From a virus, in the IMG/VR virus record IMGVR_UViG_3300032322_000314, positions 1 to 40,726 of that record: a stretch of DNA of 40,726 nt, one strand, 5' to 3'. Each line of letters opens with the position of its first letter. Positions within the stretch are counted from its first letter, which is position 1. Under the pieces are notes generated by a model. The model worked only from the letters and a program-made list of their open reading frames with translations, searched no databases and was not told the DNA's origin. The position numbers were made by a program, and so were the translations under genes. Below, piece by piece: positions 1-40,726 of the stretch.

Positions 1-123
1 CGCCGCCTTCGCGGAAACTCCCCAGAAATACAGTTTAGCTAGGTAGACAAGATGCCAAAAACCGTAGATATTACCGGTCAAAAATACAACATGCTTACCG
101 CCATTAAAAAAACCGGTAGGCAA
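1..123. repeat. 123-bp direct terminal repeat, left copy
   Basis: Bases 1-123 are identical to 40604-40726. The repeat carries the last codons and stop of the large adhesin gene (stop at 44-46) and the first 24 codons of the HNH gene starting at 52. A coding junction running smoothly through the repeat points to a circular or circularly permuted molecule assembled with an end overlap. A genuine short terminal repeat is the less likely alternative. Confidence 0.95.
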
Positions 124-594
124 ACAGAAAACCGGCAGTATTATTGGCTGTGCAAGTGTGACTGCGGCAAATTAACAGAGGTAAGAATTGGAAACATACG
201 AAGCGGTCGGACTAAATCTTGCGGTTGTTTAAATTTTCTCAGGGGAGAGGACAGCCCGAACTATAAACACGGTAGATCAAAGAAAACTAACGAAGATTAC
301 AAGCAGTACCAAAGAGAATGTTATGACAGATTTAAATACGGGCTTGAGCCAGAAGACAAAAAGGCGCTGATTGAAAAACAAAACAACTCCTGCGCAATTT
401 GTGGCTATAAATTTGGACAAAAAGAAGGCGACATGCATATTGATCACTGCCACACTACAAATGTTGTACGGGGTTTGCTGTGTAATTCCTGTAACACCGG
501 GCTGGGACATTTTCGGGATAGTCCTGAATTATTGAATAAGGCTGCAGAATATGCAGTGCAGCCTCCCTATACGCCCTCGCCCGCTGACCTATGA
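52..594 (+). CDS. HNH / endonuclease VII-like homing endonuclease
   Basis: A 180-aa nuclease with two metal-binding modules. Residues 34-60 hold a treble-clef-like cluster (CKCDCG, then SCGC) seen at the start of many phage homing nucleases and likely to help DNA binding. Residues about 111-150 match the recombination endonuclease VII family: a CxxC pair, then IDHCH with the catalytic His, then RGLLCNSCN supplying the second CxxC. The ATG at 52 lies 5 bases after the adhesin stop. Base composition looks more AT-rich than its neighbours and it sits between tail genes, which suggests a mobile free-standing nuclease. A role in resolving branched DNA at packaging is a less likely alternative. Confidence 0.85.
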   Translation: MPKTVDITGQKYNMLTAIKKTGRQTENRQYYWLCKCDCGKLTEVRIGNIRSGRTKSCGCLNFLRGEDSPNYKHGRSKKTNEDYKQYQRECYDRFKYGLEPEDKKALIEKQNNSCAICGYKFGQKEGDMHIDHCHTTNVVRGLLCNSCNTGLGHFRDSPELLNKAAEYAVQPPYTPSPADL

Positions 595-622
595 AACGGG
601 CATCCACTCACCGGAGCTAACA

Positions 623-1111
623 ATGGCCTTCCTGCTCGACGGTCAGCCCCTTGCGGTTGACACCCCCTTCAAGACCCCAGACGGCACGCAATACCCCGCC
701 AACTGGCTGCGCCTCTCCACCGCCGAGGAGAAAGAGGCCATCGGCATCACCGAGGTGCCCGATCCCACGCCCTATGACGAGCGCTTCTACTGGGGCTACG
801 ACGCCGAAGGCCACCTGATCCCCAAAGATCACACCCAACTCGTCGAACAGTGGATTGCCGCTACACGCACCACCGCCAACAGCCTGCTGTCGCCAACCGA
901 CTGGATCATCATTCGTGAGGCCGATAACGGTAAAGCCGCCGACCCCGTGCTGAAGACTTGGCGCGAAGAAATCCGCTTGGCTGCTGGTAGCAAGGTCTAC
1001 GAAATCGGTCAAACCACCGGCACCGACGCACTGGCTGCCTACATCACCGGCGCCGATTACCCCGCTTGGCCTGTGGATCCCTACGCCCCGCAACCCGAGG
1101 CCGTTGAGTAA
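623..1111 (+). CDS. Tail-fibre assembly chaperone-like protein (DUF4376/Phage_TAC-like)
   Basis: A 162-aa protein. I chose the ATG at 623 because GGAG lies about 8 bases upstream; the open frame continues upstream to 551 over the HNH gene tail but reads as non-protein there. Residues about 95-125 carry the pattern SPTDWIIIRE followed by VLKTWREEIR, typical of small phage tail-fibre assembly or tail accessory proteins in which a short helix precedes a Trp-Arg helix. Proline-rich N-terminal half, no membrane segment. The gene follows the fibre block across the circle junction, so a job in folding or attaching a fibre is likely. The exact partner is unknown. Confidence 0.6.
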   Translation: MAFLLDGQPLAVDTPFKTPDGTQYPANWLRLSTAEEKEAIGITEVPDPTPYDERFYWGYDAEGHLIPKDHTQLVEQWIAATRTTANSLLSPTDWIIIREADNGKAADPVLKTWREEIRLAAGSKVYEIGQTTGTDALAAYITGADYPAWPVDPYAPQPEAVE

Positions 1112-1245
1112 TGGCGGTGAAGTCCAAGACCGGCACCGCTCGCATCGAGCACGTTCCAGGCAAGCCGAAAAAATCTCGGCAAGGCCAAGGTCAACACAGC
1201 CTGCCTAATCACGGCAGGAAAAAGACTCGCGGCCAAGGGCGTTAA
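1111..1245 (+). CDS. Small basic protein, 44 aa, unknown function
   Basis: The start ATG overlaps the preceding stop as TAATG, implying translational coupling. The 44-residue product is rich in Lys, Arg, Gly and Gln (VPGKPKKSRQGQGQH and GRKKTRGQGR) and has no hydrophobic segment. It looks like a small nucleic-acid-binding or disordered peptide. I associate proteins of this composition with cyanophage genomes, but I cannot assign a function. Confidence 0.6.
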   Translation: MAVKSKTGTARIEHVPGKPKKSRQGQGQHSLPNHGRKKTRGQGR

Positions 1246-1254
1246 GATGAGGGC

Positions 1255-1500
1255 ATGATCGAGGTCATCGCTGCTGTTGCTGGAGCATCCATCAGCGTGG
1301 CGGCGATGGGTGCGATGGGCTTTACCCGTCGCAATGATGAAGCGCGTGATGCGGTAATCAGACTCACCGCTGCAGTGGAGCACATCGCCACACAATTAGA
1401 GGTGCTCCATACAGACATTAAGGAAGATCGCAAAGAAACTTTTAGTCGTCTTAATGGCGTTGAGCAGCGCGTGGCTACGCTAGAAGCACGCCCCCATTGA
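1255..1500 (+). CDS. Membrane-anchored coiled-coil protein, candidate holin/XhlA-like
   Basis: An 81-aa protein with a hydrophobic Ala/Gly/Val/Ile segment at residues about 3-23, then a charged heptad-rich region (residues 27-78; ITRLTAAVEHIATQLEVL-like and FSRLNGVEQRVATLE) likely to form a coiled coil. This is the architecture of XhlA-type and antiholin-like lysis accessory proteins. It has an AGGG ribosome-binding site about 5 bases before the ATG. It opens the lysis cassette ahead of the small hydrophobic protein at 1506 and the endolysin at 1867. A holin-accessory role is inferred from architecture and position. Confidence 0.6.
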   Translation: MIEVIAAVAGASISVAAMGAMGFTRRNDEARDAVIRLTAAVEHIATQLEVLHTDIKEDRKETFSRLNGVEQRVATLEARPH

Positions 1501-1505
1501 CGGCT

Positions 1506-1646
1506 ATGGATTTCCTGTCTCATCCTGCTTTTTGGATTATTGTTGCTGCTGCCAGCGAGTTGATTGCGCTGTCGCCACTCAAAAGCAACAGCATCGTGCA
1601 GCTTGTCTTTCAAATCCTTAATCTGGTTAAGGCAAAAAAGGGCTGA
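1506..1646 (+). CDS. Small hydrophobic lysis-cassette protein, candidate holin (zero-frame product)
   Basis: A 46-aa protein with a hydrophobic stretch at residues 8-22 (AFWIIVAAASELIAL) and a second amphipathic helix at 29-41, ending in a Lys-rich tail. The size and position, directly before the endolysin, suggest a holin or pinholin partner. The zero frame stops at TGA 1644-1646 just after a slippery A-AAA-AAG heptamer, and the -1 frame stays open for 79 more codons. This product may therefore be the short form of a frameshifted pair. Confidence 0.6.
   Translation: MDFLSHPAFWIIVAAASELIALSPLKSNSIVQLVFQILNLVKAKKG
1634..1640 (+). other. Candidate -1 ribosomal frameshift site (A AAA AAG)
   Basis: The heptamer A-AAA-AAG lies in exactly the phase required for -1 slippage: zero-frame codons are GCA AAA AAG GGC TGA. 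GCA AAA AAG is the same codon context as the well-known dnaX frameshift site of Escherichia coli. AAGG at 1629-1632 could add a Shine-Dalgarno-like stimulus, but it is very close. I see no convincing downstream pseudoknot, only a weak GGCT/AGCC pairing. A homopolymer indel in the assembly would look the same. Confidence 0.5.
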
Positions 1647-1879
1647 TCCGCTTTGGCAAGCCAGCTTGGGAGCGCCGTTTAGAGCGTGCTATCAAGCAGT
1701 GGTGGTTTGAAAAGACGCTGCCAGCCAAGTTAGACAAAGCTGAAGCGGACTGGCATGCGGCACAACCGCCGGAGCCGCAGCCGATCATTACACACGAACC
1801 AATCAACGACGAGTTGCAAACCGGCGACAGTCGGTTGCTGGGTGGTCCCATGAGCATCAAATCACCATGGTCAGACTGA
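1640..1879 (+). CDS. -1 frame extension of the 1506 protein (fusion product 124 aa) or separate ORF
   Basis: The -1 frame is open from 1631 to the TGA at 1877-1879 and has no ATG, GTG or TTG start in its first third; the only near start is CTG at 1643. It encodes a protein-like sequence with LIRFGKPAWERRLERAIKQWW at its beginning (basic and Trp-rich, probably membrane-proximal) and a Pro-rich, then acidic, C-terminus. The lack of a start and the slippery site upstream favour translation as a frameshift fusion of 45 plus 79 residues. Its end overlaps the endolysin start by 13 bases. No family is recognised. Confidence 0.5.
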   Translation, partial: GLIRFGKPAWERRLERAIKQWWFEKTLPAKLDKAEADWHAAQPPEPQPIITHEPINDELQTGDSRLLGGPMSIKSPWSD

Positions 1880-2919
1880 CCGACCTATTCCGCTACTACA
1901 AGCATGGCACGCCACATCAAATGGCAGCCATTGTTGAATTAGAAGCTGAGCTATTAAAGGCTGCACCGCAATTATTGACTAGAGACCAGCCGTGGTACAA
2001 GACATGGCAGCAAAGCGGCAAACTGCATAGCTATGACGCGGCATCAAAATTGATCCGCGAGTTTGAAGGCTGCCATCTCTCCGCTTATCCTGATCCGCTC
2101 AGCGGTGGCGATCCATGGACGATCGGCTATGGCACCACACGCTATAGCGATGGGCGTAAGGTGCAACGCGGCGACAAGATCACCATCATTGAAGCTAACC
2201 GGCTACTGGATTTAGAAATTGAACAGATCGCCAGCAAGCTCCGCAGTACGGTGCCATTTTGGAATGCTATGCCTGCTGATAAGCAGTGCTCCTTAATTAG
2301 CTTCGCCTACAACCTTGGCGCAGGCTTTTATGGCACTGCTGGATTTGAGACCATTAGCAAGCGACTCAAAGATAAAGACTGGCAGCGCGTACCGGAGGCC
2401 ATGCTGCTATATCGCAACCCCGGCACGGCTGTAGAGGCTGGTTTGCTGCGCCGCAGACAAGCAGAAGGCAGGCTATGGGGCATTGAGCAGCAACCAGCTA
2501 AGCTGAGTCCTAGCAGTCCATTTTCAGCACATATCACGCCTCACATTCGCATTGGTGAGTTTGCACTGGACCAAGAGGCACGTAGATTTGACCATCAGTA
2601 CCAAGTAGATACTGCTGCCGAGCTGGCGGCATTCCTTGAGCGCGTGCGCAGTGCATTTGGCAACAAGTTTGTGGTTATCACCAGTGGCTACAGGCCGCCA
2701 GCCATCAATCGCAGTGTCGGTGGTGCTTCAAGCAGCGAGCATCTTTATGACAAGCCTGGCGTTGGTGCAGTGGATTTCTACGTTGTTGATGCAGACATCT
2801 ATGCCGTCCAAGACTGGTGCGTAAAGCATTGGCCGTATAGCACTGGACTTGGAGCACCCAAGGGCTTTGTGCATCTTGGGATACGCGAAGGTAGACCGCG
2901 TCTTACTTGGCCTTACTAG
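1867..2919 (+). CDS. Bifunctional endolysin: GH24 lysozyme plus M15-type peptidase
   Basis: A 350-aa cell-wall hydrolase with two catalytic domains. Residues about 58-205 form a phage-type (GH24) lysozyme: catalytic Glu67 in REFEG, Asp76 in AYPDP and Thr85 in WTIGYGTT, which cleaves MurNAc-GlcNAc bonds. Residues about 230-350 form an M15_3/DUF882-like D,D- or L,D-peptidase with zinc ligands His in SSSEH, Asp in GAVDFY and His in FVHLGIR, which would cut peptide stems. There is no signal peptide, so export would need the holin candidates upstream. About 55 N-terminal residues precede the lysozyme. The start ATG lies inside the end of the preceding frame, suggesting coupling. Confidence 0.9.
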   Translation: MVRLTDLFRYYKHGTPHQMAAIVELEAELLKAAPQLLTRDQPWYKTWQQSGKLHSYDAASKLIREFEGCHLSAYPDPLSGGDPWTIGYGTTRYSDGRKVQRGDKITIIEANRLLDLEIEQIASKLRSTVPFWNAMPADKQCSLISFAYNLGAGFYGTAGFETISKRLKDKDWQRVPEAMLLYRNPGTAVEAGLLRRRQAEGRLWGIEQQPAKLSPSSPFSAHITPHIRIGEFALDQEARRFDHQYQVDTAAELAAFLERVRSAFGNKFVVITSGYRPPAINRSVGGASSSEHLYDKPGVGAVDFYVVDADIYAVQDWCVKHWPYSTGLGAPKGFVHLGIREGRPRLTWPY

Positions 2920-2947
2920 ACTGTCCGTGTAAGCCGCTACAAACGGC

Positions 2948-3799
2948 ATGGCGATCACATCCACACGAGTGTCGCCAGAACTCCTAGAAATTCGCATACC
3001 TTACAACAGCACCAAAGAAGAATCTACGTTTTTGTTGCTGTCGGACATTCACCTCGACAATCCAAAGTGCGACCGTAAGCTACTGCTGCGGCACCTTGAT
3101 GAGTGCAAGGAGATTGGCGGTTATGCATTAATGTTTGGTGATGTGCTTTGCTTGATGCAAGGCAAAAAAGATCGACGTGGCAGTAAAGGCGACATCAGAC
3201 CAGAGCATCTTGGTGGCAATTACTTTGACCTTGTGTTCCGCGAATCGGCAGACTTGCTGAGGCCATACGGCGACATAATCTTGATGATGGGCGATGGCAA
3301 CCATGAAACAGCCGTGCTCAATAATCAAGAAATTGACCCGCTAGAAAATGTGGTCCGGCTGATGCGCAACGATGGCGCCATTACTGAACACATGGGATAC
3401 CAAGGATTTGTGCGGTTTGCGTTTCGGCAGTCGGCTGGTCGGACGCGGCGCTGCACGTTATTCTTTCACCACGGCGCATGGGGCGGCATTATCACCAAAG
3501 GTACTATGGGTGGTGGGCGTTACGCTTCGATTGCGCCCGATGCTGATATCATGATAAACGGCCATAATCATGAACGCAGCATGGTGGCACATCCGTGTTA
3601 TCGAATTTGTGAAAATGGCAAAGCATGGGTTGAGCAGCGCTGGCATTTGCAAACCGGAACGTATAAACAAGAATTTGGCGGTACTGGCGGTTGGGCGATT
3701 GAACGCATCGTCATGCCTAAATCACTTGGCGGAATATGGTTAACGCTAAGACCAAGAGAACGCGGCGGGGTTGATATTACCTGCAGGCCAACAGTATGA
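2948..3799 (+). CDS. Calcineurin-like metallophosphoesterase
   Basis: A 283-aa protein with the full metallophosphoesterase motif set in order: LLSDIHLD (about 31-38), GDVL (about 60), GDGNHET (about 117), HHGAWGG (about 177) and GHNHE (about 208). These residues bind the two-metal centre. The substrate cannot be read from sequence; phage members may be DNA or nucleotide phosphatases or 2',3'-cyclic phosphodiesterases. It sits 28 bases after the endolysin and is overlapped at its stop by the next gene (ATGA), so it is probably in the same transcript as the lysis cassette rather than with replication genes. Confidence 0.85.
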   Translation: MAITSTRVSPELLEIRIPYNSTKEESTFLLLSDIHLDNPKCDRKLLLRHLDECKEIGGYALMFGDVLCLMQGKKDRRGSKGDIRPEHLGGNYFDLVFRESADLLRPYGDIILMMGDGNHETAVLNNQEIDPLENVVRLMRNDGAITEHMGYQGFVRFAFRQSAGRTRRCTLFFHHGAWGGIITKGTMGGGRYASIAPDADIMINGHNHERSMVAHPCYRICENGKAWVEQRWHLQTGTYKQEFGGTGGWAIERIVMPKSLGGIWLTLRPRERGGVDITCRPTV

Positions 3800-3978
3800 A
3801 GCAATATGTTTTAGAAATTGAGTACACGATTGTTGTTGAAAGCGACAATACAGATCCAGAAGAGGTATCAGATGACTTCATGGCGCGGTTAACAGAGCTG
3901 GCACCATCTAACGATCACATCCTGGGCTTGTCCGTTCAGGTTTTACCTATCCCCGAGCTTCGTGGATCATCTGATTGA
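3796..3978 (+). CDS. Small acidic hypothetical protein, 60 aa
   Basis: The ATG overlaps the phosphoesterase stop as ATGA, implying coupling. The product begins with a beta-like stretch (YVLEIEYTIVVE) followed by acidic residues and a helix (EVSDDFMARLTELA). This is compatible with a small alpha/beta fold. No family is recognised. It overlaps the GTG start of the following HNH gene by 17 bases. Confidence 0.6.
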   Translation: MKQYVLEIEYTIVVESDNTDPEEVSDDFMARLTELAPSNDHILGLSVQVLPIPELRGSSD

Positions 3979-4261
3979 TGGCTCCAACCTAGTACCAAAA
4001 CGCAATGCAAAACAACAATTTAGAAGGCAAATTTTTGAAGCATGGGATAACCGCTGCGCATATTGCGGCGTGCCGGCTGACACTTTAGATCATGTCAAGC
4101 CCAGACACAAAGGCGGTGCTACGGTGGCAGCTAATCTTGTTCCTGCTTGCAAAAGTTGCAACCGCAAAAAAGGAAGCGAATATTGGCTTGATTGGTTTAC
4201 CCGTCAAGATTCGTGGACTGTTGAGCGCGTTCTAAAAATTCAGGACTGGTTGATTGGCTAA
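3962..4261 (+). CDS. HNH endonuclease
   Basis: A 99-aa HNH nuclease starting at GTG. The core runs CAYCG (about residue 33-37), LDHVKPRHKGG (about 43-53) and NLVPACKSCNRKKG (about 59-72), giving both zinc-ribbon cysteine pairs, the catalytic His and the Asn. Small solo HNH proteins in phages act either as homing enzymes or as packaging nickases next to terminase. This one is far from the terminase, which favours homing or an independent role. It is the second HNH gene in the genome. The last 65 bases are overlapped on the other strand by a leftward small ORF. Confidence 0.85.
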   Translation: MDHLIDGSNLVPKRNAKQQFRRQIFEAWDNRCAYCGVPADTLDHVKPRHKGGATVAANLVPACKSCNRKKGSEYWLDWFTRQDSWTVERVLKIQDWLIG

Positions 4262-4370
4262 GTAGTTGTTGATAAAAAACATAGGCTTGCCAGTCTTGTG
4301 CATGATCTTTGCATATACCATTCAAACAAACACGCCAAACGCCATTATTGTTTGTAATTGTCGGCTCCAA
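4197..4370 (-). CDS. Hidden small gene, 57 aa, unknown function
   Basis: The leftward frame from TTG at 4370 to TAA at 4197 encodes a strongly protein-like sequence with the core GVWRVCLNGICKDHAQDW followed by QAYVFYQQLL. It contains two cysteines four residues apart and many aromatics. The frame is open upstream only a little further, inside the sigma gene, with no ATG available, so TTG (26 bases inside the sigma gene end) is the best start and suggests coupled translation after the sigma gene. It overlaps the rightward HNH gene end by 65 bases. The pattern resembles small conserved cyanophage proteins, but I cannot name a family. Confidence 0.5.
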   Translation of the reverse strand: MEPTITNNNGVWRVCLNGICKDHAQDWQAYVFYQQLLSQSTSPEFLERAQQSTNLDG

Positions 4371-5241
4371 GTGGGGTGCCCGCCAGTGGGTTGCTCATCA
4401 GCATACGGAGTCGATTGATGCCTCGACGTTGAATATCGGACATGGTTGCTCGCTTTAATTTATGTTCATTTTCTAGCTGGGACCACGGAATACGATCACC
4501 AGCATTACGTGCATAAATAATATCTCTTGTTTTCTTATCTAGATACATTTCGCAGTAATCATACAGCAATGCTATTTGGTCGTTATCTTCAACGCTGGTA
4601 TCAATTACATCACTAACCAATTCAAGGATTGTTGAGCCTTCGCCATCATCCTTTGCATTTTGATCCAAGCTTATTACACGATAGCTTTGTTTGATTGCAT
4701 CGGCAATCGTCTTTTCTTCTAGGTTGAGTTCATTGGCTAAATCAGCCAAAGATGCTACTTTGCCATGTGTCTTGGCAAATGCTTCAGTTGCTCGATTGAT
4801 TTTTAGCAGCAATTCATGGATGTTTAGTGGCAATCTAATGATTGGATCAGAGGCAATCAATGCTCTGCTGATCGCTTGACGAATCCACCAGTAGGCGTAG
4901 GTGGAAAACTTGTAGCCTCTTGAGTAATCAAATAATTCAACAGCGCGAGATAAGCCAATGTTTCCTTCTTGTATTAAATCTATCATTTCTAATGTTTGCA
5001 TATTTCTTTTAACGTATCGCCGTGCCACATGGACCACAAGCTGCAAATTAGACTGAATAAATCGCTGGCGTGCGCGCTCTCCACTCTTTAGTTCACGCTG
5101 CTCATGTTTTGTTAATGGCCTATCTAATTTGCGCAATTCAAGCAATCGCGCAACACGTCGCCCAAGTTGTATCTCTTGTTGCGGTGTTAACAATGGAAAT
5201 TTTGCAATACTGTTGAGGTAATCCTTGAGTGGATCAGACAT
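4345..5241 (-). CDS. Phage-encoded RNA polymerase sigma-70 factor
   Basis: A 298-aa sigma factor starting at the ATG at 5241. Region 1.2 is at the N-terminus (DPLKDYLNSIAKFPLLT). Region 2 is highly conserved (IQSNLQLVVHVARRYV, DLIQEGNIGLSRAVELFDY, YKFSTYAYWWIRQAI), with the core-binding and -10 recognition parts intact. Region 3 follows (IRLPLNIHELLLKI). Region 4 is divergent (TRDIIYARNAGDRIPW then RRGINRLRMLM), suggesting altered -35 recognition. The overall form resembles cyanobacterial RpoD/group-2 sigmas. It ends the leftward operon and could switch host polymerase to late phage promoters. It looks more AT-rich than adjacent genes. Confidence 0.9.
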   Translation of the reverse strand: MSDPLKDYLNSIAKFPLLTPQQEIQLGRRVARLLELRKLDRPLTKHEQRELKSGERARQRFIQSNLQLVVHVARRYVKRNMQTLEMIDLIQEGNIGLSRAVELFDYSRGYKFSTYAYWWIRQAISRALIASDPIIRLPLNIHELLLKINRATEAFAKTHGKVASLADLANELNLEEKTIADAIKQSYRVISLDQNAKDDGEGSTILELVSDVIDTSVEDNDQIALLYDYCEMYLDKKTRDIIYARNAGDRIPWSQLENEHKLKRATMSDIQRRGINRLRMLMSNPLAGTPLGADNYKQ

Positions 5242-5485
5242 GACAAATCCGTTGGTACATACAATAGAAGCACAGTTCCACGGTGCTGCCAACGCCCGTG
5301 CGTTGCGTGCACTACATGAACGCAAGGACTGGAATGGCCTGCTGGAATATGCACTGCTGCTGGCTAACCAAGAGGCAAACCAGCGCTCTCAAATCCAATG
5401 GCTAGTGCGTGAGGCAATGCGCTCATGCAGCATCGAGCCGTGGCACCTTGCTGCGGCTGAGGAATTGCTTGCTAGCCGCGACTAG
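5240..5485 (+). CDS. Small helical hypothetical protein, 81 aa
   Basis: The rightward frame from ATG 5240 encodes a mostly helical protein (FHGAANARALRALHERKDW, LLEYALLLANQEAN, QIQWLVREAMR). The frame also opens from TTG 5225, but the ATG is the better start. It begins within the CATG that is also the start of the leftward sigma gene, and it overlaps the 3' end of the dCTP deaminase gene by 63 bases. The sequence is too protein-like to be an accident. It is the only rightward gene inside the leftward operon. Function unknown. Confidence 0.6.
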   Translation: MTNPLVHTIEAQFHGAANARALRALHERKDWNGLLEYALLLANQEANQRSQIQWLVREAMRSCSIEPWHLAAAEELLASRD

Positions 5486-5974
5486 CTGGTCGTTGTTGTA
5501 GTGGCCTGTTACGGCATAGCTCAACGCCGGACGTTGGCTCATGCGGAAAAATACCATCTGACCAATCTTTAAGCCTGGATAAACAGGAATTTTCTGCAGT
5601 TGGCGTGCATTTTTCAACTCAAGCGTCAGTGCGCTGCCATGCCAACCTGGGTCTGCGTAACCGGCGTGCAGGTTTTCGTAACCCTCACGTGCGCGGCTTG
5701 ACTTCAGGAAGAACAACCCAGCGACATCCTCGGGCATTGAGAACGTCTCCATCGTCTGCGCAAGGATAAATTGCCCTGACGCCAGCTCATATGGATGGTC
5801 AGGCGTGTAATCCTTAATTGATAGCGGAATCATCTGGTGTGATTCAACCGATTCAAGCATGATGAGATTGCCGAGCCGTAGATCCAAACTGGCAGGATTG
5901 ATCAGCTCCGGCAGGTGGTTTTTGACCATTCCTTGCTCAATGAGGTTAAAAATCTCGGTGTCGCACAGAATCAT
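5423..5974 (-). CDS. dcd: dCTP deaminase (Dcd/DUT superfamily)
   Basis: A 183-aa protein of the dCTP deaminase/dUTPase fold. Recognisable parts are NPASLDLRLGN near the N-terminus, the catalytic/nucleotide region FLKSSRAREG (about 92-101), HAGYADPGWHGSALTLELKN (about 104-123) with the conserved Asp-Pro-Gly-Trp, and GLKIGQMVFFRM. It converts dCTP to dUTP to feed dTTP synthesis. A bifunctional deaminase-diphosphatase is possible. I chose the ATG at 5974 over an upstream TTG. It lies in the early nucleotide/DNA metabolism operon, overlapping the Zn-ribbon gene upstream by 29 bases. Confidence 0.88.
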   Translation of the reverse strand: MILCDTEIFNLIEQGMVKNHLPELINPASLDLRLGNLIMLESVESHQMIPLSIKDYTPDHPYELASGQFILAQTMETFSMPEDVAGLFFLKSSRAREGYENLHAGYADPGWHGSALTLELKNARQLQKIPVYPGLKIGQMVFFRMSQRPALSYAVTGHYNNDQLVAASKQFLSRSKVPRLDAA

Positions 5975-6152
5975 GGGTCCAGATAACAAGATGATTGGGT
6001 AAAAATTGCTCTTGAGGCTGTAGCGTGTACCAACGATGGTCGCAGGCTTTGCAATAACGACGGCGGTAAATTATGCCATCGTTTTGTTTTGTCATAACCA
6101 CATAAGTACAGTGGCTATTGCATTTCGGGCATGGTGTTTGAACGGCGGGCAT
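5946..6152 (-). CDS. Small zinc-ribbon protein
   Basis: A 68-aa protein with CPKCNSHCTYVV at residues 8-19 and YRRRYCKACDHRWYT at about 29-43. The two CxxC pairs separated by a beta hairpin match a zinc ribbon like those at the start of NrdR or in Ogr/transcription-factor-like phage proteins. A DNA- or polymerase-binding regulatory role is plausible but not shown. Start and stop overlap the neighbouring leftward genes, consistent with an operon. Confidence 0.7.
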   Translation of the reverse strand: MPAVQTPCPKCNSHCTYVVMTKQNDGIIYRRRYCKACDHRWYTLQPQEQFLPNHLVIWTHDSVRHRDF

Positions 6153-6291
6153 CTTGCTGCAAGAACTCCAAAAGGTTCAACAAATATGCAGCAAATGCAA
6201 CATGTGTCATAACAGCATGGGTGCCCGGAGGCACCCCATAACTGTCACGCCACCACGCATCAAAAGCTGCTTTGATGGCGGGTTCGTTCAT
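6115..6291 (-). CDS. Small hypothetical protein, 58 aa
   Basis: The leftward frame starts at ATG 6291, overlapping the SSB stop as ATGA, and ends at TAG 6115. The product reads as a helical protein (IKAAFDAWWRDSYG, then AVMTHVAFAAYLLNLLEFL) with a Trp pair and a hydrophobic second helix. The frame is missed by simple ORF length cut-offs. It overlaps the Zn-ribbon gene by 38 bases. No family recognised. Confidence 0.65.
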   Translation of the reverse strand: MNEPAIKAAFDAWWRDSYGVPPGTHAVMTHVAFAAYLLNLLEFLQQDARRSNTMPEMQ

Positions 6292-6632
6292 CAGAACGCA
6301 GCCTCTTCAGCCTTAACACGCGGCAGATACTCAAACCGCTGCACGTTTAATACATGCTTGCTGCGTTTGCTGCCGGTATCCTTATCGGTCCAGTCTTGGC
6401 GGCGGATGGCACCAGTAACCATGATGCTGTCACCTTTTTTGCAGTTGTCGGCAATCATCTCACCGCCCTTGCCCCAGACTTCTACATCAATGGCATTGTT
6501 GATGTAATTACCATCTTTGTCTTTGCCTTCGCTGATGCCACCACCGAAGTTGCAAACACAAGTGCCAGAATCAAAAAACTTAATCTGCGGTTCGCTAATA
6601 ATACGAACGACGCCGGAAGCATAAAGGCTCAT
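6291..6632 (-). CDS. ssb: Single-stranded DNA-binding protein (SSB-like, OB fold)
   Basis: A 113-aa OB-fold protein. The pattern ASGVVRIISEPQIKFF, VCNFGGGISEG, AIDVEVWGKGGEMIADNCKKGDSIMVTGAIRR matches SSB strands 1-4, including the conserved W-G-K and KGD..V.G segments. It ends EEAAF, a much shortened acidic tail compared with bacterial SSB, so interaction with host SSB partners may be weak. It lies between the annealase and nucleotide genes in the leftward operon, and should coat ssDNA during replication and annealing. Confidence 0.85.
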   Translation of the reverse strand: MSLYASGVVRIISEPQIKFFDSGTCVCNFGGGISEGKDKDGNYINNAIDVEVWGKGGEMIADNCKKGDSIMVTGAIRRQDWTDKDTGSKRSKHVLNVQRFEYLPRVKAEEAAF

Positions 6633-6832
6633 GGGTTGATTGGAGTAATGGAGTGGGTTTCTTCAAATGCCAGTACATCCGCTAACGGATACCTGACCCG
6701 TGACTCACCCAACGGCAAGCCAAAGCGTGGGACCGTGTAGTAAGACGGTCCTTGACCGCGCAGCCGCTGAGACTTGATGCTACTTGGCTTCAAGCCCCAG
6801 CGTGCTGCTAATTGTTCAGTCGTCAGATACAA
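6629..6832 (-). CDS. Excisionase/MerR-like helix-turn-helix DNA-binding protein
   Basis: A 67-aa protein starting at TTG 6832. I chose that start because a strong AAGGAGG lies 6 bases upstream; a longer frame to 6850 lacks this spacing. The pattern [27 protein letters not shown], then [12 protein letters not shown] is a helix-turn-helix_17 (excisionase-type winged helix) fold. No integrase is present, so it is more likely a regulator or an accessory of recombination than a true excisionase. ATGA overlap with SSB and a 17-base overlap with the bet gene end. Confidence 0.75.
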
Positions 6833-7559
6833 GGTCAGCCTCCTTCTCAAGCATCTGTTGCAGCAGCTTGTCGTGTTGCTCTTGCGTCAGGTCACCATCT
6901 TCAAGACGTTTTGCCATGCGCGGTTGCAATTCCTCAAGGTCTTGCAGCGTTTTGGCTTTGGCAATGGCTGCAGCACCAGCAGTGAAGGTCTTGCTGGTGT
7001 CCTTGCGTGCCGGCAATGCAGCAGTGGTCACCGCAACCGGCTCCGCATCAGCCTGCTGCATCTCGTCGGTGGTATAGACCCCAGACATGTCAGCAGGGAA
7101 TGCCTTGCGGAGTGCCAATGCTTCAGAGCATTTGGCAATCATCGCTGCAGGCATCTTGGACCACAACCCTTGACCGGCGTTGTAGTCCGCAAACCGTGCA
7201 ACACCAATAAAAGGATGCTGACTGCCTTTGCGGTGGACGATGGTCTTAGCAGCAGCAGGCGGCTTGGTTGAGAGCCATACGTCCCTCCAGTCACCCTCTT
7301 CACCGCACCAATAACTCTCACTGCCATCGAGCTGGCCAGTGCGCTCAGCAATAGCACGCAAGCCGTCAATGCCTGCTTGGATGGTCATCTTGCCGCCACG
7401 CTTGATGGCGTAGATCTGCTTGCTGAATGGGTCAAGCCCAGTACGTTGGCAGGCGTAGGCAAACAGCCGCAGCTCGTCATTGGTGCAGCCCGGTGCAATG
7501 GTGCTGCTGATCAGTTGGACTTGATCGGGCGTCCAAGTGGTAATTGAAACAGTAGTCAT
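6816..7559 (-). CDS. bet: Phage recombination protein Bet (RecT/Red-beta-family ssDNA annealase)
   Basis: A 247-aa annealase starting at ATG 7559. The N-terminal half shows the Bet signature: [59 protein letters not shown], then [20 protein letters not shown] and [11 protein letters not shown]. The C-terminal quarter is Ala/Lys/Glu-rich and helical. It pairs complementary single strands during recombination-dependent replication. Its start overlaps the end of the exonuclease gene as ATGA, the usual exonuclease-annealase pairing. The closing part contains the ribosome-binding site of the next gene. Confidence 0.92.
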
Positions 7560-8350
7560 CAGAAGGTCTCGGTTTGGATGGGATTTGTTGCCCACTTAGG
7601 CAGGCTGATGGTCTGAATGAACGTGTCGCTGTAGCCAGGCCACACGCCTGCGGCATGGCAACCGGCGATCACGTCCAGTGCATTATCCCGCGTGGTCCGC
7701 CCTAATGCAAGCGCATCGGCGTCCAGCTCGTACACGCCAACGGCATGCGGATAAGCCTTCTCGACTGCGACGAACACAAACCGCTGGCAGCGGTCTGACA
7801 GTCCCTCTAGGTAATGCGCCGCTTGGACGTGGTACGCAAAGGTTGCCACACTGCGGGCAAATGCCTGCGGGCTGGCGTCAGTGGTGGTCTTGATGTCAAC
7901 CACCGTGGCGTTGTGATACCAGTCAGGGCGGCACTTGCACCGCATCCCAGTGGCGGTATCCGTCCACCAGAACGATTGCTCAGCTTTGCCATTGGCTAGC
8001 AGAGCAGAAGCTGCTGGGTGGTTGCGGACTTCCGCTGCCATACCAAGCGCTAAAGCCATATCGCTGCTGGTAACAGCTTCGATGCCTTCGGCCTCCATGG
8101 CTGCAGCTTGCTCTTTGCCAGCCTTGGTATTCCGTGCCGCGCAGACGCCGTAGCGCTGCAGCAGCTCGTCAGGTTCAAGAATGGCGCAATGGGTCAAGCT
8201 GCCCAGCTTCATCGCAGCAGTCGGCTCTACCAACTTGCGGTTGGGGTCAACAAATCGGCTCCAGTAGTGGTAAGGCGATTGCATGACCGCTTTGAGATGG
8301 CTGGCGCTGACGGCTGAATCAGCGTGGTACTTCTCGTTGCTGATCATCAT
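7559..8350 (-). CDS. PD-(D/E)XK exonuclease (RecE/YqaJ-like, DUF3799)
   Basis: A 263-aa nuclease. The start at ATG 8350 is fixed by an ATGA overlap with the preceding gene and by GAGG 5 bases upstream. N-terminal [19 protein letters not shown] and [13 protein letters not shown] are typical of this family. The active site is seen as [17 protein letters not shown] (Asp, then Asp-x-Lys) followed by [11 protein letters not shown] (QxxxY motif). It is the 5'-3' double-strand exonuclease partner of Bet. Together with SSB this makes a complete SynExo-type recombination module. Confidence 0.9.
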
Positions 8351-8535
8351 TTCTGCCTCACTTGACGGTGAAGCATGGTCTGCGGTCCGTAGCACTGAAG
8401 CAGCGTCGGAAACGCTTGAAGCAATACCTGCCGGTTGCCTGGATCAGCTACCAAACCTGCATCAGCAAGGCGCGACAGAAAGCCGCCACCAAATTGCTTT
8501 GCAGTTTGAAGCGTCCAGAAGTCATCTGATGTCAT
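8347..8535 (-). CDS. Small hypothetical protein, 62 aa
   Basis: A 62-aa helical protein (DDFWTLQTAKQFGGGFLSRLADA, then VLLQAFPTLLQCYG) whose stop overlaps the exonuclease start as ATGA. No motif identifies a function. Upstream, between this gene and the VRR-NUC gene, lies a 72-base gap with a GC-rich hairpin. A fresh leftward promoter or a processing site may lie there, but I could not identify one. Confidence 0.65.
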   Translation of the reverse strand: MTSDDFWTLQTAKQFGGGFLSRLADAGLVADPGNRQVLLQAFPTLLQCYGPQTMLHRQVRQK

Positions 8536-8560
8536 GGGTAAAATGATGTTGGTAAGGATG

Positions 8561-8582
8561 GGGGGCTTTTGCCCCCTTTTTT
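8561..8582 (+). terminator. Strong intrinsic terminator, rightward orientation
   Basis: Perfect 6-bp stem GGGGGC/GCCCCC with a TTTT loop, followed by six T residues (8577-8582). Read rightward it is a textbook intrinsic terminator. Both flanking genes are leftward, and on their strand the hairpin is preceded by A6 and followed by no T-tract. It therefore appears to stop antisense (rightward) transcription, for example any reading on from the 81-aa gene at 5240. Confidence 0.8.
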
Positions 8583-8606
8583 ATCCTACACCATGCTCCG
8601 CTGTGG

Positions 8607-8954
8607 TCAACCCTGTGCAGTCACAATCCGTAACGCATCCTCAGCTGACCGCGCTACGCCTGCAATGCCGCCTGCCGCCTGCACTGCATCCAGCCACTGC
8701 TGCTGCTCTGGCTGCACCCTGCCGGTTGGGGTCTTGACCTCGATGCTGGTGAACACCGCCACCTGGCTGCCGACCATCTCCGGTGTCACCGTCACAGTGC
8801 GCCAACCGATCAGGTCGGCGCTGCCCTTGCATAGCCCGAAACTGACCGGACGGCCATGCTGGTCACGCAGCGTGCCGGTGTTGTTGCGGAACAGCTTGGT
8901 GTCGCCGTGACTGACCGCAAGGCGGATCTCCTGCTGGATGCGTTGCTCGCTCAC
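8607..8954 (-). CDS. VRR-NUC domain nuclease
   Basis: A 115-aa single-domain nuclease from GTG 8954. It shows LFRNNTG, GLCKGSADLIG (Asp), FTSIEVKTPTGR (Glu-x-Lys) and PEQQQWLDAVQAAGGIAGVA, the standard VRR-NUC order of the PD-(D/E)XK superfamily. Phage members are stand-alone structure-specific nucleases, perhaps resolving junctions or flaps. It directly follows the helicase stop (TGA then GTG), so the two may work together on branched DNA. Confidence 0.9.
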   Translation of the reverse strand: MSEQRIQQEIRLAVSHGDTKLFRNNTGTLRDQHGRPVSFGLCKGSADLIGWRTVTVTPEMVGSQVAVFTSIEVKTPTGRVQPEQQQWLDAVQAAGGIAGVARSAEDALRIVTAQG

Positions 8955-10310
8955 TCATGCTCCGTACCTTTTGACCAACCTAGCCTGATACACACGCTCT
9001 GCCCAGCCGCGCTTGTAGCCGCGTTGTTGTGCCAGCTTGCGGAGGTCCTCAAGGCTCTGCGCGCTGCCTTGCTCGCGTTTGCGCTGGCGTGCGGTCAGCT
9101 CTTGCAACTCACCATCGACCACCTTCAGCTCCCTGGTCTCCTGCGGTGCAAACACATGTCCGCAGTCAGGGCAGACCTGCGTGGCGCTCATGCTGGTGGC
9201 AAAGCACACCGGGCACACCTTGACCGATGGCGCCTGCTCGCGGTCGCGCTTTTTGGCACCATCCAGTGTCCAGTCGCGCTCTTCTAGGTGATGCCCCAGC
9301 CGCAGCGTGTTGCCAACATGGTCCAACACGACAGCGGTTTTGCCATGGCTGGGTCTCAGGCAGCGGCCAATCATTTGCAGGTGCAGGCCGACTGACTGCG
9401 TTGGCCTGAGCAGAATACATCCCCCGACGCTTGGCACATCCACGCCTTCACCGATCAGGCTGCAACTGCTCAGTACCTTTAGCCTGCCAGATCCCAGTGC
9501 TTGCAGCAAGTCTCGCCTGCAATCATTGCTCATCGTGCCGTCAATACTGGCCGCAGCAATGCCTTGCGACATGAACAGCCGTGCTACCGCTTCAGCATGT
9601 GCCACCGAGCAGCAGAACGCGATCGCCGTCTGGCCTGCCAAGTGCTTGCGGTAGTGGCTCACGCAGTCACCCAAGATGGTGCCGACGCGCTGCTCGGCTT
9701 CTTTGATGTCAAAGTCGCCCATTTTTTTGCGCAAGCCGGTGGCATCAAAGCCCGGTGGTGCCAGCACACGGGCACTAGCGAGGTAGCCGTTGTCGGTCAG
9801 CCACGCTGCGCTGGGTCCCAGCACCATCGACTGGTACCACTCCCCAAGTCCGCGTCCGTCGCCTCGTATTGGTGTCGCCGTCACACCCAAGACATGCGCC
9901 TTATGGAAATGCTGCAGAACCGCTGCCCACTGACCAGCATTGGTGTGGTGTGCTTCATCCACCACCAAGAGCTGGAAGAAGTCCCCTGGCAGCTTGTGCA
10001 ACCTGCGGGCAAGCGTCTGGACTGAGGCCACCTGCACCGCATGGCTCAGATCCATGTTGCGCCCTGTTGCAATGCGGCCATGCGTCACGTTCATCCCGGT
10101 CAGCGCCTTGCTGGCTTGATCCAGCAGCTCAGCGCGGTGGACAAGGATGCACACGCGGTTGCCTTTGCGGGCAGCGGACTGGGCGATGTAGCTGAAGCAC
10201 ACCGTCTTGCCGCCGCCGGTCGGCAGCACCGCCAGCACTGTCCGCTTGCCTAGCTGGTACTGCAAACGGATGTCGGTGATCAGTTGTTGCTGGTAAGGGC
10301 GGAGGTTCAT
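8955..10310 (-). CDS. DEAH-box superfamily 2 helicase with C-terminal zinc ribbon
   Basis: A 451-aa SF2 helicase starting at ATG 10310. Motifs in order: Q-like LRPYQQQLI at the N-terminus, Walker A PTGGGKT (about 31-37), LVHRAELLDQ (Ia), VVDEAHH (II, DEAH), LGVTATP (III), then the second RecA domain with AFCCSVAHAEAVARLF, GEGVDVPSV (V) and QMIGRCLRPS (VI). A zinc ribbon CPVC/CPDCGHVF follows at about 365-390. The last 60 residues are basic. It resembles the SSL2/RadD-like helicases of phage replication and repair modules. The ATGA overlap with the upstream gene indicates an operon. Confidence 0.92.
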   Translation of the reverse strand: MNLRPYQQQLITDIRLQYQLGKRTVLAVLPTGGGKTVCFSYIAQSAARKGNRVCILVHRAELLDQASKALTGMNVTHGRIATGRNMDLSHAVQVASVQTLARRLHKLPGDFFQLLVVDEAHHTNAGQWAAVLQHFHKAHVLGVTATPIRGDGRGLGEWYQSMVLGPSAAWLTDNGYLASARVLAPPGFDATGLRKKMGDFDIKEAEQRVGTILGDCVSHYRKHLAGQTAIAFCCSVAHAEAVARLFMSQGIAAASIDGTMSNDCRRDLLQALGSGRLKVLSSCSLIGEGVDVPSVGGCILLRPTQSVGLHLQMIGRCLRPSHGKTAVVLDHVGNTLRLGHHLEERDWTLDGAKKRDREQAPSVKVCPVCFATSMSATQVCPDCGHVFAPQETRELKVVDGELQELTARQRKREQGSAQSLEDLRKLAQQRGYKRGWAERVYQARLVKRYGA

Positions 10311-10864
10311 GGTTTGCAGTGAAGAGTGCAATACTGATAATGCAAATAAATAGCCGTGTCGTTATCCGTAATTGGATCTACATGTGGACGAAGTTTTGCA
10401 TTGTTTAATAACCAAGAGCTGCGCTTGCATTCAATGGTTCCACGGTACGAACCATGTTTTGCAATTTCATACCCCATAGCCCAACCCGCAAGAATGCATA
10501 TTCCTGTATCAACATCAACGATCACCTTGCTCCATGCGCAAGATAGCTTTTGTGGATTTTGCTTTTCATCACTCCAAAGAAAAACCCGATTATTTACTTT
10601 TTGCGTTGCGCGTACTTCCCAAATCTCTCCAACATCAACATCACCAAAGCCATCATCAGTGGACATGTAACGCCAATCTGGCATCCAGCCAAAATACTTA
10701 AGAAGAGCTAACTCTCCTAGTACGCCAATGAATGACCAAATAGCCTTGTCGTTAGTTTTGTCACTGCTGTAATCAGTTGAATTCTTTCGATTTGAATCGC
10801 GTTGTGCCGCACAAAGTCGGCATTCCTCGACCTCCCAAAGGTCCAGTTTGATTTGGTTCGGCAT
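10307..10864 (-). CDS. Unknown protein, possible PD-(D/E)XK-like nuclease
   Basis: A 185-aa protein and the first gene of the leftward operon. Visible features: an N-terminal helix with CRLCAA, a helix GVLGELALLKYFGW, then GFGDVDVGEIWEVRAT, and beta/helix segments SKVIVDVDTGICILAGWAMG. A Glu in a helix, an Asp, and a Glu-x-Arg on the next strand (E-V-R) are arranged as in restriction-endonuclease folds with Arg in place of Lys. That reading is tentative. Composition looks more AT-rich than the helicase next door, suggesting separate acquisition. I do not recognise a named family. Confidence 0.75.
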   Translation of the reverse strand: MPNQIKLDLWEVEECRLCAAQRDSNRKNSTDYSSDKTNDKAIWSFIGVLGELALLKYFGWMPDWRYMSTDDGFGDVDVGEIWEVRATQKVNNRVFLWSDEKQNPQKLSCAWSKVIVDVDTGICILAGWAMGYEIAKHGSYRGTIECKRSSWLLNNAKLRPHVDPITDNDTAIYLHYQYCTLHCKP

Positions 10865-10885
10865 TTGAGGCGCGGATGCCTTGCA

Positions 10886-10914
10886 ATCTTAGCGAGAACC
10901 GCTAAGCTGCGCAA
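10886..10914 (-). promoter_or_regulatory. Leftward early promoter overlapped by an inverted repeat (operator)
   Basis: On the minus strand a -35-like TTGCGC (10914-10909) and a -10-like TAAGAT (10891-10886) are separated by exactly 17 bases, placing a start site about 15 bases before the ATG at 10864. The perfect 7-bp inverted repeat CTTAGCG-agaac-CGCTAAG (10888-10906) covers the -10 and half the spacer. Outer arms CTTGC (10880-10884) and GCAAG (10911-10915) extend the dyad. This looks like an operator. The RHH protein encoded immediately to the right is the obvious candidate repressor. Confidence 0.6.
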
Positions 10915-10930
10915 GCCCCATGCCGAAGAC

Positions 10931-11083
10931 GTGCATCCCATCTCGGTTTTGTTCACGCCGGAACAGATCCGCTGGCTTGACGCCCGCCGATCCGCTGGCC
11001 TGTCCCGCAGCGCTGTCATCAGACTTGTGATCGAGGAGGCCATGCGCCGGTCGCTGCCTTCCACCGGACGCCGTGAGTCATGA
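10931..11083 (+). CDS. Ribbon-helix-helix DNA-binding protein
   Basis: From GTG 10931 the product is 50 aa, with a beta strand ISVLFTPEQIRWL followed by two helices (LDARRSAG, SRSAVIRLVIEEAMRRS), the RHH (MetJ/Arc) pattern. The frame is open further left to 10802, but that part lies over the divergent gene and reads as non-protein. GTG is the first plausible start after the control region. The stop overlaps the primase start as ATGA. It probably binds the adjacent dyad and controls the divergent operons. Confidence 0.65.
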   Translation: MHPISVLFTPEQIRWLDARRSAGLSRSAVIRLVIEEAMRRSLPSTGRRES

Positions 11084-13107
11084 CCAGTGACCTACTCGGG
11101 CAGCTAGCAGCGCTGCCGCGCCACTGGTCCTATGTGGCAGTAGACGGTCAGAAGCGTCCATACATGGATGGCTGGCAGAAAAATCACATCACCCGTGCGC
11201 AGCTTGGCAAAGAACTTAAGTCAGGTCGCGCCAAAGCAATCGGTGTCTGCTGCGGTGCCCCCAGCGGTGGTCTGTTGTTCGTTGATCACGACGGCAAGTC
11301 CGCATCTGGGTTGTTTGATGAGTGGGGCATTCCCGTCAGTTCGTTGCCGCCATCATGGACCGTCACCTCAGGCCGTGACGGGCGGTTTCAAGTTATCTAC
11401 CAAGTACCAAAGCAGTACTGGGCAGACATCCGCACTCGTAAATACAAGACCGGCGTCATCGACACCGAAGGCAAGCCCGAGCAGGTTGAACTGCGTTGGG
11501 ATGGCTGTCAGTCCATCGTCGCAGGTGCCCATCCGCTCACTGCTGGCTATAGCTGGGTGCCAGGGCGCTCGCCAGCCGATCTAGACATTGCCGAGGCACC
11601 GGCAGACTTGATCGCACGGATGCTACGGCAGCAGCAGCAGCCAACACTGCCACTAGTAACTGCTGCCGCAAGTGATGATACCGCCAGAGCGCGGTCGTAC
11701 CTTGAAGCGCTGCAGCCCAGCCGCGCTGATGACTACGACGAGTGGCTGGAAGTCGGCATGGCGCTACACAGCGTCGATGATGCGCTGCTAGCCGACTGGA
11801 TCACATGGTCAGCGCAATCATCCAAGTTCAAGGCCGGTGACTGCGAACACAAGTGGCGTGGCTTCAAAGCAGGCGGTGGTATCACCCTTGGCACCCTCGG
11901 TCAACTAGCCAAGCAGGATGGTTGGCGCGGACGGCAGCCGGCAGAGCCGCCACGTCGCAAGCAGCCACCATCAGCCATTAACCCGCAATTGCAGCCGATG
12001 AATGCTGCAGAGCTGCTCAACCTGCTGCGCCATGGCGACAGCACATACCGCTACAACACCTTCACCCAGCGCATTGAAGTAGACGGTGCACCGATTGAAG
12101 GCGCCGAGCGTTTTTACCTCACCCTTGCAGAGATGGGTTTCAAGGTCTCCAAAGAGGTAGCACTCGACTGCATCGTTCAAGTTGCCAATGAGTCGCCCTA
12201 TGACCCCGTCGTTGAGTACCTCGACCGTGTGGCTGCAACCGTAGCGCCCGCTTACATCGAGGCACTAGCAACTGGATATCTGCGCCCAACCGACACGCCA
12301 GGCACCATTTACGACGAGATGCTCAAACGCACCCTGATCGGTGCTGTTGCCCGCGCTTATCACCCTGGCTGCAAGCATGACACCGCCTGCGTCATCATGG
12401 GTGACCAAGGCGCTTACAAGTCATCGTTCTGGGCATGCCTCGGCCATGACTTCTTCAGCGATGCACTCGGTGACATCAGCTCAAAAGATGACCTGATGGT
12501 ATTGCACCGCTCATGGATCATGGAGTGGGCAGAGCTTGATCACGTCACCAATCGCAAGCACGCAGGTCAAGTCAAAGCGTTCCTATCGCAGGCGGTTGAT
12601 ATGTTCCGTGTGCCCTACGGCAAGGCCACTGAAGCTTTCCCACGGCGTGGCATTATTGTCGGCACAACCAATCGAACCACCGGCTTTTTGGTCGATGAAA
12701 CTGGTAACCGCCGGTTCTGGGTTATCCCTACAACTAAAACCCAAGCAGACCAAATTGACACTGCTGCGTTATTGCTTGAACGCGATGCAATCTGGTCCGC
12801 TGCCGTTGCTGCATACCGGAACGGTGAAACCAGCAGACTGCCTGCCGAGTATGAGCAACAGTTAAGCAGCGAGAATGAATCCTATGTTGTCGATAACCCC
12901 TGGCAGGCTGAAATTGAAGTCTGGTTGCGTAAACACGGTGAGATTGATTTGACCACCGAAAAGTTACTAACTGAGGCCATCAAGAAGCCTGTAGAACGGC
13001 AGACCAAGGCGGACCAGATGCAGGTTGCGGACGTGCTCAAGCGGCTCGGGTACAAGCGGTACCGCAGCGGCAAAGGGTCAAGCAGGGCATACGTCTACCG
13101 GAAGTAG
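11080..13107 (+). CDS. Prim-Pol primase fused to VirE/D5-like helicase
   Basis: A 675-aa replication protein. Residues about 15-190 form an archaeo-eukaryotic Prim-Pol domain with the metal-binding FVDHDG (about 66-71) and later VELRWDGCQSIVAGA and GYSWVPG. Residues about 205-290 are a PriCT_2-like linker (ARARSYLEALQPSRADDYDEWL). Residues about 370-600 are a VirE-type helicase: GDQGAYKSS at 441-449 as Walker A, WIMEWAEL as the Walker B region, and GIIVGTTN and NRRFWVIP as downstream motifs. The Gly before the Walker Lys is replaced by Tyr. It should open the origin and lay primers. It lies directly upstream of the repeat cluster. Confidence 0.9.
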   Translation: MTSDLLGQLAALPRHWSYVAVDGQKRPYMDGWQKNHITRAQLGKELKSGRAKAIGVCCGAPSGGLLFVDHDGKSASGLFDEWGIPVSSLPPSWTVTSGRDGRFQVIYQVPKQYWADIRTRKYKTGVIDTEGKPEQVELRWDGCQSIVAGAHPLTAGYSWVPGRSPADLDIAEAPADLIARMLRQQQQPTLPLVTAAASDDTARARSYLEALQPSRADDYDEWLEVGMALHSVDDALLADWITWSAQSSKFKAGDCEHKWRGFKAGGGITLGTLGQLAKQDGWRGRQPAEPPRRKQPPSAINPQLQPMNAAELLNLLRHGDSTYRYNTFTQRIEVDGAPIEGAERFYLTLAEMGFKVSKEVALDCIVQVANESPYDPVVEYLDRVAATVAPAYIEALATGYLRPTDTPGTIYDEMLKRTLIGAVARAYHPGCKHDTACVIMGDQGAYKSSFWACLGHDFFSDALGDISSKDDLMVLHRSWIMEWAELDHVTNRKHAGQVKAFLSQAVDMFRVPYGKATEAFPRRGIIVGTTNRTTGFLVDETGNRRFWVIPTTKTQADQIDTAALLLERDAIWSAAVAAYRNGETSRLPAEYEQQLSSENESYVVDNPWQAEIEVWLRKHGEIDLTTEKLLTEAIKKPVERQTKADQMQVADVLKRLGYKRYRSGKGSSRAYVYRK

Positions 13108-13362
13108 TACCCCACCTAGGTGGGACGGGTACCCCACCTCCTAGTCGCTGAGATGCGCTGCGCTGCAGCCGATGTCGGGCAGGTACCCCACCTGGACCAC
13201 GTCCCACCTCGGTTTCAAACTTCCCTACGTTCCCCTACGCGTCTCTCTATTCCTTTATTTGTTTTGATATAGGTGGGGTTAGGTAGGGTACGTGGGGAAC
13301 AGCCGCTCCGTGACTGGGTTTTGGCGGTACCCCACCTCGTCCCACCTTGCTGATAGGTGGGG
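13108..13362. repeat. Iteron cluster, candidate replication origin
   Basis: A gene-free region directly after the primase-helicase stop. TACCCCACCT occurs in full at 13108, 13130, 13184 and 13328. The core CCCACCT also occurs at 13203 and 13341. Inverted copies AGGTGGG(G) are at 13118, 13271 and 13355, with degenerate ones at 13281-13297. The first pair forms a 14-bp palindrome, 13111-13124. An AT-rich stretch (13249-13271) in the middle is flanked by inverted GTTCCCC (13229-13235) and GGGGAAC (13294-13300). Iterons plus an AT-rich unwinding element next to a helicase gene are the hallmarks of an origin. An operator array for the adjacent RHH-like gene is the alternative. Confidence 0.7.
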
Positions 13363-13383
13363 AACTGCCTTATGGTGCCTGGC

Positions 13384-13656
13384 ATGAAGGAAATCAAAGT
13401 CCGGTTCACGCCTGCAGACCTCGCAGTGCTGGACCAGCAGGCCGCAGCGGCAGGTATCACCCGCTCTGAGCTGGTGCGCTCACGGGCACTTGTTGCAAAT
13501 TGTCAACACAGCCTTACCGTCGCCGGTTATCACCGATTAGTCTCTGACGCGCTTACCAACGTGCGTGGCGATATTCCACGGCGCATGGTTGAGCAACTTG
13601 TTGCTTATGTCATCACATGGATCTCATCCACATCACCGCCAAACAGCAACCCGTAA
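13384..13656 (+). CDS. RHH/MobC-like small DNA-binding protein
   Basis: A 90-aa protein from ATG 13384, 21 bases after the last repeat of the iteron cluster; ATG 13372 is an alternative start. The N-terminus (KEIKVRFTPADLAVLDQQAAAAGITRSELVRSRAL) is an RHH fold: one strand and two helices with the Thr-Arg-Ser turn. The C-terminal half is helical. Its position suggests it recognises the repeats, either as an initiator helper or as an autorepressor. It overlaps the next gene by 40 bases. Confidence 0.7.
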   Translation: MKEIKVRFTPADLAVLDQQAAAAGITRSELVRSRALVANCQHSLTVAGYHRLVSDALTNVRGDIPRRMVEQLVAYVITWISSTSPPNSNP

Positions 13657-13817
13657 TCAACCGGCTCCATGACGCCATGGAACGTGCGCTTGCGTATGCC
13701 GCTGCAATCCGCGACAATGCGCAGGACGACCGGCAGCCCATACCGGCTGAACTGGTCGCTTCCTTTGCTGCCGATTACGACCGGCTTCTTTCCATCCTTA
13801 CCGATGCCGCCACATGA
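13617..13817 (+). CDS. Small helical hypothetical protein, 66 aa
   Basis: The start ATG lies inside the preceding gene and the stop overlaps the clamp start as ATGA. The product is helical (VINRLHDAMERALAYAAAIRD, then ELVASFAADYDRLLSILTDA). It may be a small adaptor within the replication cassette, but there is no recognisable motif. Confidence 0.6.
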   Translation: MDLIHITAKQQPVINRLHDAMERALAYAAAIRDNAQDDRQPIPAELVASFAADYDRLLSILTDAAT

Positions 13818-14857
13818 AACTCATCACCACGCAGGCTGACCTCAGCCATGCGTTGCGCACCATTGCCTCAGCCATCAGCACCGGCAATAGCCATCCGATC
13901 CTGTCCTGCTGCTTGATTGATGCCGCTAATGCCGGCACCATGACCGTCACCGGCTTCAATCTGGACCTTGGCATCACGGTCACCGTTCCTGCTGCTATCG
14001 ACACCGCCGGCAGCGTTGCATTGCCCTATCGCTTGCTGGCTGCCCTTGTGAACCGCATGGACGATGGCGAGCCTGTGACCATCTCAGACGGCTCTGTGAG
14101 CGCCTCCAGTGGCTTCTATGGCCTTGCTGCGCATGATGCAGCCGATTACCCCGACCTGCCGGTTGTAGAGGCTCCTGGCGCTGAGTTGGACCTCACCGCT
14201 GGTGTACGTGCCTGCATGGCAGCCGTCAGCACTGATGCCAGCAAGCAAATTCTCCAAGGCATTCACATGGCCGCAGGCTTCATGGAGGCCACCGACGGCC
14301 ACCGCATGATGCGTGTGCCCATAGCCTTGCCCGATGGCATCGACCTGGTGCTACCAGCAAGCACCATGAAGCTCCTCCAAGATCGCATCGTGACCGTCGC
14401 AGCAACAACCGGCCAAGCGGTCATCGACGCCGGTGATGGCATCACCATTTACAGCCGCATCCTTGATGGTAAATATCCCGACGTGGCAGCACTCATACCC
14501 AAAACCTTCAAGCACACCCTCACCATCGACCGGCATCGCTTTACCCGTTGCCTAGAACGTGTCGCACTTATTGCAGAAGGCCACAACTCAGTCGTTAAGC
14601 TCACCGCAGTTGATGGCTTCATCGTCATCACCGCTGAAGCCGATGCCAACAACGGCAAGGAGCGTATCGACTACGAAGGCGATGGCACTGGCGCTTGGGC
14701 GTTCAACGTGCATTACCTACTTGATGGCCTAAAAGCCATGCGTGGTCACGAAAACGTACTGCTATCCGCCAACTCAGCCACAACGCCTGTAGTATTGCAG
14801 CCAGCAGATAAAACTGGTATGACCTATCTGGTCATGCCGGTGCAAATCAAAGAATGA
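13814..14857 (+). CDS. dnaN: DNA polymerase III beta subunit (sliding clamp)
   Basis: A 347-aa protein, a little shorter than bacterial DnaN. It has three repeats of the clamp fold: ALRTIASAI...HPILSCCLID with LDLGITVTVPA in domain 1, RACMAAVSTDASKQILQGIHM and ATDGHRMMRVPI in domain 2, and FTRCLERVALIAEGHNSVVKL in domain 3. It ends TYLVMPVQI, matching the conserved C-terminal MP motif near the partner-binding pocket. No phage DNA polymerase is present in the genome, so this clamp presumably tethers the host polymerase, or the methyltransferase or nucleases encoded nearby. Confidence 0.92.
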   Translation: MKLITTQADLSHALRTIASAISTGNSHPILSCCLIDAANAGTMTVTGFNLDLGITVTVPAAIDTAGSVALPYRLLAALVNRMDDGEPVTISDGSVSASSGFYGLAAHDAADYPDLPVVEAPGAELDLTAGVRACMAAVSTDASKQILQGIHMAAGFMEATDGHRMMRVPIALPDGIDLVLPASTMKLLQDRIVTVAATTGQAVIDAGDGITIYSRILDGKYPDVAALIPKTFKHTLTIDRHRFTRCLERVALIAEGHNSVVKLTAVDGFIVITAEADANNGKERIDYEGDGTGAWAFNVHYLLDGLKAMRGHENVLLSANSATTPVVLQPADKTGMTYLVMPVQIKE

Positions 14858-16062
14858 CATCCATTAAGGATCTCAAGTCCGACCACAAAAACGCCCGCAA
14901 GCGTACAGATCGCTCTTCCAAGCTGATTGCTGAGTCTTTGCAGCGTTACGGCGCCGCACGCAGCATCGTCATCGACGAAGACAATCGCATCCTTGCGGGC
15001 AATGGCACCATCGAAGGCGCCAAAGCAGCAGGTATCAAAAATGTCCGCGTCATCGAAACTGATGGCACCGAGATCATCGCCGTCAAGCGCACCGGCTTGA
15101 CCGAAGACGAAAAAGTTGGTCTTGCACTAGCCGATAACCGCACCAGTGACCTGTCCGATTGGGACAAGGACATGCTGCAGCAGCTCAGCGAAGAGCATGA
15201 CGTAGCACCATGGTTTGATCCTGATGACCTTGCAGAAATCCTTGGCACTGTCGAGCAGTTGCCTGCCGAAGGCTTGACTGATGCCGACGACGTGCCTGAG
15301 GCGCCCGAGGAGCCGGTTACGAAGCTGGGGGACCTTTGGATTCTTGGCGATCATCGGTTGCTGTGTGGTGACTCGACGGACGTGCTTGCCGTTGAGCGGT
15401 TGATGACTGGAAAGAAGGCGGACATGGTGTTTACGGATCCGCCTTATGCTTTGTTTGGCAACAGTACCGGAGCTGCAGTCGCTGACGACAAAATGATTCG
15501 CCCATTTTTTCGTGATATAGGAAAAGCAATTTTTCTTTCGGCAAAGCAAGGGTCACATTTTTACTCTTGCCTTGATTGGAAAAGTTGGGCGGCAGTCATG
15601 GATAGCTATGCCGGCGCCGGCTTAACGGTAAAAAATATGATTGTCTGGGACAAAGGACACGGCGCACTTGGACAGGCTTATCGCTCGCAGCATGAGTTAA
15701 TTATGTTTGGCGTTTGCGCTAACGCCGGAATCTCAATTACTAAAACCGCTGCTGTCTCTTCCGAGCACCAAATTACAGACGTTAATGTTTGGCAATGCCC
15801 ACGAGAACCCAAACAAGGAATGCACGCGGCACTCAAGCCTCAAGAGCTAATTAAGCGTGCCGTCAATAACAGCAGTTCTAGGGGTGAGCTTGTCCTTGAC
15901 CTATTTGGTGGTAGTGGATCTACCTTGATCGCATGTGAAGACCTTGCTCGCAAATGCTGCATGATGGAGATGGAGCCCAAGTACTGCGATGTCATCATCA
16001 AGCGCTGGGAAGATTTCACCGGCAAGAAGGCTATCCTTGAAGAAAATAAGGAGGCGTTCTAA
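14854..16062 (+). CDS. ParB-domain fused DNA methyltransferase (DPPY-type, N6-adenine/N4-cytosine)
   Basis: A 402-aa fusion. Residues 1-90 are a ParB N-terminal-like domain (RYGAARSIVIDEDNRILAGNGTIEGAKAAG). Residues about 150-395 are a beta-class methyltransferase: GDSTDVL, the catalytic TDPPYALFG (about 195), then a target-recognition segment, and at the end LDLFGGSGSTLIACE (about 347), the SAM-binding FxGxG. It would modify phage DNA, probably against host restriction. From about 15480 the gene turns noticeably more AT-rich, marking a possible recombination join inside the target-recognition region. ATGA overlap with dnaN and TAATG overlap with the terminase small subunit. Confidence 0.9.
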   Translation: MTSIKDLKSDHKNARKRTDRSSKLIAESLQRYGAARSIVIDEDNRILAGNGTIEGAKAAGIKNVRVIETDGTEIIAVKRTGLTEDEKVGLALADNRTSDLSDWDKDMLQQLSEEHDVAPWFDPDDLAEILGTVEQLPAEGLTDADDVPEAPEEPVTKLGDLWILGDHRLLCGDSTDVLAVERLMTGKKADMVFTDPPYALFGNSTGAAVADDKMIRPFFRDIGKAIFLSAKQGSHFYSCLDWKSWAAVMDSYAGAGLTVKNMIVWDKGHGALGQAYRSQHELIMFGVCANAGISITKTAAVSSEHQITDVNVWQCPREPKQGMHAALKPQELIKRAVNNSSSRGELVLDLFGGSGSTLIACEDLARKCCMMEMEPKYCDVIIKRWEDFTGKKAILEENKEAF

Positions 16063-16385
16063 TGGCCGCCCTTAGAGGACCAAAAACTGAAACCCTAGAA
16101 CGCGCTGAACGCTTTGCACGCATCATCGCTAGCGGTGGCCGGCGCTCGGATTGCATCCGCTATGCACGGGATAACTGGGGGGTTAAAGATGATGCCTGTG
16201 ACCTGTACCTGCGTCATGCACGCGAGAAGCTAAAGGCCGACTGGGACATCGAACGCCCGCAGATGGTGGCTGATTTGCTAAGCCAATGCAGCACGCTGCA
16301 GATGGAAGCACGGCGTGCTGGGCAGTATCACATCGCCCTTGGCGCGATCAATACCGCAGCCAAACTGGCGCAGCTCTGCTCGTGA
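16062..16385 (+). CDS. Terminase small subunit (putative)
   Basis: A 107-aa helical protein. The N-terminal part (LERAERFARIIASGGRRSDCIRYARDNWGVKDDACDLYLRHAREKL) reads as a helix-turn-helix with a following helix, the usual DNA-recognition part of small terminases. The C-terminal part (QYHIALGAINTAAKLAQL) is the helical oligomerisation segment common to this group. It is adjacent to and overlaps the large terminase (GTGA). It should bind the packaging start site, which I could not locate. Confidence 0.78.
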   Translation: MAALRGPKTETLERAERFARIIASGGRRSDCIRYARDNWGVKDDACDLYLRHAREKLKADWDIERPQMVADLLSQCSTLQMEARRAGQYHIALGAINTAAKLAQLCS

Positions 16386-17731
16386 GCATCCTTGCGGCAG
16401 CCCGTGAAGGGCATGTTTTGCAACAGCTCAATCACGGCGGCGAGCTGACGGATGTCGATAGCTTGCTAGCACGTATCAGAAGCGATCTGCACCCTGGGCA
16501 ACTTGCGTTTGTGGATGACACCGCTACGCAGATCCTTGGCATCAGCGCAGGCTATGGCGCGGGTAAGACACGGGCGCTATGCGCCAAGGCTGTGATGCTG
16601 GCGGCAGTTAATCAGGGCTTTATTGGTTGCGTCATGGAGCCAACTGGTCCGTTGATCCGTGACATCTGGCAGACGGACTTCGAGGCATTCCTTGAGGCGT
16701 ACGACATTCCATACACCTTTCGCGCTAGCCCGCTGCCGGAGTACATGCTGCATCTGCCTGGCGGCGACACCAAGATCCTGTGCCGCAGCTTTGAAAACTG
16801 GTCGCGCATCATCGGCTTGAACCTGGCATGGGTGCTGGCGGATGAGATCGACACCGTGACGCCAAGCATTGCCAACAAGGCATTTCCAAAGATCCTTGGT
16901 CGCTTGCGTTCAGGCAACGTCCGGCAGTTTGGTGCGGCATCCACGCCGGAAGGGTTCCGGTGGATGTGGAACACTTTTGGCAGTGATGAGGCAAAGCAGC
17001 GCGATGACCGGCATCTCATCAAAATGCGCACGGCAGATAACCCGCACCTGCCGCCGGACTTCATCGAGCGGCTTGAAGCCAACTACGACCCCAGCCTGCT
17101 ACGGGCATACCTCGACGGTGAGTTCGTCAACCTGACAACTGGGCAAGTGTATGACCGTTTCAGCCGGGACAAACACTGCATTGCCGAACCGCCAAATACT
17201 GCATCAGAACCCATCCGTGTCGGCGTGGACTTCAACATCGGCAACATGTCTGCCGTCATTGCTGTCCGGGTTGGTAATGGCTTGGTCGTGATCGACGAGA
17301 TCGCCGGGGCGCATGACACCGACGCCCTGGCGCAGGAGATCCGCAGGCGGCATCCGCAACAGCAGATTTACGTCTACCCAGATGCCAGTGGCGGCAACCG
17401 CAGCACCAATGCAGCGCAGACCGACATCCAGATCCTTGAGTCCTATGGCATGTCCAACCAATCACCACGTAGCAACCCTGCTGTCCGTGATCGGGTGGCA
17501 GCGGTGCAGGCGTTGCTAGAAAATGGCAAAGGGCAGGTCAGGCTGCAAGTGTCAGAAACTTGCAAGCGGCTGATCGAGTGCCTAGAGCTGCAGAGCTACA
17601 CCGATAAGGGGGAACCGGATAAGGACGCCGGCTTTGACCACATGAATGATGCACTCGGCTACCTGGTGTGGCGTGAGTTCAACCCATTGCACGCCGGCGC
17701 TGGGCGCGGCACCGGCATCAGGCTTTACTAG
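16382..17731 (+). CDS. terL: Terminase large subunit
   Basis: A 449-aa protein starting at GTG 16382 that overlaps the small-subunit stop; the frame upstream of that is over the previous gene. The ATPase domain has Walker A GYGAGKT (57-63) and Walker B VLADEID (Asp154-Glu155). The nuclease domain has VGVDFNIGNMSAVI (first Asp), YPDASGG (second Asp) and HMNDALGYLVW (third Asp), the three acidic metal ligands of the RNase H-like fold. It translocates and cuts concatemeric DNA. The C-terminal pattern FDHMNDALGYLVWREF is typical of phages with DUF4055 portals. Confidence 0.93.
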   Translation: MSILAAAREGHVLQQLNHGGELTDVDSLLARIRSDLHPGQLAFVDDTATQILGISAGYGAGKTRALCAKAVMLAAVNQGFIGCVMEPTGPLIRDIWQTDFEAFLEAYDIPYTFRASPLPEYMLHLPGGDTKILCRSFENWSRIIGLNLAWVLADEIDTVTPSIANKAFPKILGRLRSGNVRQFGAASTPEGFRWMWNTFGSDEAKQRDDRHLIKMRTADNPHLPPDFIERLEANYDPSLLRAYLDGEFVNLTTGQVYDRFSRDKHCIAEPPNTASEPIRVGVDFNIGNMSAVIAVRVGNGLVVIDEIAGAHDTDALAQEIRRRHPQQQIYVYPDASGGNRSTNAAQTDIQILESYGMSNQSPRSNPAVRDRVAAVQALLENGKGQVRLQVSETCKRLIECLELQSYTDKGEPDKDAGFDHMNDALGYLVWREFNPLHAGAGRGTGIRLY

Positions 17732-17733
17732 GG

Positions 17734-17762
17734 TTGACCACGGCGGCAATAGGTGGTATCTT
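17734..17762 (+). promoter_or_regulatory. Sigma-70-type promoter ahead of the head genes
   Basis: TTGACC (17734-17739) and TATCTT (17757-17762) are separated by exactly 17 bases. This is the best rightward sigma-70-like promoter I see by eye, located just after the terminase stop and before the small membrane protein and portal gene. It would drive the structural operon. Whether it is read by the host sigma or the phage sigma is unknown. Confidence 0.6.
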
Positions 17763-17786
17763 GGGCGTGTCCACCGGATTCCAACC

Positions 17787-17921
17787 ATGATCAACCGCAT
17801 TAACAATGCCATCTGCCTGCTGATGGTTACCGCCGTTTTCGCCATGATCGGCATTGAGGCTGGCAACCACACAGCACCAACTCACAGCGGCACTCAAGCC
17901 GTAAGCTATAGGCACCGATAG
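17787..17921 (+). CDS. Small single-pass membrane protein, 44 aa
   Basis: From ATG 17787 the product is 44 aa with a hydrophobic segment at residues 8-24 (AICLLMVTAVFAMIGIE) and a short His/Ser-rich polar tail. It lies 25 bases after the promoter. The longer upstream frame overlaps the terminase and is not protein-like. It may be a small phage membrane peptide (superinfection exclusion or holin-like), but nothing confirms this. The rest of the 200-base gap up to the portal holds nothing else I can identify. Confidence 0.5.
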   Translation: MINRINNAICLLMVTAVFAMIGIEAGNHTAPTHSGTQAVSYRHR

Positions 17922-17933
17922 CATCTACGCGCT

Positions 17934-19379
17934 GTGTATAGCGGTTACAACTTCTATGACCGTCCGCTTGCGCAGCGCACCGTATCAAAGGTCAATGACC
18001 CTAATACGTCGTGGTATGCGCAAGAGCCGCATTGGATCCTGATTGAAGACCTGCTGCAGGGCACCTACGGGATGCGTAAAAAGCATCGCCGGTACCTGCC
18101 GCAAGAGCCACGCGAGCTGGACGAGTCCTACGACAACCGCCTAGCCCGTAGCGTTTGCCCGCCGTACTACATCCGTCTTGAGCGAATGCTGGCTGGCATG
18201 TTGACCCGCAAGCCGGTGCGGTTAGATGACACCGCTGACGTCATCCGCGAACAACTGTTTGACGTAGACCTGCAAGGTAATGACCTCAATGTCTGGACTT
18301 ATGAAGCCGCCCGCAAGATGGTCCGCTATGGCCACGTTGGTACATTGGTGGATGCACCTGCTAATGGGGGTAGACCTTATTGGGTGACCTACACGCCACG
18401 GCAGATCCTTGGCTGGCGCACCGAGACGCAAGAGGGCAAGCAAGTGCTGACCCAGTTGCGGCTATCGGAAGTGGTCACCGTCCCTGATGGTGAGTTTGGC
18501 GAGAAGGCCGTCGAGCAGGTCCGTGTGCTGACGCCTGGTGAGTACCGCATTCACCGCAAGGCCGATAGCGGCGAGTTCACCGTCGTCGATGAAGGCCGCA
18601 CCAGCTTGAATGAGATTCCATTCAGCATTGCCTACGCGCAGCGGCATGGCTTTATGGAGTCACGCCCGCCGCTTGAGGACATCGCAGAGCTGAACCTAAA
18701 GACCTATCAGATCCAGTCAGACCTCGACAATATCCTCCATGTCTCAGCGGTGCCCATGCTGGCGCTGTTCGGCTTCCCGTCAAGCGCTGAGGAGGTATCA
18801 GCCGGACCCGGCGAGGCGATTGCATTCCCTGCTGAAGGCCGCGCTGAGTACATCGAACCTGCAGGCCGCAGCTTTGAGGCGCAGTTCCGCCGGCTTGAGC
18901 AGCTTGCGTTGCAGATCAACGAGCTAGGGCTGTCGGCAGTGCTAGGCCAAAAGCTGAGCGCCGAGACCGCCGAGGCCAAGCGCATTGACCGCAGCCAAGG
19001 TGATTCCACCATGATGGTGATCGCGCAAAACATGCAGGACATGATCGACAACTGCCTGCAGTGGCACGCTGCCTACTTGGGCAATGCGACTGCCGCCGGC
19101 AGTAGTTATGTCAACCGCGACTTCCTTGGCGCACGCCTTGAACCGCAGGACATCACTGCACTGTTGTCGCTTTACACCGCCGGCACCATCAGCCAGGAAA
19201 CCCTACTCCGCGAGCTGGCCGAAGGTGACGTGCTGGGCGATAACTTTGATGTAGACGAGGAGCTGGAGGCTACTTCTAATGCGGGACTTGATCTACCGTC
19301 TGCTGGACAAGCTGACAGACTGGCTGGTGGAGCTAATGATCTGGATGGAGCCGAAGAAGCCCAGGAAACAGGAGCTTGA
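17934..19379 (+). CDS. Portal protein (DUF4055 family)
   Basis: A 481-aa protein from GTG 17934 with no clear Shine-Dalgarno. The sequence follows the DUF4055 portal pattern: HWILIEDLLQGTYGMRKKHRRYLPQEP, YYIRLERMLAGMLTRKP, EAARKMVRYGHVGTLVDAP, PRQILGWRT, then EIPFSIAYAQRHGF, PPLEDIAELNLKTYQ, VPMLALFGF and LGLSAVLGQKLSAETAEAKRID in the long helix region. It forms the dodecameric ring for DNA passage and contacts the terminase. The acidic, Ala/Gly-rich C-terminus overlaps the next gene by 101 bases. Confidence 0.92.
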   Translation: MYSGYNFYDRPLAQRTVSKVNDPNTSWYAQEPHWILIEDLLQGTYGMRKKHRRYLPQEPRELDESYDNRLARSVCPPYYIRLERMLAGMLTRKPVRLDDTADVIREQLFDVDLQGNDLNVWTYEAARKMVRYGHVGTLVDAPANGGRPYWVTYTPRQILGWRTETQEGKQVLTQLRLSEVVTVPDGEFGEKAVEQVRVLTPGEYRIHRKADSGEFTVVDEGRTSLNEIPFSIAYAQRHGFMESRPPLEDIAELNLKTYQIQSDLDNILHVSAVPMLALFGFPSSAEEVSAGPGEAIAFPAEGRAEYIEPAGRSFEAQFRRLEQLALQINELGLSAVLGQKLSAETAEAKRIDRSQGDSTMMVIAQNMQDMIDNCLQWHAAYLGNATAAGSSYVNRDFLGARLEPQDITALLSLYTAGTISQETLLRELAEGDVLGDNFDVDEELEATSNAGLDLPSAGQADRLAGGANDLDGAEEAQETGA

Positions 19380-19596
19380 CTATACGATGTGCAAATTGCC
19401 TGATGATGTGTTAGCAGTAATACGACTGACCTGGTACAAAGATGGCAAGGCAGATGAAGTCGATGAGTTGCGCATCATGGAAGATGGGCAGAACGGTTAT
19501 GACGCCTTTGCTGCAGCAGTTCAAGGTGCATTGAACCGTGGCGCTAATGTAAGCATTCGGTCGCAGTATCGCCCCGACCAACTTGGTGTTATCTGA
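19279..19596 (+). CDS. Hypothetical protein, 105 aa, overlapping the portal gene end
   Basis: It starts at ATG 19279 with GGAGG about 11 bases upstream, inside the portal gene, and its last base is the first base of the next gene's ATG. The N-terminal 33 residues, in the overlap, are amphipathic (LIYRLLDKLTDWLVELMIWM). The rest reads as a compact alpha/beta protein (LAVIRLTWYKDGKADEVDELRIM). A shorter form from ATG 19387 is possible. Function unknown; its position suggests a head accessory. Confidence 0.6.
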   Translation: MRDLIYRLLDKLTDWLVELMIWMEPKKPRKQELDYTMCKLPDDVLAVIRLTWYKDGKADEVDELRIMEDGQNGYDAFAAAVQGALNRGANVSIRSQYRPDQLGVI

Positions 19597-20795
19597 TGGC
19601 TACACCAGAGGCGCTGTATCGTAATGCCATTGATCTAAATCGTTACAGCAACAGCGTTGCACGGCGTGTTATCAATGCTTACAACGACATCATTATTGAT
19701 GCTGTTAATCAACTGCGAACCATTGATGAACTAGCCGCACCAGTCAAGGCAGCTAGGCTGCGTGCCATCTTGGCGCAGCTCAAGGACAGCCTGGCCACAT
19801 GGGCTGGTGATGCAACGGAGATCACAGCAACTGAACTGCAAGGCATTGCGCAGTTGCAATCAGAGTTTGTCACGAACCAGTTAGCACGTGCGCTACCTGC
19901 TGGTGCTCGTGATGCAGTGCGCACTGTTGAGATCAGCCCGCAGTTTGCACAAAGTGTGGTCACTACTGATCCAACGCAGCTCAATGTGGTCGCATTATCG
20001 GATGATCTGTTTGCTGCAGTTCAAGGTGCACCGCAGACATTTAGCTTGACCGCCGCTCAAGGTGCCACCATCACGCTGCCAAATGGCGAGGTGGTATCCA
20101 AGGCATTCCGTGGCATTGCCGTAGACCAGGCTGAACGGTTCTCGCAGGTAGTGCGGCAAGGGCTACTGACCGGAGAGCCGACGCCTGCCATTGCTAAGCG
20201 GCTGATCGGCAGCCTGCAGTTTGGCGAAGAGGCAAAGACCGTCAAGCAGCTCATTGCTGCAGGCGGCCAGGCAACAGCAGTGGCCGATAATCAAGTCATC
20301 GCATTGGTTCGTACCAGCATCAACCAAGTGGCGAATGCTGCTAGCCAACAGGTGTATGAGGCCAATCAAGACATCACCAAGAAATACCGTTACGTCGCCA
20401 CGCTTGACACCCGCACCAGTGCAATCTGCCGTGCACTTGATGGTCAAGAGTTTCCATATGGCAAGGGACCAACGCCGCCGCAGCACTTCAACTGCCGCAG
20501 CACCACGGTGCCGGTGATCGACTACAAAGAGCTGGGCTTTACACCGCCACCAGCAGGCACCCGCGCTAGCGCAGGGGGGCAGGTGCCTGCAAATGAATCT
20601 TACGGCCAGTGGTTAGCAAAGCAGCCGCTGCCGGTCAAAGCTAAGGCGCTTGGCGCTAGCAAAGTGGCCTACTTCGATAAGCTATCGGCCAAATACGGAC
20701 CCAAGGATGCCATCGCCAAGCTGGTCCGTGATGATGGGTCAGAGCTAACCTTGGATCAACTCCGCGCTCGGTACGGTGCCACTGAAGAAAGGTAG
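19596..20795 (+). CDS. Phage head morphogenesis protein (Mu gpF-like)
   Basis: A 399-aa protein. The diagnostic C-terminal part is [21 protein letters not shown] followed by [17 protein letters not shown], the SPP1 gp7/Mu F minor head protein signature with conserved Cys residues. The N-terminal 250 residues are helical. It is thought to enter the procapsid and help head assembly or DNA ejection. The C-terminal extension ([28 protein letters not shown]) is a helical domain found in similar cyanophage-like and metagenomic phages. Adjacent to portal and scaffold as usual. Confidence 0.88.
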
Positions 20796-20919
20796 CTCCC
20801 AGAAAACCATCTCGGCCAACATCAAAGCTGAAATGAAGGCCGGCAAGCCGCAAAAGCAAGCCGTCGCCATCGCCCTGTCCAAAGCCGGCAAAGCCCGCAA
20901 ACCTAAAGGTAAAAAGTGA
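20776..20919 (+). CDS. Lys-rich small protein, 47 aa
   Basis: It starts at GTG 20776 inside the end of the head morphogenesis gene. The product ([21 protein letters not shown], then [22 protein letters not shown]) resembles the common small phage protein with an [30 protein letters not shown] pattern found near head genes. It is basic and likely helical. Function unknown. A DNA- or scaffold-binding role would fit. Confidence 0.65.
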
Positions 20920-20987
20920 TGCCTAAGTACACCGGACCAGCCAAGCCTCAAAAGCCCATGCCCAAGAAAGGCGGCAAGAAGAAATGA
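20919..20987 (+). CDS. Lys/Pro-rich micropeptide, 22 aa (tentative)
   Basis: ATG 20919 overlaps the previous stop (TGATG) and its own stop overlaps the next start (ATGA), so the frame is a perfect link in a chain of coupled genes. The product has nine Lys and five Pro and ends KKGGKKK. It may be a real micropeptide, or just an overlap that keeps ribosomes moving along the transcript. Confidence 0.4.
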   Translation: MPKYTGPAKPQKPMPKKGGKKK

Positions 20988-21205
20988 AACGCGGCGACCG
21001 AGTTAGCTGGAACTACCAAGGCACGCGCACCTTTGGCGTGATCACCAGCATTGGCGGCGAGCGGGAGACCATACCAACGCAAGGCGGCGGTAGCGTCACC
21101 CGCGTCGGCAGCATGGATGATCCGATCGTGCGGATTAAGTCCGAGTCAACCGGCAACGCGGTCATCAAAAAGCGGTCAGAGCTGAAACCTGCGCCACGGC
21201 GATGA
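20984..21205 (+). CDS. DUF2945 / hypervirulence-associated TUDOR-like protein
   Basis: A 73-aa protein with KRGDRVSWNYQGTRTFGVITSI near the N-terminus and DDPIVRIKSESTGNAVIKKRSEL near the C-terminus. This is the DUF2945 (HVA1 TUDOR) pattern: a small SH3-like barrel with the conserved DxVxW start and AxxKxSxL end. Its role in phages is not known. It starts as ATGA on the preceding micro-ORF and is followed by another small protein with a 4-base overlap. Confidence 0.75.
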   Translation: MKRGDRVSWNYQGTRTFGVITSIGGERETIPTQGGGSVTRVGSMDDPIVRIKSESTGNAVIKKRSELKPAPRR

Positions 21206-21474
21206 TCACCTATCGCGGCGAGCAGTTTGAGGGTTACAACAAACCCAAGCGGACGCCAAACCATCCGACCAAATCGCATGCGGTTTTGGCGAAAGAAGGC
21301 GAAAAAATCCGTTTGATTAGGTTTGGCCAACAAGGCGTCAGCGGCAGCCCACCGCGTAAGGGCGAGTCAGCAGCAGACAAAGCCAGGCGTGCATCATTCA
21401 AAGCGCGCCATGCGGCGAATATTGCCAAAGGCAAGCTCAGTGCTGCGTTTTGGGCGGATCGTGAAAAGTGGTAA
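21202..21474 (+). CDS. Conserved phage protein of unknown function (YRGEQF-GYNKPKRTP family)
   Basis: A 90-aa basic protein. The sequence pattern GYNKPKRTPNHPTKSHAV, KIRLIRFGQQGVSGSP, ARRASFKARHAANIAKGK and AAFWADREKW is very characteristic and widespread in phages of several morphologies. Its function has not been established as far as I know. It is located in the head-gene region here. A structural or DNA-binding role is possible given its charge. Confidence 0.85.
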   Translation: MITYRGEQFEGYNKPKRTPNHPTKSHAVLAKEGEKIRLIRFGQQGVSGSPPRKGESAADKARRASFKARHAANIAKGKLSAAFWADREKW

Positions 21475-21664
21475 TGCGCTCCTGCGCATGAATCCAGTCC
21501 TTCAGCTCTGCCACATACCACCGCAGATCTTGAGCCTTGGCCGCATGCCATCCATGATTGGTCTTGCGGTACATGTCCTCATGACGATCTATTGCATCAA
21601 GGCACTGCTTGATCAATGGATTCCATGGCTCACGTATTGGCGTGTCCCATTCACGCTTTGACAC
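21437..21664 (-). CDS. Lone leftward hypothetical protein, 75 aa
   Basis: A leftward frame from GTG 21664 to 21437, with a protein-like helical product (NPLIKQCLDAIDRHEDMYRK, then AAKAQDLRWYVAELKDWIHAQE). It is the only minus-strand gene I accept in the structural half. It overlaps the preceding rightward gene by 38 bases. An imperfect dyad with TTACG (21680-21684) and CGTAA (21692-21696) lies just upstream of it. Function unknown. The helix pattern resembles small phage regulatory or accessory proteins. Confidence 0.55.
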   Translation of the reverse strand: MSKREWDTPIREPWNPLIKQCLDAIDRHEDMYRKTNHGWHAAKAQDLRWYVAELKDWIHAQERITTFHDPPKTQH

Positions 21665-21715
21665 GATTACACCGCGCCGTTACGATGGCAGCGTAATTAA
21701 GCCTGCGGCTTATCC

Positions 21716-22396
21716 ATGTCCGATGAAACACAAACCCAGGAGCCTGCGGCTACCGGGGGTGACAATACCGATGCACTGCAACGCAGCGTTGAAGCATTAG
21801 AGCGCAAAAACAAAGAGCTGATTGCAGAATTGCGCGCTGCTAAAAAGGCGCCAGCGTTGCCTGATGGGGTTGATGTCAATGAGCTATTGGAGTTCAAGCG
21901 CAACTACGAACAGCAGCAGCTTGAATCACAAGGTAAATACAGCGAAGCCAGACAGGCTTTGGAGCAACAGTTCCGTGAGGCGACGGCGGAAAAGGATCAG
22001 CGCATTGCAAATCTTGAAGCCCGTGTCCGTGAGCTAGAACTGGTCACGCCTGCTGTAACGGCATTGGCTGACATCGTGCATGATCCAGACATGGTGCTCA
22101 AGACCAAACTGAGCGCCGATCAAATTGAACGCGAGCCTGATGGCACCGTCGTGGTGGTTGATGGCTATCAGCGCACGCCTGTTAGCGAATGGGCTAAAAC
22201 ACTGCCAGCATGGATGCAAAAGCAACCCAAGCCTCAAGGCGGTGGCGCCCCGGCTGCTGGTGTAACCAGCAACAGCATTCCGGCTGGCATGGCAAATCCA
22301 TTTAGCCGTGAATCATTCAATTTGACTGAACAAGCGCGGCTGTTTCGTACAGACCGTGACCTGTACGAACGCATGAAAGCAAACGCTAACCGCTAA
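21716..22396 (+). CDS. Scaffolding protein (putative)
   Basis: A 226-aa protein with a long coiled coil at residues about 25-115 (LQRSVEALERKNKELIAELRA, YEQQQLESQGKYSEARQALEQQF, IANLEARVRELE), an acidic N-terminus, a short beta-rich middle, and a C-terminal helix after a Gly/Pro/Ala linker (TEQARLFRTDRDLYERMKA). This is the usual form of phage scaffolding proteins, immediately upstream of the capsid gene. The C-terminal basic helix probably contacts the capsid protein. Confidence 0.8.
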   Translation: MSDETQTQEPAATGGDNTDALQRSVEALERKNKELIAELRAAKKAPALPDGVDVNELLEFKRNYEQQQLESQGKYSEARQALEQQFREATAEKDQRIANLEARVRELELVTPAVTALADIVHDPDMVLKTKLSADQIEREPDGTVVVVDGYQRTPVSEWAKTLPAWMQKQPKPQGGGAPAAGVTSNSIPAGMANPFSRESFNLTEQARLFRTDRDLYERMKANANR

Positions 22397-22465
22397 GCTA
22401 TTTGCAACCGGCTGCGCTGGTGATCGGGCTGCGCCCACACCGTAAACCATTCCCCGAGATGAATC

Positions 22466-23497
22466 ATGGCGACCCTTCGCTCTGACATCATCATCCCAGA
22501 GGTTTTTACGCCTTACGTCATTGAGCAGACCACCCAGCGTGATGCCTTTCTGGCTAGCGGTGTGGTGCAGCCGATGGCTGAGCTGAATGCTACTGAGGGT
22601 GGTGACTTTATCAACGTTCCCTTCTGGAAGGCCAATCTTTCCGGCGACTTCGAGGTGCTGACCGATAGCACTTCGCTGACCCCCGGCAAGATCACTGCTG
22701 ACAAGCAAGTCGGCGTCATCCTGCACCGTGGCCGCGCCTTTGAGGCTCGTGACCTGGCAGCCCTGGCTGCTGGTGCCGATCCCATGGCCGCCATCGGCGC
22801 CAAGATCGCTGACTACGTTGCCAACCAGCGCCAAAAGGACCTCCTGTCCTGCCTGGCCGGTGTGTTCGGCAGCCTGGGTTCTACCTCCAGCTCTGCTGCT
22901 TTCTTTGGCCTGACCATTGACGGCGAGTCTGGTGATACCCCCACCACGCTGAGCCCCCGTCACGTTGCAGAAGCCCGCAGCCTGCTGGGCGATCAAGGCG
23001 ACAAACTGGCTGCTGTTGCTATGCACTCCAAGGTCTATTACGACCTGGTTGAGCGCAAGGCAATCGACTATGTGACCGAGACAGACGCACGTCTGACCTC
23101 TAGCGTCACTGACTTCGTCGGCGGCAGCATTGCTGGCGCTTACGGACCCGTGAGCGTGCCGACCTACATGGGTCTGCGCGTGATCGTGTCTGACGATGTG
23201 CAGACCGACGGCAGCGGTAGCTCGACCGAGTACGCCACCTACTTCTTCACCCAGGGCGCTGTTGCCTCCGGCGAACAGCTCGCAATGCAGACCGAAACCG
23301 ACCGTGACATCCTCGCCAAGAGCGATGCCATGTCGATCGACCTGCATTACTGCTACCACCCTGTTGGTGCTAAGTGGGGCGTGACCACCGTCAACCCGAC
23401 CCGCGCTCAACTGGAAACGGTTGGCAACTGGTCGAAGGTGTACGAGCTGAAGAACCTCGGCATCGTGCGTGCTACCAACACCTCCAACTTCGATTGA
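22466..23497 (+). CDS. Major capsid protein
   Basis: A 343-aa protein. It begins IIIPEVFTPYVIEQTTQRDAF and has GGDFINVPFWKANLSGDFEVL, ADKQVGVILHRGRAFEARDLAALAAGADPMAAI, KVYYDLVERKAIDYV and TYMGLRVIVSDDV, the pattern of HK97-fold major capsid proteins of the coat type found with DUF4055 portals. Codon use is strongly biased to G/C third positions, as expected for a highly expressed gene; this creates a long meaningless antisense frame. A GAGATG precedes the ATG by 5 bases. Confidence 0.9.
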   Translation: MATLRSDIIIPEVFTPYVIEQTTQRDAFLASGVVQPMAELNATEGGDFINVPFWKANLSGDFEVLTDSTSLTPGKITADKQVGVILHRGRAFEARDLAALAAGADPMAAIGAKIADYVANQRQKDLLSCLAGVFGSLGSTSSSAAFFGLTIDGESGDTPTTLSPRHVAEARSLLGDQGDKLAAVAMHSKVYYDLVERKAIDYVTETDARLTSSVTDFVGGSIAGAYGPVSVPTYMGLRVIVSDDVQTDGSGSSTEYATYFFTQGAVASGEQLAMQTETDRDILAKSDAMSIDLHYCYHPVGAKWGVTTVNPTRAQLETVGNWSKVYELKNLGIVRATNTSNFD

Positions 23498-23508
23498 GGT
23501 AACTAACC

Positions 23509-23907
23509 ATGGCACAACCTTCCCAGTTTGAACTGTCCACAGAGCAGTACATCGTTGCTCACCACTACATCGCCTCTTCGGTGGCTGATGTCCAGTTCTT
23601 CACCGCTCCGGTGAAGTGCCAAGTGGTCGCCGTCAGCGAGGTGCATGCCACCGCCGGCAGTGACGGCTCTGCTGTTTCTGGCACGATCCGTCGTTGCCAA
23701 GGCACCGAGGCTGCCACTGCTGGTGATGACCTGCTCAGCGCTACGATCAACTTCAAGGGTACTGCTCTGACCGAGCAAACTCCTGCTCTGACCAGCACCA
23801 CCGCCAACCTGACCCTGGAGGCTGGCGATCGTCTGTCTCTGGACGTTACCGGCACCACCACCGCTCTGGCTGGTGTGATCATCACCGTGCTGCTTAAGCG
23901 CGTCTGA
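23509..23907 (+). CDS. Head decoration/stabilisation protein (putative)
   Basis: A 132-aa beta-rich protein (VADVQFFTAPVKCQVVAVSEVH, SGTIRRCQG, LTLEAGDRLSLDVTGTTTALAGVIITVLL), with the small-residue composition of capsid decoration proteins. It lies 11 bases after the capsid stop and shares its strong codon bias, so it is probably also abundant. A hairpin terminator-like element follows shortly after its end. No specific family can be named from sequence alone. Confidence 0.65.
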   Translation: MAQPSQFELSTEQYIVAHHYIASSVADVQFFTAPVKCQVVAVSEVHATAGSDGSAVSGTIRRCQGTEAATAGDDLLSATINFKGTALTEQTPALTSTTANLTLEAGDRLSLDVTGTTTALAGVIITVLLKRV

Positions 23908-24098
23908 TGGGGCTGTTCGCTTTCCGGCGACTGCGTGAAAAGGAGGCTGCCTCTGCGGAGGTGGCCTCTCTTTCTATGCCAGAGCCTAAACTAGACATAC
24001 CGGAGGTGCCCACGGATGCCAATAGCAATCGACGCAACAGTGGGCGGCGCAAACGCCAACAGCTACCTGACACTGGCAGCAGCGCAAGCGATCATTGA
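23907..24098 (+). CDS. Small hypothetical protein, 63 aa (uncertain)
   Basis: ATG 23907 overlaps the preceding stop (TGATGG). The first 35 residues (MGLFAFRRLREKEAASAEVAS) are protein-like, with a basic start and then an acidic Pro-rich stretch. The final third is Arg/Ser-rich and lies inside the next gene. A hairpin with a T-rich tail (23943-23975) lies within it, which argues either for a non-coding control region or for a poorly translated peptide. Confidence 0.4.
   Translation: MGLFAFRRLREKEAASAEVASLSMPEPKLDIPEVPTDANSNRRNSGRRKRQQLPDTGSSASDH
23943..23975 (+). terminator. Hairpin with T-rich tail after the capsid genes (partial terminator)
   Basis: GAGGCTGCCTC (23943-23953) and GAGGTGGCCTC (23958-23968) pair over 11 positions, including two G-U wobbles, around a TGCG tetraloop. 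TCTTTCT follows. This fits a weak intrinsic terminator or attenuator that would raise capsid and decoration transcripts over the downstream connector genes, or an mRNA-stabilising hairpin. Confidence 0.5.
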
Positions 24099-24579
24099 TG
24101 GTTTTGTGCAGGATGCTGATGTGACCGCATGGGCATCAGCCACGACTGATCAGAAGAACCGCGCACTGTTTACCGCAACGCAACGGCTAGACCGTGAGCG
24201 GTTCCTTGGCGCACGGGCGACCGATACGCAGGCACTGCAGTGGCCGCGTACTGGCGTGCGCAAACCTGACACCTATATCAATACCTACGCTGTAGGGTTT
24301 CCGTTTCGCATCACGACGGACTACTTCACCGACACCGAGATCCCAACGCAGATTCAGTACGCGCAGGTGGTGCTGGCAACGTACCTGCACAACAACCCGG
24401 ATGGGCTTGGCCTGAGCGGACTGGAGGACTACAAGAACGTCAAGATCGGCAGCCTTGACGTGACGCCTAACCTTGGCTACGGCGCTGTTGGTGCAGATAA
24501 GGTGCCGCCAATTATGGAGCGATACCTGACAGGGCTTAGAATCAGTGGACCTGGTAACCTTTCAATCCGCCGGAGCTGA
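24016..24579 (+). CDS. Head-tail connector protein (DnaT-like ssDNA-binding domain family)
   Basis: A 187-aa protein from ATG 24016, with GGAGG about 7 bases upstream. The sequence TVGGANANSYLTLAAAQAIID, followed by ATQRLDRERFLGAR, ALQWPRTGV, then PTQIQYAQVVLATYLHNN and a basic C-terminus, matches the putative DnaT-like connector family found between capsid and tail genes. The SPP1 gp15/HK97 gp6-like helical adaptor role is likely. The DnaT-like name reflects fold similarity only. Confidence 0.8.
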   Translation: MPIAIDATVGGANANSYLTLAAAQAIIDGFVQDADVTAWASATTDQKNRALFTATQRLDRERFLGARATDTQALQWPRTGVRKPDTYINTYAVGFPFRITTDYFTDTEIPTQIQYAQVVLATYLHNNPDGLGLSGLEDYKNVKIGSLDVTPNLGYGAVGADKVPPIMERYLTGLRISGPGNLSIRRS

Positions 24580-24581
24580 CC

Positions 24582-24809
24582 ATGGACGACTACAGCATTG
24601 GCTTTGAGTACATCACCGACACGGCAGCTCATACCGGCAGGTTTTACAGGCTCTACGCCGTTGCCGATGCTGTGATCAGCACGGCTACGGTGCAAAACGC
24701 AACCGGTAACGCTTTTACATCGGTTCCACTTGGCAAGGGCGATTTCATCGACGGCGTGTTTACCAGCGTCACGCTGGCTAGCGGCAAAGTCGTCGCCTAC
24801 CGAATCTGA
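24582..24809 (+). CDS. Small beta-rich neck protein, 75 aa
   Basis: A 75-aa beta-rich protein (GRFYRLYAVADAVISTATVQ, FTSVPLGKGDFIDGVFTSVTLASGKVVAYRI). The pattern resembles small phage proteins where a short barrel carries a VPLxxGxxIxGxFTSVTLxSGxVxAYR motif, found commonly next to connector proteins. It is likely a minor head or neck component. The stop overlaps the next ATG (TGATGG). Confidence 0.7.
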   Translation: MDDYSIGFEYITDTAAHTGRFYRLYAVADAVISTATVQNATGNAFTSVPLGKGDFIDGVFTSVTLASGKVVAYRI

Positions 24810-25165
24810 TGGCACTTGCTAGCCCGCTACGAAAGGTTGCTAGCAAGCTAATGGCACGCTTTGGCGGTGTGGTGACTATCCGTGCAATCAGCACCGGCAG
24901 CTATAACACCACAACCGGCGCCATTACCGAGACCAATACAGATACCACAGTTCGTGGCGTGCTGGAGGATGTCAACGCCCGCGAGGTAAACGAACTGGTG
25001 CAGGCTGGCGACAAGCGGCTGATCATTGCAGCGGCAGACCTAAGCACGGCGCCTACCACGATTGACAAGGTGCTAATCAATAGCGTGGTGCATCAGATCA
25101 TCCGCATCCAGACAATCGAGCAGGACAACACCGCGATCACTTACGAGATGATCCTAAGAGCATGA
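24809..25165 (+). CDS. Head-tail joining/closure protein (SPP1 gp16-like)
   Basis: A 118-aa beta-barrel protein. SKLMARFGGVVTIRAIS, YNTTTGAITETNTDTTVRGVLEDV, KRLIIAAADL and INSVVHQIIRIQTI are typical of phage head-tail joining/stopper proteins. It is in the classical position between connector and tail completion protein. It should seal the head after packaging and join the tail. Confidence 0.8.
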   Translation: MALASPLRKVASKLMARFGGVVTIRAISTGSYNTTTGAITETNTDTTVRGVLEDVNAREVNELVQAGDKRLIIAAADLSTAPTTIDKVLINSVVHQIIRIQTIEQDNTAITYEMILRA

Positions 25166-25569
25166 GCAACCTGCCCATCCGCGACATCGGCAACTACATG
25201 GGCGATCAGCTTGAGAAGCTGCTGCGCGTGACGGTACTGGAGACTGACAGCAGGCTCAAGCAGCAAAGCCCCGTCGATACTGGACGGTTCCGCGTTAGCT
25301 GGCAGATTGGCCAAAACGCAGCCGATGGCACGCCCGCACCTGAGGGCAGCTACGGCACTGGTATCACGCCTCCCAAGGGCAGCAATTACCAGCCAGGACA
25401 GGAGAAGCTAGGCAACTACTACAGCGTCCACAACAACCTGCCGTATGCCGAGCCGCTGGCAGTGCAAGGTACAAGTAAGCAAGCATCGGCAGGATGGGTG
25501 GACCGCACAGCTCGTGAGATGCAGAACTTTGTCAATACCAACTGGGAGCGCATCAGGAGGCAAGGCTGA
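25162..25569 (+). CDS. Tail completion protein (HK97 gp10-like)
   Basis: A 135-aa protein that begins with a 4-base overlap (ATGA). The central motif LKQQSPVDTGRFRVSW and the later NNLPYAEPLA..SKQASAGWVDRT are the HK97 gp10/tail completion signature (the SPVDTGxFRxSW box and the HNxxYA box). It is required to finish the tail and attach it to the head. Followed by the tail terminator with a 1-base overlap of stop and start. Confidence 0.85.
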   Translation: MSNLPIRDIGNYMGDQLEKLLRVTVLETDSRLKQQSPVDTGRFRVSWQIGQNAADGTPAPEGSYGTGITPPKGSNYQPGQEKLGNYYSVHNNLPYAEPLAVQGTSKQASAGWVDRTAREMQNFVNTNWERIRRQG

Positions 25570-26207
25570 TGGCCGCCGCAAACCTCAACACCATCCGCGC
25601 CACCATTGAGGCACGATTAACGGCTGAGCTAACCAGCCTCACGACGACATACACTCAAACCGGCACTGTCGTTACGATCAACGCCACGGCGCACGGCTAC
25701 TACGTCGGCCAATCGCTGGCGTTGGACTACACATCCGGCGGCGGCGTTGACGGTACGTTCACTGTGGTCACCACAGCAACCAACTCTTTTACCGTGACTG
25801 CTGCCGGTGCGTTGACAACCAGTGGCAATGTCACAGTGGTTAGCTCACTGGGCAGCACCTTGCCCGTTGTCTTCCATAACCAGCCGTACATCCCAACGCC
25901 CAACAGCTCATGGGTGCAGTGCCTGGTTAGCTTTGGGGCTAATGAGTACCTGACCCAAGGCGGTACCACCGGCAGCAACAACAGCATCATTGGCGTGGTT
26001 GCCATCAATATCTTTACGCCGCTTGGTGTTGGACCAGGCGCTAACCTAACGATTGGAAAACGAATCCGCGACCTTTACAATAGGGTCATAGTCAGCGGTG
26101 TTCATTTTGACCCGCCGATCGGACCCGAGGTAGTGGCCGCGCCAGCACCGGAGGGTTTCTTCCAAACACAGGTCAGACTGACCTTTGAAACCTTCGAGGA
26201 TCTCTAG
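25569..26207 (+). CDS. Tail terminator with inserted beta domain (DUF4128/lambda gpU-like)
   Basis: A 212-aa protein. The N-terminal helix (NLNTIRATIEARLTAEL, 4-21) and the C-terminal part (PVVFHNQPY, VQCLVSFGANEYLT, GVVAINIFTPLGVGPGANLTIGKRIRDLYN, FQTQVRLTFETFED) together form the DUF4128 tail terminator. Between them, residues about 28-92 form an Ig-like or beta-sandwich insert (GTVVTINATAHGYYVGQSLALDYTSGG, VTTATNSFTVTAAGALTTSGNVTV) of a type usually seen in fibre proteins. The terminator caps the tail tube at its final length. The insert would sit at the tail's outside. Confidence 0.75.
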   Translation: MAAANLNTIRATIEARLTAELTSLTTTYTQTGTVVTINATAHGYYVGQSLALDYTSGGGVDGTFTVVTTATNSFTVTAAGALTTSGNVTVVSSLGSTLPVVFHNQPYIPTPNSSWVQCLVSFGANEYLTQGGTTGSNNSIIGVVAINIFTPLGVGPGANLTIGKRIRDLYNRVIVSGVHFDPPIGPEVVAAPAPEGFFQTQVRLTFETFEDL

Positions 26208-26209
26208 CT

Positions 26210-26626
26210 ATGGCTTTTTACCGAGGGCAGCAAGGCAGCGTCAAGTTTGACGACGCTGGCGCTACCGGCGTCACCATTACCAGCACCCGGTCGTGGTCGA
26301 TCACAGTCGAGAAGGAATCGCTCGACACCACTGCACTGGGCGCCACCTATCGGGCAAACGTCGGTGGCCTAATCAGTGGTAGCGGCACTGTTGAGGTGCT
26401 CTATACAGCCAGCAGTGCTGACGAGACCAACGTGTTCATCGAGCACGTCAACACCGCAACCGATGAGGGGCTTGCGTTGTTTGAGCTGTTTCTGGACACC
26501 ACCGGCACCAAAAAGATCAGCTTTGACGGTGTGATCACCTCGGCTGAATACTCGGCTACCGTGGGTGAAATCGAAGTCATTACCATGAACTTCGTCACCA
26601 ACGGCGCCATTACCCTGGACATCTGA
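26210..26626 (+). CDS. Major tail tube protein, copy 1
   Basis: A 138-aa protein, mostly beta (RSWSITVEKESLDTTALGAT, YRANVGGLISGSGTVEVLY, SAEYSATVGEIEVITMNFV), with the common phage tail-tube pattern. The next gene encodes a close paralogue with the same start (AFYRGQQG), the same YRANVGGLISGSGT segment and the same SxEYSATVGExE box. Both are near the standard short tube length. They probably polymerise around the tape measure. Confidence 0.85.
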   Translation: MAFYRGQQGSVKFDDAGATGVTITSTRSWSITVEKESLDTTALGATYRANVGGLISGSGTVEVLYTASSADETNVFIEHVNTATDEGLALFELFLDTTGTKKISFDGVITSAEYSATVGEIEVITMNFVTNGAITLDI

Positions 26627-26628
26627 TC

Positions 26629-27048
26629 ATGGCTTTTTATCGCGGGCAACAGGGCACTGTCTTCTTTGACAAGGCCGGTGCAGGCGGTTTGTCCGAGATC
26701 GCTGCAGTGCGGTCCTGGAGCATGACCGTTGAGAAGGAGTCACTGGACGTGACCTCCCAGGGCGCCACTTACCGCGCCAATGTGGGCGGCCTGATCAGCG
26801 GCTCAGGCACTATTGAGGTGATGTACGACGCCCCAGGCTCCGGCGACAAGCTGGACCTGATCAAAGATGCCAACCAAGCCACCGACGAGGCCGATGCAGC
26901 CGTTGAGCTGTATCTGGATGAGACCGGCGGCAAAAAGATCACCGGCACCATTGTGGTGACAAGCTCGGAATACTCCGCTACGGTTGGCGAGCTTGAGATC
27001 GTTACGATCAACTTCGTCTCCAGCGGAACCCTTACCCTCAGCATCTGA
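26629..27048 (+). CDS. Major tail tube protein, copy 2 (tandem paralogue)
   Basis: A 139-aa protein highly similar to the preceding 138-aa product, with near-identical N-terminus and core. Differences cluster in two surface-like regions: SEIAAVRSW and DAPGSGDKLDLIKDANQATDEADAAV. Tandem duplication with divergence is clear. One copy may build the main tube and the other may be a minor or substitutable subunit. Stop and next start overlap by one base. Confidence 0.85.
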   Translation: MAFYRGQQGTVFFDKAGAGGLSEIAAVRSWSMTVEKESLDVTSQGATYRANVGGLISGSGTIEVMYDAPGSGDKLDLIKDANQATDEADAAVELYLDETGGKKITGTIVVTSSEYSATVGELEIVTINFVSSGTLTLSI

Positions 27049-27404
27049 TGCCCGCCGCACAACGCCCGGTTGACTTGCTCGCCGGTGCATTTGACCTCAA
27101 CCAGCGCCGTAAGTTCAGCATCAAGAACGATGCTGGCGATACGGTGCTGGACCTTTACTTTAAGCCGATTACCCGCGCAGACCGCAAGCGTGCTACCACG
27201 CTGTCCGGCTCCGATGAAGCACTGGAGATCAGCACTTACATGCTGTGCCAAATTGCTGAACTGGAGAATGGCACCAAGGCGTTTGCACCGGCTGATGCAG
27301 CCAAGCTGCAACGCGAGCTGCCTGAGCGTGTCTTGAACGAGCTGGAGCTGTTCCTATTTGGCCTTGGCGGTGACGAAAGCCTAGAAGAAGCAAAAAAAGA
27401 CTAA
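27048..27404 (+). CDS. Tail assembly chaperone, zero-frame product (gpG-like)
   Basis: A 118-aa protein (LAGAFDLNQRRKFSIKNDAGD, LYFKPITRADRKRATTLSG, ISTYMLCQIAELENG, LNELELFLFGLGG) of the tail assembly chaperone type that precedes the tape measure in long-tailed phages. It ends EEAKKD at TAA 27402-27404, right after a slippery stretch of seven A residues. It is the more abundant partner of the frameshifted form. It should hold the tape measure soluble while the tube assembles. Confidence 0.85.
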   Translation: MPAAQRPVDLLAGAFDLNQRRKFSIKNDAGDTVLDLYFKPITRADRKRATTLSGSDEALEISTYMLCQIAELENGTKAFAPADAAKLQRELPERVLNELELFLFGLGGDESLEEAKKD

Positions 27405-27427
27405 GCCAGGATAACTGGCTTTTTTTT
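27392..27427 (+). other. Programmed -1 frameshift site with downstream hairpin and T-tract
   Basis: Zero-frame codons GCA AAA AAA GAC TAA contain the slippery A-AAA-AAA at 27392-27398. Four bases later starts a perfect hairpin: AAGCCAG (27403-27409), loop GATAA, CTGGCTT (27415-27421), followed by TTTTTT (27422-27427). The slip gives -1 codons AGA CTA AGC CAG, which lead into the gpGT-like extension. The hairpin plus T-tract has intrinsic-terminator geometry too, although the tape measure lies downstream. Confidence 0.88.
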
Positions 27428-27574
27428 GAGTTCTTCCTGGCGACTGAACTTGGCATGACCGTCAGCCGGTTACGGACTGAGCTGACCGATGCTGAGTTTG
27501 TGCATTTTGCGGCATATTACGAGATCAAGGGCGAACGCGAGAAAGAAGCAATGGATAAAGCCCGCCGCCGGTAA
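27398..27574 (+). CDS. Tail assembly chaperone, -1 frame extension (gpGT-like)
   Basis: After slippage at 27392-27398 the -1 frame encodes 58 residues (RLSQDNWLFFEFFLATELG, MTVSRLRTELTDAEFVHF, AAYYEIKGEREKEAMDKARRR) and stops at TAA 27572-27574. The W-F-F-E-F-F core and the helix with ELTDAEF..FAAYYE are typical of the T part of G/GT chaperones. The fused product would be 175 aa. An independent start at the internal ATG around 27455 is possible, but the N-terminal residues would be lost. Confidence 0.88.
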   Translation, partial: RLSQDNWLFFEFFLATELGMTVSRLRTELTDAEFVHFAAYYEIKGEREKEAMDKARRR

Positions 27575-27583
27575 GCTGGTGCT

Positions 27584-29782
27584 ATGGCAGTCTCCAACGT
27601 CGAATTAAGAGTTGACTCGCGGCAAGCAGTTAATGCGTTGCAGCAAGTCAACAGGGCGTCAGGGCAGACTGAATCAGCTATTGGCAAGCTGCAAGGCACC
27701 ATTGGAAGGCTGGTCGGTACATTTGCGGCGATTAGCGCAATTAAATTTGTTTTTGCTAAAACAAGCGAACTTGAGACTCAAACCAGAAGCCTTGAAGTAT
27801 TAACAGGCAGTGCCGATAAAGCACGTCAAATTATTGCCGAACTGCAACAGCTTGGGGCAGTTACTCCATTTACAAGCACCGAGCTGATTGACGCTGCAAA
27901 AAGACTGCAGGCATTTGGTGTTGAGGGTAATAAGGTTGTCGAGACCACCCGCCGTTTAGCCGATGTTTCGGGCGCAACTGGCGCCGAGCTTCAAGGCTTG
28001 GTTACGGCCTATGGCCAAGTTCAAGCTAAAGGGCGCTTGCAGGGTGAAGAGCTGTTGCAATTTCAAGAGCGAGGAGTTGCACTGCAGCAAGAGCTGCAAA
28101 AAATGTATGGAATGTCGGGTAAGGAATTACAGGATGCGTTGAGCAAAGGAAGAATTAGCTCGGAGGCGGTTGAGGTCGCAATTATCAGGTTGACGGATGC
28201 AGGAGGCAAATATGCAAATGGTGCAATCGCTCAATCAACCACGTTGCAAGGTAAATTCAGCACTTTGACCGATGGGATTGAAAGCGTTGCCAGAAAAATT
28301 GGCGAAGTGCTAAAACCAGCCTTAAAGGAAATACTTGATCTTGCAATTTTGGTAATCAATAAAATCAACGAATCTTTAGCTGGACCCGATTACAAAAAGG
28401 CAAACGATCAGCTTTTTAATACTAGGGCAAGGATTAAAGAATTAAAGGAGGAAATCAAAGCAGCCGAAAGGGCAGGCATTGGGCTTGCTACTGGAATGCA
28501 AATTCAAGGCGTAGATGGCCAAGTGCTAGGGGGCGGCGTTCCTGTTTTGCCCGGAATGCGGAAAGAACTAAAGGATCTTGAAGGTGACGCAAAGCGGCTT
28601 GAGATTCGATTAAAAGAACTTCGCAAGTCAACGGCAAAGCCCCCTACAACAAAATCACCGGCAACACCAGACTTGCTGGGAGGCGATCAGGCCAAGGGCG
28701 CTCGTTCCATTAACGATTTGCTTGGCGGCCAAATCAAACGAAATTTAGAAATTAAAAAGGCTCAGCTTGAAACAGGAAAGCAGTTGGCGCTAAATGTTGC
28801 GTTTCTGCAATCAAATGCAACACAAGCACAAAGAATGGTTGACTTTGCGTATGAGTATAGAAATGTTCAGGCCGAGATTAACTCTCTTGAAGAAACTATT
28901 GCAGCACGTACCGCCATTCGTTCTCAGTTTATTGGTGCAGCTAAAGATAAACAATACGCGGCTCTAGCCTTTGACGAGCAAACGGCGGATTTGCAAAGTG
29001 AAATTGTAAGAAAGCGAACGGAAATCAATACTATTGCAGCGCGTCACATCGGCCAATTAAACGAACAAGCCAAAAAAGAAGAAGAGGCAAGAATTAAGGG
29101 AGTGGAGAAAATTCAGCAACTTCGTGACGAACAGGAATTGCTGCAAGCTCGCTTAAATGGTACAGAAGCCGAAGTTTTATTGAAGCAACAAATTAAAGAA
29201 ATAACAAAAGATACAGCAGGGCTTGATGAAAAAGAAATAGCTGGAATAATAAACAAAAACAATGCCTTAAAGGAGCAGATTTCCGCCGCCGAACAGCTCA
29301 AGCAGCTTTACGCGGACGTGGGCATGAATATCAAGTCAAGCGTTGTAGACGCAATTCAGGGTGCGATTGACGGGACCAAATCACTGCAAGAAGTGGCCAA
29401 TAACCTACTGAGCAGCATTGCCAACAAACTTCTTGACGTGGCTGTCAACCTTGCCCTGTTTGGTGCGATGTCTGGCACGGGCACGGGTGGCGGTTTGCTT
29501 GGCGGTTTGTTTAAGCCGCGTGCCAACGGCGGCTCTGTCATGGCTGGTCAGCCCTATCTGGTGGGCGAACGCGGTCCTGAGCTGTTTATGCCGGGTCGCA
29601 GCGGTGGCATTGCGCCTGCTGGTTCGTTCGGTGGTGGAAGCAATATTGTGGTGAATGTTGACGCAGGCAGCTCTAACGTGCAGGGCGACGGCGCACAGGC
29701 CAATGCACTCGGCAAGGCTATTGGCATCGCCGTTCAACAAGAGCTGATCAAACAAAAACGTCCCGGAGGCTTGCTCGCCTAA
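27584..29782 (+). CDS. Tail tape measure protein
   Basis: A 732-aa protein. The N-terminal half holds the tape-measure core (LETQTRSLEVLTGSADKARQI, PFTSTELIDAAKRLQAFGVE, GATGAELQGLVTAYGQVQAKGRLQGEELLQFQERG), then heptad-rich coiled coils from about 280 to 600. A hydrophobic segment lies at about 625-650 (LLDVAVNLALFGAMSGTG), and the usual C-terminal tail is NGGSVMAGQPYLVGERGPELFMP. A tape of this size suggests a tail on the order of 100 nm. The middle of the gene is noticeably AT-rich relative to the genes on both sides, suggesting exchange. Confidence 0.92.
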   Translation: MAVSNVELRVDSRQAVNALQQVNRASGQTESAIGKLQGTIGRLVGTFAAISAIKFVFAKTSELETQTRSLEVLTGSADKARQIIAELQQLGAVTPFTSTELIDAAKRLQAFGVEGNKVVETTRRLADVSGATGAELQGLVTAYGQVQAKGRLQGEELLQFQERGVALQQELQKMYGMSGKELQDALSKGRISSEAVEVAIIRLTDAGGKYANGAIAQSTTLQGKFSTLTDGIESVARKIGEVLKPALKEILDLAILVINKINESLAGPDYKKANDQLFNTRARIKELKEEIKAAERAGIGLATGMQIQGVDGQVLGGGVPVLPGMRKELKDLEGDAKRLEIRLKELRKSTAKPPTTKSPATPDLLGGDQAKGARSINDLLGGQIKRNLEIKKAQLETGKQLALNVAFLQSNATQAQRMVDFAYEYRNVQAEINSLEETIAARTAIRSQFIGAAKDKQYAALAFDEQTADLQSEIVRKRTEINTIAARHIGQLNEQAKKEEEARIKGVEKIQQLRDEQELLQARLNGTEAEVLLKQQIKEITKDTAGLDEKEIAGIINKNNALKEQISAAEQLKQLYADVGMNIKSSVVDAIQGAIDGTKSLQEVANNLLSSIANKLLDVAVNLALFGAMSGTGTGGGLLGGLFKPRANGGSVMAGQPYLVGERGPELFMPGRSGGIAPAGSFGGGSNIVVNVDAGSSNVQGDGAQANALGKAIGIAVQQELIKQKRPGGLLA

Positions 29783-30126
29783 TGGCTACTTTCCCTGCTA
29801 TCACGGCCACCTACGGCGCCACAAAGAACAATCAGCCTGTTGTTCGCACGGTGCAGTTTGGCGACGGCTACCAGCAGCGTCTGACGTACGGCCTCAATCA
29901 AAATCCTAAAAGCTGGGATCTGACGTGGCAGAACATCACCGAAGCCAATGCGGACACCATTGAAACCTTCCTGAACAACCGCGCCGCTGATAACGCTAGC
30001 TTTGATTGGACACCACCGGACGAGGCAACGTCGTACAAATGGATTTGCCCGCAGTGGAATAAAACCATCACGTACAACAACCGCGCCACCATCACGGCTA
30101 CCTTCCAACAAGTATTTGAACCCTGA
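29782..30126 (+). CDS. Minor tail protein (lambda gpM-like)
   Basis: A 114-aa protein. RTVQFGDGYQQRLTYGLN, PKSWDLTWQNIT, ADTIETFLNNR, SFDWTPPDE, YKWICPQW and ATITATFQQVFEP form the phage minor tail protein M-like family. It starts with a one-base overlap of the tape measure stop. It forms part of the tail tip hub and precedes the gpL-like protein as in lambda. Confidence 0.88.
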   Translation: MATFPAITATYGATKNNQPVVRTVQFGDGYQQRLTYGLNQNPKSWDLTWQNITEANADTIETFLNNRAADNASFDWTPPDEATSYKWICPQWNKTITYNNRATITATFQQVFEP

Positions 30127-31019
30127 TGGCGTACTCGGCTTGGGCTAGTTCCACTGCTTACGCCGTTGGCGCGATTGTCCGTGCCAGCAGCCTGCAGGCA
30201 TCCGGCCTTGTCTTCCAATGCACCACGGCTGGCACCAGCTCCAGCACCCAACCCGCCTGGCCAACCGACATTGGTAGCACCATCACCGATGGCACGGTTG
30301 TCTGGACAGCGATCAGCAGCGTCTACGAGGAGCTGGCTGCACTGGCACCGAGCGCCATCATCGAACTGTTTGAGATGACGCTGGACACCACCCTGCACGG
30401 CAGCAACGACACCTACCGCTGGCACAATGGCTGCAATGCCAACGTCAGCGGCAATATCGTCTGGAACGGCAACGCTTACGCCCGCCTGCCCGTCAAGGCT
30501 GACGGCTTTGAGTACAGCAACACCGGCACGCTCCCGCGCCCCACACTGACCATCAGCAATCTGGACGGCACAATGACCACGCTGCTGTTGCTGGTCAACG
30601 CCACCACACCCGGCAACGACCTAGGTGGCGCCACCCTCAAACGCATCCGCACCCTCAAGAAATACCTAGACGGTGAAGCCGCCGCCGACCCACATGCCAA
30701 ATTTCCCGATGAGGTCTGGTACGTAGATCGCAAGGCAAGCGAAAACCGCGATTCCGTGAGTTTTGAGTTGGCCAGCAAATTCGACCTCGCTGGCGTGATG
30801 ATTCCCAAGCGTCAAATCATCGCCAACATCTGCCAGTGGAAATACCGCAGCACTGAATGCGGTTACACCGGCAGCAACTACTGGGACATCAACGACAACG
30901 TGGTCGGCACTTTGGCTCAGGACAAATGCGGCAAACGCCTCAGCTCTTGCAAATTACGTTTCGGCGAAGTCGCTGAATTGCCCTTCGGATCTTTCCCCGG
31001 CGCCGGTCTGACCCAATGA
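30126..31019 (+). CDS. Minor tail protein L with Fe-S cysteine set and N-terminal CBM-like domain
   Basis: A 297-aa protein. Residues about 1-65 (AWASSTAYAVGAIVRASSLQAS, VFQCTTAGTSSSTQPAWPTDIGSTITDGTVVW) form a carbohydrate-binding-like module common in fibre proteins. Residues 70-297 are the lambda gpL-like region (LFEMTLD, PRPTLTISN, RIRTLKKYLDGE, VWYVDRKASENRDSVSFELASKFDLA). Four Cys at 236, 245, 268 and 275 (C-x8-C-x22-C-x6-C) match the arrangement known to bind a [4Fe-4S] cluster in lambda gpL. The extra N-terminal module is not part of lambda L. Confidence 0.85.
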   Translation: MAYSAWASSTAYAVGAIVRASSLQASGLVFQCTTAGTSSSTQPAWPTDIGSTITDGTVVWTAISSVYEELAALAPSAIIELFEMTLDTTLHGSNDTYRWHNGCNANVSGNIVWNGNAYARLPVKADGFEYSNTGTLPRPTLTISNLDGTMTTLLLLVNATTPGNDLGGATLKRIRTLKKYLDGEAAADPHAKFPDEVWYVDRKASENRDSVSFELASKFDLAGVMIPKRQIIANICQWKYRSTECGYTGSNYWDINDNVVGTLAQDKCGKRLSSCKLRFGEVAELPFGSFPGAGLTQ

Positions 31020-31729
31020 AACTCAGCAAATCCATCCAAGAAGCTGCCCTGGAGCACGCAAAGGCGGAATTTCCAAAGGAATCCTGCGGTTTGGTCGCCG
31101 TGGTCAAAGGCCGCAAGCGGTATTTCCCCTGTCGCAACATGGCCGAAACACCAGACGAACACTTTGTGCTGGATCCGGCTGACTACGTTGCTGCCGAAGA
31201 ACAGGGCGAAATCGTGGCGGTGGTGCATAGCCACCCCAAAACCAACCACGCTCCATCGCAAGCCGACCGCGTTGCCTGCGAAAAATCCGGCCTGCCTTGG
31301 CACATCGTCAATCCCCAGACGGAACAGTGGGGCTACTGCGAACCCGAAGGTTTTGAACTCCCTTACGTGGGACGCGAATTCGTCTTCGGAATCGTGGACT
31401 GCTACAGCCTGTGCCGCGACTGGTACAACCGCGAATTTGGGCTGAGCTTGGGTGATTACGACCGCCGCGACCAGTTCTGGCTCAAGGGTGAGAATTTATA
31501 CCTAGACAATTTCGCCAACGAAGGCTTCTACCCCATCCCGCTGGAAGAACTGCAATACGGCGACGCGATCTTGATGCAGCTTGCATCACCACTGCCCAAC
31601 CACGCCGCCATCTACTTGGGCGACCAGCTGATCCTGCACCACCTACAAGGCCGACTCAGTAGCCGCGACATCTATGGCGGCTATTATCTGAAAAGCACCG
31701 CCCGAGTCCTGCGGCATGAAAGTCGTTAA
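31016..31729 (+). CDS. Tail tip protein gpK-like: JAMM peptidase plus NlpC/P60 domain
   Basis: A 237-aa protein with two domains. Residues 1-105 form a Mov34/JAMM metalloprotease: Glu22 in KESCGL, the HSHP zinc motif (about 71-74) and SQADRVACE. Residues about 115-235 form an NlpC/P60 cysteine peptidase: Cys in GIVDCYSLCRDWY and His in NHAAIYLGD, then LILHHL. This is the lambda gpK layout, cleaving cell-wall peptides at tail tip entry or processing tail proteins. It overlaps gpL (ATGA) and gpI-like (14 bases). Confidence 0.92.
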   Translation: MKLSKSIQEAALEHAKAEFPKESCGLVAVVKGRKRYFPCRNMAETPDEHFVLDPADYVAAEEQGEIVAVVHSHPKTNHAPSQADRVACEKSGLPWHIVNPQTEQWGYCEPEGFELPYVGREFVFGIVDCYSLCRDWYNREFGLSLGDYDRRDQFWLKGENLYLDNFANEGFYPIPLEELQYGDAILMQLASPLPNHAAIYLGDQLILHHLQGRLSSRDIYGGYYLKSTARVLRHESR

Positions 31730-32411
31730 GGTCTACGGCGCACTACGCAAAAAGCTCGGTCAGTGCCGCTTTCAATTTGAAGCTGACACCCCAGCTCAAG
31801 CCCTGAAGGCGCTTTGCATCAACTTTCCCGGCCTTGAAAAGTGGCTGCTGGATAGCGAAAAAAACGGCGTTGGTTATCGCGTAACCCTCGGAAAAGAGAA
31901 AATAACAGCCGAAACTTCAATGGCTTTGGTGTTGCCTTGGAGCGAGCGCGAAGTTTTTAGCATCACTCCTGTAGTCGCTGGCGCTGGTGGTGGCACCGGA
32001 CAGATTTTGGCTGGCGTCGGTTTGGTTGCATTTGCCATTTTGACCGCTGGTGCTGGCGCAGGTTTTCTTGGTCTTGGCGCTGGCTTAACAGGAACAGCTG
32101 CGACTGGACCGCTAGCCGCCGGATTTGCCATCCAAAGTGGTTTCGTCTTAGGTAGTGCCGCATCTATTGCGATTGGCACTATCGGCGCTGGCTTGCTTTT
32201 TACAGGTATTGCCCAAGCAATTTCGCCATCTCCAGTTCAATCAACATCCACATTTGAACGCGGACGCGAAGCCGCAAAGATGGAATCATTTACCTTCTCC
32301 GGCATCGTCAACACCGCGAAGCAAGGTTTGCCCGTGCCAATCGCCTATGGGCGCGTATTCGTTGGCTCCGCTGTTCTCTCCAGCGGCCTTGACGTTGACC
32401 AACTGATATGA
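31716..32411 (+). CDS. Tail tip assembly protein (lambda gpI-like)
   Basis: A 231-aa protein. The N-terminus (KVVKVYGALRKKLGQCRFQFEADTPAQALKAL) is a ubiquitin-like beta-grasp domain. Residues about 85-165 are strongly hydrophobic Gly/Ala repeats with two or three likely membrane-spanning helices, and the C-terminus is LPVPIAYGRVFVGSAVLSSG. This is the classical lambda gpI form. It is needed to build the J hub but is usually absent from the virion. It overlaps gpJ by four bases (ATGA). Confidence 0.9.
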   Translation: MKVVKVYGALRKKLGQCRFQFEADTPAQALKALCINFPGLEKWLLDSEKNGVGYRVTLGKEKITAETSMALVLPWSEREVFSITPVVAGAGGGTGQILAGVGLVAFAILTAGAGAGFLGLGAGLTGTAATGPLAAGFAIQSGFVLGSAASIAIGTIGAGLLFTGIAQAISPSPVQSTSTFERGREAAKMESFTFSGIVNTAKQGLPVPIAYGRVFVGSAVLSSGLDVDQLI

Positions 32412-35400
32412 CACGAATTCTTGGTGCTGGTGGTGGAGGCGGCGGCGGAGGCGGCGGCAAGGGCGGCGGTGGCGGTGGTGGCGGATCAAGCCGCACGCCA
32501 ACGGAAGCCGACGACTCACTCCAGTCAGTTCAATACGCCAGCGTGCTGGATTTGCTGTGCGAAGGCGAAATTGACGGCATCGAAAACGGCGAAAAAGGCA
32601 TCTACTTAGAAGGCACCCCAGTCCGCGACGCTGCCAACAACCCAAATTTTGAAGGCTATACAGTCGTCACCCGCACTGGTACGCAAGCCCAGAGCTACAT
32701 CAGCAACGCGATTGGCACCGAAAGCGAGGAAGGCGTCAACGTTGAAGTTGTTAATGCCACACCCGTTGTCCGCACCATCACCGATTCCGATGTGGATCGT
32801 GTGCGCGTCACACTGCAAGTTCCATCACTGCAGATCATCGAAGATGACGGCGACATTGTTGGCCACAGCGTCCAAGTCCGTATCCAAGTCCAATACAATG
32901 CCGGCGGCTACACAACCGTCGTAGACGACACGATCAGCGGCAAAACCAGCAACCGCTACCAGCGCGATTACATGATCCCGCTGTCTGGTGCGTTTCCCGT
33001 TGACATCAAAGTCATCCGCGTCAGCGCCGACGAATCCAGCACCAAACGCCAAAACCAAACTTACTGGTTCAGCTATACCGAAATCATCGACGAAAAGCTG
33101 CGTTACCCCAACAGCGCATTGGCATTTTTGCGGTTTGATTCCCGTCAGTTCGACTCAATCCCAACCCGCAAATATCTGATTCGTGGACAAAAAGTCCAAC
33201 TGCCCAGCAACGCTACCGTCGATACCACCACGTACTTGGGTCGCGTCACCTATTCCGGCGTCTGGGACGGCACCTTTGGCGCTGCAACTTGGTGTAACGA
33301 TCCAGCGTGGTGCCTCTGGGATTTGCTCACCAACACCCGTTATGGCGCCAGTATTCCAGTCAGCAGCTTGGATCGCTACGACTTTTACGCAATCAGCCAA
33401 TACTGCAACGCCCTTGTTGACGACGGTAAAGGTGGCTTGGAACCCCGTTTTTCCTGCAACCTGCTGATTAACAGCCGCGACGAGGTTTACAACGTCATCC
33501 AAGAGATGACCAGCCTGTTCCGTGGCATCGCGTACTACGGCGCCGGTTCACTGGTGCTCCAGCAAGACAAACCCACCGACTCGCAATATCTGCTCGGACA
33601 AAGCAATGTTGTTGATGGCATTTTTGTTTATAGCGGCACATCACAAAAAGCCCGCCACAGTGTCGCCACCGTTGCTTGGCAGTCCTACGACACTCTTGGC
33701 GAAGTTGAGTACGAATACGTCGAAGATGCAGACGCTGTAGCGAAATATGGCATTATCAATAAAGACATCAAAGCCCTCGGTTGTTACAGCCAAGGTCAAG
33801 CCCACCGCGCTGGTAAGTGGGCACTGCTAAGCGAACAAAACTTGACTGAAACAGTCACTTTCTCGGTGTCTATCGACAGCGGTATCATCCTGCGCCCTGG
33901 GATGGTGATTGACGTTGCCGATCCAATGAAGGCTGGCACACGCCGCAGCGGCCGCGTCAGTTCTGCCACCACAACCACCATCACGGTTGATTCCAGCAGC
34001 AACCTGTCCGTCAACCTGGCAAGCAATCCGCGCATTTCGATCATCCTGCCCAGCGGCAACGTTGAACTCCGCCCGATCCAATCCATCAGCGACCGCACCA
34101 TCACAGTCGGCAATCCATTTAGCGAAGCACCAAACACCAACGCGATCTGGCTCATCCAAACCGATGACATTGAGTCCCAGCAATTCCGCGTTCTCAACGT
34201 CGCTGAATCCGAAGACGGCATCTACGGCGTCACCGCCCTGCAATACAACAGCAGCATTTACAACGCGATTGAAAGCGACAACACGCTGACCACCCGCGAC
34301 ATCAGCAATCTGAGCGACCCGCCCGATGCAGTCAGCAGCATTGATGGCACCGAATACCTGTATCAAGACGGCCAAAGCGTTTTTTCTGGCTTCACCCTTA
34401 GCTGGATCAGCCCCAAAGATCGCGTCTCCGAATTTCGCGTTAAATACCGCGTCGATAACGACAACTGGCAGCAGGTCAACACCACCTCTCCGTCAATCAA
34501 GATCCTCAACACGCATCCCGGAACGCTTTACGTACAAATTCAGGCGTACAACTACGTCAACAAAGGTGGTGCAATAGCCGCCGATCAATTCCAACTTGTC
34601 GGCAAAACCGCCGTCCCCGGCAACGTACAAAACCTCAGCTTTGAGGCCATCAACGCCAACTCCGGTCGCCTGCGCTGGGACGAAACTGTTGATCTCGACG
34701 TAAAGGTTGGCGGCAAGATCCATATCCGCCACAGCAACCTGACGGATGGCAGCGCGAGCTGGAGCAACAGCGTTGACCTGATCCCAGCCAAATCCGGCAG
34801 TGCCACCGAGGCTATTATCCCGCTGGTGGAAGGCGAGGTGCTGGTCAAATTTGAGGACGACGGCGGCCGCCAAAGCGCCAGCGAAACCAGCATCATCATT
34901 GACCTGCCTGACACGCTGGCACCGCTCACGCTGATCAACCGCCGCGAAGATCAGGACACCCCACCATTCCAAGGCACGCGCACCAATACCTTCTACAGCG
35001 ACGAGTTTGACGCCCTGACGCTGGACGGCTCGGACTTGCTGGATGACGTGCCCGATGTGGATCTGCTGCCCACCTTCGACGTGATGGGTTCGGTGCAGTC
35101 TTCCGGCACCTACGACTTCGCCACCACGGTCGATTTCGGCAATACTTTCTCCATCGACTTCAGCCGCTACTTCGTCACCCGTGGCTACTTCCCCAGCGAT
35201 CTGATCGACAGTCGCCTAGCCGAAGTGGACGACTGGAGCGATTGGGACGGCGGCGTGATCGACGCGGTAAACGCCATCCTCGAACTCCGCAGCACCACCG
35301 ACAACCCGAGCGGCACCCCGACGTGGAACGCATGGCAGCCATTCGTTAATGGCACCTTCCGTGGCCGTGGCTTCCAGTTCCGCACCACACTGACCAGCAA

Positions 35401-35731
35401 CGACGTTGCCGAAAACATCCTCGTCGATGAGCTGGGCTACCTCGCCACCGTCCAGCGCCGGACCGAGCAAAGCAACGCTGCAGTGAGCGGCACCACCAAC
35501 ACCGCCGTAACTTTCCCCTATCCGTTCTTCACTGGAACGGCCAGCATCGGCGGCCTAAACGCCTATCTGCCTAGCGTCGGTGTGACGGCACAAAACCTGC
35601 AGGCCGGCGATTACTTCCAGATCTCCAATGTGACTGGCACCGGCTTCCAGATCAGCTTTTTCAACTCCGGTGGTAGTCCCGTCACCCGCAACTTCACATG
35701 GAGTGCAACCGGATATGGACGGCAGGGCTAA
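32408..35731 (+). CDS. Central tail tip / host specificity protein (lambda gpJ-like)
   Basis: A 1107-aa protein, the largest in the genome. The N-terminal 30 residues are nearly all Gly. From residue 30 (RTPTEADDSLQSVQYASVLDLLCEGEIDG) it follows lambda J closely: LEGTPVRD, VVRTITDSDVDRVRVTLQV, SYTEIIDEKLRYPNSAL, YSGVWDGTFG, AWCLWDLLTNTRYG, RFSCNLLINSR, SQGQAHRAGKWAL. A fibronectin-like region lies at about 640-830. The last 250 residues are unlike lambda J and should carry receptor specificity, with a beta-rich tail. It forms the tail tip trimer. Confidence 0.92.
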   Translation: MTRILGAGGGGGGGGGGKGGGGGGGGSSRTPTEADDSLQSVQYASVLDLLCEGEIDGIENGEKGIYLEGTPVRDAANNPNFEGYTVVTRTGTQAQSYISNAIGTESEEGVNVEVVNATPVVRTITDSDVDRVRVTLQVPSLQIIEDDGDIVGHSVQVRIQVQYNAGGYTTVVDDTISGKTSNRYQRDYMIPLSGAFPVDIKVIRVSADESSTKRQNQTYWFSYTEIIDEKLRYPNSALAFLRFDSRQFDSIPTRKYLIRGQKVQLPSNATVDTTTYLGRVTYSGVWDGTFGAATWCNDPAWCLWDLLTNTRYGASIPVSSLDRYDFYAISQYCNALVDDGKGGLEPRFSCNLLINSRDEVYNVIQEMTSLFRGIAYYGAGSLVLQQDKPTDSQYLLGQSNVVDGIFVYSGTSQKARHSVATVAWQSYDTLGEVEYEYVEDADAVAKYGIINKDIKALGCYSQGQAHRAGKWALLSEQNLTETVTFSVSIDSGIILRPGMVIDVADPMKAGTRRSGRVSSATTTTITVDSSSNLSVNLASNPRISIILPSGNVELRPIQSISDRTITVGNPFSEAPNTNAIWLIQTDDIESQQFRVLNVAESEDGIYGVTALQYNSSIYNAIESDNTLTTRDISNLSDPPDAVSSIDGTEYLYQDGQSVFSGFTLSWISPKDRVSEFRVKYRVDNDNWQQVNTTSPSIKILNTHPGTLYVQIQAYNYVNKGGAIAADQFQLVGKTAVPGNVQNLSFEAINANSGRLRWDETVDLDVKVGGKIHIRHSNLTDGSASWSNSVDLIPAKSGSATEAIIPLVEGEVLVKFEDDGGRQSASETSIIIDLPDTLAPLTLINRREDQDTPPFQGTRTNTFYSDEFDALTLDGSDLLDDVPDVDLLPTFDVMGSVQSSGTYDFATTVDFGNTFSIDFSRYFVTRGYFPSDLIDSRLAEVDDWSDWDGGVIDAVNAILELRSTTDNPSGTPTWNAWQPFVNGTFRGRGFQFRTTLTSNDVAENILVDELGYLATVQRRTEQSNAAVSGTTNTAVTFPYPFFTGTASIGGLNAYLPSVGVTAQNLQAGDYFQISNVTGTGFQISFFNSGGSPVTRNFTWSATGYGRQG

Positions 35732-35759
35732 ACTTCTTGTATTAAAGGACGCCTGATTC

Positions 35760-36341
35760 GTGGCTCAGCACGATTACGTCATAGCCAACGGCACAGGGGC
35801 GGCAGTCCGTTCAGACCTCAACGGCGCCCTTGCTGCAATCGCCACGATCAACAGTGGCGCCACTGCACCGACTACCACTTACGCCTTCCAGCTCTGGGCA
35901 GATACCACCACTGGCCTGCTCAAAATCCGCAATGCCGCCAACTCGGCTTTCGTAACTGTTGGCACGCTTGCCTCCACAAACCTTGGCCTGGCGTCTCTGA
36001 CTGGTGCCACGTTCACCGGCGACGTAATCCTCGGCACCACCACGGCGCTTGAACTGCCGGACGGCACCACCGGCCAACGCCCCGGCTCCCCGGTCAACGG
36101 GATGATCCGGTACAACACCACCCTCAACCAATTCGAGGGCTACAAAGCCAGCGCTTGGGGCGCCATCGGCGGCGGTGCAACGGGTGGATCGTCTGATGAC
36201 ATTTTCTACGAGAACGGGCAGACTGTTACTACCAGCTACCAGCTGACTGCAAACAAAAACGCCTTGTCAGCCGGACCGATTACGATCAACGCTGGAGTTA
36301 CCGTTACGGTGCCCTCGGGCGCCTCTTGGGTGGTGGTGTAA
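35760..36341 (+). CDS. Tail fibre protein, 193 aa
   Basis: It begins at GTG 35760 with AAAGGA about 10 bases upstream. The sequence follows a familiar phage-fibre pattern: DYVIANGTGAAVRSDLNGAL, TTTYAFQLWADTTTGLLKIRN, LTGATFTGDVIL, LELPDGTTGQRPGSPVNGMIRYNT and QFEGYKASAWGAIGGG. The first part is a trimeric attachment domain and the last part is a beta-rich end. It is the first of five small fibre-related genes after gpJ. Confidence 0.85.
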   Translation: MAQHDYVIANGTGAAVRSDLNGALAAIATINSGATAPTTTYAFQLWADTTTGLLKIRNAANSAFVTVGTLASTNLGLASLTGATFTGDVILGTTTALELPDGTTGQRPGSPVNGMIRYNTTLNQFEGYKASAWGAIGGGATGGSSDDIFYENGQTVTTSYQLTANKNALSAGPITINAGVTVTVPSGASWVVV

Positions 36342-36344
36342 GTC

Positions 36345-36929
36345 ATGCCAATCGCAATCAACGGCTCTGGAACAATCACCGGCATTAGCGCAGGCGGCCT
36401 GCCCGATGGCGTGATCACCACGGATGACATTGCGGCGGGGGCGGTTACCCAAGCCAAGCGATCCGAGCAACTTACCCTCGCAACAGCTCAAGCCAGCACC
36501 AGCGGCACCAGCATCGACTTCACCGGGATTCCTAGTTGGGTGAAGCGGGTGACGGTGATGTTTAACGGGGTGAGTACGAATGGAACAAGTTTAGTTCTAA
36601 TTCAACTTGGGACGAGTTCAGGCGTCGTGTCCACTGGCTACAACTCCACCGGGTCTGCAATCGCAAGCACCGTTGCTACAACAAACAGCACCAATGGATT
36701 TGTGACAAACGCAAATAACGCCACGGACGTCAGGTCCGGAATCGTTTCCTTTGTAACTTTGGGCAGCAACGTTTGGGCGGCGTCTGGCGTACTAAAAGCA
36801 TCGACGACGGTCAGTCTTACGGTGTCTGGCGATGTAACTCTCTCGGGCACCCTAGACCGTCTGCGCATCACCACCGTGAACGGCACCGACACCTTTGACG
36901 CCGGGTCGATCAACATTCTCTACGAGTAA
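36345..36929 (+). CDS. Tail fibre protein, 194 aa, variable C-terminal domain
   Basis: The N-terminus (PIAINGSGTITGISAGGLPDGV, DDIAAGAVTQAKR) is a common short phage-fibre module. The remaining 150 residues form a beta-sandwich-like domain (FTGIPSWVKRVTVMFNGVS, RSGIVSFVTLGSNVWAASGVL, LSGTLDRLRITTVNGTDTFDAGSINILYE). The DNA from about 36570 to 36830 is more AT-rich than its flanks, consistent with a swapped receptor-binding cassette between conserved ends. Confidence 0.8.
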   Translation: MPIAINGSGTITGISAGGLPDGVITTDDIAAGAVTQAKRSEQLTLATAQASTSGTSIDFTGIPSWVKRVTVMFNGVSTNGTSLVLIQLGTSSGVVSTGYNSTGSAIASTVATTNSTNGFVTNANNATDVRSGIVSFVTLGSNVWAASGVLKASTTVSLTVSGDVTLSGTLDRLRITTVNGTDTFDAGSINILYE

Positions 36930-36938
36930 GGCAGAACA

Positions 36939-37559
36939 ATGACACTTCGTCTTAACGGCTCCACCAGCGGCTACACCGAGATCGACGCTCCGGCGGTGGC
37001 TGGCTCAAACACACTGGTGCTTCCGACTGGTAATGGGTCCAGTGGGCAATTCCTGCAAACCAATGGCAGTGGAACGCTGAGTTTTGCGAGCCAGCGGATT
37101 TTGCAGGTGGTAAGTACAACTAAGACTGACACATTCAGTACAACCAATACTGCTTATACTGACATTACTGGATTGTCGGTAAACATTACTCCAAGCAGTT
37201 CTTCAAATAAAATTTTAGTGTTTGGGCATGTTGACATAGGCTGCAGCGCAGATGTGTTTATTGTGTTGCAGATTGTCAGAAACTCTACAGCCGTCGGAAT
37301 AGCAGACGCCGCAGGCTCACGAGTTAGTGCAACTTCTGGCCGCTTTTTGGGATCAGCCACAAACGGAAGCAATACTCACTCAAACGTTCCTTTTAGTTTC
37401 TACGACAGTCCGGCAACTACATCATCCACAACGTATAAAATTCAAATTGGCAGCAATGCTGCGGGCACTTTAGTAGTTAACAGAGGATCAACTGATGCCG
37501 ACGGAAGTAATACTTGGCGTGGCACTTCCACAATCACCGTCATGGAGGTGGCAGCATGA
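36939..37559 (+). CDS. Tail fibre protein, 206 aa, variable C-terminal domain
   Basis: The N-terminus (LRLNGSTSGYTEIDAPAVAGSNTLVLPTGNG, GQFLQTNGSGTLSFAS) is a standard trimerisation module of phage fibres. Residues about 60-206 form a separate beta-rich tip (STTNTAYTDITGLSVNITPSSSSNKILVFGHVDIG). The tip-coding DNA is AT-rich relative to the conserved first 150 bases. It overlaps the next gene by four bases. Confidence 0.8.
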   Translation: MTLRLNGSTSGYTEIDAPAVAGSNTLVLPTGNGSSGQFLQTNGSGTLSFASQRILQVVSTTKTDTFSTTNTAYTDITGLSVNITPSSSSNKILVFGHVDIGCSADVFIVLQIVRNSTAVGIADAAGSRVSATSGRFLGSATNGSNTHSNVPFSFYDSPATTSSTTYKIQIGSNAAGTLVVNRGSTDADGSNTWRGTSTITVMEVAA

Positions 37560-37864
37560 CCCTCAACCACGAAGCTATTTACAAGGCTTACCCGCAGGTC
37601 GTCACCATTGACGATGGCGCCGGAGCCTTCGACGCCTCTGGCAAGCCCGTCCAGCTCGATCAGGGTAAGGTCGATGCAGCAGCGGTCATCGTTGCTCAAG
37701 AGCAGGCACTGGCTGCCGCTCAACGCAATCGCGCCACCGCCTACACCACCGAAGCCGATCCGCTGTTCTTCAAGGCGCAGCGAGGTGAAGCCACCATCGA
37801 GGAGTGGCAGGCCAAGGTTGCTGAGATCCGCAGCCGCTACCCGTACCCCGGTGACCAGCCATGA
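37556..37864 (+). CDS. Small tail-associated protein, 102 aa
   Basis: It starts at ATG 37556 (ATGA overlap with the previous stop and GGAGG about 8 bases upstream). NHEAIYKAYPQVVTIDDGAGAF, then TEADPLFFKAQRGEATIEEWQAKVAEIRSRYPYP, is a common phage module related to fibre-assembly chaperones or fibre tips. Its location among fibre genes supports that. The exact role is unknown. Confidence 0.75.
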   Translation: MTLNHEAIYKAYPQVVTIDDGAGAFDASGKPVQLDQGKVDAAAVIVAQEQALAAAQRNRATAYTTEADPLFFKAQRGEATIEEWQAKVAEIRSRYPYPGDQP

Positions 37865-38271
37865 GCACGCTATCCACCACCAACCTCAAGAACCCCAGCG
37901 CCAGCGGCAACAACATCGTGCTGGCAGCATCCGGGCGGGTGACGGTGCTCAGCGCCACGGCCACCATCGCAACGCTCACCGACGGCGCCACGATCACCCC
38001 GGACTTTGACGCGGCCTGCAATTTTGCCGTGACCCTCGGCGGCAACCGCACACTGGCAAACCCCACCAACATCGCAGCCGGCCAAAGCGGCAGCATCTTC
38101 ATCAGCCAGGACGCCACCGGCTCCCGCACCCTCGCCTTCGGCAGCTACTGGGACTTCATCAGCGGCACCGCCCCCACCCTGACCACCACCGCCAGCGCCG
38201 TTGATCGCATCGACTATGTGGTCCGCAGCAGCACCTCAATCCACGCCGTCTTTACCGCCAACTATTCATGA
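37861..38271 (+). CDS. Fibre-like beta protein, 136 aa
   Basis: A 136-aa protein (STLSTTNLKNPSASGNNIVLAA, ITPDFDAACNFAVTLGGNRTLANPTN, GQSGSIFISQDATGSRTLAFGSYWDF, RIDYVVRSSTSIHAVFTANYS), typical of short beta-stranded fibre proteins found next to phage adhesins. It overlaps its neighbours by 4 bases on both sides, suggesting coupled translation and a fixed assembly ratio. Confidence 0.8.
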   Translation: MSTLSTTNLKNPSASGNNIVLAASGRVTVLSATATIATLTDGATITPDFDAACNFAVTLGGNRTLANPTNIAAGQSGSIFISQDATGSRTLAFGSYWDFISGTAPTLTTTASAVDRIDYVVRSSTSIHAVFTANYS

Positions 38272-40649
38272 GCGCGTTTCACGACTCTGCACTGGTTGGT
38301 GCTAGCGGCCAGCAGGGCTACCAGATCTCGCGCAGCCTGCGGTTCAACTCGGCGGATTCGGCGTACCTCAACAGGACTCCGGCTAGTGCGGGGAACAGGC
38401 GGACGTGGACGTGGAGTGGGTGGGTAAAAACACTGGCGCCAAGTTCCTCCAACATTCAGCTTTTTTCAACCCCGTTTGTTTCATCAGGAACCAACTCGAC
38501 ATATTTTACTTTTAGTAATGGAACATTAGCCCTTGTTAGCGTCACGGCAGGCGTCAATAGCATTGTGCTTGTTAGCTCGGCCGTCTACCGGGATCCATCT
38601 GCTTGGTTTCACGTCGTTGCCGCCGTGGACACGACCGACGCCACAGCAAGCAACCGAGCCAAATTGTATGTCAACGGCGTGCAGATCACTGCATTTTCGA
38701 CTGCGACTTACCCCTCGCAAAACGCCGACACTTATGTCAACAACAACGTAAGCCATTTAATTGGCGCCATTAGCGTTGACGGCACACCTTCTCAATTTTT
38801 TGGCGGCTACCTCACCGAGATCAACTTCATTGACGGCCAAGCCCTGACCCCCAGCAGCTTTGGCGAGACCGACACCATCACCGGCGTCTGGAAGCCCAAG
38901 AAGTATGCCGGCACCTACGGCACCAACGGCTTCTACCTCAACTTCTCGGACAACAGCGGCACCACCAGCACCACGCTGGGCAAGGACAGCAGCGGCAACA
39001 GCAACAACTGGACGCCCAACAACTTCAGCGTGACCGCTGGTGCAGGCAACGACAGCCTGATCGACACCCCAACGCCCTACGCCGATGGCGGCAATGGCAG
39101 GGGGAATTACTGCACGTTGAATCCGCTAGATACCGGTGGAACCGCACCCGTAAATGGAAATCTAGAACTAACTGCTGGTGCTGCAGAAAGAGGCGTCCGT
39201 TCTACATTTGCCATTCCGACATCCGGACTTTTTTACGCTGAGGCACTGGTCGGAACAAATCAATCGGGGGCGACGGACATTGCTTTTGGTTTGGTAAGTA
39301 GAACTACATCATTGACTGCCAACCCATACAACATCTCAAACGGATGGTTAATTTATGGATCTAGCACAACTTACATAACTAGAAACGGGTCTTCCACACT
39401 TGCAGGAGCCGGAACCGCTTTAGTGTCTGGAGATGTTTTGCAGATTGCAGTTGATCTTACCAATAACAAAGGCTGGATCGGCAAAAATAATACTTGGTTT
39501 AACAGCTCAACTGGCACCGATGGCAACCCTGCGACAGGTGCAAATGCCACTTTTACGTTTAGCAGTCCTCCAGAACTTTTTATTTTGGCTCACTGTTATT
39601 CTTCGACCATAAATGCCAACTTCGGCCAACGTCCCTTCGCGTACACCCCGCCGTCGGGCTTCGTGGCGCTGAACACGCAGAACCTGCCCGAGCCGTCGAT
39701 TAAGAAGCCGAGCTTGTGGATGGATGTAAGCCTGTGGTCGGGCACTAGTGCATCGCAAACGATTGTTAATAGCGGGTTCCAACCTGATCTAGTGTGGACA
39801 AAAAACAGGAATGGAGCCAATCCCAACCTGCTTAACGATAGCGTTCGCGGAATCACAACATACCTACAATCAAATGCAACCAATGCAGAAGCTACCGATG
39901 CAACCAGCTTTACTTCCTTTAACAGTAATGGATTTACGCTTGGGGCAAACACAGGAGGTGGGTGGAATACATCAGGACTCACTTACGTCGGCTGGCAGTG
40001 GAAAGAAAGCGCTACGCCGGGGTTTGACATTGTGACCTATACGGGGACGGGTTCCGCGACAACGGTTGCCCATTCGCTGGGTGTTGCGCCGAGCATGATT
40101 GTGGTCAAAAAGCGTAACGGAGTTTCAGACTGGCCTGTCTACCACACTTCGATTGGAGGCACTGGTGCGCTGCGATTAGACCTGACAAATGCAACGGATA
40201 CAACGTCGGCTTACTGGAACAACACCGCACCGACATCTTCTGTGTTCTCTGTTGGTACAGCAAACGACACAAACGCCAGCAGTGGCACCTACGTCGCCTA
40301 CCTGTGGTCCGAAGTCGCGGGTTTCAGCAAGTTCGGCAGTTACACGGGCAACAACAGCACGGATGGACCATTTGTGTATACCGGGTTTAGAATCAGATGG
40401 CTAATGATTAAGCGATACTCACTTAGCGGCAGTTCTTGGATTATTTACGATGCTGTTCGCAATACGTCAAACGTTATAAATTATTTGCTTCAACCAAATG
40501 CCGCCGACGCAGACTTTACATCATCTGACATTGATTTTGCTGCTAATGGATTTAAGCTGAGAAATACATCTAGCTACGTCAATGCGAGTGCTGACTTCAT
40601 CTACGCCGCCTTCGCGGAAACTCCCCAGAAATACAGTTTAGCTAGGTAG
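38268..40649 (+). CDS. Large adhesin with LamG-like, SPRY-like and DUF7483-type repeats
   Basis: A 793-aa protein that ends inside the right terminal repeat. Residues about 22-215 form a LamG/concanavalin-like domain (SLRFNSADSAYLNRTP, WTWSGWVK, FHVVAAVDTTD, LYVNGVQI, GYLTEINFIDGQ). Residues about 290-480 form a SPRY-like domain (GDVLQIAVDLTNNKGWIGKNNTW, FGQRPFAYTPPSGFVALNT). The rest contains repeats of an adhesin module (QPDLVWTKNRNGANPN..LNDSVRG and VAPSMIVVKKRNG; ends DFIYAAFAETPQKYSLAR) related to DUF7483. AT-rich segments alternate with GC-rich conserved ones. It probably binds cell-surface glycans. Confidence 0.85.
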   Translation: MSAFHDSALVGASGQQGYQISRSLRFNSADSAYLNRTPASAGNRRTWTWSGWVKTLAPSSSNIQLFSTPFVSSGTNSTYFTFSNGTLALVSVTAGVNSIVLVSSAVYRDPSAWFHVVAAVDTTDATASNRAKLYVNGVQITAFSTATYPSQNADTYVNNNVSHLIGAISVDGTPSQFFGGYLTEINFIDGQALTPSSFGETDTITGVWKPKKYAGTYGTNGFYLNFSDNSGTTSTTLGKDSSGNSNNWTPNNFSVTAGAGNDSLIDTPTPYADGGNGRGNYCTLNPLDTGGTAPVNGNLELTAGAAERGVRSTFAIPTSGLFYAEALVGTNQSGATDIAFGLVSRTTSLTANPYNISNGWLIYGSSTTYITRNGSSTLAGAGTALVSGDVLQIAVDLTNNKGWIGKNNTWFNSSTGTDGNPATGANATFTFSSPPELFILAHCYSSTINANFGQRPFAYTPPSGFVALNTQNLPEPSIKKPSLWMDVSLWSGTSASQTIVNSGFQPDLVWTKNRNGANPNLLNDSVRGITTYLQSNATNAEATDATSFTSFNSNGFTLGANTGGGWNTSGLTYVGWQWKESATPGFDIVTYTGTGSATTVAHSLGVAPSMIVVKKRNGVSDWPVYHTSIGGTGALRLDLTNATDTTSAYWNNTAPTSSVFSVGTANDTNASSGTYVAYLWSEVAGFSKFGSYTGNNSTDGPFVYTGFRIRWLMIKRYSLSGSSWIIYDAVRNTSNVINYLLQPNAADADFTSSDIDFAANGFKLRNTSSYVNASADFIYAAFAETPQKYSLAR

Positions 40650-40726
40650 ACAAGATGCCAAAAACCGTAGATATTACCGGTCAAAAATACAACATGCTTA
40701 CCGCCATTAAAAAAACCGGTAGGCAA
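40604..40726. repeat. 123-bp direct terminal repeat, right copy
   Basis: Identical to bases 1-123. It contains the adhesin stop (40647-40649) and repeats the first 72 bases of the HNH gene (ATG at 40655). The HNH gene is incomplete at this end only because the contig wraps round; the full copy is at 52-594. Confidence 0.95.

Follow-up and report, generated by a model that had tools for sequence, protein, structure and literature searches.

SaPI Rep and SCCmec Cch2 have iterons directly downstream of their own genes and bind them via the C-terminal domain (PMC7581432). The alpha protein of phage P4, a fused primase-helicase, binds its origin repeats by a winged helix (PMC4234260). For AEP primase/SF3/winged-helix proteins, including the PriCT2-containing ones of Bordetella phages, recognition of stem-loops rather than iterons was proposed by Berkner et al. 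in 2014 (PMC4234260), and pRN1 and BIP-1 are reported to have a long stem-loop and to be without iterons (PMC4234260). In phage families with AEP-type Prim-Pol/VapE initiators, few origins have been defined so far, and the published proposal is a stem-loop without iterons (PMC4234260).

Here, we describe a repeat array in a viral contig of 40.7 kb (40,726 bases; ‘the window’ denotes this whole stretch of DNA). Sequence comparison, a structural model and analogy with known systems together make it quite probable that the array, at 13107-13362, is the phage replication origin, and that the Prim-Pol/PriCT2/VapE protein encoded upstream is its self-loading initiator, reading the iterons by a C-terminal winged helix. 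The contig bears a 123-bp direct terminal repeat (1-123 and 40604-40726), so it is circular or terminally redundant, and hence probably complete. Its relatives are Synechococcus/Cyanobium phages. Because Synechococcus phage S-LBS1 is the only closely related isolated phage (52% over the whole primase protein) and the only genome-collection match is a contig of a Cyanobium MAG (BJHE01000012.1, our locus L284), a picocyanobacterium of fresh water is the probable host. The primase relative on that Cyanobium contig, which is a prophage or a co-binned phage and offers a clue to the host, has a AGGTTGGAA array of its own.

As with SaPI (PICI) Rep and SCCmec Cch2, short iterons lie directly 3' of the gene of a putative self-loading initiator helicase, and the solved chain closest to the window protein is 7pds, a VapE-like ‘PriRep1 with dsDNA’; the VapE-like domain of the window protein matches Pfam with E=6.2e-64. 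Unlike those systems, the window belongs to a lytic/temperate tailed cyanobacterial phage, its initiator candidate includes Prim-Pol and PriCT2, its iterons (consensus AGGTNRGNN) are inverted around an AT/pyrimidine tract accompanied by two dyads, and systematic coevolution of wing and iteron is documented. The array is best read as a putative initiator-bound iteron origin of the SaPI/SCCmec kind. The locus resembles that of pRN1 ORF904 (PMC4234260) in several respects: the protein combines Prim-Pol, an SF3 helicase and a winged helix at the C terminus; the array, like the pRN1 origin, lies 3' of the gene; and the replication region encodes a protein of RHH/CopG type. The domain order of BIP-1, including PriCT2, is also that of the window protein, but the array is iteron-based. 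Phage P4, compared by description only, is alike in its fused primase-helicase and origin repeats, although its primase is TOPRIM-type. The oriV of RSF1010 is similar in having iterons (RepC), AT-rich DNA, hairpin candidates (ssi) and an AEP-type primase (RepB'), but RSF1010 uses three separate proteins, and the dyads of the window lack support from covariation; hairpins of the ssi type backed by compensatory changes were not found in the window family.

The array begins at the stop codon of the primase-helicase gene (Table 1). The sequence-only reading had proposed an iteron-type origin with an AT-rich element beside a Prim-Pol/VirE helicase, and the repeats on which it relied are present: TACCCCACCT occurs in full four times (13108, 13130, 13184 and 13328), CCCACCT at two further places (13203 and 13341), and AGGTGGG at 13118, 13271 and 13355, with inverted boxes GTTCCCC at 13229 and GGGGAAC at 13294 and 13359. 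The central AT-rich segment (13248-13271, 83% AT) is equalled by only 0.07% of the 24-mers of the window. Degenerate iterons at 13281 and 13290, absent from that reading, form with the copy at 13271 a tandem of three beside the AT-rich segment, an arrangement kept in relatives. Altogether, AGGTGGGG/CCCCACCT occurs six times exactly and five times with a single mismatch within 13110-13362; the exact 8-mer was not found in the remainder of the window, and none of 1000 dinucleotide-preserving shuffles matched the nine copies of the 7-mer core within 258 bp. Short iterons are thus more numerous than chance would give and stand in inverted sets on either side of an AT-rich segment, and the initiator helicase gene lies directly upstream both in the window and in its relatives.

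Table 1. Features of the array and its neighbours in the window, followed by the iteron letters of individual lineages.
Feature	Position or loci	Strand	Evidence or remark
Initiator candidate, Prim-Pol + PriCT_2 + VapE/VirE-type helicase + C-terminal winged helix, 675 aa	11080..13107	+	Pfam PF09250, PF08707, PF05272; closest solved chain 7pds
C-terminal winged-helix domain, residues 605-675	12892..13104	+	AlphaFold model
Wing, residues 658-672, KRYRSGKGSSRAYVY, 15 residues, tracks iteron	13051..13095	+	Partial Mantel 0.605; beta strands 60-64 and 71-75 of model
Iteron GTACCCCACCT	13107..13117	+	Exact copy
Iteron, one mismatch (AGGTGGGA on +), inverted relative to first iteron	13118..13125	-	
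Iteron GTACCCCACCT	13129..13139	+	Exact copy
Dyad element 1, 25 nt, AGATGCGCTGCGCTGCAGCCGATGT, length and symmetry conserved	13151..13175	.	7.8 of 11 pairs vs 2.7-5.1 slid; covariation not above shuffles
Iteron GTACCCCACCT	13183..13193	+	Exact copy
Iteron, one mismatch (TCCCACCT)	13202..13209	+	
AT-rich segment, 83% AT, pyrimidine-rich flank CGTCTCTCTATTCCTTTATTTG, probable unwinding element	13248..13271	.	
Three tandem iterons, 9-10 bp spacing (13271 AGGTGGGG, 13281 AGGTAGGG, 13290 ACGTGGGG), abutting AT-rich segment	13271..13297	-	
Dyad element 2, between tandem and right iterons; weak terminator-like match in window	13299..13326	.	
Iteron GTACCCCACCT	13327..13337	+	Exact copy
Iteron, one mismatch (TCCCACCT)	13340..13347	+	
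Iteron AGGTGGGG, last copy	13355..13362	-	
NikA-like/RHH protein gene, 90 aa, neighbour, not sequence partner of array	13384..13656	+	Pfam PF21983; partial Mantel -0.005
Iteron AGGTGGGGTA	Window clade		
Iteron AGGTAGGGTA	L010, L051		
Iteron AGGTAGGAC	L029-L035		
Iteron AGGTAGGGCA	L037-L039, L046-L052, L130, L132, L163		
Iteron AGGTTGGAA	L152-L158, L284		
Iteron AGGTTGGCA	L122-L142		
Iteron AGGTTGGTAA	L165		
Iteron AGGTCGGGCA	L162		
Iteron AGATAGGACG	L177		
Iteron GGTTAGACGG	L055-L080		

Downstream of the array follow, in order, the genes for the RHH/NikA-like protein, a 66-aa ORF, a phage DNA polymerase III beta-clamp homologue (13814-14857) and a ParB-like/N6-adenine methyltransferase fusion (14854-16062), the last two adjoining the putative origin. 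Genes for RecT, an exonuclease-VIII-like protein and a helicase occupy the minus strand at 6816-10331, and 4345-5325 (minus strand) encodes a sigma-70-family factor of the phage that has regions 1.2, 2 and 3.

Conservation was assessed in 140 loci with a degenerate iteron pattern and a strict test. In 128 of them, no other 500-bp stretch of the locus holds as many iteron-like sites as the 500 bp after the Prim-Pol/PriCT2/VapE gene (a median of 10, against a background of 1.1), and the inspected exceptions among the other 12 carry diverged arrays (GGTTGGGAC in L170, AGAGGGGCA in L146, and the GGTTAGGACG/GGTTAGACGG lineages). Repeats without conservation in relatives, which the sequence-only reading had named as grounds for giving up an origin, are clearly not what we see, and the conservation in about 140 loci speaks for its proposal. 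All close relatives share one layout after the primase stop: left iterons, dyad 1, iterons, pyrimidine/AT tract, tandem inverted iterons, dyad 2 and right iterons. S-LBS1 and some 60 S-LBS1-like loci also have the array downstream of the primase gene, and 93.5% of arrays contain a 24-mer with an AT content of 70% or more. The AT/pyrimidine tract and its tandem iterons do not keep one orientation to the primase gene: they are flipped in many S-LBS1-like loci (for example L122, L140, L158, L284) but not in all (L132, L143). This variable orientation speaks for a DNA element, and not for a main role as leader, terminator or another kind of RNA element.

Two observations concern the S-LBS1 group itself. 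Within 34261-34641 of the S-LBS1 record (L120 8170-8550), the 127 bases that close the record are an exact repeat of 127 array bases; the end of the deposited ‘linear’ genome therefore probably falls within the candidate origin, through either an assembly overlap or a true duplication. Additionally, in several S-LBS1-like phages (L120 8169-8200; L122, L140, L143) a T run comes after the first inverted iteron pair, just past the primase stop, and the pair would double as an intrinsic terminator for transcription of the primase gene.

Iteron letters differ between lineages, among them AGGTGGGGTA, AGGTAGGGTA, AGGTTGGAA, AGGTTGGCA, AGGTAGGGCA and GGTTAGACG, with about 20 natural types over about 140 loci; the variable bases of the consensus are positions 5, 6, 8 and 9. 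Within one array every copy bears the same letters, and the letters switch in concert between lineages. Such uniformity is the pattern expected of binding sites selected for one protein.

The 76 C-terminal residues of the primase-helicase (600-675) fold, in an AlphaFold model with a mean pLDDT of 86.5, into three helices followed by a beta hairpin, i.e. a winged helix. Foldseek matches of this model, taken as supportive only, were weak (best E 0.36); most were DNA-binding domains of the winged-helix type, PhoB among them, and 7pds was also matched. In the model of the helicase domain the ATPase core had low confidence, and this model was left uninterpreted.

Distances between wings predict distances between iterons, with a partial Mantel correlation, controlled for the VapE and Prim-Pol domains of the same protein, of 0.605 (105 loci, 0/300 permutations), a value whose exact significance is uncertain because permutation over loci corrects only partly for shared ancestry. 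The correlation is 0.519 when each distinct (wing, iteron) pair is represented by one locus (n=62) and 0.543 when repeats are called de novo from 7-mers, compared with 0.36 for the helices of the winged helix and 0.08 for PriCT2. Linkage, i.e. the mere fact that the wing is coded next to the array, does not explain the correlation, since third positions of the codons beside the wing reach 0.04-0.21 and the wing keeps 0.58 once they are controlled for. Residues after the wing were excluded from the repeat-distance test because the array overlaps the gene end in some lineages. The contrast of the wing with other domains, third codon positions and the RHH protein, however, is internal to the same data. 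A telling pair is formed by the window, with wing SGKGSSR and iteron AGGTGGGGTA, and L010/L051, with wing SGAGSSR and iteron AGGTAGGGTA, the primases being about 92% identical. Very likely, then, it is the primase-helicase that binds the iterons, through its wing.

SaPI Rep and SCCmec Cch2 suggest, by analogy, how such binding would lead to replication. The C-terminal winged helix would read the iterons, with the wing touching the variable bases; on the oppositely oriented copies flanking the AT/pyrimidine tract, an SF3-type (VapE) ring would assemble on duplex DNA; VapE rings would melt the AT-rich segment; the fused Prim-Pol would then prime; and elongation would use the phage's own sliding clamp together with the host polymerase. 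GC skew, which the sequence-only reading had offered as a check, gives an origin at this place no support: the detrended GC minimum is at about 1.2 kb, with no extremum at 13.2 kb, and the minima of purine skew and AT skew are at 14.6 and 17.0 kb, respectively. We do not count this as a refutation, since gene orientation (mostly one way) dominates the skew in so small a genome.

The proposal of Berkner et al. makes the role of the dyads a question that matters. It is unlikely, in our estimate, that the essential element is structural, with the dyads acting as stem-loops as in pRN1 or in the ssi sites of RSF1010 and the iterons being auxiliary. The 25-nt dyad between the iterons (13151-13175) does keep its length and symmetry across lineages (7.8 of 11 pairs, against 2.7-5.1 when slid), and pRN1 requires a 100-bp stem-loop downstream of its Prim-Pol/SF3/winged-helix gene (PMC4234260). 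However, pairing in this dyad does not exceed that of column shuffles (68.4 vs 67.7%, 159/500), several lineages are without the apical stem, and RNAalifold returned no consensus fold for arrays and dyad segments; nor did Rfam give a match. An extended stem-loop of the pRN1 type without iterons is thus not what the locus offers: iterons are present, and they are the conserved, coevolving part. A palindromic site for a protein, a terminator and an ssDNA hairpin are all possible roles of the 25-nt dyad. Two further ideas about the dyads were set aside. The two dyads (SL1 and SL2) are inverted or direct copies of each other in only some lineages and with mixed orientation, and the dyad core CCTTGCGCTGCAAGG is not a widespread viral or host element, its viral contig matches being at about chance level, none with iterons around, and the Cyanobium assembly containing none.

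A little less likely again is that the array is an operator by which the primase-helicase represses or times its own or downstream genes, with replication starting elsewhere. Coevolution with the wing identifies the partner and not the purpose, and an operator bound by the primase would give the same coevolution; the last iteron, moreover, overlaps a GTG at 13357 that may be the start codon of the RHH gene. Against an operator, the array lies downstream, not upstream, of the initiator gene; the gene that follows differs between groups (RHH in the window group, structural-type genes in S-LBS1-like loci); 12900-13700 contains no match to a sigma-70-like promoter; and an AT-rich segment between inverted iterons is a feature of origins.

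The adjacent RHH (NikA-like) protein had been named as a binder of the array, alone or together with the primase-helicase; letters that follow its wing favour the primase-helicase, whereas a role of the RHH protein is unsupported. Short repeats are what RHH proteins bind, and this gene begins 21 bases after the array, yet we regard it as improbable that the array is an RHH operator serving autoregulation or assistance at the origin. The N-terminal part of the RHH protein has a partial correlation with the iteron of -0.005 (51 loci with RHH; 154/300 permutations as high), or -0.144 given the wing. In L048 (3356-3700), L050 (7028-7320) and L052 (2519-2860) the gene is truncated, with its N-terminal DNA-binding part lost and a remnant TANYHHTV left before the next ORF, and the array is intact; beside the arrays of S-LBS1-like loci no convincing homologue was found, only two marginal matches (E 0.005-0.01). 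An RHH operator or copy-control array, whose repeat would follow the RHH protein and be lost with it, is accordingly not supported, and the array goes with the primase. Finally, a packaging (pac/cos) or terminase-binding site is most improbable: on the circular map of S-LBS1 the array directly precedes the gene for the small terminase, but the large terminase gene of the window is 3 kb off, at 16286, and array letters follow the primase wing.

The generality of a repeat array after the initiator gene was gauged in ten other phages with VapE-type proteins. Strong arrays stand right after the gene in APSE-1 (GGTTGTTAC eight times; L412 3341-3640), Enterococcus phage phiFL4A (ATGGATAC seven times; L406 6284-6700) and Marinobacter phage PS3 (GGGGTGACC seven times; L408 5960-6240), and these three arrays are unrelated in sequence, with no match in the rest of the regions retrieved. 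Repeats after the gene are borderline in Emery, S-2L and a Coprococcus phage, and no such repeats were found downstream of it in Pae_U5, Mica, VarioGold and BPP-1, whose VapE proteins are distantly related; these four weigh against the proposed origin.

Three loci (L026 2240-2779, L027 7037-7577 and L028 7037-7576) have about 270 bp between the array and the RHH gene, and this segment encodes a second copy of the C-terminal winged-helix segment of the primase (MQVAEILRGMGYTRHRIMIKGQRAYVFYP), apparently the relic of an exchange of winged helix and array. We give even chances to a joint reading in which initiators and origins of cyanophages are a diversified set of locks and keys: the 15-residue wing sets the iteron letters, lineages switch these letters over the roughly ten copies of an array, and wing and array form a replication-compatibility cassette that stops related phages from using each other's origins, the second copy in the three loci being left over from a swap.

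One gene family with a candidate origin attached in about 140 loci would amount to a natural code of initiator-origin recognition, predictable from the sequence of the wing. It may also give an easy handle on the origins of other VapE-type phages, as it already has for the candidates in APSE-1, phiFL4A and Marinobacter PS3, and on replicons for freshwater picocyanobacteria.
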